Shown here: positions 1-64,000 of the stretch, in pieces | How positions within the stretch are numbered: the stretch's first letter is position 1 | Layout of the letters: each line of letters starts with the position of its first letter | DNA from: SAR324 cluster bacterium | Lineage (GTDB): Bacteria > SAR324 > NAC60-12 | Length of the DNA stretch: 64,000 nt | NCBI GenBank assembly: GCA_015232315.1 | Contig: JADFZZ010000005.1 | Coordinates: 1 to 64,000, forward strand | Direction: 5' to 3' | Position numbers and translations under genes: made by a program | The notes under the pieces: model-generated | Told to the model about the DNA's origin: nothing | Database searches by the model: none | The model's input: the letters and a program-made list of their open reading frames with translations, nothing else

Positions 1-667
1 AGACGCCGGTGATGAACAGACGTTTGAGTCCGGAACCACTGTGACTGGTGCCTTCCTTGAGAACCGTGAAAAAATTCCGGAAAAAACCTTCTCCATGCGT
101 GAGGGAATGATAGGCCTGTGTTCCGGCGGTGGAGAGGATGGTATTGGCAAAATTGTCGTATTCATCAATGATGACATACACCGGCAAATTCAGTTTATTG
201 CATGTCTGAAGTATCCGGTTGAGACGGGAAACGAAGCCGGAAATTTCCTGGATTTCCCGCATCGAATCTTCGGTGAAACAGGAAGTGTAGCTCCTTAAAA
301 ACCAGTTGAGAACACCAATCCCATATTCCTCAAAACTTTGCTCAACCCATTCCATATCGGCCCTGACCGCGGAAAAATTGAATTTGAGAATCAGATAGGA
401 ATTCCGTTCTTCCGTGGGATGTTCCCCAACCCAGAGTCCGTTGAAAAACTTCTCGAATTGGTCTTTTTTGGCAATGTCGTAATACGTTTCCAGAATCGAG
501 GCCCACAACGACTTGCCGAACCGGCGGGGACGGATGAAAAACAGATAGCGATTTTGTTCAAGAACGGGAATGAATCGGGTTTTGTCAACGTAATAGTCAT
601 TTTTTTGACGGATATCTTCAAAGTCAGACGCACCGTAAGCGATATTGCGAACACCGGGTTTGAGCAT
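1..667 (-). CDS. AAA-ATPase-like protein (PF09820/DUF1703 type), 3' end outside window
   Basis: The reverse strand is open from an ATG at 667 to the window edge (222 codons) and preceded by a strong Shine-Dalgarno (AGGAGGT at 671-677). The protein begins MLKPGVRNIAYGASDFEDI, has a YYVDKT segment, then a P-loop-like IRPRRFGKSL at about residues 48-57, a Walker B-like VYVIIDEYDN near residue 165, and LKRLFITGV just before the edge. This order is characteristic of the AAA-ATPase-like family that usually carries a C-terminal PD-(D/E)XK nuclease-like domain. The C-terminal half is outside the window, so the nuclease part is inferred. Members are often present in many copies per genome, and their biological role is not settled. 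The family call is firm; the function is unknown. Confidence 0.88.
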   Translation of the reverse strand, partial: MLKPGVRNIAYGASDFEDIRQKNDYYVDKTRFIPVLEQNRYLFFIRPRRFGKSLWASILETYYDIAKKDQFEKFFNGLWVGEHPTEERNSYLILKFNFSAVRADMEWVEQSFEEYGIGVLNWFLRSYTSCFTEDSMREIQEISGFVSRLNRILQTCNKLNLPVYVIIDEYDNFANTILSTAGTQAYHSLTHGEGFFRNFFTVLKEGTSHSGSGLKRLFITGV

Positions 668-970
668 GAAACCTCCTGATCAGCATGATAATGGTTCAAT
701 ACTCTTCTTGTAACCCTGACACCCGAACAGTGCAAGCGGTGAGACTCTGTTCCGGTATCACCGTGAACGCGATCAAAGCACTAGCGTTTACAGATCCCAG
801 GTTGCGCCGAGGGAGATCTGCTGAACTCCTTTTTTGAGTTGAAGCAGGCAGGCCGGAAAGCGTTGAATACGGAATAAGCTGATACCTCGGAACGGCTGAT
901 CATTTCGAACCAGCATGCATCAGATCTGATGCCCTGGAAAGATGGGCCGCGGTGCTATCTGATGGAACGA
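668..970. other. Intergenic region upstream of the AAA-ATPase-like gene
   Basis: About 300 bases lie between the AAA-like gene, which is transcribed leftwards away from this gap, and the 3' end of the chemoreceptor gene. I see no convincing coding sequence or RNA gene. It contains a 16-bp perfect palindrome (listed separately). The promoter for the AAA-like gene should lie here, but no consensus-quality box stands out. Confidence 0.5.
917..932. repeat. 16-bp perfect palindrome
   Basis: The sequence GCATCAGATCTGATGC reads identically on both strands without a spacer. It lies about 40 bp beyond the stop codon of the chemoreceptor gene. It could be a protein-binding site; it has no loop or T-run to suggest a terminator. 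Confidence 0.5.
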
Positions 971-3193
971 TTATTCAACTTTGAAGGTTTCGATAAACTG
1001 TTGGAGTTCCCGTGATAAATCAGCCAGAGACTTTGAATTATCCTGAATTTGTGAGGCTTCAGCATCAACATTTCCTGTGGATTGGCGAATGCTTTGAATG
1101 GAACTATTGACAGAGGCAACCCCCTCAGCGGTGTTGGCTGAGGCCCTGGCAACTTCCCTCACGCCACGGTCGCCCTCTGTCACATTGCGGGCAACTTCAC
1201 GGGATGCCTGGGAGGCTTCCGCAATGGATCGGGCGATTTCACGCAAACCCTGATCTGATTCGTGCACATGCAACACCGCTTCCTTACTGGCTCCGGCAAT
1301 CATGTCAACGGATTTTGAGATTTCGGTTGCTTCCTTGCTCTGGAGTGACACAACCTGGCTTATTTTCTGGTTCAGTTCAGACAAAGTATGGATGATTTGA
1401 TTCACATTTTCTGTATGACTGAGCATGTCCTGTGTTTGTTGCTGAATCAACAGCATGTGTTCACCGACATCGTTGTTCGCTTCAGCGGTTTGCCGTGCCA
1501 GTTCCTTCACTTCTGAAGCGACAACCGCAAATCCTTTTCCCATATCTCCGGCACTGGCGGCTTCGATGGTGGCATTGAGTGCCAGCATGTTGGTTTGCTC
1601 GGCAATGCCTTGAATCGTTTTGACTATTCCTGAAATAGTTTTGGTAGTCTGCCCCAACTCACTCATGGCTTTTAAGTTTTGTTCCGCGCTATGACTGGCA
1701 TTTGTGGAAATGGTTCGAGCCTCAATGGCGTTCTGACTGGTTTCATGCATGTTGATCGAAACGTTTTCCATCGATTTTGAAACATGCTGAATATTTTGGG
1801 CTATCTGGTCAATATTTTGTAAAAAACCTTTGGTATTGGCCGAAGCTTCTTCTGTCGCCGACGCAATCGTGTTGATATTTGCGCTTAATTCTTCAACCGC
1901 GGCTGAAATGGAAGTGATGGATGAGGATGTTTCTTCAGTCGCTGCGGCCACCTGATTGACATTCCGGGTTAAAATATCTGAAGACTGAGATATGGAATCC
2001 ACCTGTGTTTTTACAGATTCAGAGCCTTCCGCGATATGTCCTGAACTATGAGCCAGGGACACCGCCATTTCGTTCAAATGACGAGACTGTTTGGCAATGG
2101 TATGGATGATATTCTGAATTTCATCCATCAGCATGTTGAAGCCTCTTCCCAATTTCCCGATTTCATCATTGGATTTCACATTCATCCGGTGTGTGAAATC
2201 TTTGCTTCCATCCGCAATGAATTGAATTTCTTCAATGAATTGAGTCAAGGGCTGCATGATTCTGTTCAGCATCCAACCCAGAATCAACATCGTGACTATG
2301 ATCAACCCCAAAGAAAATAACAGAGAAGAACGGATCTGACGTGTGATGAGTTCATAAGCATCCGATTTATGCATTTCAACATTAAGAATCCACGGATATT
2401 TTTCGTCATACAGATAAAACGCGAAAATGGACTCACCCGTTTCATCCACTTCTTCGGTAAAAACGCGACCTTTTTTCAAAACCGCCTTCATTCCCTCATT
2501 CAATTTACCATCAACCAGATCATCCACATTATTGACAATATGCGTTCCGTCAAGGGTGGTCATGAAAATATTGCCGCTCGTTCCCAGTTCAAAATTTTGC
2601 TGAAGCAACTCATGTTGAAAAGCAATCACAACCTCAGTCACGATGACTCCCAGCGTTTTGTTGTTTTTATCTTTAACAGGATGCATGGCCAATTGATGAA
2701 AATGATCTTTCTCCTTGAAGCCGAAAAAATCTGTGATCACAGGTTCTGTCAAGGCTTTCCTGAAATAATGCGACTCGGAAATCGCCTGTCCCAGATGAGA
2801 AGCCGTTGCAGTTCCATGCGGAGGACTCAAAATAATTTTCCCATTGGTGTCGGCGAGGAAAACATGGTGCAGTTCGCCCCAGAAACTTTCCTGATAATGC
2901 AACACGGAGTTGAAGGTCGTTTTTTGATAAGGTTCCTGATCTCTGGCAAGATCCGGTGTATCCAGATACGCAATCACCGCGGGATTCCGGCTGAGGGCCC
3001 CCAGATTCTTGAGAATGGTCTGGAGATGGTCGTCAAGAGAGGTTTGTTTGAGTTGTGCAATGCTCTGAATGTGCTGAAGAAGATTGGCTTCCGTCTGCTC
3101 AATGGTAGAGATGGTGTTATACGTTCCCGGGACCAAAATCAGAATCAAACCCGCAATCAGAAAAAAAAGCTGGAATTTACGTTTCAAGGTCAT
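971..3193 (-). CDS. Methyl-accepting chemotaxis protein, Cache-HAMP-MCP signal
   Basis: This 740-residue transmembrane chemoreceptor has a first membrane segment at about residues 8-28 and a periplasmic sensor of about 260 residues with the look of a double-Cache domain. A second membrane helix lies around 288-308, followed by HAMP (about 309-365) and a long cytoplasmic coiled-coil signalling domain. The hairpin tip is recognisable as [18 protein letters not shown] followed by [15 protein letters not shown]. The tip has EAASAG where most receptors have EAARAG. There is no CheR/CheB tethering pentapeptide at the C-terminus (it ends FKVE). The start is fixed by a G-rich ribosome-binding site (GAGGGGGG) just upstream. 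No che genes adjoin, so it is an orphan receptor feeding an array encoded elsewhere. Cache domains usually bind small organic ligands, but the ligand cannot be read from sequence. Confidence 0.93.
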
Positions 3194-3360
3194 AATCCCC
3201 CCTCTCTGTTATATGATTTACTCAAGAGTTGTAAGTTTTCAGTTATCAGTCTTCAGCTTTTTGTAAGTCATTGAAATTAAAAATTTCCTAAACATCAAAC
3301 TTTCAAAGAAACTTTTAGGCTTATATAAAAAATCATAATAATTTCAATAAATTAAAAAAA

Positions 3361-3411
3361 CTGAGAACTGAAAGCTGAGAACTGAAAGCTGAGAACTGAA
3401 AGCTGAGAACT
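3361..3411. repeat. 14-bp tandem repeat, about 3.6 copies
   Basis: Three perfect copies of CTGAGAACTGAAAG are followed by a 9-base partial copy. The unit has no coding context. Copy number could vary by slipped-strand pairing. It lies between two divergent genes, about 170 bp upstream of the chemoreceptor start codon. Confidence 0.9.
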
Positions 3412-3653
3412 TACCACTGTCGAGTGATTTATAAGCACATTCGGATGAAGGGCGCACTGTATTCTGATGTCACAATAAAACAATTCAAAAAATACCAATG
3501 TTTGTTATGGAAATAGAGTCATTTGATTTTCTTTGCAGAAATGAGATGAAGCAGCCAATGATGCGGTAAACATCTTGTATCCTGCATAAAAAAATCTCGT
3601 CTGCCAGATTGCGCATTGAACATGACATTCTGGCCTGTGTTCTGTAAATATCT

Positions 3654-3683
3654 TTGACAAAACACTATTTTATTTTGTATAGG
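3654..3683 (+). promoter_or_regulatory. Probable sigma70 promoter of the secretory operon
   Basis: A consensus -35 box TTGACA (3654-3659) is followed after 18 bp by TATAGG (3678-3683). Transcription would begin near 3690, leaving a leader of about 40 nt before the ATG at 3731. Confidence 0.5.
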
Positions 3684-3730
3684 CCAAAGACGTTTCGAGA
3701 ATTTTCTCAATCTTTTTTACAGGGAACCTT

Positions 3731-6190
3731 ATGAACTGGTTATGGAGAACAACATTTGCCGGAATATTGCTGGTGTTATTTTTTCTGTCCTCTTGTGACA
3801 AGATCAATATGGGAGAAATGAAAGTTTCTCAACAGGAAACCTCGATTGAACTGACGGACAGTGAAGTTTCCGCTCAAAAAGAAATTTATCTGCAAGATGA
3901 ATCAGCAGGAATCATTCAGGGGATGATTCAGGATTTTCAAACAGGAAAACCGATCGGTCAGGCCAGTGTCAGTGTCAATGCTAACGGAAAAACTTTTTCC
4001 GACAAAACACAGGACGACGGCACCTTTTCTCTAAAGGTGCAGGATATCGCCCCGATGGATGGTGTTACACTGCATGTCGCCAAAGAGGGCTATGCGACAT
4101 CCAGTCGATCTATTGTTTTTGAACAACAAAATCTTATGTATGAAGTCGGAACAATCCCGGTAATGCCGGCTGAGTCGGTGAGTGCGGCAGCGTCTGCATC
4201 AGCAACAACAGCAACCACATCTGGAACAGCAACAACTGCGGCGCAAGCACAAAACACGCGAACCATTACTGGACGAATCCTCAATAATTTCTCTTCAGAG
4301 GGTCTTGCGGGCGTTCAGATCGTGGTGGAGGATTCGGCACAGGAACATAAGGTGGCGCTGTCAGATGCCAAGGGTGAATTCAGTTTGTCAGGAGAAAAAT
4401 TCAATATTGGAAATTCCTACAACCTGAAACTGTCAAAATCCGGTTACGTGTCCAGAAGTGATGTGTCTGTGACCATCCGTGAGGCCAACAACCAGATTGA
4501 TAATACGCCAATTCATCTGTATCGGGCCGTGGGAACGATCACAGGCAAGGTAGAAAATGACACAACCGGCAAACCTCTGGTCGATGCCGTTGTCACCGCC
4601 AAGGACAGTCAGGGCAATGAAATCGTGATCCGTACAGACGAACTGGGCGCCTTTGTGCTGGAAAGCCAGCACTTTCAACTGGAACAACTCTATACGGTCA
4701 CAATCACGAAAACGGATTATCAGCCCTTTGAAACCCGTGTCTTTATTTCTGTTCCGTCTGCCAATCCGATTCCCGGGGAAATAGTACAACTTAAAATAGA
4801 TGCCAGCATCTCTACCAGAGTGATCAATCAGGAAACTGGCCAGCCTGTTTCAGGAGTCAAGGTTCAGACGGTTGACTCCTATGGCAGAAAAATTCAGGCT
4901 GAAACGGATACTTCAGGGAATCTGGTGCTTGGGAGTTCAGGATTTCTGAGAGACCAGAAATACAAACTTGAACTCAGAAAAGAAAATTACATTTTTAAAA
5001 CCATTGAATCACAACCCTTACAGGCCGGCATCAATACCATCCGTGAGATCCCTTTGCTGGAGCCACCGATTGGCACCGTTAGCATCACCGGAAAAGTCCT
5101 GGACTACTGGAAACAGGACAATCAAATCAATAATCCAGCCCTTGCTGACGCATTGATTCAGATTCAGGATGATGAAGGTCTGGCTCGCACAGCTTTCACC
5201 AATGACCAAGGAGAATTCACTGTCAATGGTAAATTTTCCCGATATCAGGATTATGTACTGAAGATTTCCAAAGATGGTTATTCCGGACAAACGCATAAAG
5301 ACTGGCAGGAAGCGTCAGTCAAAATTACAGGAGAACAGGTTTCCGCAGGGACGCAATTGCTGTATCCGTTGGGCCTGTTTGTGAAACTGAAGCGTTCGTC
5401 CGACAGTTTGCCAATTTTCCGGAATTTTCTGTTTGATCTGAAACAGACCCATGAAAAATTTCTGACAGGCAAACCCGGATTCACACTTTCAGGAAGAAGT
5501 ACGACCAATAAAAACTCGGCTGATACGTTTTATGTCCATATTGATGAACCTGATTTTCCAGAAACCTTACCCTTAGGTAGCAAACACTCCAATTATCTGG
5601 CCGTCAACGGAAGCTCACGAAAAGGGGTACTCGCTGAAAGTTTGGGAACAGACTCAAGGGTGGCAAAGTGGAATTTGAAAACCTATGTCATGTATCATTT
5701 TTTCGCGTCCACTGTGGGCAACTACACCTTTGTGCTGGAGGGAACACCAGACACCCGACTGGAACTGTATGACCGGGATAATCAGAAACTCTATCAGGTG
5801 AATGGTCATAGCGGTGTGTATCATATTCGAACGCCTGGATGGAACGTGCTTGTCGTACAACCAGCCAACAACAACTCTTACGGTTTCTTTGACATTCGTG
5901 TTACAGGCCCCTCACTTGAAAACAACCTGGGACCACTTCCTCAGACATGGCTGGTTTCCGACATTTCCAAAGGGAGCGTGTTGTCCTGGTATAGTGATGT
6001 GGATAAAAAAATGTATGTGGCGGCGTTTGACGAACCCGGGTCCTCGGGAGAAGTCACTATCAGCCATTTGGGAGCCATTGGCGAGATTGTTCGCGGCAGT
6101 AGTTTCACGGGTGTGATGCGAGCAGTGGAAAACTCAGGATTGACCGTTGAAATTCAAAAAGGATACTTTAACATCTTACGCGGTGAATGA
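3731..6190 (+). CDS. Lipoprotein with five carboxypeptidase-regulatory-like repeats
   Basis: This 819-residue protein has a lipoprotein signal peptide with lipobox LSSC (Cys22). Five beta-sandwich repeats of the CarboxypepD_reg/Cna-B-like kind start near residues 61, 178, 269, 358 and 450. Each opens with a pattern like I-x-G-x-V/I-x-[DN] and carries GKPL-x-x-A-x-V and a D-x-x-G-x-F turn. An Ala/Thr-rich linker (about 150-175) separates repeats 1 and 2. The C-terminal third, with YTFVLEGTPDTRLELYD, resembles bacterial pre-peptidase C-terminal domains. It is probably an outer-membrane-anchored binding or structural protein. Its stop lies one base before the start codon of the next gene, which indicates translational coupling. 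No enzymatic motif was seen. Confidence 0.85.
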   Translation: MNWLWRTTFAGILLVLFFLSSCDKINMGEMKVSQQETSIELTDSEVSAQKEIYLQDESAGIIQGMIQDFQTGKPIGQASVSVNANGKTFSDKTQDDGTFSLKVQDIAPMDGVTLHVAKEGYATSSRSIVFEQQNLMYEVGTIPVMPAESVSAAASASATTATTSGTATTAAQAQNTRTITGRILNNFSSEGLAGVQIVVEDSAQEHKVALSDAKGEFSLSGEKFNIGNSYNLKLSKSGYVSRSDVSVTIREANNQIDNTPIHLYRAVGTITGKVENDTTGKPLVDAVVTAKDSQGNEIVIRTDELGAFVLESQHFQLEQLYTVTITKTDYQPFETRVFISVPSANPIPGEIVQLKIDASISTRVINQETGQPVSGVKVQTVDSYGRKIQAETDTSGNLVLGSSGFLRDQKYKLELRKENYIFKTIESQPLQAGINTIREIPLLEPPIGTVSITGKVLDYWKQDNQINNPALADALIQIQDDEGLARTAFTNDQGEFTVNGKFSRYQDYVLKISKDGYSGQTHKDWQEASVKITGEQVSAGTQLLYPLGLFVKLKRSSDSLPIFRNFLFDLKQTHEKFLTGKPGFTLSGRSTTNKNSADTFYVHIDEPDFPETLPLGSKHSNYLAVNGSSRKGVLAESLGTDSRVAKWNLKTYVMYHFFASTVGNYTFVLEGTPDTRLELYDRDNQKLYQVNGHSGVYHIRTPGWNVLVVQPANNNSYGFFDIRVTGPSLENNLGPLPQTWLVSDISKGSVLSWYSDVDKKMYVAAFDEPGSSGEVTISHLGAIGEIVRGSSFTGVMRAVENSGLTVEIQKGYFNILRGE

Positions 6191-6191
6191 T

Positions 6192-6854
6192 ATGACCGGA
6201 AAAATTTTTTGGATACAGACAGTGGCCCTGCTAATTGTGGGAGTCATATTTCAGCAAGTGCCTGCGCATGCGGCACCTGAACAGTTGGCACAGGGGGAAT
6301 TCAGGTTTCAATTGGGGGATCAATCTTACCAGATGTCCAATGTTCAGGCGGTGATTGATCGAAAGAGCAAGATCGCCATCATGATTGGCCTGGATGATCG
6401 TGAGCAAAAAACCAAGGTTCTCCTGACGATTTCGGGGGAAGATCCCTCCAGTGAATTGCATTTGAACACCGAGTTTAACGCATTGTCTCTGTCAATGACC
6501 TCTGAAAACTATAAGGTTTCCATCATTCCTGCCAGGCAGTTGGCACCAACCTCCGAAATGCAGTATACCTCCAGACAGGCGAATACCGGGCAGTTTGTTC
6601 GTCAGCAGGCACGTTGGGTTTCCATGTCACGGAAACAGCGTCTTGCGACCGGAGAAGGCGTGATTCACAATGAAAAACTGGATGGAACCATTCTCTATGT
6701 CAATTTAAAGCCGGTTGTGAAAGATCATGAAATAGTTGAATTTCTTGGTACATTTTCCGGCGTTGTAAAAAATGGTCAGTCTGACCAAAATGATGAAAAC
6801 GCGACCACACTTTCTAACGGAGAATTCCGGGTTGCTGTTCAAACAGGCAAATAA
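6192..6854 (+). CDS. Exported protein of unknown function
   Basis: The start at 6192 is chosen because it lies one base after the upstream stop codon and gives a clean signal peptide (MTGKIFWIQTV..., cleavage after PAHA near residue 31). An in-frame upstream ATG at 6147 would spoil the signal. The mature protein, about 190 residues, is predicted to be soluble and beta-rich and has no cysteines. I recognise no family. Its position between the repeat lipoprotein and the phospholipase-like enzyme suggests a shared periplasmic or surface role. Confidence 0.75.
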   Translation: MTGKIFWIQTVALLIVGVIFQQVPAHAAPEQLAQGEFRFQLGDQSYQMSNVQAVIDRKSKIAIMIGLDDREQKTKVLLTISGEDPSSELHLNTEFNALSLSMTSENYKVSIIPARQLAPTSEMQYTSRQANTGQFVRQQARWVSMSRKQRLATGEGVIHNEKLDGTILYVNLKPVVKDHEIVEFLGTFSGVVKNGQSDQNDENATTLSNGEFRVAVQTGK

Positions 6855-6866
6855 TCAAGGGGGATT

Positions 6867-8249
6867 ATGCGTTACAGATTATGGATCATGTTAGTTTGCG
6901 TTTTGATGACCGGCACCTTCTCTCAAGGATGGGCTTACACCTATAAATCTCATGAAAATATCTCGGAAGACGCCTTCCTGTTTATGGAATCCCACGGCTC
7001 AAACCAGATGCGTTGGGCCGCTGATTATATGAAAGCTAAAGCCGGGGGGCGTTATACAGGTGTTTGTCTGAACAAGACCAACAAACCTGATGACATTGCG
7101 GAAGGCACCGCGCTGACAGAGTGTGGTGCCATTGGCATTGCCCGAGTTGGCGGCATCAACCCCGATTATTTTACAGATGCGTTCTGGGACGATCTCACCG
7201 CGTTCAACTGGAATTATCCCAACCCGTTTCTCAAAAACAACTTCACCTCATGGTTTCATTTTATCAACCTGATTCCGGGCAAAGCTGACGCGGGACATCC
7301 GATCAAGAATAATGTTTATAATGATTATGATGGTTATTCCTACCAGGCAACTTACGGGTTTCCTGATACTGGAATTGATTATGCGGTGGCGGCCATGATG
7401 AACAACGCGCAGATGAGCATTGATCTGCCTAATTGCACACATCATATTTGTTCTGAAAAATATTCAATTGTGCCCAATGGCAATCCCGCGACAGATTATA
7501 AACAAAATGGATCCACAACGCCGTTGGGGGCACCCAGTAATAATGAGATGAAAACAGGGACCGCCAAACGGACTAATTATAACTGTTTCAGCGATATGGC
7601 GTTTCATAACTGTCCAGACAATGGTGCCAAACTCAATAATAAGGATGATTACTACCAAATTCCCAATACCGATTCTGATCCCTGGTTGGCTTATGGCTAT
7701 GAAGACTGGGTGATTTATGAGCCTGCGGATAACGCCTCCACGTTTTATTACAATGAATTTTTTCTGGAAGGTGGCGCCAGTCGGAACAGCAGTTTGCAAA
7801 CCTCGGCAATCGCCAACCGTTACTACACCCTCACGGGGCCGGAATTGCTCTATTTGGCAGTAACATCCCATTGGGCGGGTGATGTCACCCATCCCGCGCA
7901 TATCTGGAGTACCATCGGATATAACCACGGGGAATATGAAGAATGGTCTGATGAACATTATGGGACTCGTGTTTTGGGTGGGCATAACAGTAATAATTTT
8001 GAAAATTATGAAGAAGCTGTCGCATTTATGGAACAACGCCAAAATCGGGATGAAGCGACAATCGAACAGATTTTTATGGAACAGGCGTTTTTCACCTACC
8101 ATATTCGCATGCGCAGTGGCTATGACGTCATGACCAGCACCAATGACGCAACCCGTACCCGGCTTGGCAAATGGTCCATCAACAATGCCATTGCCATGGT
8201 GTCTGTTATTTTTGAAAAAGGGGTTCTGGATTTGAGAAAGTACAAATAG
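6867..8249 (+). CDS. Secreted zinc-dependent phospholipase C-like protein
   Basis: This 460-residue protein has a signal peptide ending near WA-YTYKSHE and a strong ribosome-binding site (AAGGGGGAT). Likely metal ligands follow the order known from zinc phospholipases C and S1/P1 nucleases: His29 close to the mature N-terminus, FHF around 130-132, then SHWAGDVTHPAH at 334-345 (H335, D339, H345) and NHGEYEEW at 353-360 (H354, E357/E358). In characterised relatives these residues hold three zinc ions that hydrolyse phosphodiesters, usually phospholipids. An insert of roughly 150 residues between the FHF region and the HxxxD motif is longer than in classic PLC. Four cysteines in this insert (190, 195, 240, 249) could form disulfides. 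The substrate is unknown. It is followed by a foldase-like gene that may assist its secretion. Confidence 0.75.
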   Translation: MRYRLWIMLVCVLMTGTFSQGWAYTYKSHENISEDAFLFMESHGSNQMRWAADYMKAKAGGRYTGVCLNKTNKPDDIAEGTALTECGAIGIARVGGINPDYFTDAFWDDLTAFNWNYPNPFLKNNFTSWFHFINLIPGKADAGHPIKNNVYNDYDGYSYQATYGFPDTGIDYAVAAMMNNAQMSIDLPNCTHHICSEKYSIVPNGNPATDYKQNGSTTPLGAPSNNEMKTGTAKRTNYNCFSDMAFHNCPDNGAKLNNKDDYYQIPNTDSDPWLAYGYEDWVIYEPADNASTFYYNEFFLEGGASRNSSLQTSAIANRYYTLTGPELLYLAVTSHWAGDVTHPAHIWSTIGYNHGEYEEWSDEHYGTRVLGGHNSNNFENYEEAVAFMEQRQNRDEATIEQIFMEQAFFTYHIRMRSGYDVMTSTNDATRTRLGKWSINNAIAMVSVIFEKGVLDLRKYK

Positions 8250-8259
8250 GTCACACTAA

Positions 8260-9633
8260 ATGCTTGAACACATTCCCTCCAGTCCACCAATTTCATGGGT
8301 AAAACTTCCTTCCAGCCGGTTTGAACCGGCTTGTTCATCCGTCGGATATATCCTTCATCGAGTCGTCCTTCTCCTGTTTCTGGGGGGAATGACGACGGCC
8401 ATTGTTTCAGCCAACAATAATCTGACTTCAAGTATGGTGTACCAATTTGATGGTGGACAACTGTCAAAAAGTACGTTTTTTCTACTGAGCCAAACGGAAT
8501 TTGAAAAAATCCCTGATCCTGTGAAAATTGTTGACACCCTGGAATTTCGAGAAGCACAAGGTTTGCTTGCCACCAGACATGGCTTAAAAACAGATCCCCG
8601 TTATTCCTGGTTTTTATTGAGGAAACGCAGAGGACGGATGGCGAATGAGGCACATCTGGCATGGAAACGTCATACAGGTGGAAATCAGAGTTTTTCTTAT
8701 GAAGCCATCTGGAAAGCGTTTGCAGTTCAGGTTGATTTAACTTCGGTCAGCGCCAGCATTGAAAAACTGGTCAACAGAGATCCGCATCTACCCCGTTTGA
8801 CAACGGACCCAGGGCAGGTAAATGTGGGACACTGGGCAGAGGGCGACATCACTCTGGCAATGCTCAAGCTGGAGATGCTGGATGAAGACTGGACGCGTAT
8901 GCTTGTTTTTTCGGAACCTGTGCGTCAGCAAGCCTTGCTCGAAGCCCTGAAATATTGGACTCACACAATGTTGAGCAAAAAAGTTGTGGCTGATTTTGGT
9001 GCGGTTAAAGAAGAACTGGAACGTCAGGATCACAATCGTGTCGCGGAACTTTTTCTGTTATCACGCTATCGCCAGGGAGGAAAAGGGATCTATCCTGTGG
9101 ATCCCCTGCATGTAAAATTCACACGAACACAACTGTTTGATCATTATATGGCAACAAGATCCCGCTTCCGGCAAATCCTTCAGTTGAACGCCCGCTACAC
9201 GGTGGTCAAAGATTGGGATATCGCTACGGAGTTTATTGAAAAACTGGAAGAAGGACAGGACTTTAAAAAATTAGCGGAATCCTCTGCTGTCAATGAAAAA
9301 TTCATTCAAACCGCTGATATTCATGTGTTGCCACCCATTCCCGCCAAATCCACATCATCCAATGCCAAACCAACCATTGAGGATATGGTGTGGGAGATTG
9401 CCCGATCGGGTGATAAAGAAATATCTGTTCATCCCCTGGACAATGGATATCTCATTGCTCAGGTCATTGATATGCGTGAAATTGACGCGGTTCAACAATT
9501 TCAGGATGTTCAGAGCATCATATCACTGGATCTGGAAAAACAATTGCTGACCAAACAATACCCCAGGGATCTTCAACAAATCCGCCGCACCATGCATTTT
9601 GAACACATTCCCCCTGCGGAATTATCCCGATGA
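8260..9633 (+). CDS. Membrane-anchored parvulin-like (PpiC/SurA-type) foldase, divergent
   Basis: This 457-residue protein starts 10 bp after the phospholipase-like gene. A hydrophobic helix at about residues 31-51 follows an unusually long N-terminal extension, so the real start could be further in. The C-terminal part (about 310-420) resembles a parvulin rotamase: GQDFKKLAESSAVNEK, then a region ending in HPLDNGYLIAQVIDMRE, the position where parvulins have the conserved GYHI strand. The canonical second histidine is not obvious, so catalysis is uncertain. The middle region is helical, as in SurA-like chaperone domains. The natural inference is a dedicated periplasmic chaperone for the neighbouring exported proteins. 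Confidence 0.6.
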   Translation: MLEHIPSSPPISWVKLPSSRFEPACSSVGYILHRVVLLLFLGGMTTAIVSANNNLTSSMVYQFDGGQLSKSTFFLLSQTEFEKIPDPVKIVDTLEFREAQGLLATRHGLKTDPRYSWFLLRKRRGRMANEAHLAWKRHTGGNQSFSYEAIWKAFAVQVDLTSVSASIEKLVNRDPHLPRLTTDPGQVNVGHWAEGDITLAMLKLEMLDEDWTRMLVFSEPVRQQALLEALKYWTHTMLSKKVVADFGAVKEELERQDHNRVAELFLLSRYRQGGKGIYPVDPLHVKFTRTQLFDHYMATRSRFRQILQLNARYTVVKDWDIATEFIEKLEEGQDFKKLAESSAVNEKFIQTADIHVLPPIPAKSTSSNAKPTIEDMVWEIARSGDKEISVHPLDNGYLIAQVIDMREIDAVQQFQDVQSIISLDLEKQLLTKQYPRDLQQIRRTMHFEHIPPAELSR

Positions 9634-9636
9634 TTC

Positions 9637-11256
9637 TCAGAAAGTCAGTGCCAGGCTGGTTCCTGTTTTTGGAAACCATTCTCCGGAATGTTTTTCTGTG
9701 CGGATCTGTCCTGATTCACTTTGAAAATATTCCGCGCTCACAAACAAATGAAGACTCAGATCATAGCCCAAGGGAACATCCGCGTAAAACGCCTGAGTCC
9801 ATGAAGACGATTTAAATTTAAATCCATGCGTTTCTTCATAGGGCAAATCTTGTTCATACGGACTAGGTTCACGCGAAAAATCCAGGTTTGTGTAGATCAA
9901 ACTGTACATTGGTTTCCAGGTATCCAGAAAATGAAACAGAATATTCATCCTGGCAGTTTTCAGTCGTGTCAGAAACTCAAATTGTCGTGCCTGAAGGTCC
10001 AGTTTTTCAGCTACAAGCGCGGGTGAATCCTCATCCGAAATAAATATTTCCTCCTTTTTGTCTTCGCCTGAACCGAAATACAAATCCATCTTGAACAATC
10101 GATTGTGGTAAAATATCCCGTATCGCTCAACACTCATGCGATGCGCAAAAAAGAGGTGTTTATGTCGTACCGCATATTGAATTTGCGGCAAAGACACATC
10201 AATGGAGTAAGAGCCATAATCCAGACCGCCACCAATATGCATGATTTCTGTCATGCGGCCATCATGAGGTCCCAACTCCCGTTCAGACCATTTGAAACGT
10301 TCTTCCCCAATGAGTAGTCGGGAAATGTCATACATGAAGGAAAAATGCGCATAATCGGCCTTGAGGCGATAATAAAACTGTGTTTGCGGTTCTTCATGCA
10401 GACTATAAGGCATCGGCGCGCTTCCGGTAATGAAAATTCGCTGAAATCCAAAGGGGCCAGCGGAAAGTTCACTGGACAATACCGGAGTGAAGTTATTTAC
10501 CCTGTTGCTGGAGGCTCCATAACGAGAGCCTGCGTTGAACCATAACCCGAGAATGGTGTCATTTTTATAAACCTGGGGAACCGGATAGAATTTCTGATTT
10601 TTTTCATAACGGGACATTATTTGATGTCCCTCCATCAGATGGTCCAGTTCCTTTTTAATCAATAGTGGTTCTCCCAATAATTGCTGTGGGTAAATTGTTT
10701 GATGAGAATCGCCGGTCTCATAACGACAATGGCTGAAGGGATAAGGATGTAAAAATTGAAAATTGGCGGAGATTCCTTTTTCCAGTATTATTTCATTCGG
10801 CTGAGTCACCTTGGTCAGCTTCCAGATGTTGCTTTTTTCAATCACGGTTTCTTCCCCTTTGGGCGTCAGGAATGAGATTTTGTCTTCAGAAAAATCAACG
10901 GCCCATCCTTCCACAAGATCCACAATCTGGTTGCGAAACAAGGTCTGGATTTGAATCATTGGCACTTCAGCGGCATTATGTATTTTGGAAACCGGGATCA
11001 AACCAATGGGATAATAAGCCAGATAGGTGATTTCATAACGGGAAATATTTCTGATGTCGCCCTGAATGGTCAGCAAATCAATGGATTCTTCATCCACATT
11101 CAGAATGATTCCTACTTCACGCTGGCAACTGCCGAAATAGACCGCATTGAGATTGATCGCATGAGTCATTCGTGCCGCACCCGCAAAAAACAGGACGCAC
11201 AGCAGAATTTTATAGAAAAAATGAAACTGCGGCCATGAGGGAGTATGGTGCTTCAT
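9637..11256 (-). CDS. Outer-membrane/envelope protein, paralogue 1 of a tandem pair
   Basis: This 539-residue protein has a signal peptide ending near THA-INLNAV. The ATG at 11256 is preferred over an adjacent upstream TTG because AAAGG lies at the right distance. The N-terminal domain (about 35-150) contains G-I-I-L-N-V-D-E-E-S-I-D-L-L-T-I, which is clearly related to the same part of the upstream gene. The C-terminal two thirds are rich in alternating aromatic/polar strands and end in LALTF, as expected for an outer-membrane beta-barrel. The coding regions of the pair overlap by 47 bp. I do not recognise a named family. Confidence 0.7.
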   Translation of the reverse strand: MKHHTPSWPQFHFFYKILLCVLFFAGAARMTHAINLNAVYFGSCQREVGIILNVDEESIDLLTIQGDIRNISRYEITYLAYYPIGLIPVSKIHNAAEVPMIQIQTLFRNQIVDLVEGWAVDFSEDKISFLTPKGEETVIEKSNIWKLTKVTQPNEIILEKGISANFQFLHPYPFSHCRYETGDSHQTIYPQQLLGEPLLIKKELDHLMEGHQIMSRYEKNQKFYPVPQVYKNDTILGLWFNAGSRYGASSNRVNNFTPVLSSELSAGPFGFQRIFITGSAPMPYSLHEEPQTQFYYRLKADYAHFSFMYDISRLLIGEERFKWSERELGPHDGRMTEIMHIGGGLDYGSYSIDVSLPQIQYAVRHKHLFFAHRMSVERYGIFYHNRLFKMDLYFGSGEDKKEEIFISDEDSPALVAEKLDLQARQFEFLTRLKTARMNILFHFLDTWKPMYSLIYTNLDFSREPSPYEQDLPYEETHGFKFKSSSWTQAFYADVPLGYDLSLHLFVSAEYFQSESGQIRTEKHSGEWFPKTGTSLALTF

Positions 11257-12838
11257 CAAAAGTGCCTTTCTTCTGGTTGAATTGGTAACTGTAATGTCTT
11301 AAAAAATAGTTCAGATATCCAGTCAGTGTCACATAATTGCCAAAACGATGTTGCAAATATGCGGAGGTTGTCAAGTTGCTGAAGGTGATGGAGTTTCGTG
11401 CTTCTGGAAATTCATCATGGTACGTGCCTGTTAAGCCGATTTGATCCATGCCCCAGTGAATTTCTTCATTCAATTCCCAGTCAAATCCGGCTCTTACAAA
11501 TTGTGCTTCCAATGAAAATTTTTCCAGGGACTGCGACAAGGCAATGGATTCTGGAGAAATCAGATTAAAATCCTGAAATTCATGCGAGTGAATGAGTTGA
11601 ATATTTTCACGACCGGGCGATTTGACATCATTGGTGATGAGCGACATGATGCCTCTGAACTTCAGTGTTTCCCGCGTATGTTGCAATCGAAACACAGGTG
11701 CGGCCTGAGTTGCCAGAACTTCCCGGAAAATATCATTGCCATGGATTCCAATCACAGGATAAAAGCCACCGCCTGAAAAAGACCAGGCACCCCAGTCAAC
11801 GCCTGTCATGGCCATATAATTGAATTGAGGCAGAATCGCTATTTTCTTTTCCGAGGATTGCTTCAGAAATTCCTGAAAAAATAGTCGGTTATCAATCATG
11901 AAGCCTTTGCCGATTTGCATCGCAATCGGATTTCCCGCAAAAAATCCATTGAAAAAATGGGACTTCACTTCAGTACGAACCGCAAACACAGCTTCCGCAT
12001 TGGGTAGCCATTCCAATGGTTTGGTTCCAAGAACAAACAGGCTTTGATGAGAATAGGGGCGACCATTGGACCATTGAAAATAAAAGGGTGGGCCAACTCG
12101 AAGTTCCTGATTTTTGAGATCCTGCAAATAAACCAGGCCCAGTTGTGTGGCTGTGTCATATAAAAAAGGTCGGGCATAGAAGCGGGTGCGCTGTTGAAAG
12201 CGCTCCAGTTCCTCAAAGCCTTTCTGGAATCGGGACAGGAACTGGCTGATTTTAATTTGGTCACTGATCATTCGGGTCGGGCGGGTTTCCGCATCATGTT
12301 CAGGGTGCTGTGCGGCGCATTCAGGCAGATTCCGGCCAACTCCCAGGTGGACAGATTCATAGTTTGAAACCGTCACCGGAGATTGAGGGATGATTTCCGG
12401 TGTGCTGATTTTAACAATTTTCTGTATATCCATAAAAAAAGTTTTTCCTTCCAGATCATAAAACACGACCCAGTTTTCAATGAAGCGAATAGGCCATCCT
12501 GTAAAATTGGCTTTTTGATCTCCATTGATACTGACACTTCTCAAAAAATCAGCGGCACCACCGGATAAATCAATTTGTGAGACAGGATTGGAAATCAGAT
12601 TATAGATGAGCACATGATTCAATTCATGGGCCGGAAGTGTGTCATAGCGCCCTTCCAGGGTCAGCAGATGAATCGTCTGATCATCCACATTGATGATATG
12701 ACCACTTTTGGCATGGCAGGATTTATCAATCAGGGAATAAATCTCAATGGCCTGACTCAGTCGCGGATGTAAAAAACAGCCGAAGGCCAGATAGAAAAGA
12801 ACAGAATTAACAAAAATTCGCTGAACTGAACGTGACAT
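11210..12838 (-). CDS. Outer-membrane/envelope protein, paralogue 2 of a tandem pair
   Basis: This 542-residue protein has a signal peptide ending near SQA-IEIYSL and a mature N-terminus with SGHIINVDDQTIHLLTLEG. That matches the corresponding IILNVDEESIDLLTIQG of the downstream paralogue. The remainder looks like amphipathic beta strands (for example YSLMAAVSFFL at the end), consistent with an outer-membrane barrel. It lies between a histidine phosphatase (3 bp upstream) and its paralogue (overlapping), so the three are probably co-transcribed. The function is unknown. The duplication is old: the two proteins align in architecture but differ at most positions. Confidence 0.7.
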   Translation of the reverse strand: MSRSVQRIFVNSVLFYLAFGCFLHPRLSQAIEIYSLIDKSCHAKSGHIINVDDQTIHLLTLEGRYDTLPAHELNHVLIYNLISNPVSQIDLSGGAADFLRSVSINGDQKANFTGWPIRFIENWVVFYDLEGKTFFMDIQKIVKISTPEIIPQSPVTVSNYESVHLGVGRNLPECAAQHPEHDAETRPTRMISDQIKISQFLSRFQKGFEELERFQQRTRFYARPFLYDTATQLGLVYLQDLKNQELRVGPPFYFQWSNGRPYSHQSLFVLGTKPLEWLPNAEAVFAVRTEVKSHFFNGFFAGNPIAMQIGKGFMIDNRLFFQEFLKQSSEKKIAILPQFNYMAMTGVDWGAWSFSGGGFYPVIGIHGNDIFREVLATQAAPVFRLQHTRETLKFRGIMSLITNDVKSPGRENIQLIHSHEFQDFNLISPESIALSQSLEKFSLEAQFVRAGFDWELNEEIHWGMDQIGLTGTYHDEFPEARNSITFSNLTTSAYLQHRFGNYVTLTGYLNYFLRHYSYQFNQKKGTFDEAPYSLMAAVSFFL

Positions 12839-12841
12839 GAG

Positions 12842-13528
12842 TTATTCCTGATACAATTTGGATAGTGGCATAGCACCGGATTGCCCGCGCCATGCCCAGT
12901 GAAAATTTTCTCCGGAATTCCAGCAGAACAACCCTTCCAGCATCCAGGGCCACATTTCAGGAGAGAGGGTTGTGATTCCCGATAAATAATATGCCAGACA
13001 GGAAATCACGGTGTCATGAGTGATATAAATGTTAAGTTCTCTGGCGTTTTTTGCCGGAGGACATTGACTGATTATGCGTGGAACACCTTGTGAGAGTGGA
13101 ATGACACCGGGAATGAGTTCACCTTGTAATTGCAGATTGATCAAGCCCAGCGGACCCACTTCAAGAAATATTGTTCCCGCTTGCCTGATATTTTCCACAA
13201 ACGCACCCGGTTCCTTGAGAATCGGCAAGGGAATGACATCGGTTTTCAAGCCAAGGGTTTCCATGATAATGCGTCCTGTTTCCATACAACGCCCCATGGA
13301 ACTGGAATAAATCCCGGAAACTGAAAAAGGTAGCGTTTGTGCCCAGTTCCGCACCATTTCAATTCCTTCCGGTGTTAATGGAATGGCGGCGCCGGAGGTT
13401 CGTTCCGGGATTGCGTAGCGGGTTGAATGTCTGAGGAACAGAGAAGCGCCGGTATCCACGGGAACAAGATTCATGGAGGTTTCCATCAATGGATGGGGAG
13501 AGGTGTTAAAAATCATCCATTCTTCCAT
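12842..13528 (-). CDS. Histidine phosphatase superfamily protein
   Basis: This 228-residue cytoplasmic protein has the catalytic signature FLRHSTRY (the RHG-like motif, near residue 33) and the downstream YSSSMGRCMETG segment where phosphatases have SxxxR. It also has IYITHDTVISCL, which supplies the second active-site histidine. The family transfers phosphate through a phospho-histidine on substrates from sugars to proteins. The arrangement (HSTRY, then HDT) is closer to the acid-phosphatase branch than to phosphoglycerate mutase. GGAGA precedes the ATG. It heads a probable operon with the two envelope paralogues. Confidence 0.78.
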   Translation of the reverse strand: MEEWMIFNTSPHPLMETSMNLVPVDTGASLFLRHSTRYAIPERTSGAAIPLTPEGIEMVRNWAQTLPFSVSGIYSSSMGRCMETGRIIMETLGLKTDVIPLPILKEPGAFVENIRQAGTIFLEVGPLGLINLQLQGELIPGVIPLSQGVPRIISQCPPAKNARELNIYITHDTVISCLAYYLSGITTLSPEMWPWMLEGLFCWNSGENFHWAWRGQSGAMPLSKLYQE

Positions 13529-13649
13529 GCGTTCTCCGATCTAATGAATTTTTTGATTGACTCAATCCAATATTCAAAGCCGCAAATTATATATCCAATT
13601 TAGGGGCGGGGTTCAAGGTAACATTTCATGGCAAGAGGTTTTTTAGAAT

Positions 13650-13719
13650 TGCAAAAAACCACTTGTTCTGTGAGATCCATCACGTTACATACCATTGTAG
13701 AACAGGTTTGTTTTTTGCA
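13650..13719. repeat. Imperfect inverted repeat upstream of receptor-like gene
   Basis: The arm TGCAAAAAACCACTTGTTCT (13650-13669) pairs imperfectly with AGAAC...TTTTTTGCA (13699-13719) across a 29-base loop. It lies about 50 bp upstream of the start at 13771. It could be the terminus pair of a small element, an operator, or a terminator for leftward transcription. Confidence 0.5.
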
Positions 13720-13770
13720 GGAGCATCCGCATAAACCCTACAACATTGTGTTTCTTTTCCGGGAGTGTTC

Positions 13771-14901
13771 ATGAAAATTCGAATAATGCTGGGAGTCGCG
13801 TTATTAATTCAAACTTTGATTCTGTGTTTTTCCTTCATTCTCTGGGAAAATATTCAACCTGTTGACGATGGCTTTGTTTTAACCCTGTCCATGCTGATAT
13901 TTTTGATGGGAATTTTGATGACTTTGATTTTATTGGTATTGTTTCTCTTGTTTGTAGGAACGTTCATTCCATTGATGCGGAGTCTTCAAAGTGCGGCCAA
14001 TTTTGATTTTTCAATCCCGGTTCCTGGAGAAAGCCAGCATGAATTAGGTCTGATCGGCAAAGAACTCAACCAGTTGATTTCCGGTTCATCTCGTTTGCAG
14101 ACACATCTCAAGGATCATCATACCATGCTCAAAACAAACAATGTCAGTTTGAGTAATCTGATTCAAAGACTACAGGACATTGCTGGAAAAACCCTGAAAG
14201 ATCTAAAATCTTTTGAACATCATGCCAAGTTGACCATCCATGAAATTCAGCACCGTACCCAGAAAAACCAGGATTTTGATAACCTGCTGGAAGATCTCGG
14301 GGAAAAAATGTGCAACATTCAGGAGGAAATACAAAGTGGACTAAAATCAAATCAGGAAGATATCAAAAACCTGAATGTTGTCAGTGGACAATCCGATTCC
14401 ATCGAACGCAGTACCAAGCAAATCATGGAATTGGTGAATCAGACCGCAACCCTGGCATTGAATGCCGCAATTGAAGCGTCCAAAGCCGGCGAGCATGGAA
14501 AAGGATTTGCCGTGGTTGCTGAGGAGATGCGCAATATTGCCAATAAAATCAAAAATTTCGCTCATGACATTAAAACACAGAGTAACCAGATCAATGACAG
14601 TGTTGTGGTCGCTGAGGAAACATTGAAAAAAACAAGGACAATTCTCGTACACATTGACACCATTTCCAAAACTGGAAAAGAAACGGTGGAACACCTTCAA
14701 GCCATGATTGATAAAATGGAACATCAGGTTTCTGATATTGAGCGTCAAATGGGCAGTTTTTCAGAACGCTCCCACGACCGTGTTCAAAGCTTCAAGGAAC
14801 TGGACGAAATAGCTTATGAACAAATGCGGATTTTTAAGAAACTGGAAGAAATCACCCTTCAATTTGCCAAACTGAATATTTCTGGCATTACTCACTCCTG
14901 A
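13771..14901 (+). CDS. MCP-like membrane protein without periplasmic sensor
   Basis: The ATG at 13771 is preferred over the GTG at 13765 because GGGAG ends five bases before it. The 376-residue protein has two closely spaced membrane helices (about 5-25 and 35-70) with almost no periplasmic loop, then a HAMP-like linker and a shortened coiled coil. The chemoreceptor tip is clear: ATLALNAAIEASKAGEHGKG followed by FAVVAEEMRNIA. It retains the CheA/CheW-binding hairpin but cannot sense the periplasm directly. It may sense membrane state, cytoplasmic ligands or partner proteins. It is followed after 10 bp by the O-antigen ligase-like gene. Confidence 0.85.
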   Translation: MKIRIMLGVALLIQTLILCFSFILWENIQPVDDGFVLTLSMLIFLMGILMTLILLVLFLLFVGTFIPLMRSLQSAANFDFSIPVPGESQHELGLIGKELNQLISGSSRLQTHLKDHHTMLKTNNVSLSNLIQRLQDIAGKTLKDLKSFEHHAKLTIHEIQHRTQKNQDFDNLLEDLGEKMCNIQEEIQSGLKSNQEDIKNLNVVSGQSDSIERSTKQIMELVNQTATLALNAAIEASKAGEHGKGFAVVAEEMRNIANKIKNFAHDIKTQSNQINDSVVVAEETLKKTRTILVHIDTISKTGKETVEHLQAMIDKMEHQVSDIERQMGSFSERSHDRVQSFKELDEIAYEQMRIFKKLEEITLQFAKLNISGITHS

Positions 14902-14911
14902 TCTGACAGCT

Positions 14912-16225
14912 TTGTTGAAAACAACACCTTCCGCACTCATCCGATTTTTTCTGTATTCATTGTTTGCACTCAGCACTTTTTCCATAGCAGGGAGCAGTGC
15001 GGCCGCCATGTTGATGACGCTGGTGCTACTCTATCATATTAAATTGAATCCGGAGACGCTTCAATTCCAGCATCCTTTGACCACGCTGTTGGCGTTATGG
15101 TTTCTCTGGGAAATATTCGCCGCGTTTTTTACCCCTGCCGTGACAGACAGTCTGCTCCATTTACGGTACCAATGGCGCTTTCTGATTCCGCTGGTTGTAT
15201 GGAATGCGTTTCCCTATGTGAAAAATCGAAAGGTATTGCTGATATTTGGTGTCTTTCTGATGCTTATTTCTGTTTATGGCATCATCCAGTATTATTATGG
15301 CGTTGACTGGTTGCGACCTGAAGGACGAAAGAGTATCACGCCCTACATGCCGGACAATGTGACAACAGGTGTGTTTCATGCCAAAGGGAATTTCAGTCAT
15401 CACCTGACCTATGCGCATTATCTGCTGTTATCCTTCCCTGTTTTTGTTTCATTAGCTGTCAATCGTGGTCAGTCCCTCAAATTTCGTCTATTCACCCTTG
15501 TGACCGCCTGTTTGACAGGCCTGGCCATCTTGTTTTCCCTGGGTAGAAGTTCATGGATTGGCGCAATCGTGGCTCTTTGCATCCTATGTTTAAGACTTCC
15601 CAAAAAAATAATTTTGTTGATTGCGGGCGTGGGGGTTCTTGCCGTAGTGGTGCTATTGCCCGTCGCTCACCTGGGCGATTCCTTTGAAAAATATCAGCAA
15701 CCGATTGAATCCGGACTCAAAGCCCGACTGGACAGCATGTTTGTCGCACGTCTTCAATCGGATCGGTTTGCCATGTGGGAGACTGGCATCATGTCGATCA
15801 AGGATCATTTCTGGTTTGGCATTGGCTGGAAAAATGACACGGTTGTGATGGACAAATATCGCCAGCAAATTACAGAAAGAAATGGACATATTTTTTGGAA
15901 CAAGGCTTCGGCAGGCATTCACAACATCTATCTTCAAATGTTTGTATATCTGGGTTTTCCGGGATTACTGCTCTATCTGGGGCTGTGGGGGTGCATGTTC
16001 CGTTGGAATTATCAAAACATCCGGTTATCCCAGCCTGCTTCCTTGGAAAATGGAATTTTGTGGGGCATGTCCGCAGGCTGGATGGGATTCATGCTGGCAG
16101 GTTTTTTTGAAAATGATTTTATGGATGGAGAAACCCAGACTTTGTTGTTTATGCTGTGGGGCTGGAGTTTGTTTCTGGGCAGTGAATTACGTAAAAAATC
16201 TCAGTCCTTAGCAGAAAATAACTGA
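14912..16225 (+). CDS. O-antigen ligase/polymerase-like membrane protein (Wzy_C family)
   Basis: This polytopic protein of 437 residues has about ten hydrophobic helices. The family motif region GRSSWIGAIVALCIL (about residues 212-226) and a large periplasmic loop, with YRQQITERNGHIFW and then AGIHNIYLQ, match the WaaL/Wzy_C superfamily. These enzymes transfer glycan from an undecaprenyl carrier to lipid A core or protein, or polymerise it. The start is a TTG (14912, or the next codon, also TTG). No ATG lies before the first membrane helix, so a weak non-ATG start is inferred. No glycosyltransferases flank it. Its 3' end overlaps the converging DUF58 gene by 25 bp. Confidence 0.8.
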   Translation: MLKTTPSALIRFFLYSLFALSTFSIAGSSAAAMLMTLVLLYHIKLNPETLQFQHPLTTLLALWFLWEIFAAFFTPAVTDSLLHLRYQWRFLIPLVVWNAFPYVKNRKVLLIFGVFLMLISVYGIIQYYYGVDWLRPEGRKSITPYMPDNVTTGVFHAKGNFSHHLTYAHYLLLSFPVFVSLAVNRGQSLKFRLFTLVTACLTGLAILFSLGRSSWIGAIVALCILCLRLPKKIILLIAGVGVLAVVVLLPVAHLGDSFEKYQQPIESGLKARLDSMFVARLQSDRFAMWETGIMSIKDHFWFGIGWKNDTVVMDKYRQQITERNGHIFWNKASAGIHNIYLQMFVYLGFPGLLLYLGLWGCMFRWNYQNIRLSQPASLENGILWGMSAGWMGFMLAGFFENDFMDGETQTLLFMLWGWSLFLGSELRKKSQSLAENN

Positions 16226-17268
16226 GGTTCCCGTTCGAAAAGCTCATACAAACTCACAGTGTTTTCAGGTTGTGTGAATTGACCCGCAGACAATAACTTA
16301 TGCGGATGATCCGGTAAGTCTGCCAACCAAAATCCGATTTCTTCCATTGTTGTTCTGCATTGGCCATCAAATCCCCATAAATTAATTTTTTGCTGTTTTT
16401 CCAATAGAATAGACGTCAGTGAAAAAGCCCTTGATAAAAATATTTCGTAGTCTTCCAGAGTTGTCGCTTTCAAGGGATCACAATAAAAATGAAAAGTCTC
16501 ATGGGCTTGGGGCCTTGTATATTCATTCAATATTATATCCAGTGACGCTGCCGTTTTTTTCCAATGGATATGCCTGACAGAATCGCCTGATTGATAGGGT
16601 TTAAGCTGAAAAAATTCATGATCGCCCAGAAGGTTGTGTTCCTGATTTTCATGGAACTCTTCTTTCATGATTGATTTAAGACGAACAGAATATCTGGCTG
16701 GCGGAATAACCAGTTCAAAATGACATGCCATTCGTTTGAATTTATCAAATAAACCAAAAGGAAATTGGGTGCGGCATTCTGCTGTGACCTGCCTGTAGAT
16801 TCCTCGTGATAAAGGATTTCCGGTTAGAGAAATGGTTTGTAGCGTATCAGGAGGCAGGACCGGTAAAATATGGTTTGTGTCCCATTCAGGGATCAAAATA
16901 TGAAGTCCGATGATGGGCAACGTATGATGAGAATTACGAACAGTGGCTTTTAATACAATATTTTCTCCGGAGGGCTGATATTCAGAGGCAGACAATTCAA
17001 TGGAAAAATGCCTCATGACCCTTTCAGAAAGCCATCCAGAGAGGATCATTCCGTTCAGGAAAAACCCCAAAGCAATATACAGCGTATTTATTCCGGTATT
17101 GATCGCGCCAATTCCCAACAAGGTCGTGATGATCGTAAACCAGAAACCAACTTTGGTGAATTGCAGTCCTCTGTTGGTTTGAGGAAACCATAGTTTTAAT
17201 TTCCACCAGCGCTTGGGATCGGACTGTTTTTGATCATGGATGGAAGGCTTATGTGTTTTCTTCCGCAT
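16201..17268 (-). CDS. DUF58 domain membrane protein
   Basis: This 355-residue protein has two adjacent membrane helices (about 40-85), then a beta-rich segment. The DUF58 core follows, with FFQLKPYQSGDSVRHIHWKK (about 240-260) and a downstream von Willebrand A-like region. DUF58 proteins are usually encoded with a MoxR ATPase and a transglutaminase-like membrane protein and are thought to work in a chaperone-like or envelope-assembly complex. Neither partner is present here. The gene starts inside the 3' end of the HD-domain gene (20-bp overlap), so the two are probably co-translated. Confidence 0.85.
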   Translation of the reverse strand: MRKKTHKPSIHDQKQSDPKRWWKLKLWFPQTNRGLQFTKVGFWFTIITTLLGIGAINTGINTLYIALGFFLNGMILSGWLSERVMRHFSIELSASEYQPSGENIVLKATVRNSHHTLPIIGLHILIPEWDTNHILPVLPPDTLQTISLTGNPLSRGIYRQVTAECRTQFPFGLFDKFKRMACHFELVIPPARYSVRLKSIMKEEFHENQEHNLLGDHEFFQLKPYQSGDSVRHIHWKKTAASLDIILNEYTRPQAHETFHFYCDPLKATTLEDYEIFLSRAFSLTSILLEKQQKINLWGFDGQCRTTMEEIGFWLADLPDHPHKLLSAGQFTQPENTVSLYELFEREPQLFSAKD

Positions 17269-17848
17269 TGCTTTCCTGATGAAATATTCTGAGTTGTTTT
17301 AAAAAATCATCAATGCCGGCAATTTTGTTTTCCTCACAATAATCCGTCAGCCATTCCCATTGTTTTATCAAAAAAGCATCTAACCGTGATTTTTGAGATA
17401 CATTCAGTGTTTGTGCCTGCTGAATCTCATACATGAATGCTACGATATCCAGAATTTTGAGGTCTGTTTTCAAGGCCTGATTTTCGTGAACGCCAAGTCC
17501 TATTAAAAAAGTTTCCTGTATCTGATCAAGTCTGAGCCTCAGTTCCTTGTTTTTGAGTCCGGGAAGAATATCTCCGGTTGCGGATTCATGAAGATCGTGT
17601 GTTATGGCTAACACAATCAATTCATTCCTTTTTTCCTCGTCATAACCCCGAAATCTGCTCCAGTACAGTGCCAGAAACGCAGTGCAGAAACTATGCTGCC
17701 CAACGTTCCAGTTTCCAAATCCGGAAACCGTAAACGCTCTTGGAATTTTAAATAAATTCATAAGGACATCAAGATTGGGAGAATCCTGGATTTCAGATAA
17801 ATATCCCTGGGGTGTCAGTATATCTAAGGGTGCAGGAGTATGGCCCAT
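17249..17848 (-). CDS. HD-domain hydrolase, YfbR-like nucleotidase
   Basis: This 199-residue protein has the metal-binding set of an HD domain: His52 in VGQHSF, His84-Asp85 in THDLHESATGDI, and Asp134 in KILDIV. The HDLHESATGDILPGLK stretch closely resembles YfbR-type 5'-deoxynucleotidases, which have HDASEVLTGDLPTPVK. These dephosphorylate dNMPs. Assignment to YfbR rather than another HD enzyme is an inference. It is probably cytoplasmic and overlaps the DUF58 gene downstream. Confidence 0.75.
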   Translation of the reverse strand: MGHTPAPLDILTPQGYLSEIQDSPNLDVLMNLFKIPRAFTVSGFGNWNVGQHSFCTAFLALYWSRFRGYDEEKRNELIVLAITHDLHESATGDILPGLKNKELRLRLDQIQETFLIGLGVHENQALKTDLKILDIVAFMYEIQQAQTLNVSQKSRLDAFLIKQWEWLTDYCEENKIAGIDDFLKQLRIFHQESNAEENT

Positions 17849-17894
17849 AAAGTTCCCTAAATATTACATTTATTAAAAATGAAAGTTCAAAAGA

Positions 17895-17923
17895 TTGACA
17901 TCCTGTACGCTTCATGTTCTAAT
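17895..17923 (+). promoter_or_regulatory. Sigma70 promoter of the 63-residue protein gene
   Basis: A perfect -35 TTGACA (17895-17900), a 17-bp spacer and -10 TCTAAT (17918-17923). The predicted start is near 17930, inside the palindrome listed next. Confidence 0.65.
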
Positions 17924-17924
17924 A

Positions 17925-17939
17925 GTACCACAATGGTAC
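17925..17939. promoter_or_regulatory. Operator-like palindrome over the transcription start
   Basis: GTACCA-CAA-TGGTAC is a perfect 6+6 inverted repeat with a 3-base centre. It begins one base after the -10 box, a position where a bound repressor would block initiation. Confidence 0.5.
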
Positions 17940-17966
17940 AAATTAAACAATAAATGCAGGAGGCGT

Positions 17967-18158
17967 ATGAAAAACACTAATAAGAAACATGCAATCAATC
18001 ATGAAGAGATTCAACAATCGTTGGAGTCGTTTTTAAAAAAAGGTGGAAAAATTGATGTACTCCCCCCTCAACGAGTCGTTACCAGAGAAAAAGTGGGTGG
18101 TGACAAATGGGGAATGTACATTGCTCTTGAAGATATTCAACCAAATTCATGGAATTAA
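17967..18158 (+). CDS. Small protein of unknown function (63 aa)
   Basis: The start at 17967 is set by a strong ribosome-binding site (GCAGGAGGC, five bases away). An in-frame upstream ATG at 17895 lies inside the promoter and is rejected. The product is a basic soluble protein with a helical segment (HEEIQQSLESFLKKGGKI) followed by VLPPQRVV. It has no cysteine and no membrane segment. The layout helix-GGKI-x-x-LPP is compact and looks like a real small regulator or adaptor, but I cannot name the family. It stands alone between its own promoter and a terminator, so it is a monocistronic, probably regulated gene. Confidence 0.8.
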   Translation: MKNTNKKHAINHEEIQQSLESFLKKGGKIDVLPPQRVVTREKVGGDKWGMYIALEDIQPNSWN

Positions 18159-18176
18159 ACATTGAAGACGGGAAGG

Positions 18177-18203
18177 CCTGCGGGAATTTTTTATTCCCGC
18201 AGG
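18177..18203 (+). terminator. Intrinsic terminator after the small gene
   Basis: A perfect 11-bp stem (CCTGCGGGAAT / ATTCCCGCAGG) with a five-base T loop, followed by TTGTTTG. It lies 18 bp beyond the stop at 18158. It also lies just beyond the end of the converging gene at 18225 and could serve both. Confidence 0.8.
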
Positions 18204-18224
18204 TTGTTTGCTATGAAGGGACAA

Positions 18225-19421
18225 TCAGGGAGTGTTGAGCTGGTAGGTTCCAATGTATGCTGTCAGGGTTGATTTACCCATTTTAAATGGAAGAATGACA
18301 CTTCCTGCGCCATTTTCATCAATGGTCACACCACTGCATGTCGCCAGGGATTCACCACCAAGACAGACATTGACAATGTCTCCAGTCTTAAGACCTGTTG
18401 TGGCAACAGAAACAGTGTAGTCTCCTGAGACGTTAAGAGTCGCCGCATTGCTGTTCACACTGACGGCCCCAACAGAAACAATCTGGACTGTTGGTGTCGA
18501 TACCACATTATACGTTAACTCACGAAAACTGGTTTTGTATAAATTGGGGTTGTTCGAATAATTGACTTTAGAGGTGATATTGCCAGTATAATTCACCGTT
18601 TCCAAAATGACATAGGCATCATCTATTTTGCCATTTCCAGAAATTGTATTCGCAACCAATCGCACCATTCCATTTGAACCATTTCCTCCTTTTTTCATTC
18701 CATTTCCACCCGTTCCACCTTTGGCCGTAATCAGCCCCGTATCTGTCAGTGTGATCGAACCTGAAGCGGCAATCAATAATGCGCCACCGCCACCGCCACC
18801 GCCACCAGCCTCCTGGTTAGCCGCATAAGTAGCGCCGCCGCCGCCACTTCCACCAGTCAGTGGTTGATGATTTGGTGCTGTAAAAAGAGGACTGAGTTTG
18901 CCTTCTTTTCCCATATCACCATCTCCCTGAGACACAGGCGCAATTCCACCTGCACCAGCGCCCGGACCAAAACCATTCTTACCGGCAACACGATTATTAA
19001 TACCAGTAATACCATCACCCCCGTTAAAACCACCAGGCCCACCTCGTCCGGCTAATGCGATGCCGTTAATCAGACTGCTTCCATCTGATCCGTTCAGGCG
19101 GATTGTTCCGGCAATTGTCACATCCTGTTGAACCAGTATTTGAATGGGATTGCTGTGATCAAACGAACCTGTATTGCTGTTCCAACCGTTTCCTGCTGGC
19201 GTGAACACAACAAGACAGCCTTCACCAATAGTGACAGATTCATATTGCAAAACTCCACTGCTACCAGCATCAATTTCGATTGGCCGTCCTGTACAAACAT
19301 CACCTGTCTTATTCAAGATCCCGTCTTGTCCATTGCTGGAACTGCTGAACGATGTTTGGCCAAACACACTGCCGGCACATAGAAGGGACAGGCCCAAAAT
19401 AGCGATTGATTTTTTATTCAT
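18225..19421 (-). CDS. Glycine-rich exported surface protein
   Basis: The ATG at 19421 is chosen because GGGAG precedes it and it opens a clean signal peptide (MNKKSIAILGLSLLCAGSVFG, cleavage before QTSF). An upstream ATG at 19457 overlaps the preceding gene's stop. The 398-residue protein is dominated by Gly/Asn/Ser. The central part has runs such as GGSGGGGATYAANQEAGGGG and GGTGGNGMKKGGNGSNG, like other glycine-rich bacterial surface proteins. Before it, QDVTIAGTIRLNGSDG resembles a beta-helix rung. The C-terminal 100 residues form a non-repetitive domain with one cysteine pair. It is probably an extracellular or outer-membrane-associated structural protein, in an operon with the upstream four-repeat lipoprotein (35-bp gap). 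Confidence 0.75.
   Translation of the reverse strand: MNKKSIAILGLSLLCAGSVFGQTSFSSSSNGQDGILNKTGDVCTGRPIEIDAGSSGVLQYESVTIGEGCLVVFTPAGNGWNSNTGSFDHSNPIQILVQQDVTIAGTIRLNGSDGSSLINGIALAGRGGPGGFNGGDGITGINNRVAGKNGFGPGAGAGGIAPVSQGDGDMGKEGKLSPLFTAPNHQPLTGGSGGGGATYAANQEAGGGGGGGGALLIAASGSITLTDTGLITAKGGTGGNGMKKGGNGSNGMVRLVANTISGNGKIDDAYVILETVNYTGNITSKVNYSNNPNLYKTSFRELTYNVVSTPTVQIVSVGAVSVNSNAATLNVSGDYTVSVATTGLKTGDIVNVCLGGESLATCSGVTIDENGAGSVILPFKMGKSTLTAYIGTYQLNTP
18783..18806 (-). repeat. Hexanucleotide repeat (GGTGGC x4) in the glycine-rich gene
   Basis: Four perfect copies of GCCACC on the + strand encode part of an uninterrupted glycine run. Gain or loss of units keeps the frame and would only alter the length of the glycine tract. 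Confidence 0.85.
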
Positions 19422-19456
19422 AAGAAGACTCCCACTGAATGGTTGATAATCTGTCA

Positions 19457-21019
19457 TTATTGAGAAACAATGATGTCCACACTCACACTTTGACGCAATG
19501 CGGGAGTCGTGTTAGTCACATAATATGGATTTGATGTCACCTGATTGTATTTGGAACTGGTGCTGATAGTTGGTCCCAATACAATGGAATATCTTCGATT
19601 TCCATCAGACGTATCACCTGTTCCGCTCACAGTAACATCTTGCTCAACATTCCAGTTTTGAGGTGTGAAAACCAGATTGGCAGAACTCACACTGTCCCCG
19701 GTATAAGGTTTGGAGGAAACCGCAACTGGAACCGTCACATCGACCAGTGGCTGGCTGGATAATCTTACTTTATACAGTGCTTTCCCACCACTCTCCGTGA
19801 TGTTCAGACTGCTGCCAACCACGATAAAACCGGCTTTTTCAACATCAATGTTGGTTAGATCCAGATCTTTGGGATCCAAACCATTGTAACCAGTATCAGA
19901 ACTGACGGCCGAGCCAATCACAATTGAATATTTTTGATCATCATCCGCCATCAGGTCACCTATCGGGGTTATGGTCAATAGCTGTTCCTGATTCCAGTTT
20001 TCAGTAGTAAAAACCATTTGTGCCGGACTGACAGTGGCTTCAGTCGTGTCACTACTGGAAAATGGAATAGTGACTGATGCTGTGGGAATTTTGGTTAATT
20101 TAATCTTAACCGAGGTAACTTTTCCTTCTGTTGTCTGTGCTTTTTCAACGGGACTGACGGACACTCCCGCGGTCTCATTGTCTTCATTAACCACGGTGAT
20201 ATCATCAGGATCGAGTCCATTGAATCCTGCATCGTTGCTTTGCGCCACAGACGTCAATATTTTATACTCCTGGCTACCATCACCCGCCTGATCATCAACG
20301 CCCATGACAATAACCAGTTTTTCTTTCCAGCTTTCAGTTGTGAAGGTGAGTGAAAGAGGCTCCACCTTGCCTTCAGTGTCATCAGAACTGGTCAAATTGA
20401 TCACCACGTCATCCTTGGGTTGTTTGGTGAGACCAATTGTGAAGTTGGCACCGCCCCCTAATTCCGTAGTGTTACGGCTGATCGGAGAAATAACAAATCC
20501 TGCGGTAGTGTTTACAGAATTGTTATCTTCATTATCCAGATTCTTGATTTCCACATGGTTCGGTCGAATTCCGTTATAAGCTGAATCCGCGGAAACCGCA
20601 TCACCAAACAGCACAGAATAAGTTTGGGTGCCATCCGCCTCTTGATCATCCACCCCTGTCACGGTCACTTTTTGCTTTTTATTCCAGTTGTCGGTTGTAA
20701 AAACCAAATTGTCCGGGCTCACTTGTCCCTCACTCAGATCGCTGGAAGATATTTTAAGAGAAACATCCGCGGTTGGTTTGTTTTTTAACTCGATTTTGAA
20801 GGTGGCCTGTTTCCCGGTTTCAGATGTCTCCCCGCTGATGGCTGTGACGGTGAAGGCGTCAGGAACCGCGGTATCCCGTTCAGTTCCTGATGTGATTATT
20901 TCCTCACTCACACTCTGTTCGCTTAAATTCACGCTCTGATCAGTTTCTGGTTTTAAACAACCTGAAAGACCTAGAGACGCGCAACATCCAGTAATGAACC
21001 ACTTGTGTATACGTTTCAT
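19457..21019 (-). CDS. Lipoprotein with four tandem Calx-beta-like repeats
   Basis: This 520-residue protein has lipobox LSGC (Cys21) and a good ribosome-binding site (AGGGGGAT). After a short linker there are four repeats of about 110 residues (roughly 55-165, 173-282, 283-393, 397-505). Each contains SSD-x-[ST]-E-G/A-x-V-x-P, then LVFTTDNWNKKQ-VTV, then G-V-D-D-x-x-x-D-G-x-x-x-Y and finally YNGxxPxxV. The pattern resembles Calx-beta-type extracellular repeats, with acidic residues suited to calcium binding. The fourth repeat has lost most acidic positions (GTGDTSDG). It is probably displayed on the cell surface, with an adhesive or structural role. Confidence 0.82.
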   Translation of the reverse strand: MKRIHKWFITGCCASLGLSGCLKPETDQSVNLSEQSVSEEIITSGTERDTAVPDAFTVTAISGETSETGKQATFKIELKNKPTADVSLKISSSDLSEGQVSPDNLVFTTDNWNKKQKVTVTGVDDQEADGTQTYSVLFGDAVSADSAYNGIRPNHVEIKNLDNEDNNSVNTTAGFVISPISRNTTELGGGANFTIGLTKQPKDDVVINLTSSDDTEGKVEPLSLTFTTESWKEKLVIVMGVDDQAGDGSQEYKILTSVAQSNDAGFNGLDPDDITVVNEDNETAGVSVSPVEKAQTTEGKVTSVKIKLTKIPTASVTIPFSSSDTTEATVSPAQMVFTTENWNQEQLLTITPIGDLMADDDQKYSIVIGSAVSSDTGYNGLDPKDLDLTNIDVEKAGFIVVGSSLNITESGGKALYKVRLSSQPLVDVTVPVAVSSKPYTGDSVSSANLVFTPQNWNVEQDVTVSGTGDTSDGNRRYSIVLGPTISTSSKYNQVTSNPYYVTNTTPALRQSVSVDIIVSQ

Positions 21020-21240
21020 GAGACATCCCCCTGAAAGAATTTAAAATATGATTGTCTACCTGTTGGTATCTGTGGCGTAAAAAAAATGAAATTGCAAATT
21101 TTCGTCAGCAAAATTCCGGGTTACAAACGGTGACATGTCCATCCCTTGATGGATTTGATCAAAAATCTGCTTTAATTCAATGATTTAATGGGGCTGGAGG
21201 GACAGGTTGCGAGGGACTGAAGTTATGAACGGACAAGTGA

Positions 21241-21269
21241 GAACTGCCGAACAGTATGAACGGCAGTTC
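21241..21269. terminator. Strong hairpin after the 923-residue lipoprotein gene
   Basis: A perfect 9-bp stem GAACTGCCG/CGGCAGTTC with an 11-base loop, 12 bases beyond the stop of the leftward gene at 21282. A T-run is missing, so termination activity is uncertain. Confidence 0.5.
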
Positions 21270-21281
21270 CATTAATAAAGA

Positions 21282-24053
21282 TTACAGTTGAAGTACACCA
21301 TCAATCACGGCAGGAGCGTCTGTCAGATCAGGTTCATCTCCGATTTTAGGATCTTCCCACTCGGTGGGATCAGGCAACGTCAGTGCTTCTATGGTGAGAC
21401 TCGCGCATTGGGCATCTTCCACTTTCTGCATGCGTTGTTCTTTATCCAGCCCCTTTATCAGATATTCTGTTGATTTGGTATCAGTCACAACAACGCCATC
21501 AGCCAGGCTGAATTCAGGAACCCATCGAATCTGAGCGTCAGGTTTACAGTCTGTGGATTCACCTGTTTCAAAATCAACACACTTTCCAGGGATTCCGTGA
21601 AGATTACCAAACCCCTGATATTCCAGATAGAACGTAGCGTTGGTATAGCCATTTCCTGTATGGGTGTATTTGACCTGCATGGGAGGATCAAATGTAAGAA
21701 ATGTTCCTGCGGCATCTTTTAGAGAAGAATACCGGTTCCAACTATTCGGACCGGTTTCATAAACATAATAAACATCCAGCAAATTCCTTGCCTGCCATGC
21801 ACAAGTATTCGTCGTGGTTACACTGGTGTTACGGGGACCAGGACGTGTCATGGTACAAGCCAGTTTATCCAGATTTGCCGTAGTTGGTTCAAATAAAATA
21901 CCGCTCTGCACTCCATGCTCGTATTGATCAAAACCATCTGAAGACGCACTGGTACTGGTTGAACTGGAAGAGCGGACAATCTCTTTAGTTCCAGATTTCA
22001 GGACCATATCCGCTTTACTAAACGTATATGCGATTTTAGTTGCCTCGGCAGGGGTTTTATTATTCTGAAAACTCAAATTCACAGAAGGATCTGATCCTGG
22101 ACCCATGGATGTTCCTGTAAAATATGGAGAACTGGTCGTGATTTTGTCAGGATCAGGACAGTTGTCAAAACACACCAGTGACAGATCACCTGTAAGTTCT
22201 TTGGGACTGACAACATCTTCAGAATAAAAAATCACGACTGTCGCGTCTGTTGGCGCACAGTTGTAGGACGGTCTTGAAAATGATGTTGTTGAAGTAGAGG
22301 TTGAAGTATTTTCTGTACATTGGCTAGTTTTAGTGGTTCCAGTGCCCGTTTTGAAGGTCACGGCAATGCTTCCACCCAAGGCTTGGGAAAACATTTGCAG
22401 TTCATCAAAATCCAGTTTGGATGTCGCCACATCCAGTGGACTGGCCAGAGGCTCCGGTATCCAGTTTTTTTGGTCCATTTTTGCGACTTTCTGAAGCTTG
22501 GTGCCATTCCACTTGACAATAAACTGATCGCCCGGACCTGTCGAACTGAACTCACTATAATTCAGGGGAATGCCTGTTACATCTTTCAGCGTCAACTCCT
22601 TGCGTGTCATCTTACGCAAACGGCCTCCGGCAATGAATACAGTATATTCCTCGCCAGCACTTTCTCCGTTTTCATCAAAACTGACTTTCGTCACAGTATC
22701 TCCATTTTTAAGCGTTTGGCTGTCAGGCCCTCCTGCATGAATTCCATGATAACCAACCCAGCCATGCTGTTTTTTTCCATCTGTATCTGTCACGATAATG
22801 GGAAAACCTGAATTCAGGCTCACTTGTTTTCCCGCCGAATCGTATAAACCATAGCGCCATACACTTTCTTCAAATTTGTCTCGATTGAGACAAACCTGTT
22901 TGCCCTCTACATTGTCTTTTCTGAGGAAGAGTGATTCGTTGAAGGCGATGCCGAAATCCATGGTTTCAGAAAAAGTTTCGCCATTGAAAGATGCGTTGAA
23001 GGAGGTTTTCAGAGCCCCTGAACCCGCAGTACCATCCTTGGATCGAGTAATGGCTGCCTGCTCCAGACCAGTGAAACCCATTTCTTCAGCTCCCATCTTG
23101 TTGAAAAAGCTCAAGACTACCTTTTCTCCCTGTTTCTGTGCTTTCAACAAACCTGTTCCCATTAAGGGTGCATTGGGATAGGCATTGCCTTCTTCATCTG
23201 CAGGAATCATTTTGAAATTCATGACAAATAAACCATAAGGATTGGTATCGCTGGCTCCCTCAGTGATTTTGATTTTTGCCTGAATCTGCTGCATTTCAGG
23301 CGGACCTTCCATCTCTCCTTCGGGTGGTTTTGCTCCATCAGTGGGTTTTGTACCGCCATCAGCGGGCTTTGCTCCGTCTGCGGGTTTCGCCTGTCGTTCT
23401 TTGGGACCGCCTTCTTCACCGCCGCCGCCCATATCATTGTCCTGGCTAAACCAGAAAGTGACATACTGATTGGAATTATCATCCTTGCGGATAGATTCTA
23501 CCGTGAAATAGGTATAGTCCGGAGAGCTACTGCTTGAAGAGTCGCTTTGCGAACTCTGGTTGGCACTTGATGCGTCATCCTTGCTATCGGCACAGAGATT
23601 TTCATCCACTTGTGCGATATATGGCCCCTTGTTCAGCATTTCATCATAGGAAAGAAGATCAAGCATGCATAAAATATTGTTCACTGTATCCAGTGCCTGA
23701 GTAGATTTTTCTTCAACAAATACATGTGTTTTATCTGTATTATATGCCGAGTCCGCAGGAACATCAGCCGCAGATAGTCGAAATGTTCCCAGACGCAGTG
23801 GTGTTACTCTAGCCGTAGTAGTTGCATCCTTGGCATCCACTACACTGACTTTGGAAGACACTGTCAGTGCGGAAACACTACCATCATCGGCACCTCTGAT
23901 TTCATCTTTTCCGGTTACACTGTCTGAGGTTGCATCACTTGATGAAGAAGTGGATGTTTTTGAATCTTCCTCTTCCGGCAGAAGACCACAACCAGTCATT
24001 ATGAGAGATGCCCCGAGAAACGAGGCTATTAATGTTTTTGCCAGTTTTTTCAT
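21282..24053 (-). CDS. Large lipoprotein of unknown function
   Basis: This 923-residue protein has lipobox IMTGC (Cys22) and a strong ribosome-binding site (GAGGAGGT). The N-terminal region is Ser/Asp/Thr-rich and unlikely to be folded. Residues about 222-255 hold a low-complexity stretch made of PADGAKP/PTDGAKP units. The rest is a long beta-rich region with scattered cysteines, many paired within 10-40 residues (for example SQCTENTS with YNCAPTD, and CFDNCPD), suggesting disulfides in an exported protein. I recognise no enzyme motif. It is followed by the repeat-lipoprotein operon in the same direction after a 262-bp gap with a hairpin, so it may be a separate unit. Confidence 0.75.
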   Translation of the reverse strand: MKKLAKTLIASFLGASLIMTGCGLLPEEEDSKTSTSSSSDATSDSVTGKDEIRGADDGSVSALTVSSKVSVVDAKDATTTARVTPLRLGTFRLSAADVPADSAYNTDKTHVFVEEKSTQALDTVNNILCMLDLLSYDEMLNKGPYIAQVDENLCADSKDDASSANQSSQSDSSSSSSPDYTYFTVESIRKDDNSNQYVTFWFSQDNDMGGGGEEGGPKERQAKPADGAKPADGGTKPTDGAKPPEGEMEGPPEMQQIQAKIKITEGASDTNPYGLFVMNFKMIPADEEGNAYPNAPLMGTGLLKAQKQGEKVVLSFFNKMGAEEMGFTGLEQAAITRSKDGTAGSGALKTSFNASFNGETFSETMDFGIAFNESLFLRKDNVEGKQVCLNRDKFEESVWRYGLYDSAGKQVSLNSGFPIIVTDTDGKKQHGWVGYHGIHAGGPDSQTLKNGDTVTKVSFDENGESAGEEYTVFIAGGRLRKMTRKELTLKDVTGIPLNYSEFSSTGPGDQFIVKWNGTKLQKVAKMDQKNWIPEPLASPLDVATSKLDFDELQMFSQALGGSIAVTFKTGTGTTKTSQCTENTSTSTSTTSFSRPSYNCAPTDATVVIFYSEDVVSPKELTGDLSLVCFDNCPDPDKITTSSPYFTGTSMGPGSDPSVNLSFQNNKTPAEATKIAYTFSKADMVLKSGTKEIVRSSSSTSTSASSDGFDQYEHGVQSGILFEPTTANLDKLACTMTRPGPRNTSVTTTNTCAWQARNLLDVYYVYETGPNSWNRYSSLKDAAGTFLTFDPPMQVKYTHTGNGYTNATFYLEYQGFGNLHGIPGKCVDFETGESTDCKPDAQIRWVPEFSLADGVVVTDTKSTEYLIKGLDKEQRMQKVEDAQCASLTIEALTLPDPTEWEDPKIGDEPDLTDAPAVIDGVLQL

Positions 24054-24384
24054 ACATACCTCCTCATTGGTAAATTAAATCCAAAGAGATTTATTCTCAA
24101 TGGATTGATCATGATGGGATTTATTCATTCATCTATTGTTACATGGACTTAACAAAATCAATGGACCCCTACTAAAAACGCAAAAAATTGCGTCAGTACC
24201 CCCCACAGATACAACAACGATCCATGTGGTTCATATGTTTTGAATTTAACGCATAGAAATTTATTTGGCAAGAGTGCTGAAAATTCATTTTTGTCGTGGG
24301 TTTCTGAAAGGTTGTGCTATGATCACAAAAATCGAGCATTATCTCGATGAAAATACCGTATGACGATGTGTAAGGTTAAAGCCC
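24054..24384. other. Divergent intergenic region
   Basis: This 331-bp AT-rich gap lies between the large lipoprotein gene (leftward) and the 643-residue protein gene (rightward). I see a possible extended -10 promoter for the rightward gene, but no gene, repeat or RNA. Confidence 0.5.
24315..24323 (+). promoter_or_regulatory. Possible extended -10 promoter element
   Basis: TGCTATGAT fits the TGn-TATAAT extended -10 form with one mismatch. No good -35 lies at 16-18 bp. The start would be near 24330, leaving a leader of about 55 nt before the ATG at 24385. Confidence 0.35.
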
Positions 24385-26316
24385 ATGAGTGTGTTTTCAA
24401 CAATCAGAAAATTAAACAGAAAATTTGAGACTGAATCAGACATTGATAAATTTGTGCAATATCAGATTCAGAACAGGCCACAATACGCGAACCAGAGGCT
24501 GGACCAGTTGATTCAAGCACAAGAATTCCTGGTGCTTGAAAAAATGGAAAATGCCTTTGATGGACTAAAACAAAAACAAAACATCAGCCCTGTCTTCATT
24601 GAACATATCCGGGGTATCTGTGCCAGAGGTGTTCAGGCTGTCAATGAACTTCCCCCTGAAACACGTTTCTGGATACAACTGACTGTGGCCAGCCGGAATA
24701 ATTTGTATGAGTGCGCAGACATTGTGCTCAGAACTTCCCATCAAGCCCGCAAAAACATGATCCATGATCATTTTTTAAAAAAATTCGCGGCAACCTATGA
24801 CGTCATCGAAATGTTGGAAAGGGATGAAAGATTGTTTGCTGAGGGGATGCCCTTTCACAAAGAGAATCTCCATGGATTGCTCAAGCAACTGGCAGAAAAA
24901 ATCATCAATTATGGAGTTTTGGAACTGGATGATTCAGACGATGATGAAACTGACAAAGCCGCTATTTTGTATCATTTTATCCGCAACCACACAAAAGAGG
25001 AGATTCTGGAAAGCCTGAGTGATGATCGAGTGCTTGTGAATGCGAGTGTTGATTATTTCAGTGTGCTGAACACCTCGCCCCATGTCATGGAATTTGCCAG
25101 AGCAAGAAACTATAAGCTCAAACTGTTCCTGATTGATATCAGCACCCAGGATATGTTTGAGGGGATGGATCCCTATGATCTGGTACGTATTTTGACTGGA
25201 TTGCTCGTGGTGAATACGCAGATTGATCCTGACCTTGAGGATGAACTGAGTGAGGAACCACTCACTAAAAAACTTCTGCACCAGGATACTTTCGAACTGA
25301 ATGATACCCGCATGCATCTGATGCGCTTTCTGGAGCAATTGAGTCCGTTGATTATTGATGATTTGGTAAAAACGATGATGTTTGTGATTCAGAAAGTGAA
25401 GGAAGACACCTCCGACTACGAAGTGCTCAATGACATACGAGCCATTTCTGCTACGGAAAAATTCGGGATTGATCTGGATGAATTGGGAGAAAAAGTCACC
25501 AAAGGTTTCAAGGAACTCACCAATCGTGGCATGGGGGTTCTGGCTACATTTGGTGAGATGTTTCAACAATTAAAAGAAAAATATAACCATTACCAGGAGA
25601 TTAAACAGCAACAGGAACCCGTTGAAGTTGTAGAAGACCAGGTAGCAGATCCGGAACCTGAAGAGGATCCGATGATACAGAAAAATCCGGAATATGAAGC
25701 CTTCGCTGAAAAACTACGGTTTGTTCAATCGGATACCATTGACTATAAAGAGGATCGGGATACACCAATCAGGCTCTACAGGGAAATTCATATCGCGTTT
25801 GGCGGCAATGAAAATGAATCATTTACCGGGCATCTTAAAAATTGTCTGTTTTGTCTATTTGACACAAAAAAACTCCCATCACTTGATGATGACCGTATCT
25901 CCAAACGTTTTCATGTGACCATACTCTCTCCATTTTCCAGAGAAAAACCGGGAAGTTTATCGGAAACATTATTTGCGGTGGGATTGACCAAAGTCACAGG
26001 CAGGGATATTTTTCATGACCAGTTGTATATACAGAATCAGGATATCGTAGAACTGGACCCTTACATCATCAAATTACGCGGAATAAAAGATGTATCCCAG
26101 GTCAATGAAATCAAACCACGTAAAGTAGTACTTGGTGATGTCACGGTACATGTTCATGCAGTGCCAATAGGTAAAAGCAGTTACCGGGAAATTTATGACC
26201 TGCTAGTCCTCCTGTTGCATCTGCTTCCTCCTGATGAATCTGGTTTTTACAGTCCATCCGCACAGTTTTGCATAACGTTTCTGAATAAACAGCTTGAAAA
26301 GCTTGGTAGTTCCTAG
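24385..26316 (+). CDS. Hypothetical cytoplasmic protein (643 aa)
   Basis: I do not recognise this protein. It has no signal peptide or membrane segment. Residues 1-400 are strongly helical and acidic (for example ELDDSDDDETDKA near 178-190). A Glu/Gln-rich hinge (about 407-432, KQQQEPVEVVEDQVADPEPE) leads to a mixed alpha/beta C-terminal domain (about 440-640) containing two neighbouring cysteines in NCLFCLFD. The length and clean boundaries, with an ATG after AAGG, support a real gene. It converges with the M28 peptidase gene, with the two stop codons overlapping. Neighbours give no clear clue. Confidence 0.75.
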   Translation: MSVFSTIRKLNRKFETESDIDKFVQYQIQNRPQYANQRLDQLIQAQEFLVLEKMENAFDGLKQKQNISPVFIEHIRGICARGVQAVNELPPETRFWIQLTVASRNNLYECADIVLRTSHQARKNMIHDHFLKKFAATYDVIEMLERDERLFAEGMPFHKENLHGLLKQLAEKIINYGVLELDDSDDDETDKAAILYHFIRNHTKEEILESLSDDRVLVNASVDYFSVLNTSPHVMEFARARNYKLKLFLIDISTQDMFEGMDPYDLVRILTGLLVVNTQIDPDLEDELSEEPLTKKLLHQDTFELNDTRMHLMRFLEQLSPLIIDDLVKTMMFVIQKVKEDTSDYEVLNDIRAISATEKFGIDLDELGEKVTKGFKELTNRGMGVLATFGEMFQQLKEKYNHYQEIKQQQEPVEVVEDQVADPEPEEDPMIQKNPEYEAFAEKLRFVQSDTIDYKEDRDTPIRLYREIHIAFGGNENESFTGHLKNCLFCLFDTKKLPSLDDDRISKRFHVTILSPFSREKPGSLSETLFAVGLTKVTGRDIFHDQLYIQNQDIVELDPYIIKLRGIKDVSQVNEIKPRKVVLGDVTVHVHAVPIGKSSYREIYDLLVLLLHLLPPDESGFYSPSAQFCITFLNKQLEKLGSS

Positions 26317-27398
26317 TGTCGCGGGTGTCTGTGCCCAACAGAAATCATGTTTCTGAGTTGTTTGTCAGCACACTGTGAATTGTTCCAGTTTTCAGGCAAC
26401 TCAAGATTGATCAGCAAATGCGTCACCAGACTGATGACCGTTTCGAGTTGCTGTTCGATCCTTCCTGGAAAAGCACTTTCGATAAATGTCAGTGAATCCT
26501 TGGCGGTATGCCACAGTGTCCCCTGTTCCACTGTTTGTGTGTAGCCATCTTTTTCTCCAATATCCCAGTTCGTCGCTTCAATGGCTCCATAAGGTATTCC
26601 CACTTCATGAAAAGGTGCATGGTCACTCCATGAACCTGTTGTCCCCTTGGGATATTCTGGATTATTTCCGGGATTAGTCCTGAACTCATAACTGAGATAC
26701 GCTGCAAGTGTTAAGGCCTGCTCTCTCAGGTAACCAGAATCATCACCATGCACATACAGATAATCACCTCCCGCGATCGTGTCAAAATTCAGCATACCAA
26801 TAATTGACTCGCATTGCGCTGCGGACATCTGAGTCACATAGGCATGGGACCCAAGCAAACCGATTTCTTCCGCGCCAAAAAAGACAAAGACCAGCGTGTA
26901 GGGCAATACGTTGTTTTTGAGTCTGCCTGCCAATTCAATCAACGCCCCTGCGCCTGACGCATTGTCAATCGCTCCGGTTCCAACCCCGACAGAATCATAA
27001 TGAGCGCCAAGAATCAGTTGATAGGATCCATTACCCTGTTTGGTCACAATAATATTATACGAGTCAGTATTCTGGTTTAAGGAACTGTTAGTCAGCTTAA
27101 ATTGTTGTTGTTCAGGCTCGTAGCCCAGATTTGTCAGTTCCTGAACGATATAATTTTTTGTCGAGGCTTCTTGTTCACTTCCTGCGGTACGTTGCCCAAT
27201 GGATTCGGATAAATAGCGCATCACACCCAATGTTGTTTTTCCCGCATCTGTCATGTCCACGGTTTCTATGTGAACACTGGTCTGTTTTTTTTCTGAACTG
27301 GAGGAGCCTGAATCTGAACAGCCTGTCAGACTCAGTACCATGAACAAACACAACATTGTTACAGGAAATCCGCTGACATTCTGCTGACAATTTCTCAT
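26313..27398 (-). CDS. M28-family aminopeptidase, lipoprotein
   Basis: This Zn-peptidase-like protein shows the M28 metal and catalytic motifs in order: LGAHYDSVGVG (His and Asp), GAIDNASGAGALIELA (bridging Asp), FFGAEEIGLLGSHAYV (the Glu-Glu pair), and later YPKGTTGSWSDHAPFH (final His). The start at 27398 is chosen because it gives a typical lipoprotein signal with lipobox LTGC at Cys27. An in-frame ATG at 27449 would add 17 residues before it and leave only 29 bp to the divergent gene. No strong ribosome-binding site decides the matter. It is probably an outer-membrane or periplasmic aminopeptidase releasing N-terminal amino acids from peptides. Confidence 0.85.
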   Translation of the reverse strand: MRNCQQNVSGFPVTMLCLFMVLSLTGCSDSGSSSSEKKQTSVHIETVDMTDAGKTTLGVMRYLSESIGQRTAGSEQEASTKNYIVQELTNLGYEPEQQQFKLTNSSLNQNTDSYNIIVTKQGNGSYQLILGAHYDSVGVGTGAIDNASGAGALIELAGRLKNNVLPYTLVFVFFGAEEIGLLGSHAYVTQMSAAQCESIIGMLNFDTIAGGDYLYVHGDDSGYLREQALTLAAYLSYEFRTNPGNNPEYPKGTTGSWSDHAPFHEVGIPYGAIEATNWDIGEKDGYTQTVEQGTLWHTAKDSLTFIESAFPGRIEQQLETVISLVTHLLINLELPENWNNSQCADKQLRNMISVGHRHPRH

Positions 27399-27478
27399 TT
27401 GTTCATTGACAATGGGGATCAGTATTTTTATTTGATCAAGAAGGGACATCAATATTCATCTCAGGACAAAGAGGTTTC

Positions 27479-28915
27479 ATGGTAAAATGGCCACGTATCA
27501 AATTATTGGAATATCAGTTGGGAAATGCCAGAACTTATAATGAATGGTTTGATATTGCCAAAGTACTTGATTTAAAAACGGGTGCGGCCGAATGGCAAGC
27601 AACCGATGAATCTCCGCTTTATCCCTGGAAACGGGTGAAAGAACATACAGCGCAAATCAACCAGTATCTGCAACAGAACGATCCAGGGAATCTGGCATAT
27701 TTTCTTCATGAAAGTCTTTATCTCAACTGGGGAGATATCAGTAATCCGGCTTTATATCAGGAAGCACTGACAGGCACCAAACATTTGATCGAAGCCTACC
27801 TTCAGACCATCTCAAAGTCACTGGAATTTTTAAGTCAGACCTCTGTGCCCGGAATGTCAGACACTCAAAAAAACGCTTTGTATGCCCAGTCTGCGCATAA
27901 CTTTGGCCGATCCGCGTTGCTCTTGAGTGGTGGTGCCGCCTGGGGAATTTATCACCTGGGCGTCGTCAAGGCCCTCTGGCTTCAGGATGTGCTTCCCAAA
28001 GTGATTTCCGGCGCAAGCATGGGCTCCTTCATCGCAAGTGTTGTCTGTGTTCGTTCAGACAAAGAAATCCAGGCCATGTATGATGCTCCTGAAATGCTGA
28101 ACACAGAAGCCTTCAGAGTATTGAATGTTGCTGGAATCTGGACCAATAAATCCCTGATGGATTCTCAACAATTATTAGAATGTATCAAAAAAAATGTGGG
28201 GGAATATACGTTTGAAGAAGCATATCTTCGATCTGGAAGAGTGCTCAATATACCTGTATCGCCTGTGCGTGCAGGCCAAAAAGCAAGACTGTTGAGTTAT
28301 CTGACAACACCGGATGTGATGGTCAGTCACAGCAGTCTGGCTTCCTGTGCGGTACCGGGAATATTTCCGCCGGTTTCTCTAATTGCCAAAAATATTCATG
28401 GTGAAATCAAACCCTATCTTGACGGCGAAAAATGGATTGATGGTTCCATCCATGATGATTTACCAATCCGCCGTTTATCACGCCTGCATAATGTGAATCA
28501 TTCCATTGTCAGTCAGGCAAACCCGCACATCCTGCCTTTTTTATTGAGCAAGAACACAAATGGTCTCACACCGTTTGCTGTAGATCTGACCACATCGGTG
28601 ATGCATGCGGCCAGCATACAGGCGGTGAAAGCATTGAACCAGCGGGTAAATCTGGCCTCCCAGAGTGCGTTGGTTCGTAAGGCTTATGGCGTGATTGATC
28701 AGAAATATACAGGTGATATCAATATCTATCCGGGGTTCAGTCCCCTGATGTATTATAAACTATTGTCCAATCCCACCCGGGAAGGCATGGAAAATTTTAT
28801 TCTGGAAGGAGAACGTGCGACCTGGCCGCTGATACCCAGGATCAGAGATCAGACGTTGATCAGCCGAACTTTTGAGAAAGGTTTACGCACCATTTCCAGC
28901 CTGTCAAAGGAGTGA
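27479..28915 (+). CDS. Patatin-like lipase with N-terminal DUF3336
   Basis: This 478-residue protein has an N-terminal DUF3336-like domain (about 18-125, with YNEWFDIAKVLD and TGTKHLIEAYL). A patatin domain follows: oxyanion-hole loop LLSGGAAWGIYHLG (148-161), nucleophile elbow GASMG (Ser180), and catalytic Asp321 in WIDGSIHDDLP. This architecture is best known from eukaryotic triacylglycerol lipases (yeast TGL3/4/5, plant SDP1) and occurs in some bacteria. It probably hydrolyses neutral lipids or phospholipids in the cytoplasm or at the inner membrane. GAGG precedes the ATG. It is divergent from the M28 peptidase gene. Confidence 0.88.
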   Translation: MVKWPRIKLLEYQLGNARTYNEWFDIAKVLDLKTGAAEWQATDESPLYPWKRVKEHTAQINQYLQQNDPGNLAYFLHESLYLNWGDISNPALYQEALTGTKHLIEAYLQTISKSLEFLSQTSVPGMSDTQKNALYAQSAHNFGRSALLLSGGAAWGIYHLGVVKALWLQDVLPKVISGASMGSFIASVVCVRSDKEIQAMYDAPEMLNTEAFRVLNVAGIWTNKSLMDSQQLLECIKKNVGEYTFEEAYLRSGRVLNIPVSPVRAGQKARLLSYLTTPDVMVSHSSLASCAVPGIFPPVSLIAKNIHGEIKPYLDGEKWIDGSIHDDLPIRRLSRLHNVNHSIVSQANPHILPFLLSKNTNGLTPFAVDLTTSVMHAASIQAVKALNQRVNLASQSALVRKAYGVIDQKYTGDINIYPGFSPLMYYKLLSNPTREGMENFILEGERATWPLIPRIRDQTLISRTFEKGLRTISSLSKE

Positions 28916-29100
28916 TTTTTCCCTGAAAAGAACAGAATTATTTTCAGATATTCAAATTTGAACATAAACCAACAATCGACCAACAGGTTCTATCAACATA
29001 GAGCTGACAACTACAAACCACATTCCGTGAAAGACTACATTCCAGGAAGGTAAATGGTAGAACAACCAGACAAACACAAACCTCTTTTGCAATATTGACT

Positions 29101-31497
29101 ATGATAAAATTTTGTTTTCCTCCCCTGATATTGATCCTTGGCTTAATCCTGTATCAGAGTAATCTTTATGCCCAATATCCAGGCCTTTTGCACCATCAGG
29201 GACAAATGGTCATGGTTGATGATGGTGAACTCATTGAGATGACTCCCCAAGACTGGAATCTGAAAAAACCGGTACGAATTCTGCCGAAAGACAACAAGGA
29301 AACACAATCAGAAAAAATCCCCTATCATCCTGTAAATCCAGCCGAATTAAACCGTGCATTCCTGGTGTCAGCAATTTCTGATCGCCAGATTTGGGTGCTG
29401 ACAAATGGCTCGGTTTTTACCAAAGATCCTGCGACACGACGATCTGTTTATAACGTGGAAGGTGTGGCACATTTACTGATCAACGGTGATGAATCAAACT
29501 CTGCCCTGAATATCACACTCAATGGAATCTCAATGCAGATCAACCATGCACATTTATTCATAAACGGGATGTATGAACCGGTTCAATGGAGTGTTGCTGA
29601 GGGGGAAGTGCTTATTGAGGACGTTGATCAATATTTGTCACACGAAGAGGTCCGTCGCCTTGAACAGGATTCCCGACTGATGCCCGGTGAAACGACACTG
29701 AGAATCAAAAAAGGGGAGTCCCTCCAGTTCGTTCAGGAAAAAATGATGCTCGGTCCTCAAGTGAATCTGGTAACAGACTCCGTCTATAAAAACGCGAGCA
29801 TTCCGGGATTTGAAGCACCGGGTCCCTATGTGTCGGCTGGATTTGTGGAGGCGGATCCTGTGAATCTGAAAATTAATCGCAACTCACAGGTTTCAATACT
29901 TCCAGGAAACAGGATTCCTGTTTTTGAAGGCGACGTAATCACAACCGTCTCCGGACAAACGGCCACCTTATCCCTTATTTCTTCGGATCAAATCATGATT
30001 GGAGAAAACAGCCAGTTCAGCCTACGGGAACTCCAGTTGGATTCGGAAAATAAATCAGGTTTTCTGGGGAAAATAAATCCCTTTGGTTCGCAAAAACAAT
30101 ACCGGTTTCTTGGTTCCCTGTTGGGAAAAATGCGTGCGATCATTAGTCCCAGAGGCCGACCCGGAATGGTCAAAGTCAAGACGCCTACAGCGACCATCGG
30201 TGTGAAAGGTACCGACTTTGAGGTCACTGGAACTGATGCGGAATCTGAAGTTTTGACCGTGGAAGGCCTTGTGAGTGTTTCTGATTCTCAAGGTTTGGGG
30301 GAGGTGGATGTAGAACCTGGAATGATGACCACAGTTAAACCCGGCCTGGAACCCGCAAAGCCTACGCCCATTCCTTTGGACAGATTAAAATTGCTGAATC
30401 CTGAGCTTTTTCGGGAATTGCATGGTCCTGATGAAACCACGCCTGAAGCTCCTGAAATTAAAACCGGTAAATCGGTTGAAGTCAAAGCCCAGTTACCTCA
30501 AGCCTTTATCGCGCCGATTACTTTTGTGGGTATTTTCAGTTATGAAGAAAAAAAACTGCTGGCCGAGACCTTCGCGGGGGAGCTTGCACACCATTATGAA
30601 ATCATGAAACCTTCTCATTTCTGGAGTGCTCACCGTGTTGCCAATAAAACACTGGACCGGAGTGTTTGTGTCACAGAACGTTGTTATCGGAAAACACTGG
30701 AACAACTGAATATTTCATATCTCTTTCGCTTCATGATTGTGCGTACAGGAACCGCCACCCGCCTCAATGTCACATTGCTGGATTATAACCGGGTATATAC
30801 CAGTTATTGTGAGTTTTGTGCCCCTGAAGCATGGACAACGCTCATTAAATCGCTGGTGAAACAAATTACAGGCGATGTAACGGAGGCTTCTTTCACCATC
30901 AAAACGACAGACGATCCTTCTGCCAGAAAACACAAATTAACGATGGTGTTTTCCGGTATTCAGGGAACCTTAAACAGTGAGACATCCGAAATTGCCGCTG
31001 AGATGAGCGCAACAGCCAGTTCCGTTTCTTTAGATTATCTCTATCGCACTCCTTCAGGCATTGTCATTGGATTCTGGAGTACGAGGGAACAGGGATCTTT
31101 GCGGCAGGTGCTGGAAAGCGGGGAAATTGCGGGAGGTGATCCATCATTGATGTATTCACAGGACGTTGGCGGACTTTCTTTGGGCTACAGCTTTAATCCT
31201 GGAAATGCCAGCATCATTTTCCAATTGGTCGGGGGACAAGGCCAAACCGTCTTTTTTCAGCAGAGTGATCATGGTGATTTATGGCAGTTGAATGGAACAA
31301 CCCAGCTTGGTGGATTAGAAATTCCCGTATATTTTGATATCGGTGGCCTTGTTCTTGGGTTCAAACTGGGAGGCTACAATACGATCACAACTTTTGAGAC
31401 ACAGACACAAACGTCAAAGCCCTCTGAGGATCAAAATACCGATCAAGTCGTCATGAGTTATGCCAAAGCCGGCCTTCTGATCGGTTTTTCATTTTAA
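29101..31497 (+). CDS. FecR-domain exported protein
   Basis: The ATG at 29101 is preferred over an upstream TTG; it opens a signal peptide ending near LYA-QYPG. The FecR domain is recognisable at about 255-420, with VKTPTATIGVKGTDFEV (about 360-376) as its hallmark, followed by an EPGMMTTV strand. A second module (about 470-590) includes CVTERCYRKTLEQLNISYLF and then a strand RLNVTLLD, similar to periplasmic domains that precede TPR or CsgG-like proteins. The C-terminus, with repeated glycine/aromatic strands ending LLIGFSF, could be a small barrel. FecR proteins in such fusions act as envelope-bound sensors or scaffolds. No sigma factor gene adjoins, so this is not a classic FecIR system. 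Confidence 0.8.
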   Translation: MIKFCFPPLILILGLILYQSNLYAQYPGLLHHQGQMVMVDDGELIEMTPQDWNLKKPVRILPKDNKETQSEKIPYHPVNPAELNRAFLVSAISDRQIWVLTNGSVFTKDPATRRSVYNVEGVAHLLINGDESNSALNITLNGISMQINHAHLFINGMYEPVQWSVAEGEVLIEDVDQYLSHEEVRRLEQDSRLMPGETTLRIKKGESLQFVQEKMMLGPQVNLVTDSVYKNASIPGFEAPGPYVSAGFVEADPVNLKINRNSQVSILPGNRIPVFEGDVITTVSGQTATLSLISSDQIMIGENSQFSLRELQLDSENKSGFLGKINPFGSQKQYRFLGSLLGKMRAIISPRGRPGMVKVKTPTATIGVKGTDFEVTGTDAESEVLTVEGLVSVSDSQGLGEVDVEPGMMTTVKPGLEPAKPTPIPLDRLKLLNPELFRELHGPDETTPEAPEIKTGKSVEVKAQLPQAFIAPITFVGIFSYEEKKLLAETFAGELAHHYEIMKPSHFWSAHRVANKTLDRSVCVTERCYRKTLEQLNISYLFRFMIVRTGTATRLNVTLLDYNRVYTSYCEFCAPEAWTTLIKSLVKQITGDVTEASFTIKTTDDPSARKHKLTMVFSGIQGTLNSETSEIAAEMSATASSVSLDYLYRTPSGIVIGFWSTREQGSLRQVLESGEIAGGDPSLMYSQDVGGLSLGYSFNPGNASIIFQLVGGQGQTVFFQQSDHGDLWQLNGTTQLGGLEIPVYFDIGGLVLGFKLGGYNTITTFETQTQTSKPSEDQNTDQVVMSYAKAGLLIGFSF

Positions 31498-31511
31498 TAC
31501 ACGAACTCACA

Positions 31512-32870
31512 TTATTGGGCTGAATTCTGGAACTCTGATTCTTCCAGTTCCTGATCCAGCCATTTCCAGACATCATTGGTTCGATGATACTGTTCAAGCA
31601 CATAGTCCGCCGGAGCTTTCCCTTGTTTGGTATATTTTTCAAAAAAGGGTAACAACCACTTTTCTTCGGAACTGCCCAGATGTTCAAGGACAATTTCCAT
31701 CATTTTCCAGATTAATTTTTTAAAATTCAGCCAGTTGACTTCCGTATCCATTCCATGTTCCACACCAGCCTTTTGATACAGCCCATAATCCTCTTCGGGT
31801 AAATCCATCAACAGTTTTTCAATTTTCGTAAAAACCTGTTCATTATACACAACACAAGTGGTTAATGCTGGAATGGCCATGATGTCTTGAGGTCTGAGCG
31901 AATCCATGCACCGGATTTCCAAAATTTTCTTAATCCGTATTTCAGGAAAAACCATGCCGAGATGCTGTTCCCAATCATTCATATCCGGTTCAATCGGGCT
32001 GTTTTCTTCAAAAAATTTTCCGAAGGGAATATGTGTCATGGGTTTCAATTCTCCATTTCTAACCAGAAAATAAGGAGAAGCACGTAAAACCCAATCAATA
32101 TATTTTTGCAGTTTGAACGACTTTTTTACAAATTCAGTGGGCAGTCCCGCCCGTTGGTTGTCTGTATCCAGCCAGATACGTCCCCGAAACGATTTGTAAC
32201 CATTCGGTTGGCCTTTCAATAAGGGACTGTTGGCAAAAATCACATTCAGGAAAGGAGCCAGTCGATTGAGCATGATAAATTTGCGTTCCAGATCTTCCAC
32301 TGAAAAATAATCGAGGCTCACCTGAGTGCCCGATGTGCCTTTCATCATCCACTGGCCATGTCCGCCAACGGTCGCCATATAGGGATACATGATATGGTAC
32401 CGCTGTTTATCCAGCAGAGGCATTTCTGCCAGAGTGAACACAGGATGCACTCCCTGAAACAATATTTTTCCGTCATGCTGAACAACGGCGGAGTGTAGTG
32501 CTTTCAGGTATTGAGTCATCGCAATATGCACTTCTGTCAGATTTTTTCTCGGGGCATCGGATAACTCAAACTGTCCTCCGGGCTCAATCGTCAGACTTTG
32601 ACTCGTCTGATCCCGAAGGCCAATCACATGAGTTCCATCATAAATTTTTTCCCAGGGATTTTCTTTCGTTGAAATCTCAGAACAAAACGACTCCATAATG
32701 GGCAACATGCCTTCATGTTCAAGAACTGGAAGCGGTCGGTATTTACGGGGTGGTTTGGAGGGCAATAAAATAAATTTTTCGTATTCCAATCCAATGAGTG
32801 GTGTCTTTCCTTTTTGAATTTTGGACGCAATTACGTCCAGAAAATAATCTCGAAGATCTGATTTTTGCAT
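31512..32870 (-). CDS. gshA: Glutamate-cysteine ligase (GCS2/plant-type)
   Basis: This 452-residue protein has the family's active-site features: IGLEYEKF near residue 26, TIEPGGQFELSDAP near 95-108, and YHIMYPYMATVGGHGQWMMKGTSGTQVSLDYF around 158-189. Length and motifs match the proteobacterial/plant type of gamma-glutamylcysteine synthetase. This enzyme joins glutamate and cysteine with ATP in the first step of glutathione synthesis. No gshB lies nearby. It is convergent with the FecR-domain gene (14-bp gap) and upstream of the RND pump genes in the same direction, but their functional link is not evident. Confidence 0.88.
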   Translation of the reverse strand: MQKSDLRDYFLDVIASKIQKGKTPLIGLEYEKFILLPSKPPRKYRPLPVLEHEGMLPIMESFCSEISTKENPWEKIYDGTHVIGLRDQTSQSLTIEPGGQFELSDAPRKNLTEVHIAMTQYLKALHSAVVQHDGKILFQGVHPVFTLAEMPLLDKQRYHIMYPYMATVGGHGQWMMKGTSGTQVSLDYFSVEDLERKFIMLNRLAPFLNVIFANSPLLKGQPNGYKSFRGRIWLDTDNQRAGLPTEFVKKSFKLQKYIDWVLRASPYFLVRNGELKPMTHIPFGKFFEENSPIEPDMNDWEQHLGMVFPEIRIKKILEIRCMDSLRPQDIMAIPALTTCVVYNEQVFTKIEKLLMDLPEEDYGLYQKAGVEHGMDTEVNWLNFKKLIWKMMEIVLEHLGSSEEKWLLPFFEKYTKQGKAPADYVLEQYHRTNDVWKWLDQELEESEFQNSAQ

Positions 32871-33001
32871 AAAAGCAAAGGATCCATTGCCTGAAAAGAG
32901 GAGGTTGAGATATTCACGATGACTGATCGGAACGTTGATTGTAGTTTAAAATCGCTCTCGGAAAATTGTATCAACAATTCAGGAGCGTACACCAGCACAA
33001 A

Positions 33002-36000
33002 TTATTTTCTGAATATTTTTTTCGAAAGCCAGTTTTTTAGTCCATCCAGAGTTGAATAAAGAACCGGGACCACAAACAACGTGAGGAATGTGGCCACTGA
33101 TAATCCATAAATAATCGCATTGGCCATCGGTTTCCAGAAAGTGCTGCTTTCCGCGCCAAAAACTGCGATTGGCCATCGGTAAAAATTAAGATCCATGCCA
33201 ATCGCGACAGGCACCAATCCAAGAACCGTAGTGATCGCGGTGAGCATCACAGGGCGCATCCGTGCCATGCCGGCCAGAGCGATCGCTTCATCACGGGGAA
33301 TTCCACGACGGGTCAATTGCTGGATAAAATCAATCAGAACAATGGCGTTATTGACCACAATTCCCGCGAGCGAGACAACGCCGATTCCTGCCATCATCAC
33401 ACTGAAGGGCACATCATGAATCATGAGTCCCATAAAAACGCCCATCAATGACAGAATGACGGAACTGAGAATGATCAAGGGCACCATCAACGAATTGAAT
33501 TGCATGGTAAGGATGATGTAGATGAAAAAAATGGCAATAAAAAAACTCTGTATGAGAAAACGCTGGGTTTCATCCCTGTCTGTATTCTCACCTGTAAATT
33601 TAAGCGTGTAAGTCTTGGGAAGTTCAAAATCCACCAAAGCTTTCTGAACGCTCTGCAACACAACCGCTCCAGGCAAGCCTTCAGCATTTGCGGACACGGT
33701 CAAAACCCGGTCAAGATCCACATGTCGGATAGAACCAAAGGCGGGACCTGTCCGGATATCAGCCAATTCGCTCAGAGGAATTCCTTTCCCGGTCGGTGTA
33801 TAGATATACAGATTTTCAAGGTTCTGAATATCCTGTCGAAATTCCTCATCCAATTGCACCACAATGTCATATTCATCCTTACCATCCCTGAAGACAGACA
33901 CTTTTCGACCATTGAACGCTGTTCGAACAGTCATTGCCAGATCCATGGCTCTCAGCCCCAGTCTACCGGCTTTTTCACGGTCAATTTCCACTCTCACTTC
34001 CGGGCGACTCTGATCAAAATCGTCTCTCAGGTCAACCAGTCCCGGTAAATCCTTGATTTTTTGTTTGATGCCTTCAGCAATTTTTTTCATTACCTTGAAA
34101 TCTTCGCCTCTGATTTCAATATTGACTGGCGGTTGCTGAGGCGGTCCCATCTGGTTTTTACTGACCCTGACTTCTGCGCCGGTGATTCCGTTCAATGATT
34201 CACGGAGCTTTAAAATCACATCAGACGGACGAAGATTCCAATGTTGCCAGTCTGGAAACTCAATAACAACATGACTGAGAAACGTGGTGGAGGACCCCGC
34301 ATCCTGAGCACCAAAACCTCGACGCTGACCAACATTAGCCACGCTTGCATTCATGCTGTCGCGGTAGCTTTCAATAGAATGCTCGACCTGATTGACAACC
34401 GAATCAGAAAAATCCAGCGTACTGCCCATTGGTGCCGTGATGTTGATCACCGCTTCATTGGGTTCTGTGACCGGAAAAAACTCAACACCACGCCGTTTTA
34501 AAGTGGTACTGGCATAAGCCCCGATCATGGTAAAAAACAGTATTATGGTAAGAAGCAGAGTTGATACTCTAAATCGTAGACATACGTTTAAAGCCACACG
34601 ATACCATCTTAAAAATCGTGAATGTTCCAGAATCTGAATTTCATCCGCATGGTCATGCGCGTCTTTGGGAATTTTCATCATGGTTGAGCATAGCACCGGA
34701 TTGATGAGCAATCCCACTACCAGTGAACACGTCAATGCGACAATCAGGGTTTTAGGCAGAAATGACATGAATTCCCCCACAATCCCCGGCATACTCATCA
34801 TGGGCGCAAAGGCCGCCAGTGTGGTTAACGTAGAAGTCACAATGGGTACCGAAACTTCATTGATACCGATCAACGCAGACTCCAGACGAGGTTTGCCAGA
34901 TTGAAGATGGCGATAAATATTTTCTACAACAACAATCGCATTGTCCACCAGCATTCCCAACGCCAGAATAAGACTGAACAACACCATCATGTTGAGGGTG
35001 AACCCCATCCGGTCCAGAATGACCATAGTCATCAGAAATGAAAGAGGAATCGCCACCGCAACAAATAATGAATTGCGGACCCCCATCACCACTAGCAGTA
35101 CTACGAACACAAGAATAAATCCGGAGATGATGTTATTTTCCAGATCTGTCACCAGACGTTTGATCCAGTTGCCTTGATCAGAAAGAATTTTCAATCGAAC
35201 CTGTTTGTCGTATTCTTCCTGTTTCCGATCCACCATGCTTCTGATTTCATCTCTGATAGCCAGCAGGTTAGCGCCACTTCTCTTGACCACACTGAGAGAA
35301 ACAGATTCCACTTGATCCAGACGGGAACGACTGACGACTTCCTTGAAGCCAAACACAACATGCGCAATATCTTTCACCAGCACCGGTACTTGTCCAGTGG
35401 AACTGACAAGTGCGTTTTCCACGCCTTCCGGAGTTTCAAATTCACCGGGAACCCGAATGAGAAATTTCATAGGTCCCATCGTGATGGTTCCACCGGGGAT
35501 ATTGGTATTTTCCATCTCAATGGCGTGTGTCAACTGACTCATATCCAGCCGGTAGTGTCTCAATTTTTCAGGGTTGGCATAAACCCTGATTTCACGTTCC
35601 AATCCTCCCACACGCCGTACTTCAAGGATTCCGGGAATGGTCTCAATCTGATCCTTCAATTCTTCCGCAACCTCCTTCAACCGATAAAGACCAATTTCCC
35701 CGGATAAATTGATGATCATCATGGGTTGTTCTGATAGTTTGATTTCATTCACCATGGGATCTTCAGCTTCTTCCGGCAGTTCCGGTTTCACTTTATCCAG
35801 AGCCTCCTTCACCTTGGTTCGAGCGGCGCTGACATCAAAATCCGGATTAAATTCCAGTGTGATGGTGGCCGCGCCTTCTGTCGATGTTGAATTGATTTTT
35901 TTCAGATTTTCCAGTCCTTGAAATTCGACCTCAACTTTACGGGTGATCAGGGATTCCACATCTTCCGGGGACGCACCTGGAAAGGGAATGACGACAATCA

Positions 36001-36133
36001 GCAGGGGAATCTGGATATCCGGACTGGATTCTCTGGGCAGGCCGGCATAAGATATCATCCCCAAAATGGCGATCATGGCTGTGAACAGATAGACAGATGC
36101 CGGATTTTTAATAGCGATTTGACTGATTTTCAT
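33002..36133 (-). CDS. RND-family efflux transporter (AcrB-like inner-membrane subunit)
   Basis: This 1043-residue protein has the twofold RND layout: a first membrane helix (about 14-34), a large periplasmic domain, helices 2-6 (about 335-480), helix 7 near 535, a second periplasmic domain, and helices 8-12 near the C-terminus. Helix 4 reads LGMLVDNAIVVVEN, having Asp-Asn where AcrB has Asp-Asp, so proton relay depends on one acidic residue here. The N-terminal SSPDIQIPLLIVVIPFPGASPEDVE is typical of the hydrophobe/amphiphile efflux branch. It lies 38 bp after the adaptor gene and forms an operon with it. No outer-membrane TolC-type gene is adjacent. The substrate is unknown. Confidence 0.92.
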   Translation of the reverse strand: MKISQIAIKNPASVYLFTAMIAILGMISYAGLPRESSPDIQIPLLIVVIPFPGASPEDVESLITRKVEVEFQGLENLKKINSTSTEGAATITLEFNPDFDVSAARTKVKEALDKVKPELPEEAEDPMVNEIKLSEQPMMIINLSGEIGLYRLKEVAEELKDQIETIPGILEVRRVGGLEREIRVYANPEKLRHYRLDMSQLTHAIEMENTNIPGGTITMGPMKFLIRVPGEFETPEGVENALVSSTGQVPVLVKDIAHVVFGFKEVVSRSRLDQVESVSLSVVKRSGANLLAIRDEIRSMVDRKQEEYDKQVRLKILSDQGNWIKRLVTDLENNIISGFILVFVVLLVVMGVRNSLFVAVAIPLSFLMTMVILDRMGFTLNMMVLFSLILALGMLVDNAIVVVENIYRHLQSGKPRLESALIGINEVSVPIVTSTLTTLAAFAPMMSMPGIVGEFMSFLPKTLIVALTCSLVVGLLINPVLCSTMMKIPKDAHDHADEIQILEHSRFLRWYRVALNVCLRFRVSTLLLTIILFFTMIGAYASTTLKRRGVEFFPVTEPNEAVINITAPMGSTLDFSDSVVNQVEHSIESYRDSMNASVANVGQRRGFGAQDAGSSTTFLSHVVIEFPDWQHWNLRPSDVILKLRESLNGITGAEVRVSKNQMGPPQQPPVNIEIRGEDFKVMKKIAEGIKQKIKDLPGLVDLRDDFDQSRPEVRVEIDREKAGRLGLRAMDLAMTVRTAFNGRKVSVFRDGKDEYDIVVQLDEEFRQDIQNLENLYIYTPTGKGIPLSELADIRTGPAFGSIRHVDLDRVLTVSANAEGLPGAVVLQSVQKALVDFELPKTYTLKFTGENTDRDETQRFLIQSFFIAIFFIYIILTMQFNSLMVPLIILSSVILSLMGVFMGLMIHDVPFSVMMAGIGVVSLAGIVVNNAIVLIDFIQQLTRRGIPRDEAIALAGMARMRPVMLTAITTVLGLVPVAIGMDLNFYRWPIAVFGAESSTFWKPMANAIIYGLSVATFLTLFVVPVLYSTLDGLKNWLSKKIFRK

Positions 36134-36171
36134 AGTTTTTCAATGATGGAATATTGGGGCAAATAGTTTTG

Positions 36172-37281
36172 TTAAAGTGCGGGTTGTTGTATCAGATTCC
36201 GAACATTCACCAAAGATTTATCACTCAATTCATGCTGTCCTTTGACAACCAGCCAATCGCCAAATTTAAGCCCCTCCATGATCCGGACATATTCCTGATG
36301 GCTTTCACCAAGTTTGATTTTTCGTTCAACCACTTTTTCATTGTCAAACACAAAAACAGCTTTCCCATTTTCACGTTCCAGAATGGTATGACGCGGAATA
36401 ACCAGTTGATTCTGATATTCATTGAGCATGATGTTCACTTTAGCAAGCATACCCGAACGCAATTCACCCTTCACGTTGGGAATTGAAATTTCAATGGGAA
36501 AGCCCCTGTTTGTGGAATCGGCCTCAATGCCAAGCTTGGTGATTTGTCCTTCAAAATTCTTTTCCTGAACATAAAGTGAAACGTCCACTTTCTGATTTAA
36601 CTTTATAAAAACAATGTCCTGTTCCTGAACATAAATCATGATTTTAAGTTGCTGCATGTCAAGAATTTCAGCAATCATCTGGCCTTTATTGACAAACTCG
36701 CCCTTTTCCACATGCCGGCTTTTAACGATTCCTTTCAAGGGCGAGACCAGAACTGACTTGGCAAGTTCCAATTGCGAGAGTTGAAGTAATTGTTTTGCTG
36801 TCTGAAATTGATGATACATCTGATCTCTCTGTGAGGGTGCCACCAGTTTTTTTTCAAACAGTTTCTGATCTCTTTCATAATTGGATTTGGCCAGATCAAG
36901 ATCAGACTTTGCCAGTTCAACTCTCAATTCCAGCTCATGAGTCGAAATATGGACCAGATCCTGATTCTGCTCCACATGAATTCCTTCTTCAAAGCTCACA
37001 CTCTCGACTGTTCCCTCACGTTCGGATCTCAGTGTGATCCGCTTATTGGGAAACAACTCTCCGACAAATGATTTATAAATCTTAAATTTCTGGGGAGTCA
37101 ATTGCATGATTTCCACATTGGAACTGCGCTGTTGTTTTTCCTGTTCCTTTTCCTTGTTATTCACTGTTTGCGCTTTTTCGTCTCTGGTCACCTCATCAGC
37201 AGGCTTGTCTGATTCACAGCCTGAGACTATGACAGACAAAATCGTCAAAACTATCCAGAAATACGTGAGATACTCTTTCAT
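36172..37281 (-). CDS. RND efflux periplasmic adaptor (membrane fusion protein), lipoprotein
   Basis: This 369-residue protein has lipobox IVSGC (Cys22), then a charged linker. The adaptor fold follows: a barrel-sandwich half ending SEREGTVESVSFEEG, a coiled-coil hairpin (about 115-170, ELAKSDLDLAKSNYERDQKL), the second lipoyl half with SPLKGIVKSRHVEKGEFVNKG, and a C-terminal beta-barrel. It bridges the inner-membrane pump to an outer-membrane channel. AGGA at six bases marks the ATG. It is the promoter-proximal gene of the pump operon. Confidence 0.92.
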   Translation of the reverse strand: MKEYLTYFWIVLTILSVIVSGCESDKPADEVTRDEKAQTVNNKEKEQEKQQRSSNVEIMQLTPQKFKIYKSFVGELFPNKRITLRSEREGTVESVSFEEGIHVEQNQDLVHISTHELELRVELAKSDLDLAKSNYERDQKLFEKKLVAPSQRDQMYHQFQTAKQLLQLSQLELAKSVLVSPLKGIVKSRHVEKGEFVNKGQMIAEILDMQQLKIMIYVQEQDIVFIKLNQKVDVSLYVQEKNFEGQITKLGIEADSTNRGFPIEISIPNVKGELRSGMLAKVNIMLNEYQNQLVIPRHTILERENGKAVFVFDNEKVVERKIKLGESHQEYVRIMEGLKFGDWLVVKGQHELSDKSLVNVRNLIQQPAL

Positions 37282-37324
37282 ACTTTTCCTGAGTTAAAGA
37301 GTTGCAGACGAAACAGTTCGGTTA

Positions 37325-37446
37325 GGGCTCGTGCGTAAATAACCTTTATAGTTTGAGAGATTCAGTCCTGATCATGTCCACAGGGGATATGGGACGAGAT
37401 CCCTCCTGACGACACCATAGTGTAAATCTTATTCTTGCACGAGCCC
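37325..37446. mobile_element. MITE-like element, 122 bp, with terminal inverted repeats and TTA flanks
   Basis: The ends are perfect inverted repeats for ten bases (GGGCTCGTGC / GCACGAGCCC). The similarity continues inward (AATAA..TTTA) to about 22 matches in 28. TTA flanks both ends directly, as a target-site duplication would. There is no coding capacity. It is probably a non-autonomous derivative of an insertion sequence elsewhere in the genome; the parent family is unknown. Confidence 0.7.
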
Positions 37447-37680
37447 TTAGTCCCAAAAACAAACAACGTGATAATTTCCGAACTCTGTTCTGCCAAAGAG
37501 GATAAATAGTGAATAATTCAGAATCATCTTTCACAAGATCCATACAAGAAAGTATTTTCTTTCACAAGATTCACAGACAATCAAAAAATCAACTTGTGTG
37601 TCTGGATATATGGATCAACGAGACGTTTAACTCAACCTGATAGTAAATACGTTGAATTTATGGAGAAATAAGGGCGGGGT

Positions 37681-37704
37681 ACAGGGTACCTGCAGGCACC
37701 CTGT
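37681..37704 (-). terminator. Hairpin at the end of the atp operon
   Basis: ACAGGGT and ACCCTGT form a perfect 7-bp stem around an inner CCTGCAGG palindrome, four bases after the atpC stop. The T-run on the minus strand is poor, so it may terminate weakly or protect the 3' end of the mRNA. Confidence 0.5.
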
Positions 37705-37708
37705 TTGA

Positions 37709-38137
37709 TTATTGATAGCGCGCGGCTTGTTGCCGGACTAGTGCACGTTTGAGTTTTGCCTCAAATTTATCCATGCGTTTGAGCTCATCATCACCGGCCG
37801 AATGGGAATGAATCAATTCAGTCAGAACTTGAACCGCTTTCTTTTCAGCGGTCTGGGCTCTGGTTGTATCAATTTCACTGGCAGGTTCTGCCAGTTGAGC
37901 CAGAACTGTGACACGGTTTCCTTCAACTTGTGCATAACCCCAGTGAATGGCAATAGCCTGCGTTTTTCCATTGTCCTGATAAGTCAGAACTCCGGAATTC
38001 AGCGTTGTCAGCAACGGAATATGCTCAGGAAGGATCCCCAACTCACCAATACTACCTGGAAGAGTCACAGAAGTGGTTGTGGTTTGAAGAATCCTTTTTT
38101 GAGGTGTCACAATTTCCAATTGTAATTGGTTTGCCAT
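37709..38137 (-). CDS. atpC: ATP synthase F1 subunit epsilon
   Basis: This 142-residue protein shows the epsilon beta-sandwich: LEIVTPQKRILQ, then LPGSIGELGILPEHIPLLT and the V-L-A-Q-L-A-E-P-A strand, followed by the two-helix C-terminal arm (about 88-140). It is part of the central stalk with gamma and acts as an inhibitor in many bacteria. It is the last gene of the atp operon, 42 bp after atpD. Confidence 0.95.
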   Translation of the reverse strand: MANQLQLEIVTPQKRILQTTTTSVTLPGSIGELGILPEHIPLLTTLNSGVLTYQDNGKTQAIAIHWGYAQVEGNRVTVLAQLAEPASEIDTTRAQTAEKKAVQVLTELIHSHSAGDDELKRMDKFEAKLKRALVRQQAARYQ

Positions 38138-38179
38138 TTAATATCCTCAAGATGAAATTACAGAAAAGATTGCTCAGGC

Positions 38180-39601
<1,422 letters not shown>

Positions 39602-39631
39602 TTATGATGAAGATTGCAGAGAAAGTTAAAG

Positions 39632-40480
39632 TTACAGACTTTCTGCACCACTGATGATTTCAATAAGTTCTTTAGTGATCGCGGCCTGACGAGAACGATT
39701 GTAGAACAATTGCAGTTTTCCAATCATTTCAGCAGCGTTTTTCGTTGCTGAATCCATGGCCATCATGCGTGCCGCATGTTCTCCTGCGATTGTATCAAGC
39801 CATGCCACAAAAATCTGGTTTTCCACATATTTTTTCAGGAGGGTATCCAGAATTTCGGCAAGAGATGGTTCAAAGACTGTTTCCCGTTCATCCTGAAGTT
39901 CATCTGCCGGGGGCATGATGGGAAGCAGTTCGGTGATCACAGGTTTTTGTGTGACAGTGCTGACAAAATGGTTATACGCCAGCACCACCCGGTCAATCTG
40001 CTGATTTTCAAACGCATTCAGACAATCGTTGAAAATATCCTGAACAACAGAGTACTGATCTGCTGGAGAAATTCCCATAAAGGTTTTTTTGAAAGTTCCT
40101 TGTTTGCGGAAATAATCACGTCCCTTGCGTCCGATGACATAAAACTGATAGTCCGTTAATCTCTCTTGCTGAAGATAGCCGGCGAGATTCTTGCACAAAT
40201 TGACGTTATATCCTCCACACAATCCACGGTCTGAAGTGATCAGAATAATCGCTGTTCGGTTTCCTTCAGCCTTTCGAAACAAAGGATGGGTCTCTTCACT
40301 GAAGTTAGAACTCAAGGTAGAAACCACTTGTCGCATTTTCTGAGAATACGGCAGTGCCGCATGGATGGCATTTTCCGCACGCTTCAATTTAGCGGCAGAC
40401 ACCATCTTCATGGCACTTGTCGTTTTCTGCGTGCTTTTTACACTCGATATACGAGTTCGAATTTCTTTTAAACTAGGCAT
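39632..40480 (-). CDS. atpG: ATP synthase F1 subunit gamma
   Basis: This 282-residue rotor subunit has the typical N-terminal helix (RTRISSVKSTQKTTSAMKMV) and a C-terminal helix with RQAAITKELIEIISGAESL. ITSDRGLCGGYN (about 81-92) is the conserved central motif. It lies between atpA and atpD in the usual order. Confidence 0.97.
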   Translation of the reverse strand: MPSLKEIRTRISSVKSTQKTTSAMKMVSAAKLKRAENAIHAALPYSQKMRQVVSTLSSNFSEETHPLFRKAEGNRTAIILITSDRGLCGGYNVNLCKNLAGYLQQERLTDYQFYVIGRKGRDYFRKQGTFKKTFMGISPADQYSVVQDIFNDCLNAFENQQIDRVVLAYNHFVSTVTQKPVITELLPIMPPADELQDERETVFEPSLAEILDTLLKKYVENQIFVAWLDTIAGEHAARMMAMDSATKNAAEMIGKLQLFYNRSRQAAITKELIEIISGAESL

Positions 40481-40497
40481 CGGCGTCCACCCAATAA

Positions 40498-42009
40498 TTA
40501 GTTAGGCTGAAAAGTTTTGCAGAAATTTTCCAAAATGCCTTTCAGCTTTTTGATTGAGTTATCATCAAGTTTCTGATCCTTGATGATTTGGCTGCGTAAC
40601 TGTGATTCCTGCGAGGTCATTACTGTCAGAAATTCTTTTTCAAATTTTTTCACAGCACTGACAGGATATGTATCAAGGTAGCCATTGATCGCTGAAAAAA
40701 TAGCGAGAACCTGATCCACCCATGCCAATGGACTGAATTGTGGTTGTTTCAACATTTCCACAAGACGTTGTCCCCGTGCAAGCTGTTGCTGGGTTGATTT
40801 ATCCAGATCACTACCAAATTGAGCGAAGGCTTCTTTTTCACGGTATTGTGCCAGATCAAGTCGCAGAGTCCCCGCAACCTGTTTCATGGCTTTTACCTGA
40901 GCCGCGCCACCTACTCGTGAGACTGACAACCCTACGTTGATCGCAGGTCGCACACCAGCATTGAACAGTTCCGATCCCAAAAAGATTTGTCCGTCTGTGA
41001 TAGAGATCACATTGGTTGGAATATAAGCGGAAACGTCACCGGCCTGTGTTTCAATAATGGGCAGAGCTGTTAATGAGCCAGTGCCATAATTTTCATTGAG
41101 TTTGCAGGCACGTTCGAGCAAGCGACTGTGAAGATAAAACACGTCACCGGGATAGGCTTCCCGTCCTGGAGGGCGTCGCAGCAACAGTGACAATTGTCGG
41201 TATGCTACCGCTTGTTTTGACAAGTCATCATAAATACAGAGAACATGTTTCCCTTTATCTCTGAAATACTCACCCATGCTGCACCCTGAATAAGGTGCAA
41301 GGAATTGAAGTGGTGCTGGTTCAGAGGCGGTTGCCGCAACAACAATGGTATACTCCATTGCACCCGAATCTTCCAATTTTTGGACGATGTGCGCCATGGT
41401 GGATCGCTTCTGTCCGATTCCCACATAAATACAAATCATATCCCCACCCTTCTGGTTTATGATTGCGTCAATCGCAATCGCTGTTTTTCCAGTCTGGCGG
41501 TCTCCAATAATCAATTCGCGCTGTCCACGTCCTACAGGAACCATCGCGTCAATCGCTTTTAAACCTGTCAACATCGGTTCATGAACAGATTTTCGCGCAA
41601 CAATTCCCGGAGCAATGACTTCAATTTGTCGGGTGGCCGTTGCGTTAATCGCGCCTTTTCCGTCAATAGGTTTTCCTAGTGGGTCCACCACTCTGCCCAG
41701 CAAAGCTTCACCAACGGGAACTTCCGCGATACGTTCTGTTCGTTTAACCATGTCACCTTCTTTAATGTCATGGTCGCCACCGAAAATAACAACGCCAACG
41801 TTATCTTCTTCCAGGTTGAGGGCCATACCAATGATACCGTGTGGGAATTCCACCAGTTCTCCAGCAACCACATGGTCCAGACCGTAAACTCTCGCGATAC
41901 CATCGCCTACCTGTAAGACAGTCCCGACTTCAGTTGTAGTAGGGGTTTTGTCAAAACTCTGAATCTGCTTTTTGATAATTTCACTGATTTCTTCAGCTCG
42001 GATTTTCAT
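40498..42009 (-). CDS. atpA: ATP synthase F1 subunit alpha
   Basis: The ATG at 42009 is chosen over a TTG two codons upstream; it gives [16 protein letters not shown], and AGAGG precedes it. The 503-residue protein has the nucleotide-binding P-loop [10 protein letters not shown] (about 168-177), the arginine-finger region [13 protein letters not shown], and the alpha signature [14 protein letters not shown]. It forms the non-catalytic half of the F1 hexamer. The ATG lies 6 bp beyond the atpH stop codon, indicating tight coupling. Confidence 0.97.
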
Positions 42010-42015
42010 GGTCAA

Positions 42016-42558
42016 TTAACCTCTGCTAATAGATTGTCGAACACTGTTTAACTGGTTTCGAATGCTTCCATCAATGATGACGGAGCCTAAACGGGTAACC
42101 ACTCCACCAATAATGGAAGGGTCAGTTTTCTGAACAACACTGACAGTTTTTCCGGAATAACGCGACAATTGCGATTCCAGTTCTTTCAGAGCGGATTTGG
42201 ACAATTCTTCAGCAACTGTGACTTCTGCTTCCAATCGTCCAAGTTTCTCCATCACCAGACGGGAGAATGCGGATTGAATGTCGGGGAGTAATACAATACG
42301 GCGTTTGCTTAAGAGATATTGAACAAAATTTTGTACCACCGCATTGATTTTTTGTTTTTTCATCACATCAACCAGAATCTGGTTTTTGATCTGAGTGCTG
42401 ATTTTAGTGTCAATCATGACATGTTGAAGTTCTGTGGATTCACCATAGATCTGAGCAATCTCTGTCAGGGCGTTCCCCAGTTCTTCTAATTCTTTTTCGG
42501 TATCAACAAGACTGACTAAAGCCTTGGCATATCGTTTGGCTACGACGAACTGGCTCAC
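42016..42558 (-). CDS. atpH: ATP synthase F1 subunit delta
   Basis: This 180-residue protein has the delta/OSCP pattern: VAKRYAKALVSL at the N-terminus and a C-terminal DPSIIGGVVTRLGSVIIDGSIRNQL. The start is a GTG that overlaps the stop of atpF (GTGA), with GGAGA eight bases upstream. Delta links the peripheral stalk (b/b') to the top of the F1 head. Confidence 0.95.
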   Translation of the reverse strand: MSQFVVAKRYAKALVSLVDTEKELEELGNALTEIAQIYGESTELQHVMIDTKISTQIKNQILVDVMKKQKINAVVQNFVQYLLSKRRIVLLPDIQSAFSRLVMEKLGRLEAEVTVAEELSKSALKELESQLSRYSGKTVSVVQKTDPSIIGGVVTRLGSVIIDGSIRNQLNSVRQSISRG

Positions 42559-43139
42559 TTGTGGTCTCCGGTTTGAGTGATGTGGTTCACATACTGGTTA
42601 ACTAAATTTTTATGACTGGTTGAAGTGATCTGATTTTTAATTTTTGTTTCGGCCAATTCAACAAATTGTTGCGCAACCATTTCCTTGAGTTGTTGCTCCG
42701 CAATTTTGTATTCCTGCTGTATAGTGAACTGGGCGTGTTCCCTGATTTTTTGAGCAACAAGCACCCCATCTGCAATGATTTTATTTTTTTCTACTTCCGC
42801 ATCCGCACGTGCTCTCACAACCATGGCTTCTGTTTCTTTTTGCATGTTTGCGATTTTATCACGAAATGCATTCATGTCCCGTATGATTTGTTCTTTAGCT
42901 TGACGGGCATCCTCCAGTTCTTTCTTTGCGCTTTCTGAAGACGATCGCAACGCATTGACAATGGGCTTTTTAGCAAAATAGTGAAGAATGATCAGCAACC
43001 CGACAAAATTCACTACTTTCCAGACAAAATCCAGTGGTGACGGGGCATGTCCACCTTCTTCTGCAGCAAACACCAGTGTGCTCTGGATGATCGTCAATAA
43101 ACCTGTTCCCAGAAAAAAAGATTTAATCTTCATGTGCAT
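42555..43139 (-). CDS. atpF: ATP synthase F0 subunit b with N-terminal signal-like helix
   Basis: This 194-residue protein has an extra hydrophobic N-terminal segment (about 5-25, ending VFA-AEEGG) that looks like a cleavable signal. The usual membrane anchor follows (FVWKVVNFVGLLIILHYFAKKPI, about 38-60), then the long charged coiled coil of the peripheral stalk. This signal-bearing form of b is common in Deltaproteobacteria-like operons. It overlaps atpH by 4 bp and starts 1 bp after the b' gene stop. A second ATG two codons in is also possible. Confidence 0.92.
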   Translation of the reverse strand: MHMKIKSFFLGTGLLTIIQSTLVFAAEEGGHAPSPLDFVWKVVNFVGLLIILHYFAKKPIVNALRSSSESAKKELEDARQAKEQIIRDMNAFRDKIANMQKETEAMVVRARADAEVEKNKIIADGVLVAQKIREHAQFTIQQEYKIAEQQLKEMVAQQFVELAETKIKNQITSTSHKNLVNQYVNHITQTGDHK

Positions 43140-43140
43140 C

Positions 43141-43572
43141 CTAATTGAGCAAATAATTGGCAGTGATTAAAGCAAGTTCATCGGACAAGGCGGACAATTG
43201 TGCTTTTGCGTCGGCAGTTTCTTTTTGAAGGGTTCCACGGCCTCTTTCAAGTTCTGCTTCACTGAAAACGTGAGCATCATGGACCAGTTCTTCATGTCGT
43301 GCCTGAGCTTCCTCATACGATTGATGAAACACATCCTGAATCACTCTTCTCGACTCAATCAATCTGACTTCATAATCTTTTTTGAGTGATTCCATTTCCG
43401 CACGGGCTTTGGCCGTACTGTTGCTGGATTCCCTGACAATTTTATTACGATTGTCCAGCGTCCTTAAAACAGGCTGAAACAAAAGCTTGTTGAGCGTAAA
43501 AATCATAACCAGAATAATAATAGCCACCATAACTGGAGTTGCCAACTGCACATGCAACAACCCAAAGTCCAT
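43141..43572 (-). CDS. ATP synthase F0 subunit b' (second b-type subunit)
   Basis: This 143-residue protein has one membrane helix near the N-terminus (about 9-30) followed by LLFQPVLRTLDNRNKIV and a charged coiled coil, as in b'/AtpX subunits. The start at 43572 is chosen because it places the membrane helix at the N-terminus as in homologues. Upstream in-frame ATGs near 43620 would add about 16-18 residues. It is the first gene of the operon b'-b-delta-alpha-gamma-beta-epsilon. Genes for a and c are absent from the window and must be elsewhere. Confidence 0.88.
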   Translation of the reverse strand: MDFGLLHVQLATPVMVAIIILVMIFTLNKLLFQPVLRTLDNRNKIVRESSNSTAKARAEMESLKKDYEVRLIESRRVIQDVFHQSYEEAQARHEELVHDAHVFSEAELERGRGTLQKETADAKAQLSALSDELALITANYLLN

Positions 43573-43924
43573 GTTCAGACCGCCCCAGGCGTTTTCAATA
43601 ATCGTTTGTTTATAGTCCATAAGCATCACTGGATGAGATATTTGACATCAAATAACAGGTGTGTACGTAGATGGTTGGCACAATAACATCAACATGGGTT
43701 ACAAGCGTAACATGATGTTTTTGAAGACGGGCTGATTCGATCGGGAGAATATTTTCACTTTGTAGAAAAAGTGCTGCAGCCTGTCTGCAAAACGGGCAAG
43801 GAAATAACACAGTGGAATGTACTGGTCAAGATTGATTTTTTACAGAGTTTGATTATTGTCACTCAGATATCGTTCATTTCTGTCGATCGCAACCACACGA
43901 TAATATTTTTTTCAGAGGTGTTTC
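43573..43924. other. Divergent intergenic region between atp operon and ispF
   Basis: This 352-bp gap contains a possible sigma70 promoter for the atp operon (43801-43829), implying a long leader of about 220 nt. No conserved leader peptide or riboswitch fold is evident. A 66-codon reading frame on the minus strand inside it has no supporting start signal and is not called. Confidence 0.45.
43801..43829 (-). promoter_or_regulatory. Possible sigma70 promoter of the atp operon
   Basis: On the minus strand TTGACC (43829-43824) is separated by 17 bp from TATTTC (43806-43801). The -35 is good and the -10 poor (3 of 6). Confidence 0.35.
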
Positions 43925-44422
43925 ATGTTCAGAATAGGCTCAGGATTTGATGTTCATCCGCTGGTCACGGAAAGAAATTTGATATTGGGTGGTGTCAGGA
44001 TTCCTTTTGAAAAAGGCTTATTGGGGCATTCCGATGCGGATGTTCTGGCACATGCGATCATGGATGGCTTGTTAGGCGCACTGGCGCTCGGAGATATCGG
44101 GATACATTTCCCGGACACCGACAGTCGGTATAAAAATGCCGACAGTATGGAAATGCTGAAACGTGTCTATCAGAAAATTGTGCAGCAGCAATACACTCTG
44201 GTTAATCTTGATTGTACCATCATGGCCCAACGACCCAGAATCATGCCCTATATGACCGCCATTCAAAACAATATCGCATCTGTTCTGAATGCCGAAGTGT
44301 CACAAATTTCCATTAAGGCCACAACCACTGAAAAGTTGGGGTTTGTCGGGCGAGAGGAGGGCATTGCCGCGCAAGCGGTAGTTCTCCTGCAAAAAATTAA
44401 TTTTACCCTCAACGGAGGTTGA
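43925..44422 (+). CDS. ispF: 2-C-methyl-D-erythritol 2,4-cyclodiphosphate synthase
   Basis: This 165-residue protein carries all the key residues of IspF: the metal ligands in GSGFDVHPLV (Asp8, His10) and LLGHSDADVLAHAIMDGLLGA (His42), IGIHFPDTD, and the C-terminal IKATTTEKLGFVGREEGIAAQA. It cyclises CDP-methylerythritol phosphate in the MEP route to isoprenoids. AGAGGTG precedes the ATG. IspD, often adjacent or fused, is not in the window. Confidence 0.96.
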   Translation: MFRIGSGFDVHPLVTERNLILGGVRIPFEKGLLGHSDADVLAHAIMDGLLGALALGDIGIHFPDTDSRYKNADSMEMLKRVYQKIVQQQYTLVNLDCTIMAQRPRIMPYMTAIQNNIASVLNAEVSQISIKATTTEKLGFVGREEGIAAQAVVLLQKINFTLNGG

Positions 44423-44424
44423 TC

Positions 44425-44586
44425 ATGTTACTGGCAGGCATTCACTTGATTGGTATCAGCACAATTATTTTTGTAGTGGGCGGAATTGCTTACAGGAATG
44501 GAAAACAGGAAGGCATCCGCCTGGCAAAAGCCCATTTCGAAAATAAAAAATTGGAGGAATTAGAAAAAAAGAATCCATCCACTTAA
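44425..44586 (+). CDS. Small single-pass membrane protein (53 aa)
   Basis: A short reading frame directly after ispF (2-bp gap) starts with ATG behind a perfect ribosome-binding site (GGAGG at seven bases). The product has a hydrophobic helix (about 3-22, LAGIHLIGISTIIFVVGGIA) and then a strongly charged tail (KAHFENKKLEELEKKN). The design suggests a membrane-anchored small regulator, or an SMR-like or stalk-type helix. I do not recognise a family. Its stop codon overlaps the converging helicase stop. Confidence 0.72.
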   Translation: MLLAGIHLIGISTIIFVVGGIAYRNGKQEGIRLAKAHFENKKLEELEKKNPST

Positions 44587-46646
44587 AAATAAAACCTGTT
44601 CCTCCCGGAAGATGGCGTGAAAAAACTATCATCCGGAACAGGATGTCTCTCAATATCTATCAGAGATTCAGGAAGTTCCTCCACAAACCTTGAGTGCGTG
44701 GATTGCTCTGTGGTGCCATACGTATGGGTAAACAACGGTGATGTCAGCATCAGATATTTTTTTGCTCTGGTCATGGCCACATAAAACAAACGCCGTTCCT
44801 CTTCCAGTAACTCTTCAGAGTGCAGACAACGGTAATTGGGAAATTTTTCTTCTGTCAGGCCAATGACAAAGACCGCTTTCCATTCAAGTCCTTTCGCTTG
44901 ATGGATGGTTGTTAAAATCAACGCGTCTTCCGGTTCCTGTTGCTCATCCTCTTCACCCACGTCAGACAAAACAGTATTGGACACGGATATGGCAATTTCT
45001 GCCAGAAATTGCTCCAAGGTACTGAATTTGGCGGCAAACGAAAGAATGAAATCTACATCAGCCTCACGGATACGGGCATTTTCATAATTATGATAAAGAT
45101 AACTTTTATAAAACTGTTTATGAATCCGGGAAATAATGGACGACGGTGTTATGTCTGCCACGGTGCAGGCCTTGAAACAGTTGAGAAGGATGTTCCACTC
45201 ATCTCTGGATTTGGCTGGAATCAATCTTTGAAGGTCATTGTTATCCATCGTCAGGCGAACGGCCTGTTGCTCATAAAACACCTTATAAATTTTTGATGCT
45301 GTCCCCGGACCAATGCCTGGAAGCATTTTGAGCACACGGAACCAGGCGATTTCATCCAGTGGATTATGAATGATCCTCAGAAAGGCCAACACATCCTTGA
45401 TATGTGCCTGCTCAAAAAACTTAACCCCTGAATAAATCACATACGGAATATTTTCCTGATTGAGCGCCAATTGCAGAATGGCAGACTGCGCATGAGTCCT
45501 GTAAAGAATACAAATATCATTCAGCGACAAATCCAACGACCTCAGATGATGTATCTGCCGAATCACAGTTTCTGCCTCTTTGTAAGGATCAAGCAGGTAA
45601 TGCAATGTCGGCTTTTCCGCAGAAGGCAGGTGTGAGAACAGGTGCTTCTTGAACTGGTTTTGATTCTGGTTAATGCTGGCATTGGCGGCTTCCAGTATTT
45701 CTGGCGTACTGCGATAGTTTTGCTCCATACGATATATTACCGCTGAATACTTTTCTGGAAAATCCAGAATATTTCTGAAGTTGGCACCTCTCCAGCTATA
45801 GATGGATTGAGCATCATCGCCGACAACCATGAGGTTACGATGCGGATAAGAAAGATGCTCCAGAATATTGGCTTGAACCTGATTGGTATCTTGGTATTCA
45901 TCCACAAGAATATAATGGGTTCGCTGCTTATACGATAATTCACTCCCATGTTGAATCAGAAGATCCAGCCAGTTTTCCAGCAGATCATCAAAATCCATGA
46001 CATTGTTTTGACGCTTTTTTTGGCGATAAAGCATCAGGATTGCCAAAATTGACTCAAGATGTTCTTCCAGATGGGGATATTCTTCCATGACCAGTTTTTC
46101 TATCTGAAAATTACGTATGGGATATGCGGGTTTGAGTAAGTCCTCATTGCAATAACGATTAAAACCCAAAGAAAACAATTCATGCAATACCGCTGCTTTG
46201 GGAAAACTTTTCCCTGTCTTACCGACGGTTTGGGCCATAGCTGACTTCACTAATTCACCGGCGTCGGAACTATCCAGAATATTAAAATTGTTTGAGTATT
46301 TTAATAAGGATGCATATTTCCTTAAAAACCGGTTGGCTATGCTGTGGAATGTGCCATGAACAATCCGCGACGAATGTTTCTGGAGTCCCATCGCAGAACG
46401 ATGCGAGATTTCGTTGGCGGCTTTGTTGGTGAATGTCAACACCATAATGGTTTCAGGAGCAACGCCATTCTGAACCAGTTGCATGATACGATGAATAATC
46501 ACCCGTGTTTTACCACTACCGGCACCAGCAATCACCAGAGCCGGGCCTTCATGGTGGGCAACTATTCGCTGTTGACTGGGATTCAGATCTTCTGGATTGT
46601 ATTTAAATGTATTCATCAGTGTTTTTTGGTCAAAAGGAATGAGCAT
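44583..46646 (-). CDS. UvrD/Rep/PcrA-type superfamily 1 DNA helicase
   Basis: This 687-residue protein has the SF1A helicase motifs in order: LNPSQQRIV (Q motif), AGAGSGKTRV (I), LTFTNKAANEI (Ia), VDEYQDTNQVQ (II), VGDDAQSIYSWRGA (III), MEQNYRST (IV), TTIHQAKGLEWKAVF (V) and YVAMTRAKK (VI). It unwinds DNA 3' to 5' in repair and replication restart. Some 30 residues of N-terminus are uncertain: an ATG at 46616 would also give a normal start. The length matches the Rep/PcrA class. No partner nuclease genes adjoin. Confidence 0.94.
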   Translation of the reverse strand: MLIPFDQKTLMNTFKYNPEDLNPSQQRIVAHHEGPALVIAGAGSGKTRVIIHRIMQLVQNGVAPETIMVLTFTNKAANEISHRSAMGLQKHSSRIVHGTFHSIANRFLRKYASLLKYSNNFNILDSSDAGELVKSAMAQTVGKTGKSFPKAAVLHELFSLGFNRYCNEDLLKPAYPIRNFQIEKLVMEEYPHLEEHLESILAILMLYRQKKRQNNVMDFDDLLENWLDLLIQHGSELSYKQRTHYILVDEYQDTNQVQANILEHLSYPHRNLMVVGDDAQSIYSWRGANFRNILDFPEKYSAVIYRMEQNYRSTPEILEAANASINQNQNQFKKHLFSHLPSAEKPTLHYLLDPYKEAETVIRQIHHLRSLDLSLNDICILYRTHAQSAILQLALNQENIPYVIYSGVKFFEQAHIKDVLAFLRIIHNPLDEIAWFRVLKMLPGIGPGTASKIYKVFYEQQAVRLTMDNNDLQRLIPAKSRDEWNILLNCFKACTVADITPSSIISRIHKQFYKSYLYHNYENARIREADVDFILSFAAKFSTLEQFLAEIAISVSNTVLSDVGEEDEQQEPEDALILTTIHQAKGLEWKAVFVIGLTEEKFPNYRCLHSEELLEEERRLFYVAMTRAKKYLMLTSPLFTHTYGTTEQSTHSRFVEELPESLIDIERHPVPDDSFFTPSSGRNRFYF

Positions 46647-46746
46647 GTGTTTCTTTCAAGGGAAACGATGCGATAACTCCGGTTAAGTGTCAAAATTTTT
46701 TATATCGTCAATCATTACAGAAGGGATCTTCTGAACAGGAAAAAAT

Positions 46747-47778
46747 ATGAGCATGATCCGGCCACAGTCATCAGTAAAAATAGTTTTAAGTTTATGCATA
46801 CTTCTGTTCGGGGGCAACTTGAGGTTGCTACGGGCAATTGAAATGGAAGACCGCCTTCCCCCGTTTGTGCTTCAGGCCGGGTTGAATCTGTCCAGTTCGG
46901 AATACTATGGCGCATACGGTGGAAATTTTCACAGAGCGTCATTGAAGGATCTTATTATCAGAGACAATCAATACCGAACCCGTCTTGAGGGGAGAATCAG
47001 ACGGGAAGAAACCCGTTATACCTGGAATATGTTATATGGTCTCAGTGAAAACTGGCAGCTTGGTCTGGAAATTCCCTACATCATCCGTGAGCAACGGGCG
47101 GATCTGACGATCATTACCACCGAGGGGCTTTCTGCGGATGAAAGCTCAGACATCCATGAAATCATTGATTATTTCAACACTTCCCAACATGTGGAGGGAA
47201 CGGGTGATATCAGTCTGAAACTGGGATATGACATGCACTACAGCAACACTTTGCTGGTCAGGAGTGGCATCATTATACAGACCCCGCTCAATACCACTGA
47301 GGCGCCTCGCGGAATCTATCCATGGGAAGTTAGTGAAAATCAAACTGATGTTACCGGTTTTTTTCACTTTACACGTTATCCCTATTCACGTTATCAGATA
47401 CGTAATAACCTCCGAATCAGTATGACCAATCAACTCGTAGGAGAACGTGAAACGCTTGCTGGTCATAAGGTGAAATATTTTGGGGGGAATGCTCTTGATT
47501 TAAGGTATAATTGGATTTATGAATTCAATAATAGCCTTGTCGGAGCAGAACTTCAACGTTCGCAGGGAGAAGACAGTAATCTGAATGGACAGAACCAGAA
47601 AAACAGATCGGTTCTTCATCAACTGAATTTTGAAATTGGACAGGGAAACTATCAGGATCTTGAGCAAAAAATGGTTCTGCTCCCCTATCAGTTCAGAACA
47701 GGATTCCGGCTCCCGTTGGGCGGGATGAATATTCCATACGTTTATCAGATTTATTTCACATTTCAGGCATATTTTTAG
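46747..47778 (+). CDS. Outer-membrane beta-barrel protein
   Basis: This 343-residue protein has a signal peptide (hydrophobic core LSLCILLFGG, cleavage near LRA-IEM). About a dozen amphipathic strands follow, with tight turns typical of transporter-like barrels. It ends in YFTFQAYF, with the terminal Phe required by the Bam machinery. AGGA precedes the ATG. It heads the collinear group that continues to 55393, with only 23 bp to the TPR-protein gene. Barrels of this look include phenol-degradation-type porins, but I cannot name the family. Confidence 0.75.
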   Translation: MSMIRPQSSVKIVLSLCILLFGGNLRLLRAIEMEDRLPPFVLQAGLNLSSSEYYGAYGGNFHRASLKDLIIRDNQYRTRLEGRIRREETRYTWNMLYGLSENWQLGLEIPYIIREQRADLTIITTEGLSADESSDIHEIIDYFNTSQHVEGTGDISLKLGYDMHYSNTLLVRSGIIIQTPLNTTEAPRGIYPWEVSENQTDVTGFFHFTRYPYSRYQIRNNLRISMTNQLVGERETLAGHKVKYFGGNALDLRYNWIYEFNNSLVGAELQRSQGEDSNLNGQNQKNRSVLHQLNFEIGQGNYQDLEQKMVLLPYQFRTGFRLPLGGMNIPYVYQIYFTFQAYF

Positions 47779-47801
47779 TCAAAACAATCGTTGGGGAAAA
47801 T

Positions 47802-49991
47802 ATGAGCGATCAAGAGAATAAGCCTCAGACTGAGCCTTCAGAAACAGGAGGAGGTGAGGCAAAAACGGGGAAAAAGCTGAAACTGTCTATTAAAAAAGTT
47901 TCTAAGGCAGCCACCAATGATCAGGAGATATCCTCATCTGAGACTGATCAGGTCAAATCCGGATCACCAGAAGAGCCGATTACAAAAGATACGCCCTCAA
48001 CGGATAGCGCCGTCGCGCCTGAGCAAACATTGACTTTATCACTTTCAACAAAAACCAAAGCTGACGACGCAACCATTTCGGCAACTGAAGAAGTAACAAC
48101 ACCAACAATGCCTTCCCCTGAACCGGAACTTCCCCCAGTTACTGAAAAAACAGAAGAACCAGAAATTGCTGAAACAAAGAAAATTGCGTTTTCTCTCAAA
48201 GATTTTGCTCACAATGAAATTAAAAAGGAACCAGAAAAACCAGAAATCTCCCCTGTTGAGCAACCAACTCCTCCAGAAAAACCAATCCGTCTATCATTAA
48301 ACACGACAGACACACAGCTTACCCCTGAAGCAAAAACACAGGAATCAACTCCCGGCAGCGAGCAGGGAAAACCGGCAAAAATCAAATTATCTTTTCATGA
48401 TCTGGCATCAAAAACGCAAAAAGAACCTGCGTTAAAAGAGGGACCCCCCCCACCACCGGCAGGTGGCAAGATCGCTTTTTCACTAACGGATCTGGTTCCT
48501 GAAAAAAAAGAAATCCCAGCCAAGGTCACTTCGACGCAGGAACCTGGAACGTTGGCACCTGGAGAAAAATCTGTTGTTGCTGATACGGGGAAAGTATCAA
48601 TATCCTTGAAGGATCTGGCCCAGATCGACTCAACACCGCCCAAAGCGGAGACGCCACCGCCGGCCAATGCCCCAAAACTATCATTATCAGGGATGGCACC
48701 TGCGGCTTCAACTGAAAAAAAACCAGCAGAACCAGCACCATCGTCCAAAGTGAAAGTCAGTTTGTCTTCGCTTGCGGGCACTTCAGAGAAAAAAGAAAGC
48801 GATTCTTCAGAAAAACCAGTCACGGCCAAAACCAAACTGTCGTTGTCTGAACTGTCTTCAGCCTCAGGCTCTCCGACAAAAGAAAAACCGGCGACGGCAC
48901 AAGCACCATTATCAATGTCTCAGAGCGCCCCCAAACCTCAATCCGCTCCTGCAAAGGGACAGGACAAACCACTTGAAACCGATAAAGAACTCTCCCAGCA
49001 GGAAAAGACCTCTTCATTGTCTGATTTGGCGGCACCGCAATCGCTCAAGCCTGGGATCGGTGAAATTCTGGGAAAACTTCTCGGCACTGCCGCTGTACTT
49101 GTGCTGTTGGCAGGACTTGGCTGGATTGGCTATACCATTGCCATGGGCCCCCAGGATGTGAAATTATCCAGTGTAAAATACGAATTACCACCAGCCATTG
49201 AACTCGATAACCTGTCACTAGCTACTGTGAACGAGTCGAATACGAGCATTGCTTCTGCCTCAGATGACAAAAAAACTGTGGTCGCTAAAGCCAAACCCAA
49301 GCCTGTTCTCAAGCCTGTGCAGAAAGTGGAGCCCGCACCCACACCAGTTCAACCGGTTGCAACGCCTGAACCACCAATGAAGGAAGAAGCGCCACCATTG
49401 ATTGCGACAACAGAGACACCCCCACAGAAAAAAGTTTCAAAATGGTTTGAACGCGGTGTTCGTTATCAGAAAAACAGTGAATGGGAAAAAGCGACGCATG
49501 CTTATGAAAAAGCTTTGGAAGAGACGCCCAAAGATCCGGATGTCTATAACAATCTGGGAGTTGTTTATCAAAATCAGGGTGAAACGGATAAAGCGCTGGT
49601 GCAATATGAAAAAAGCCTGGAGCTGGATCCTGATTCTGTAAAAACCTTGAACAACGCCGGTAGCGCTTATATGGTCAAACAAAGCTGGGAAAAAGCCGAG
49701 CAAATGTTCCGAAGTGCGATGGCAACAGACCTGGAACAGGCTGACAGTTATGCCAATCTGGCTCTCGTTTATAAAAAGAATCATAAGCTCAATGAGAGTG
49801 AAGCGGTGTTGCATCAAACCCTCACCATTTTCCCCAAATATGCCTTGGCTTACTATTACCTGGGGCAAGTGTATGAGGAGCAGAAAATGCGGAATGAAGC
49901 GCGCTGGTCCTATGAACAGTTTTTGCAGTTTTCACAAAACAAGGACCTCAACAAGGCCGTTGAGAATCATTTAAATAACAATTTACGCTAG
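47802..49991 (+). CDS. Membrane-anchored TPR protein with repeated K-I-x-x-S-L-x-D-L-A motifs
   Basis: This 729-residue protein has no signal peptide. Residues 1-420 are disordered (Pro/Ser/Lys/Glu-rich) but carry a short motif about eleven times: near 26 (LKLSIKK), 77, 127 (KIAFSLKDFA), 161, 193 (KIKLSFHDLA), 223 (KIAFSLTDLV), 264 (KVSISLKDLA), 291, 316 (KVKVSLSSLA), 343 (KTKLSLSEL) and 405 (SLSDLAAP). A membrane helix spans about 424-446. A Lys/Pro-rich stretch (about 490-545) like a periplasm-spanning linker comes next, then four or so TPR units (about 547-720). The N-terminal motif array is therefore probably cytoplasmic and the TPR domain periplasmic. The overall plan recalls FimV, with the parts in a different order. 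Spacing to the flanking genes (23 and 15 bp) suggests one operon with pilT. Confidence 0.85.
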   Translation: MSDQENKPQTEPSETGGGEAKTGKKLKLSIKKVSKAATNDQEISSSETDQVKSGSPEEPITKDTPSTDSAVAPEQTLTLSLSTKTKADDATISATEEVTTPTMPSPEPELPPVTEKTEEPEIAETKKIAFSLKDFAHNEIKKEPEKPEISPVEQPTPPEKPIRLSLNTTDTQLTPEAKTQESTPGSEQGKPAKIKLSFHDLASKTQKEPALKEGPPPPPAGGKIAFSLTDLVPEKKEIPAKVTSTQEPGTLAPGEKSVVADTGKVSISLKDLAQIDSTPPKAETPPPANAPKLSLSGMAPAASTEKKPAEPAPSSKVKVSLSSLAGTSEKKESDSSEKPVTAKTKLSLSELSSASGSPTKEKPATAQAPLSMSQSAPKPQSAPAKGQDKPLETDKELSQQEKTSSLSDLAAPQSLKPGIGEILGKLLGTAAVLVLLAGLGWIGYTIAMGPQDVKLSSVKYELPPAIELDNLSLATVNESNTSIASASDDKKTVVAKAKPKPVLKPVQKVEPAPTPVQPVATPEPPMKEEAPPLIATTETPPQKKVSKWFERGVRYQKNSEWEKATHAYEKALEETPKDPDVYNNLGVVYQNQGETDKALVQYEKSLELDPDSVKTLNNAGSAYMVKQSWEKAEQMFRSAMATDLEQADSYANLALVYKKNHKLNESEAVLHQTLTIFPKYALAYYYLGQVYEEQKMRNEARWSYEQFLQFSQNKDLNKAVENHLNNNLR

Positions 49992-50006
49992 TTATCAAAG
50001 GCTCTG

Positions 50007-50765
50007 ATGTCTGTTGAAACACGTTTTATAGATTCCGCGCACCAACAAGCGCTTGTGACCCTGAAAAAAGTTTCAGAAATGCACTTCAGTGCTGTTATGT
50101 TTGAAGTGGGACATGACTTGATCGAGAAAAATGTGCGTCACATTATCGTGGATTTACTCGATATGGTCTATATTCCCATGGAGGGCTTGGGAACACTGAA
50201 TTCATTATGTCAGGATCTTTCTGCCATCAAAGGCCGGTTGGCCCTTGTATGCCACAATGCCAATATTAAAATGCTACTCAGATCAACCACTTTGGCTAAA
50301 GTCATTGAAATTCATGACAATCTGGATGACGCAATGCAGATCCATGAAGATCAGTTGCTCCAGGGCTTCATGGATCAATTGAATGACGAACAAAAATTCT
50401 GGTATCTGAAAGCTGTCGCCAACATCATTGTGGCGGATGGTGAAATTTCTCCCGGTGAAATTGCTGTCGCTGAATCATTGTTTGCCCAAATTGAACTCGA
50501 ATCACACAAAATCGCGGAAATTCAGAATATTTTCCAGTCATTGACTAAAGTGAAACTGGAACCCTTACGCATTGATAAAAAGTTGGGATTAACCATGCTT
50601 CAAACCCTGACGCTCATTGCGATCGCAGACAATTCGCTGATGTCCGCGGAAGAAAATGTTATCCGTGAACTCACTCATTGTTTAGGCTTTGCTTCAACGA
50701 CAGCAGAGGAAATGATCAACTGGGGCTCTGAACAATTAAAAACAGCACAGACTCATCAGGACTAA
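50007..50765 (+). CDS. STAS-like plus TerB-like two-domain protein
   Basis: This 252-residue soluble protein has an N-terminal domain (about 1-105) that looks like STAS: VRHIIVDLLDMVYIPMEGLGTLNSL. The position where anti-sigma antagonists are phosphorylated on Ser reads MVYIPMEGLG, so the acceptor serine is missing and regulation by phosphorylation is unlikely. The C-terminal domain (about 120-250) has two acidic repeats, VADGEISPGEIAVAESLF and IADNSLMSAEENVIREL. These match the metal-binding pattern of TerB/DUF533-like domains. It lies 3 bp before pilT and 15 bp after the TPR gene. I infer a regulatory adaptor for the pilus-related module. Confidence 0.72.
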   Translation: MSVETRFIDSAHQQALVTLKKVSEMHFSAVMFEVGHDLIEKNVRHIIVDLLDMVYIPMEGLGTLNSLCQDLSAIKGRLALVCHNANIKMLLRSTTLAKVIEIHDNLDDAMQIHEDQLLQGFMDQLNDEQKFWYLKAVANIIVADGEISPGEIAVAESLFAQIELESHKIAEIQNIFQSLTKVKLEPLRIDKKLGLTMLQTLTLIAIADNSLMSAEENVIRELTHCLGFASTTAEEMINWGSEQLKTAQTHQD

Positions 50766-50768
50766 AAT

Positions 50769-51851
50769 ATGGCTGCTGCAATCAATGTGTTTTTTGAATT
50801 CATGCACAATCAACGCGCGTCTGATCTACACATGGCCAGCGGACGAAAACCCAGAATCCGGATTGATGGGGAACTGCATGATATTGAATATGAAGTACTG
50901 ACTGATCAGAGCTTACGAAAAATGCTGTATGAAATCATGCCACCGGAGCGCCTGCCAGTGTTTAAGGAAACAGGCGATATGGATTTTGGTTATGAAATTC
51001 CAGGCCTTGCCAGATATCGTGCAAATTATTTTGAACAAACGCAGGGAATAGGCGCTGTATTCCGGGAAATTCCAAGCAAAATTTTAACGTTGGAGCAATT
51101 GGGACTTCCACAGGTACTGGCACGTTCAGCAATGCTCAATCGGGGATTGGTACTGGTGACAGGCCCGACTGGTAGCGGAAAATCAACGACCTTGGCCGCG
51201 ATCATGGATTATGCCAATAAAAACCGTCGCGATCATATTGTGACGATTGAAGATCCCGTTGAATTTGTGCATGAAAGCCATGGATGTCTGGTCAATCATC
51301 GGGAAGTTGGTAAACACACAAAATCATTCACCGCGGCACTGAGAGCAGCGCTGCGTGAAGACCCTGACATCATTCTGGTTGGAGAGATGCGGGATTTGGA
51401 AACCATTGAGCTGGCGATTGAAGCTGCTTCGACAGGTCATCTTGTTTTCGGAACCCTGCATACCCAAAGCGCAACCAAGACAGTTGACCGGATTATTGAT
51501 GTTTTTCCAGTGGATCAACAGGAAAAAGTCCGCGTGACTCTCTCTGAAACGCTGAAAGTTGTCGTTGCGCAAAATCTGTTCAAACGCTCGGATATGCCGG
51601 GTCGATGTGCCGCACTGGAAATTCTGATCTGCACCCAGGCTGTTGCGGCCATGATCCGTGAAGGCAAAACGCATCAACTGGTGTCCATGATGCAAACAGG
51701 CAAAAAACATGGCATGCGATTACTGGATGATACCATTCAGGAATTACTGGATAAAAAATGGATTTCTCCAGAGCAGGCTTATGAAAAGTCTATGGATAAA
51801 AAACGGTTTATTCCCTACCTTTCTGAACCGCCGGATGAATTGGCCGGATGA
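50769..51851 (+). CDS. pilT: Type IV pilus retraction ATPase PilT
   Basis: This 360-residue protein has the full set of PilT motifs: QRASDLHMASGRKPRIRIDGE at the N-terminal domain, Walker A GPTGSGKST (132-140), the Asp box VTIEDPVEF, Walker B DIILVGEMRD, and the His box LHTQSATKTVDRIIDVFP. PilT powers pilus retraction and hence twitching or DNA uptake. The AIRNL-like C-terminal motif of classical PilT is not evident; the C-terminus ends in a Pro-rich tail with SEPPDELAG. The neighbours (STAS/TerB-like, secretion-chaperone-like) are unlike the usual pilT-pilU arrangement. Confidence 0.94.
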   Translation: MAAAINVFFEFMHNQRASDLHMASGRKPRIRIDGELHDIEYEVLTDQSLRKMLYEIMPPERLPVFKETGDMDFGYEIPGLARYRANYFEQTQGIGAVFREIPSKILTLEQLGLPQVLARSAMLNRGLVLVTGPTGSGKSTTLAAIMDYANKNRRDHIVTIEDPVEFVHESHGCLVNHREVGKHTKSFTAALRAALREDPDIILVGEMRDLETIELAIEAASTGHLVFGTLHTQSATKTVDRIIDVFPVDQQEKVRVTLSETLKVVVAQNLFKRSDMPGRCAALEILICTQAVAAMIREGKTHQLVSMMQTGKKHGMRLLDDTIQELLDKKWISPEQAYEKSMDKKRFIPYLSEPPDELAG

Positions 51852-51890
51852 AAGCTCGAGACCCTGAATTCTTAACATAAGGAGTTGTTT

Positions 51891-52292
51891 GTGAACAAAT
51901 ACAGTCAATTGATCAATGATTTTCTGCAAAATTGCGGTGAGGCTGAAAAAAGCTTTGTGACCGATACGGAATGGTGGATCATCAACGGTTCAGTGAAAGT
52001 TCAAATATTCTTAACCTCGCTGGATGAGGATGCTGAACTGATTGTGGCCGCAAATCTCCTCCGTCTGACTGAACCGAACCCCGCACTGAATCAATATGTT
52101 CTGCAACTCAATGGCAGTCTCAAATTGAAAGGGGCCGCATTTGGACTTCGCAATAAGCAACTGATTCTCAGCTTTGTGAGACCTGTTCAAGGGCTTGACC
52201 CGGAAGAACTGGAATGGATGATTGCCTGCATTGCCATACTTGCTGATGAGTACGACGATTTTCTCATCCAGAAATTCAAAATCGAATCCTGA
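51891..52292 (+). CDS. YbjN/type III secretion chaperone-like protein
   Basis: The start is a GTG at 51891: AAGGAG ends six bases before it, and no ATG fits. The 133-residue protein is small, acidic and alpha/beta, with a layout resembling the CesT/YbjN superfamily: helix (NKYSQLINDFLQNCG), a sheet with VKVQIFLTSLDEDAELIVAA, then LSFVRPVQGLDPEELEWMI. Members bind other proteins as chaperones or regulators. I base this on fold-like pattern only, so the family is tentative. It lies between pilT and the cyclic-nucleotide-binding-like gene. Confidence 0.55.
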   Translation: MNKYSQLINDFLQNCGEAEKSFVTDTEWWIINGSVKVQIFLTSLDEDAELIVAANLLRLTEPNPALNQYVLQLNGSLKLKGAAFGLRNKQLILSFVRPVQGLDPEELEWMIACIAILADEYDDFLIQKFKIES

Positions 52293-52409
52293 GAGCGATC
52301 ACGGCTCCGACCATTTGAGGGAAATCATGCATTGTGTGTAAAACGTGCATGATTATTGCTTGTGCGGAATATCACTGTTTATTTTTCAATAACCACCAAG
52401 CACGAACCC

Positions 52410-54968
52410 ATGACCTGGACTCATAATCAATATTACCCCCTCCCCCAAGCCGGTAAAGATACGATTGCCGCCGCAGTCGCTTTGTTACGGGCTTACCCGT
52501 TGACAACAGCCTGTCTGGAAATTCTTGGCAAACAACTCCTCGCCAAACTCGAATTTGGATTTTTCATGGAAGGGCAGGAATTTATCACTCAGGGAGAGTC
52601 TGGAAGAGACATGTTTTTGCTTTGCGGCGGAAAAGTGGATGTGCTGGTTAATGGACAGGTTGTCGTACAGATGGAAGGCCCGGTACTTTTGGGAGATAAA
52701 GCGCTGGTTGAACCCAAATCAAAACGTGCCGCCAGTATCCGTGTGGCCAAGGACCAAACCGCCCTGCTGATCAAAATTCCCATGGGATTGTTTATCAAAA
52801 ACTTTGGCGACCCCAGCATTCCTGATCCACAATTCAGTCAGGAAGTTTCCATTTTTGCCTACCTTTTCCAGGGAATCCAGCAACGATTGTTCAATTATGT
52901 TTATGTTCAGAAAAACCTCTGGGAAACTGTAAATACCAGTCTAAAACTGGCAAACAGCACCGTGATTGCCAAAATGCTGGACCAGCAAAAAAATATGAAC
53001 TGGGATAAAAACGTATGGGACCGTGTAAAACGATTTTTATCTCAGGATATTGGTTTCAAATGGGATGACTCCATTGCAATTTCACCTCAGACATTCCGTG
53101 AAAAACTCTGGGAATACCTGGATCAGCGGTTCCCTCGAAAAATTTTTAGTGGTTCTGATTCAGAATACGTGACCCAAAAACTTTTGATCTGGAATACCTG
53201 GCTCAATCAGATCAGTGCTCAAGCGCTACAGGCTCTGCCAGAAAACAAGTGGCCCATCAGTATCGGTGAACTCGAACTATTCAATCCCAGAAATTATCAC
53301 ATGCGATTGACACATATGCTACGTGGGGTGGAATCAAAGTTTTCCGCAAAAAATGATACACATCCCGCAATCACTTCTTTTTTCGGAAAAGGAGAGCAAT
53401 CCAATGAATTTGAGCTGGATCAATATTTAAAATCTTTTGAACAGACATTTTCTATACCACATCCCAAACGGATGCAGGCACAGGTGGCTCAACGCGTGGC
53501 TCAAATCGCGGCAACCTGTGAAAATCAGTTCAATGGAGCCATCGCGAAAATGCAGAATTTTCTGGTCGCTGTTCAGAAAAAATTCAATATTCAGGCCGAT
53601 GACACCGCACATCAGGAAGATAACACTATTGAATTGAGCCAGAAACTGATTCAGCGTTTCTCAAAAAGCTTTGTGGGATATGAAAAAAAGGTACAGTCCA
53701 TATCACAGAGTATTGGTGAACTGAAAATTATCATAGGCTTCACGCCCACGATTGAAGATCTGATCAAAAGCTCTCCAGTCAAACAGAATCGTGAAGAAAT
53801 GGAAAAAATTTATTTGAGGATCCTCGATGTATTGGACCTCAGAGCACAACTCACCCCTGTCAGTTACAGCATGAAACATTGGTTTCTCTCCATGGGAACC
53901 TTTCAGGATCATGTGCTGTTTAATGAGCTCAATAAACAATACTGGATGGTGTGTTCACCGGAAATAACCCTTTCTCTGCAAGATTCTGAAATTACCAGTA
54001 TTCCTGTTGGCATGATGGTCGGGGGGCCAGGCTGGTTGAAAGAAGCGGAAAGCAGGGAGCACAAACAACCCTATCAATTGAACATTCCCGCAAAAACCAC
54101 ATCTTCCGTTTTTTCCAATTTCTTGTTTGTGGGGATTGTTCCTCAGGAATTGCCGTGGACACAAGACAAGAATCCCTCACCGGAATTATTTGTTCAGCAT
54201 CATTTGCCACTGATGCAGTGGCTCATCAACAAACATATTGAATTTCTGAAGCTATTGACACAGGAACGTGACCGTCATTTTAATAAAGGATTTGAAGTGG
54301 AACGGTCATTGCGGTTGGAAAAAAAAGTGAAAGCATTTGAAACCGGCAACACCGAAATAAACGCCTTATTGTTTCAGGATATCCAAAAGCATCTTGCGCA
54401 AAATCTGCGCTTGAAACTGGAATCTTCCAGCCTCAATTCAGAACAGATAGCCAAAAAAATCTATAACCATATTCTGGTACAAATGGGTGAGGATTATCCC
54501 GGAATGCCCCTTGAGGAACGCAGCAATAAATCTTACACCAAATGGCGTTTTGCCCTGAGCGAACTGATCGCCTATCTGGATGCTCTGGACAAATCCACGA
54601 ATTCTGTCGGGAAAACCGTTCAGCCTGTTTGGGAAATCATAAAAAACGAAATTTCATCAGTACTGGAAACATATCTTGGCGGCAATGGAAAAGAAAGTGT
54701 TCAACTGGACAAGGATCCCCCGGCACTTGATATCAGTTCCATCCTGACAAATTATGGCACCATGCAGGTGAAAATGTTGATCTTCCGACAATCGTGTACT
54801 TTGTTGGAACGGTGGGTTTACCGGACGCTTGAAGAAGTGCATATCTACAAGCAGGAATGGGAAAACCTGAGCAAGAATCAGACACAGGATAATCATCAAA
54901 AGATTCAACTGGAATTGATCCGTGAAAATGCAAGCAGGCTTCAGCAAACATTGGGCATTGCCGCATGA
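52410..54968 (+). CDS. Large protein with N-terminal cyclic-nucleotide-binding-like domain
   Basis: The ATG at 52410 is preferred over non-ATG starts further up (TTG 52356, GTG 52362). The 852-residue protein has a CNMP-binding-like domain at about 48-130: FFMEGQEFITQGESGRDMF for the first strands and LLGDKALVEPKSKRAASI at the phosphate-binding-cassette position. The cassette has GDKAL where cyclic-nucleotide binders have GELAL, so the ribose-binding Glu is replaced and ligand binding is doubtful. The remaining 700 residues are mostly helical with no recognised domain and no membrane segment. It is a likely sensor or scaffold protein of the pilT group. Its stop codon lies 101 bp before the next gene. 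Confidence 0.75.
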   Translation: MTWTHNQYYPLPQAGKDTIAAAVALLRAYPLTTACLEILGKQLLAKLEFGFFMEGQEFITQGESGRDMFLLCGGKVDVLVNGQVVVQMEGPVLLGDKALVEPKSKRAASIRVAKDQTALLIKIPMGLFIKNFGDPSIPDPQFSQEVSIFAYLFQGIQQRLFNYVYVQKNLWETVNTSLKLANSTVIAKMLDQQKNMNWDKNVWDRVKRFLSQDIGFKWDDSIAISPQTFREKLWEYLDQRFPRKIFSGSDSEYVTQKLLIWNTWLNQISAQALQALPENKWPISIGELELFNPRNYHMRLTHMLRGVESKFSAKNDTHPAITSFFGKGEQSNEFELDQYLKSFEQTFSIPHPKRMQAQVAQRVAQIAATCENQFNGAIAKMQNFLVAVQKKFNIQADDTAHQEDNTIELSQKLIQRFSKSFVGYEKKVQSISQSIGELKIIIGFTPTIEDLIKSSPVKQNREEMEKIYLRILDVLDLRAQLTPVSYSMKHWFLSMGTFQDHVLFNELNKQYWMVCSPEITLSLQDSEITSIPVGMMVGGPGWLKEAESREHKQPYQLNIPAKTTSSVFSNFLFVGIVPQELPWTQDKNPSPELFVQHHLPLMQWLINKHIEFLKLLTQERDRHFNKGFEVERSLRLEKKVKAFETGNTEINALLFQDIQKHLAQNLRLKLESSSLNSEQIAKKIYNHILVQMGEDYPGMPLEERSNKSYTKWRFALSELIAYLDALDKSTNSVGKTVQPVWEIIKNEISSVLETYLGGNGKESVQLDKDPPALDISSILTNYGTMQVKMLIFRQSCTLLERWVYRTLEEVHIYKQEWENLSKNQTQDNHQKIQLELIRENASRLQQTLGIAA

Positions 54969-55069
54969 TAAAAAAAAGACCCATAAGATCTGTTGACAAT
55001 CTATATTTTTTTTTCTATCCACTTTATAGCTGGTTTCCTGCTTTTTTTGACACGCAAAGAGGAGTTGAT

Positions 55070-55393
55070 ATGAAAACGATAAAACATGGCTTGGTTTGTA
55101 TTATGATTATGACGTTCACAATGGCTATTTCAAGTCCTGCGCTGGCCAGCCTCAATGAACGCCCCAGTGGTGCGGCCATGGCCGTGGATATTCCAATCAG
55201 AGTGCTCAGCTTGGGATTGACCTTAGTCGGTTTTGCTGTTTTTATTCCAACCTTGTTGTTCACAGCTTTCGGTGAGGAAGGTTCAGTCGGCATGGCCTGG
55301 GATGGCCTGGTTGGTGAACCTGCTGAGTTCACATTCAGACGACCTTTGGGGAAATTTGATGACTGGCGCCAGATCAAAGATGGACAAGATTGA
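55070..55393 (+). CDS. Small exported membrane protein
   Basis: The start at 55070 is fixed by AGAGGAG at six bases. An upstream in-frame ATG that overlaps the previous stop (54965) gives a poor N-terminus and is rejected. The 107-residue protein has a signal peptide ending SPALA and then one hydrophobic segment (about 40-65, PIRVLSLGLTLVGFAVFIP) followed by a charged tail ending WRQIKDGQD. I do not recognise a family. It is the last gene in this collinear group. Confidence 0.7.
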   Translation: MKTIKHGLVCIMIMTFTMAISSPALASLNERPSGAAMAVDIPIRVLSLGLTLVGFAVFIPTLLFTAFGEEGSVGMAWDGLVGEPAEFTFRRPLGKFDDWRQIKDGQD

Positions 55394-55464
55394 TTAATTT
55401 CACCCCCCTCTTGTGTTGTTTCTTCCTCGTGGTATCTTCCTGAAAATCTGTTAAATCATTCCTT

Positions 55465-55490
55465 TCAGCCTGTTTTTGAAAGCAGGCTGA
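55465..55490. terminator. Hairpin after the collinear pilT group
   Basis: Perfect 8-bp arms TCAGCCTG/CAGGCTGA around a ten-base loop, followed by CATTAAAAAA. It lacks the T-run of a rightward terminator, so it may be weak or act differently. Confidence 0.45.
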
Positions 55491-55618
55491 CATTAAAAAA
55501 GCATAGTGATACATGTTATGGATGATGTTTCCCCAGTCAATCAACCGTTTTGCTGATAAAATTCTTTTTGCAGAGCAGCTATACTTTGAGTGGTAAATCT
55601 GGAGTTTTTAAGAGTAGT

Positions 55619-55690
55619 GTCATGCCGGACTTGATCCGGCACCCAGAAAACCGCCGCAGGCCTCTGGATTTCGTGTCAAGCAGGAATGAC
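55619..55690. repeat. 72-bp intergenic palindromic repeat (GTCAT...ATGAC)
   Basis: The left end GTCATGCCGGACTTGATCC and the reverse complement of the right end, GTCATTCCTGCTTGACAC, are similar over about 18 bases. The inner boundaries (CCAG/CTGG) also pair. This structure matches short palindromic intergenic repeats that are dispersed in many bacterial genomes. Only one copy is in the window. Confidence 0.65.
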
Positions 55691-55816
55691 ATTCCGCATA
55701 ATTCCACTTTTCAACCGTTGTGAGTATAGCCGTGAAATTTTATGAAGGATCACTTTTTGCTTGGCTACTTATCATTGTTGTCTGTTGATCATTTTTTGCC
55801 TCTGTTCAGGATGGTT

Positions 55817-56404
55817 ATGTCACACAAAATCATGATACGGAATTTTCTGGCAGGTGTGTTGCTGTTATTGTCACTGAACACCGCCAATGCCCAATTTATG
55901 GGAGTCAGCGCCGACGCCGCACTGTCGTATTCCGCAGTGGAAGGCAGTGTTTCAGGAGGAACCCTGGGAATCACGCATCCTGTGCCTCTCATGCCCAATA
56001 TTGGTTTCATGCGCCTGTCCTTCGCTGAAACCCTTCAACTGGATGATCAATATAAATTCAACACGGATGTGAGCATGCGAGGTATGGAATTTTTTTATCA
56101 CATCCCATTTCCTATTGTGACCTTCGCCATCGGTATCGGAGGCGGACTCATGGATTTGACGACCAATGTGATTGATGGAACCCGAACGATTGAAATTCTG
56201 AATCACAATACCACGATTGCAGAAGGTTTTATCCGCTTTGGACTTTCATTCGGCCATGTTCTTGATTTCCATATCGGACTACATTCCATTGCGACAGGTT
56301 CCATTGATCTTGCCGAAGGTTCGGCCACAGACCTTTCCGCCTATGAGACCAAACGTGATTTGACAGGCACAATGACCACCGTCGGAATTCAGTTGGCTTT
56401 CTAA
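55817..56404 (+). CDS. Small outer-membrane beta-barrel protein
   Basis: The start at 55817 follows AGGA at five bases and gives a signal peptide ending NTANA-QFMG. The 195-residue protein has about eight amphipathic strands (for example TLGITHPVPLMPNIGFMRL and GFIRFGLSFGHVLDFHIGL) and ends GIQLAF, with the terminal Phe of barrels. The size fits an OmpA-like or OmpW-like eight-stranded barrel, but I see no family-specific motif. Confidence 0.7.
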   Translation: MSHKIMIRNFLAGVLLLLSLNTANAQFMGVSADAALSYSAVEGSVSGGTLGITHPVPLMPNIGFMRLSFAETLQLDDQYKFNTDVSMRGMEFFYHIPFPIVTFAIGIGGGLMDLTTNVIDGTRTIEILNHNTTIAEGFIRFGLSFGHVLDFHIGLHSIATGSIDLAEGSATDLSAYETKRDLTGTMTTVGIQLAF

Positions 56405-56514
56405 AAATGGCAGGTATTTCCCTTTCTTCATACTCAAATTGCTATTCTTCCTTTTCTTTGATCATCCATTCCCATTTTATTCTGATTTGATAAATCCCCG
56501 TTTTTTGAGGACTT

Positions 56515-57273
56515 ATGCGCAGTATTTCTTTTCAACGACCCGTGAAATTTGAACTGGAAACAGTTCAGGAAACCTGGAACCAGGGAGATAAGGTCAATGG
56601 AAATCTCATTGTTCAGAACATGGACGATAAGCCTGTTACGATCAAAGCCCCACAGATTGTTCTCGCTCATGGTTTGTACAAAGAGATCAAGGCTCACAGC
56701 AATTCATGGGGCATAATAGGTCAACAGATTCTGGATAGTGAATTGACGATGCTTCCCGGTGAACACAAAGTTTTTGAGTGGGAATGCCTGCTTGAAACAC
56801 ATTGCCCCATATCGGATAATGCGGGAAGCCTGTTCCTGTTGTTCGGCGATGAAACGGCCCGGGAATCAGGAGGGAAAATTAATTTAAATGTTGGCTTGCA
56901 CCCTTTACTGCAAGGTTTTTTACAAACATTTGAAACCCAATTCCACTTTCTGAAAAAATACGAAAAAAATAAAAAAGACTGGTTGGAAATCAAACTGGTG
57001 CCGCCTCCGTCTTCCAAGGATTTTCCTACCTTGGACCATTTGATGTGCCTCTTGAGATTGAAAGAAACCAATATTGAAATTGAATATAATTTCAAGGTGA
57101 AGCTGATCGGTCGAGAGGGCGAAAATATTAAAATGAAACAGAAAACACGTCAATCCACTCAAGTCATAGCAGAATCAGAATATCTTCAGGCGGGAGGATT
57201 TCCCAACCGGGCCTGTTTTCGGCAAAAAATTGAAGACGCACTGGAACTGGGTAAACCCGGTTCACTTTTTTGA
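56515..57273 (+). CDS. Arrestin-fold (Spo0M-like) protein
   Basis: This 252-residue soluble protein has a beta-sandwich layout. It opens with FELETVQETWNQGDKVNGNLIVQN, the pattern of arrestin-like N-domains. The strand LTMLPGEHKVFEWECLL and the later IEYNFKVKLIG fit the same fold. Bacterial arrestin-fold proteins such as Spo0M regulate cell-surface or developmental processes, but their partners are not well known. TGAGGA precedes the ATG. It lies 24 bp before an alpha/beta hydrolase gene in the same direction. Confidence 0.6.
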   Translation: MRSISFQRPVKFELETVQETWNQGDKVNGNLIVQNMDDKPVTIKAPQIVLAHGLYKEIKAHSNSWGIIGQQILDSELTMLPGEHKVFEWECLLETHCPISDNAGSLFLLFGDETARESGGKINLNVGLHPLLQGFLQTFETQFHFLKKYEKNKKDWLEIKLVPPPSSKDFPTLDHLMCLLRLKETNIEIEYNFKVKLIGREGENIKMKQKTRQSTQVIAESEYLQAGGFPNRACFRQKIEDALELGKPGSLF

Positions 57274-57297
57274 CAGACATCAGGGTAAAGGCATACA

Positions 57298-58047
57298 ATG
57301 TTTTCAGAAGAATGGAATTTTGAACAACTCCAGCAAATGTCAGAAGATATTCTGGCGTCTCTGGAAAACAGAAAACTCATGCAACCATGGCAATTGGAAT
57401 CTTTTTCGTTGCCTGCAAGCCCGGATATTGAATCCCGAAAACAGGTGTTGATCATCGCTTCAGGCTATCCTGAACATGCGGGTGTCTGGTCCTATACCCT
57501 GTTGGAAAAAAGTATCCAGGCTCAGGAATGGCGGAACAAAGCCAGCATGGAATCCTGGTTTGAACGGTTTCACCAGTCTTCGACCGGAATCATTGTACTG
57601 AACCCGCATCATCCGCTGAAACAACCGCCTGAGGACTCCCTTCCGATTTATCTGGCACAGTTAACAGCTATTTATCAAAGATTGATGGGGTTGCCCAACA
57701 TTCCCGATATTGCATTGATGGGATATTCTTTAGGTGGGGATGTTATCCTGCGATTTTTGCAGGAATTTCCTCAATACATTGCCCGAACGAAAGGGTTGGT
57801 GCTGGTTGATCCCTCCCCACCGCAGACCGGACGACGCAAGATGGTTCCGGAATTGGCCCGGTTGATGGATCATGCGACACTGTATGGAATGATGAATGAA
57901 GAAGGACTGCCCGGTGAATTTGCCGAAATTGCTAAAATGAGGCTCAAGCTCAACCCCGAACTGGTCCAGTGTCAATATCATGGAGAGGTGCCATCGGTGG
58001 TGCTGAATCTTGTGTGTGATCAACTCAACCAGCTTTTCTCTGCCTGA
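57298..58047 (+). CDS. Alpha/beta hydrolase-fold protein
   Basis: This 249-residue protein has the nucleophile elbow GYSLGGD (Ser about residue 144) after a hydrophobic strand (DIALMGYSLGG). It also has VLIIASGYPEHAGVW near residue 60 as the oxyanion-forming loop, and GLVLVDPSPPQ with a likely acid residue. The C-terminal His of the triad is probably in QCQYHGEVPSV. No signal peptide is present. The substrate is unknown. It is followed after 6 bp by the cysteine desulfurase gene, so these are co-transcribed. Confidence 0.72.
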   Translation: MFSEEWNFEQLQQMSEDILASLENRKLMQPWQLESFSLPASPDIESRKQVLIIASGYPEHAGVWSYTLLEKSIQAQEWRNKASMESWFERFHQSSTGIIVLNPHHPLKQPPEDSLPIYLAQLTAIYQRLMGLPNIPDIALMGYSLGGDVILRFLQEFPQYIARTKGLVLVDPSPPQTGRRKMVPELARLMDHATLYGMMNEEGLPGEFAEIAKMRLKLNPELVQCQYHGEVPSVVLNLVCDQLNQLFSA

Positions 58048-58053
58048 ATCTCC

Positions 58054-59190
58054 ATGTTTTATCTGGATCATGCCGCGACAACTCCTGTATTTCCAGAAGT
58101 GTTGACAGCGGCCCTTCCTTATCTGAATACTGAGTTTTTCAATCCTTCATCCTTGTATTCCCCGGGAGTCAAGGTTTCAAGATTCGTGAAAACGGCCCGG
58201 GAACGGATAGCCCATTATTTTGGAGTTTCCCCTGGAAATGTCGTTTTTTGTTCAGGCGCAACAGAAAGTAATTTCATGGCGTTCATGAGCACGGCTTTCT
58301 CGTCCAGGCTTTCAGGTCAGGAAATTGTGATTTCTGCCATAGAACACCCTTCTGTCACCAAAGCCGCAGAATTTCTGAAATCACGGGGCTTTGAAATCAA
58401 AATTTTACCAATTGATCATTCGGGAACCGTTGATCTGAGCCAATTATTGTCGGTTCTTTCCAGCGAAACACGTTTGGTGTCCTGCATGGCTGTGAATAAT
58501 GAAATCGGGACATTGCAACCGTTGGAGCTGTTGGGGAAAGCGATTAAACAATACAATCCCAAAATAATGTTTCATGTCGACGCGACTCAGGCTGTCGGGA
58601 AAATACCGCTATCAATACGACTGGCTGAAATTGATATGCTGTCACTCAGTGGGCATAAACTGGGTGCGCCCAAAGGAATTGGCGCATTGATCATGCGTCG
58701 GGATTTGCCTGTGCAACCGCTCATGGAAGGTGGTGGTCAGGAAAATGGCTGGCGTGGCGGAACAGAAAATGTTTTTGGCATTGTCGCTCTGGAAAAAGCG
58801 CTGACAATCATGGAGCAAAACAGGCAAAAAACAAGCACTCAAATGATTCATTACAAACAGAAATGGCTGGATTTTCTGGGAGAACAACATCCGGACTTGT
58901 ATATCTATACCACGGACTATGTTCAACCGTTCTATCTCAATTTTGGAATTCCACAGGTTCCCGCGGAAGTGTTTCTGCATCACCTTGAAGCAAAAGGAAT
59001 CTTTGTTTCAACGGGTTCAGCCTGTTCCTCACGAAAATCCAAAGTGTCTCCCGTTTGGGAATTAGTGGGAGTTCCACAGAAAAAAGCCAAAACCATGATC
59101 AGACTGAGCTTCGGCTATGAAAATCTGGAAGAGGATCAGGAACTTTTGTTTAAAATATTTTCAGAAGTGATTCGGGATTTGCGCACTTAA
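58054..59190 (+). CDS. Cysteine desulfurase (NifS/IscS family)
   Basis: This 378-residue PLP enzyme has the family's marks: FYLDHAATTPV at the start, GATESNFMAF, AIEHPS (His98), HVDATQAVGK, the PLP lysine in SGHKLGAPKGIGAL (Lys202), and the catalytic-cysteine loop STGSACSSRKSK (Cys324). It removes sulfur from cysteine for iron-sulfur clusters or tRNA thiolation. The nearby t6A genes are on the opposite strand. No iscU, iscR or mnmA is adjacent, so the sulfur acceptor cannot be inferred. It resembles group I desulfurases by its cysteine loop. Confidence 0.93.
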   Translation: MFYLDHAATTPVFPEVLTAALPYLNTEFFNPSSLYSPGVKVSRFVKTARERIAHYFGVSPGNVVFCSGATESNFMAFMSTAFSSRLSGQEIVISAIEHPSVTKAAEFLKSRGFEIKILPIDHSGTVDLSQLLSVLSSETRLVSCMAVNNEIGTLQPLELLGKAIKQYNPKIMFHVDATQAVGKIPLSIRLAEIDMLSLSGHKLGAPKGIGALIMRRDLPVQPLMEGGGQENGWRGGTENVFGIVALEKALTIMEQNRQKTSTQMIHYKQKWLDFLGEQHPDLYIYTTDYVQPFYLNFGIPQVPAEVFLHHLEAKGIFVSTGSACSSRKSKVSPVWELVGVPQKKAKTMIRLSFGYENLEEDQELLFKIFSEVIRDLRT

Positions 59191-59207
59191 CACAGTGCAG
59201 GATACTA

Positions 59208-59846
59208 TCAGGCGTCTTGCTTGATATACAATGGCTGAATGGCTGAAAGTGGTGGCGCTCCTGAAATTTCATACTGCTGTTTCCCCAATAGTGACAGCAT
59301 ATACGCATCAGGCACAGGATATTGGAGCATCGCTGAAACAGGAGGATTTTTTATTGTAAGGCTGTTGGTTGCAATACTGTAAAAAATGGCAGGATATTCC
59401 TCAGATTCAGACACAGCATCCAGGCTTTTCAGGCCAATGTCTGTCTGTTGCGTCAGTTGACCGTTGTCCCTGATAAAACGCGCATGAAACACTTCTTTGG
59501 CATGGCAATTCAGAAATGCATCACAGGTTGGTGACGACATCAGCGATGCCAGTACCTGCAAGGAGTTTATGCCAATCAACGGTTTGTGGTTGACCATTGC
59601 CAGTGTTTTGGCGGCAGTCATGCCGATGCGAACGCCAGTGTATGAACCCGGACCTGTGGCTGTAACAATCAGATCCATCTGTTGAATAGCCATTTTCAGA
59701 TTCTGAAACAGCTCATCCAATGCCTGAAAAATAATTTTTGAACTTCTTTTTTTGCATTTGGAATAATAGTTTGCCAGAAGCATGTCATCGCTGACAATAC
59801 AGATCCCCAGATAATCAAACGCCGTATTAATTGCCAGAATATTCAT
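59208..59846 (-). CDS. tsaB: tRNA t6A biosynthesis protein TsaB
   Basis: The start at 59846 is chosen because it gives MNILAINTAFDYLGICI, as in homologues. The longer reading frame upstream runs into tsaE. The 212-residue protein has the ASKHA-type ATP-binding element GPGSYTGVRIGMTAAKTLA (about 66-84). TsaB partners TsaD and TsaE in placing threonylcarbamoyl on A37 of ANN-decoding tRNAs. Its start overlaps the tsaE 3' end by 20 bp, so translation is coupled. Confidence 0.92.
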   Translation of the reverse strand: MNILAINTAFDYLGICIVSDDMLLANYYSKCKKRSSKIIFQALDELFQNLKMAIQQMDLIVTATGPGSYTGVRIGMTAAKTLAMVNHKPLIGINSLQVLASLMSSPTCDAFLNCHAKEVFHARFIRDNGQLTQQTDIGLKSLDAVSESEEYPAIFYSIATNSLTIKNPPVSAMLQYPVPDAYMLSLLGKQQYEISGAPPLSAIQPLYIKQDA

Positions 59847-60342
59847 CAGAACCGTTGTCCGAGGGGGTTGTGTCTTGTCGTAATGACTGAAAAATTTCGC
59901 CAAATCCGGCATGACTGCTTTCAAGTGTGAGTTGACGTCCGTGTCCATGGAATGAAAAATTGAGCCAAAGTACAGGGTCATCCATCAGAAATGGAAATAA
60001 CAGATCAGGCCATTCTACAAGAGTGATTCCGTCTGACGCGATCAGATCTTCCCGGTCAAAATCATCCAGTTGAGGATGAGGTGAAGACGATAATCGGTAG
60101 AGATCCACATGAAACACAGGATATCGGCCTGAGTACACATTGACAATGGTGTAGGTGGGTGAAATCACCACATCCGGATTCACAGACAAAGTTTGACAGA
60201 TACTTTTACATATTGTTGTTTTTCCAGAACCCATCTCCCCCTTTAGCAAAAGCACATCGCCAGGTTTGAGACATGAGCCGATACATTGTCCAGCCTGCCA
60301 CGTCTCTTCAGGGGTTTTCAATAACATTGTATAGCTTTCCAT
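59827..60342 (-). CDS. tsaE: tRNA t6A biosynthesis ATPase TsaE
   Basis: This 171-residue protein has Walker A KGEMGSGKTT (about 34-43), ISPTYTIVNVY, VFHVDLYRL and LVEWPDLL, the standard TsaE motifs. It is the ATPase that resets the TsaB-TsaD complex. The ATG at 60342 has GAGG ten bases upstream. A TTG at 60357 is the alternative and would overlap the start codon of the divergent gene at 60349. Six bases separate the two divergent start codons, so promoters must lie inside the other gene. Confidence 0.9.
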   Translation of the reverse strand: MESYTMLLKTPEETWQAGQCIGSCLKPGDVLLLKGEMGSGKTTICKSICQTLSVNPDVVISPTYTIVNVYSGRYPVFHVDLYRLSSSPHPQLDDFDREDLIASDGITLVEWPDLLFPFLMDDPVLWLNFSFHGHGRQLTLESSHAGFGEIFQSLRQDTTPSDNGSDEYSGN

Positions 60343-60348
60343 GAACCG

Positions 60349-60975
60349 ATGCCTCAAGGATTATTAACTTTTCATAATGTTTCACATGGTCTGGATGATC
60401 AATGGGATATCCGGAATCTGACATGGGAAATCGGGCGGGGTGACAGGATCAAAATCATTTGTGACCAGCCTGAACAAGCACGCGTATTATGGAAATTGCT
60501 TGAACTAAAGCTCAAGCCAAAAGACGGTTGGATTGAGGCCTCGTCTTCGTTCTCTATTTATTCAGATCAACTCTTGATCTCTCGGGTAAATTTTGAAAAA
60601 AACATGTATCAGAACCTGGAATCTCGTCGCTTTTCAGATCAGGTATGGGTTCATGATCGTCGACACCACGTGCATGGAATGCTGGAATTTATGGAGATTG
60701 AAATCCCCTACAGAAGATGTCCGTTAGCCGAAGTGCCTGAACAGGTTTTATGGAGATTCATCGCGGTGTTGTTCATTGTGACATCCACAAAAATACTGCT
60801 TGGGCAAACCCTTGTCACACGAACTGACCCGCTGATTATGACGCTTCTGGAACAATGGAGTCCGCATTTTCAGGGAAGTCTGGTGTTTTTTGGAAATTCA
60901 GGGACAGTGCTTCCTTTTTGCAAAACAGTCCTGAAAATTTCCGCATCCGGTTTGCCGCACATCGAATCCGTATGA
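60349..60975 (+). CDS. Degenerate ABC-ATPase-like protein
   Basis: This 208-residue protein has the outline of an ABC transporter ATPase: LLTFHNVSHGLDDQWDIRN for the A-loop strands, then IGRGDRIKIICDQPEQARVLWKLL where Walker A should be. The usual GxxGxGKS is replaced by CDQPEQARV, and the LSGGQ signature is unrecognisable (LAEVPEQVLWRFIA in its place). The Walker B strand lacks the terminal Asp-Glu (STKILLGQTLV). It therefore looks like a non-hydrolysing, pseudo-ATPase form. The length matches a single ABC domain. No permease is adjacent. Its partner is unknown. Confidence 0.6.
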   Translation: MPQGLLTFHNVSHGLDDQWDIRNLTWEIGRGDRIKIICDQPEQARVLWKLLELKLKPKDGWIEASSSFSIYSDQLLISRVNFEKNMYQNLESRRFSDQVWVHDRRHHVHGMLEFMEIEIPYRRCPLAEVPEQVLWRFIAVLFIVTSTKILLGQTLVTRTDPLIMTLLEQWSPHFQGSLVFFGNSGTVLPFCKTVLKISASGLPHIESV

Positions 60976-61094
60976 GAAATTTTGTCACTTCCCCTTGGAA
61001 AAATTTTTCTAAAATGTAACAAACAAACTGGAAGGTAAATCCATACCGGACATACATGCCTTCATGCCCCTGACTGGCTCATGAAATTATACTG

Positions 61095-61124
61095 TTTTCC
61101 GGAATATGAATGTGATCCGGAAAA
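61095..61124. terminator. Hairpin between ABC-like gene and hybrid kinase gene
   Basis: Perfect 9-bp arms TTTTCCGGA/TCCGGAAAA with a 12-base loop, followed by TTTTAAC. It could terminate the ABC-like gene transcript; it also lies only 28 bp upstream of the kinase start and could be regulatory. Confidence 0.5.
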
Positions 61125-61152
61125 TTTTAACAATTAGAGACTTAGGCCTGAA

Positions 61153-64000
61153 ATGTTTCAGTTTTTTCGTATTCTCGTGAGTTTTCTTCTGTTTACAGGA
61201 ATTGTGGGAAACCTTGTAATGGCGAATTCTCTCGCCAATAGTACCTTGGCCTCCCAGGGAGTTCTTGATTTGACCGGATATGATTTTGATCAGTCGGGCT
61301 TACTGAAATTCAAGGGCGAATGGGAGTTTTACTGGAATCAACTTCTGTCACCTGAAGATTTCCTAAACTCATCGCCTGTAAAAACAGGATGGATGCATCT
61401 TCCCGGAATCTGGAATGATTACGAACTGGACGGAAAAAAGCTTTCCGGACTGGGATACGCAACCTACCGATTGAAAATCAAAGTATCCTCGACAGAGCCT
61501 GTTTATGCTGTGAAAATGCTATCTGTGGCAACCGCCTATAAATTATGGGTCAATGGAAAACTCATGGCTTCGGCCGGAGAAACCGGCATCTCCAAAGAAA
61601 CAATGAAGCCCAAATATCTCCCGCAATCCAAAGCCTTTGCGACGGATACGAATGAGATCGAACTGGTATTGCAGGTATCCAATTTTTACCATCTGAAAGG
61701 TGGGGTTTGGGAAACTGTCAGTTTTGGACTGGCATCGCATATTGAAAAATTCAAATTCGGTCAACTCACCACAGATCTATTTTTGTTTGGCAGCATCTTT
61801 GTCATGTCCCTGTACCATTTCGGGTTGTACGCTTTGCGCAGAAAAGAGCTGTCAACCCTGTATTTTGGCTTGTTCTGCTTAATGATTTCAATTCGTACCA
61901 TTATCATGGGTGAGCGATTTCTGGTTATTTCCCTGCCTGATCTTTCCTGGTTTATCACCGCCAAACTTGAGTATGTGTCATTTTTTCTGGCTGTTCCTCT
62001 TTTTTCTATGTTTATTCAGTTTTTATATCCAGAGGATTTCCCCCAAAAAATATTAAGGGTTATTCAGGGAATCGGTTTTCTGGCATCATTCCTTGTTTTG
62101 GTAACCCCGCCGATTCTCTTCACGCAACTCACTATATCGTATCAGATATTCACTCTGGTTACCTGTCTGATCAGTATTTATGTGCTGGTCCGTGCTGTGA
62201 CTAAAAAACGTGAGGGTGCGCGTATTTTTGTAGGTGGATTTCTGATCATGTTCTGCGCGATCATCAATGATATTCTGCATCACAATCAGATCATTTCATC
62301 CGATGACATGACACCTCTCGGATTGTTCGTTTTCATATTTTCCCAGTCTTTCCTGCTTTCACTGAGGTTTTCCCAGGCATTTTTCACCGTGGAAGAGCAA
62401 TCCCAACGATTGATGGTTCTGGATAAATTGAAAGATGACTTTCTGGCCAACACATCCCATGAATTACGAACTCCGCTCAATGGTATCATTGGTTTGGGGG
62501 AGTCGATTCTGGATGGAGCCAAAGGCCCTGTTTCTCCGGGGCTGGCTCATGACATCCATATCATTGTCCAGAGCGGCAAAAGATTGTCCAATCTGGTCAA
62601 TGACATTCTGGATTTTTCCAAAATGAAACATTCGGAACTTCAACTTCAACTGAAACCTGAAAATATCAAACAAACCATTGAACTGGTACTGACCATTTCC
62701 AAGACGCTGGTGGGAACCAAACCCCTACGACTCTCCAGCAAAATGCCTGAAGATATGCCGTTGGTTCTGGCTGATCATAATCGGTTGCAGCAAATTTTGT
62801 ACAATTTGATTGGGAACGCAATCAAGTTCACCCACGAAGGGCAGGTCGAAGTGAATGTCAGAGTAGAACAACAGTTTGTTCATATTGATATTGTGGACTC
62901 GGGAATTGGAATTCCCGCAAATAAACTGGACCAGATCTTTATCTCCTTTGAACAGGTAGATGGTTCAACCGCGCGCGAATATGGCGGCACAGGACTGGGA
63001 CTTTCCATCACTAAACAACTGGTTGAAGCCCATGGTGGAAAAATTTCTGTAACCAGCAAAATGGGTGAAGGTTCAGTTTTTTCGTTTTACCTGCCTGTCA
63101 CCTCAGAACAGGAAGTCCAGGATACATCCTATTCGGATCTCACCAGGGAAAAGTATCAGATGCCTGATACCGTCTTGATTGATGAAATGGATGAGATTCC
63201 GAATGCATCCGGTTTGAAACAAAAAACGATCCTGGTTGTTGATGATGAGCCTGTGAACCTGCAAGTGCTCAAAAATTTGCTGACCCTCAGGAATTTCAGG
63301 GTGCTCACGGCACAGGATGGTTTTAGCGCACTTGAACTCATTGAAAAACAACTCCCGGATCTGGTCATACTTGATGTCATGATGCCACGGATGAGCGGTT
63401 ATGAAGTGTGTGAGAAAATCAGGGAAACACATCAATCCTCAACACTGCCAATCGTCATGCTCACTGCCAAGAATCAGGTCAATGATCTGGTTCAGGGATT
63501 AAACAGCGGTGCGAATGATTATCTCAACAAACCTTTTTTTAAGGAAGAATTGCTTGCAAGGGTGGACACACATCTGGAGTTATCAGAAATCAACACTGCC
63601 TTTTTGCAGGCCAACCACCGGTTGAAATTGCTGTTGCAGGGCACTCGAGAAATCGCTGAAGCCAATGATAAATTTCACACAATGATCAATGCCGCGAATT
63701 CCATATTGTCTGAATTGCCTGTTTTGGAGAACGCCACAGCCCATCTTTATTTTGGAGAGAATAATCTTTCTTCCGGGAATCAATATACTTATTTCGGGTT
63801 TCCATTGAATTATGAACCATTCCCTCATGTAAAAATGGATTCTATTAAAGAAACAAAGCACCTGAATTGTTCTGCCATGCCGGCATTAATTCAGGAATCT
63901 TTTGATTCGGGAAACACACAAACATTTCTGCATGAACAAACACTGTATATTCCGCTAGGACATCGGGACCATCATCTGGGTGCGATCATGATTGAAGGCA
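61153..64000 (+). CDS. 7TMR-DISM hybrid histidine kinase, 3' end outside window
   Basis: The frame is open from the ATG at 61153 to the window edge (949 codons). A signal peptide leads to a periplasmic jelly-roll sensor (about 33-190, LKFKGEWEFYWNQLLSPEDF and the AYKLWVNGKLMASAGETG element), as in 7TMR-DISMED2 proteins. Seven membrane helices follow (about 197-405), then HisKA with the phospho-acceptor His436 in NTSHELRTPLNG and HATPase_c (NAIKFT, DSGIGIP, GGTGLGLSI). A receiver domain has Asp741 in VILDVMMPRMSG. A further region with GAF-like appearance starts near 840 and continues beyond the edge. The carbohydrate-like sensor suggests detection of a sugar or polysaccharide. The output beyond the edge is unknown; some relatives end in a cyclase. 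Confidence 0.92.
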   Translation, partial: MFQFFRILVSFLLFTGIVGNLVMANSLANSTLASQGVLDLTGYDFDQSGLLKFKGEWEFYWNQLLSPEDFLNSSPVKTGWMHLPGIWNDYELDGKKLSGLGYATYRLKIKVSSTEPVYAVKMLSVATAYKLWVNGKLMASAGETGISKETMKPKYLPQSKAFATDTNEIELVLQVSNFYHLKGGVWETVSFGLASHIEKFKFGQLTTDLFLFGSIFVMSLYHFGLYALRRKELSTLYFGLFCLMISIRTIIMGERFLVISLPDLSWFITAKLEYVSFFLAVPLFSMFIQFLYPEDFPQKILRVIQGIGFLASFLVLVTPPILFTQLTISYQIFTLVTCLISIYVLVRAVTKKREGARIFVGGFLIMFCAIINDILHHNQIISSDDMTPLGLFVFIFSQSFLLSLRFSQAFFTVEEQSQRLMVLDKLKDDFLANTSHELRTPLNGIIGLGESILDGAKGPVSPGLAHDIHIIVQSGKRLSNLVNDILDFSKMKHSELQLQLKPENIKQTIELVLTISKTLVGTKPLRLSSKMPEDMPLVLADHNRLQQILYNLIGNAIKFTHEGQVEVNVRVEQQFVHIDIVDSGIGIPANKLDQIFISFEQVDGSTAREYGGTGLGLSITKQLVEAHGGKISVTSKMGEGSVFSFYLPVTSEQEVQDTSYSDLTREKYQMPDTVLIDEMDEIPNASGLKQKTILVVDDEPVNLQVLKNLLTLRNFRVLTAQDGFSALELIEKQLPDLVILDVMMPRMSGYEVCEKIRETHQSSTLPIVMLTAKNQVNDLVQGLNSGANDYLNKPFFKEELLARVDTHLELSEINTAFLQANHRLKLLLQGTREIAEANDKFHTMINAANSILSELPVLENATAHLYFGENNLSSGNQYTYFGFPLNYEPFPHVKMDSIKETKHLNCSAMPALIQESFDSGNTQTFLHEQTLYIPLGHRDHHLGAIMIEG

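Follow-up and report, generated by a model that had tools for sequence, protein, structure and literature searches.

An array of short motifs in the disordered tail of a membrane TPR protein, a possible multivalent docking scaffold linked to type IV pili in a SAR324 bacterium

Avidity from a disordered tail has been described for the Rubisco linkers EPYC1 and CsoS2, and our searches found no such case for pili. In EPYC1/CsLinker and in the N-terminal domain of CsoS2, one short motif is repeated along a disordered chain with variable linkers, and conservation between species is poor. Multivalent pyrenoid linkers have been found by disorder combined with repeated elements at a spacing of 20–120 residues (PMC11570498). 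Here, we describe a membrane TPR protein of 729 aa in which these traits recur in the N-terminal tail, with a motif spacing that falls within the same range. It is encoded at 47802..49991 of a 64,000-nucleotide stretch of SAR324 DNA (hereafter the window), and all features given below lie on its forward strand (+). The original prediction knew of no described protein with this arrangement; that statement is not supported in so far as EPYC1/CsLinker and CsoS2 already exemplify a docking motif that recurs along a disordered chain. Unlike these linkers, the present protein is tethered to the inner membrane by a transmembrane helix, carries a TPR domain that is probably exported and stands in a pilus context; moreover, its motif sequence is unrelated and no helix is predicted at its motifs. 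By analogy, the best available description of the array would be a known multivalent-linker principle in a new, pilus setting.

The TPR domains of PilW/PilF-type proteins aid pilus assembly in the periplasm via secretin handling, and the MshN layout consists of a cytoplasmic tail, a transmembrane segment, a linker and a C-terminal TPR domain. Tail, transmembrane helix, linker and C-terminal TPR domain are all found in the array protein, which was delimited as an ATG-start open reading frame (a GGGG run lies directly 5' of the ATG) and characterised by TPR family matches and an AlphaFold2 (AF2) model whose input was an alignment with nine TPR relatives. In this model, pLDDT is below 50 almost throughout residues 1–415, which agrees with the disorder claimed beforehand for the N-terminal half. 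A transmembrane helix, previously put at 424–446, is placed by AF2 at residues 420–447 (49059..49142) and coincides with a Kyte-Doolittle peak. It is followed by a Pro-rich linker at residues 448–546 (49143..49439; AF2 and sequence) and by a PilW/PilF-like TPR domain at residues 547–726 (49440..49979; family and fold matches, pLDDT ~97). The MshN-like neighbourhood, with an MshL-like secretin and an ExeA/MshM-type ATPase, is in contrast not at this locus; a secretin/PilM/PilN/PilP/PilC/PilB-like cluster, assigned by reading, lies on another contig of the genome.

The best named TPR family is PilW (TIGR02521), with 89.2 bits against a cut-off of 154; the Tgl family scored 45.5 against a cut-off of 225, and the PilF structures 2ho1 and 2fi7 were among the fold matches of the TPR domain. 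The protein thus shares with PilW/PilF/Tgl the TPR fold and relatives in a pilus neighbourhood, whereas it misses the family cut-off, has no lipoprotein signal (its N-terminus being the disordered tail) and possesses a single internal transmembrane helix, with a predicted inner-membrane anchorage and a long cytoplasmic array. Its TPR relatives in the SAR324 genomes G010 and G004 (45% and 41% identity across the TPR domain, respectively) have apparent signal peptides and are adjoined by a pilin-like gene. In G004, the TPR homologue lies ~4 kb from PilT, amid pilin-, PilB- and PilC-like genes (PilB and PilC by reading); in the array operon, the TPR gene and pilT are separated by one gene, and the encoded PilT is 72% identical to that of G004. 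The TPR half, orthologous to the exported TPR protein of this pilus locus, belongs to type IV pilus neighbourhoods, a point that the original prediction had missed. Export of the related TPR domains, by apparent signal peptides in G004 and G010 or by a membrane anchor in Nitrospinota, makes it likely that the TPR domain is periplasmic and the tail of ~420 residues cytoplasmic, which is the side on which the array had been expected if the predicted helix spans the membrane.

Membrane TPR proteins of Nitrospinota show the same order of N-terminal tail, transmembrane helix, Pro-rich linker and C-terminal TPR domain, with 32% identity over linker and TPR domain, and the genes next to theirs encode an MshL-like secretin and an ATPase of the ExeA/XrtA type. 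In contrast to the array protein, their tail is only ~45 residues long and has one conserved SLIADSLKKA peptide and no array. The possibility that the motif is an amplified form of this peptide was rejected, as the two are alike by eye and the likeness is not significant (P 0.06–0.40). The ExeA-type ATPase was likewise set aside as a partner of the array, since the window genome gave no match to the Nitrospinota neighbour ATPase, in a search that had no positive control and shows little. In the Nitrospinota loci L107, L108, L111, L112 and L116, SLIADSLKKA is near-invariant at the N-terminus together with GINLLKNLG, and may be a docking peptide of their own.

The tail of the array protein has the consensus K-[ILV]-x-[LF]-S-L-[SK]-[DES]-L-A, and twelve sites within residues 1–415 align without gaps around an invariant Ser. 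Motifs 1 (KLKLSIKKVS, Ser29, 47874..47903) and 2 (TLTLSLSTKT, Ser80, 48027..48056) came from de novo motif finding, with leave-one-out scores of 6.9 and 5.7. Eight further copies were also matched by the motif profile (HMM): motif 3 (KIAFSLKDFA, Ser131, 48180..48209; score 16.0), motif 4 (PIRLSLNTTD, Ser165, 48282..48311; −0.9), motif 5 (KIKLSFHDLA, Ser197, 48378..48407; 16.1), motif 6 (KIAFSLTDLV, Ser227, 48468..48497; 14.5), motif 7 (KVSISLKDLA, Ser268, 48591..48620; 12.4), motif 8 (APKLSLSGMA, Ser294, 48669..48698; 4.9), motif 9 (KVKVSLSSLA, Ser320, 48747..48776; 9.7) and motif 10 (KTKLSLSELS, Ser347, 48828..48857; 13.8). The series ends with motif 11 (QAPLSMSQSA, Ser371, 48900..48929; −0.1) and motif 12 (EKTSSLSDLA, Ser405, 49002..49031; 8.1, and cross-validation). 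Ten copies are clear, with leave-one-out scores of 4.9 to 16.1, and two are weak (Ser165 and Ser371). All eleven motifs listed in the original prediction were recovered, to which the degenerate copy at Ser371 was added.

Half-against-half cross-validation is the decisive test of the array. A PSSM built from the first-half copies scored 35.6 on the second half, compared to −1.8 ± 6.1 for shuffles, and none of 2000 shuffles reached this score; in the opposite direction, the first half scored 20.9 compared to 0.9 ± 5.9, a value reached by 1 of 2000 shuffles. De novo motif finding gave a log-likelihood of 158.8 for the tail, with z 12.7 relative to its 100 shuffled versions (119.9 ± 3.1). It should be noted that this second test is weak at five copies (z 1.8 in a 200-aa slice of the same tail); 200-aa control segments, with z from −0.3 to 5.5 and 9.0 for one near-exact tandem repeat, are not a fair yardstick because the test loses power in slices of that length. 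The Ser-to-Ser distances are 51, 51, 34, 32, 30, 41, 26, 26, 27, 24 and 34 residues (range 24–51). With a coefficient of variation of 0.27, they are more regular than random non-overlapping placement would give (P = 0.0016). Overall, the array is confirmed as real, beyond what could be shown at the time of its first description.

We found no DNA-level repeat spanning the motifs, and the codons of shared residues are identical in 0.36 of copy pairs, compared to 0.30 expected from codon usage. The linkers between motifs are low-complexity and unrelated in sequence, so that, as had been claimed, the motif is conserved and the whole repeat is not. A recent DNA repeat or repeat slippage was rejected on these grounds: no repeat is left in the DNA, the codons of the copies are nearly randomised and the linkers are unrelated. 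Near-independent codons and unrelated linkers thus indicate that the motif is held at the protein level, and a conserved motif with near-random synonymous sites suggests, in this one sequence, the trace that selection on the peptide would leave. The same observations bear on whether the motif multiplied once in a low-complexity tail and is now drifting without a role. Every relative lacks the tail, two copies are already degenerate and the linkers are of low complexity, as such a relic would predict; however, the amino-acid motif persists after the DNA repeat has gone and synonymous codons have become near random, and the linkers have lost all similarity, whereas drift would erase motifs and linkers alike. 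Drift appears disfavoured from within this one sequence alone, and we consider a relic unlikely.

Conservation within the motif extends beyond the Ser at position 0 (12/12) to Lys at −4 (7/12), Asp at +3 (5/12) and Ala at +5 (7/12), and Lys is also frequent at −2. Hydrophobic residues make up 34% of the motif windows and 10% of the sequence outside them, compared to 3% and 17% for Pro. All eight Phi-x-Phi-x-Phi strings of the tail fall at motif sites; the four copies without the string are those at Ser294, Ser347, Ser371 and Ser405, and the Ser405 and Ser347 copies retain SLxDLA and SLxELS, respectively, despite its absence. The strand moment of the motifs is 0.45 compared to a background of 0.25, and the helical moment is 0.32 compared to 0.23, while the AF2 model shows no structure at the motif sites.

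These features were weighed against three further explanations. The motifs could pair mutually as short beta segments, the tails of many molecules then clustering the pilus proteins themselves without a separate partner. The alternating hydrophobic pattern, the hydrophobic islands amid a Pro/charged background and the regular spacing would suit such a self-association, but a plain sticker needs none of the conserved non-hydrophobic Ser, Lys, Asp and Ala, and aromatics are few; we regard it as improbable. Alternatively, weak insertion of the basic-hydrophobic motifs might fasten the tail along the surface of the inner membrane, as suggested by the Lys at −4 and −2 beside hydrophobic positions and by the anchoring helix at 420–447. 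This appears highly improbable, given that position +3 is acidic, the Ser is invariant, each motif has just 3–4 hydrophobic residues and the helical moment is barely above background. Finally, the invariant Ser with its frequent upstream Lys could be a kinase site, the array then counting phosphorylation events; however, the downstream D-L-A and the hydrophobic +1 are conserved too and the operon has no kinase gene, which makes this explanation very unlikely as well.

In the whole genome, the motif profile matched eight copies in the array protein; other motif-bearing proteins, for which the original prediction had proposed to search the genome, did not emerge from this search, in which a flagellin gave just a chance match. 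A second array was absent among the 52 SAR324-phylum and the 77 Nitrospinota genomes searched, and no array was found in viral contigs. When GTDB r220 contigs were scanned with the single sequence, no relative was returned, and an alignment scan returned 80 TPR loci, with no open reading frame carrying at least 3 motif matches; both scans require exact peptide patterns, which a diverged orthologue could escape. Within the operon partners, no significant copy of the motif was found that would indicate autoinhibition or mimicry. Among the genomes covered, the array tail is thus specific to this lineage, where it was added to a TPR protein with pilus links, and is known from one species.

Downstream of the array gene lie the three candidate partners named in the original prediction. 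The first is a STAS + TerB protein (50007..50765; domain matches), which was found at full length in the window genome only, together with the array; no other operon protein is restricted in this way, in what is a sample of one. Anti-sigma-antagonist STAS domains are expected to have a Ser before GLG; here the STAS domain reads VDLLDMVYIPMEGLGTL and this Ser is apparently missing. The second is the retraction ATPase PilT (50769..51851; family match), the sole PilT found by the genome search, and the third is a YbjN/CesT-like protein (51885..52292; matches to TY-Chap1, YbjN and CesT models). TY-Chap1/YbjN/CesT-type proteins are predicted peptide-binding chaperones (PMC9503650). The YbjN-like protein is single-copy and 60–82% identical in 27 further genomes of the SAR324 phylum that lack the array, so that it must have other ligands, and its role as a dedicated array partner is weakened. 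Similarly, both it and PilT need other functions and cannot depend on the array, because genomes lacking the array conserve them. As to the identity of the partner, the YbjN-like protein is a tentative candidate, STAS-TerB is a doubtful one, as is PilT, and something else is about as probable as the YbjN-like protein. The YbjN/CesT-like chaperone would be the best mechanistic fit, in that the motif core matches the class I beta-motif; STAS-TerB and PilT follow.

Class I chaperones bind the beta-motif Phi-(X1-4)-Phi-x-Phi by extending their own sheet (PMC6114900). Phi-x-Phi-x-Phi in a disordered segment (8/12 motifs), together with an operon that encodes a YbjN/CesT-like protein of the same superfamily as these chaperones, recalls class I type III secretion clients; the beta-motif consensus is loose, with a mean of 1.8 matches per shuffle of the tail. 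In contrast to those clients, which have one or two copies, the tail has twelve, and a type III secretion context was not seen. Our literature search on MshN tails and bacterial motif arrays found nothing.

Taken as a whole, the array protein may serve a type IV pilus module as its inner-membrane scaffold for multivalent docking, a reading whose chances we judge to be evenly balanced. The TPR domain would act in the periplasm, and all 10–12 motifs (K-Phi-x-Phi-S-Phi-x-D-L-A) would weakly bind the same cytosolic partner, one copy per motif, so that the tail as a whole could gather and concentrate it beneath the pilus base, as EPYC1 and CsoS2 do for theirs. That a single partner is bound is a natural, if unproven, supposition by analogy. 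Because the Phi-x-Phi-S-Phi half-motif alternates like a beta-strand, strand addition would be the likely mode of binding, for which the chaperone of the operon would be the best-fitting partner; we infer this mode, the multivalent docking and the topology alike. Whether the scaffold gathers the CesT/YbjN-like chaperone, or else the PilT motor or STAS-TerB, at the pilus base, as a recruitment hub or a condensate, is a more tentative proposal that we hold possible at most. If the array does dock a partner, avidity from a disordered membrane tail would serve, in the type IV pili of this lineage, to concentrate a motor, a regulator or a chaperone at the pilus base. Moreover, the array motif (GGKIAFSLKDFAHNE region) is a concrete candidate ligand for asking what YbjN-family proteins bind.

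The genes at the borders of this block gave several minor observations. The upstream gene (46747..47778) probably encodes an outer-membrane protein by reading; its product has no Pfam or NCBIfam match and reads as a secreted outer-membrane barrel. Downstream of the YbjN-like gene, an 870-aa protein (52356..54968) has a weak N-terminal cNMP-binding domain, the only part covered by Pfam. The YbjN-cNMP gene pair (51885–54968) is kept in G004, G005 and G010, where the OMP/array/STAS-TerB/PilT block upstream of it is absent, as if the block had been inserted in this lineage. Relatives of the 870-aa protein occur in 13 other SAR324-phylum genomes, and its own genome has three paralogues (C55, C9 and C4); a TerB-like gene (L075) comes after one of these.
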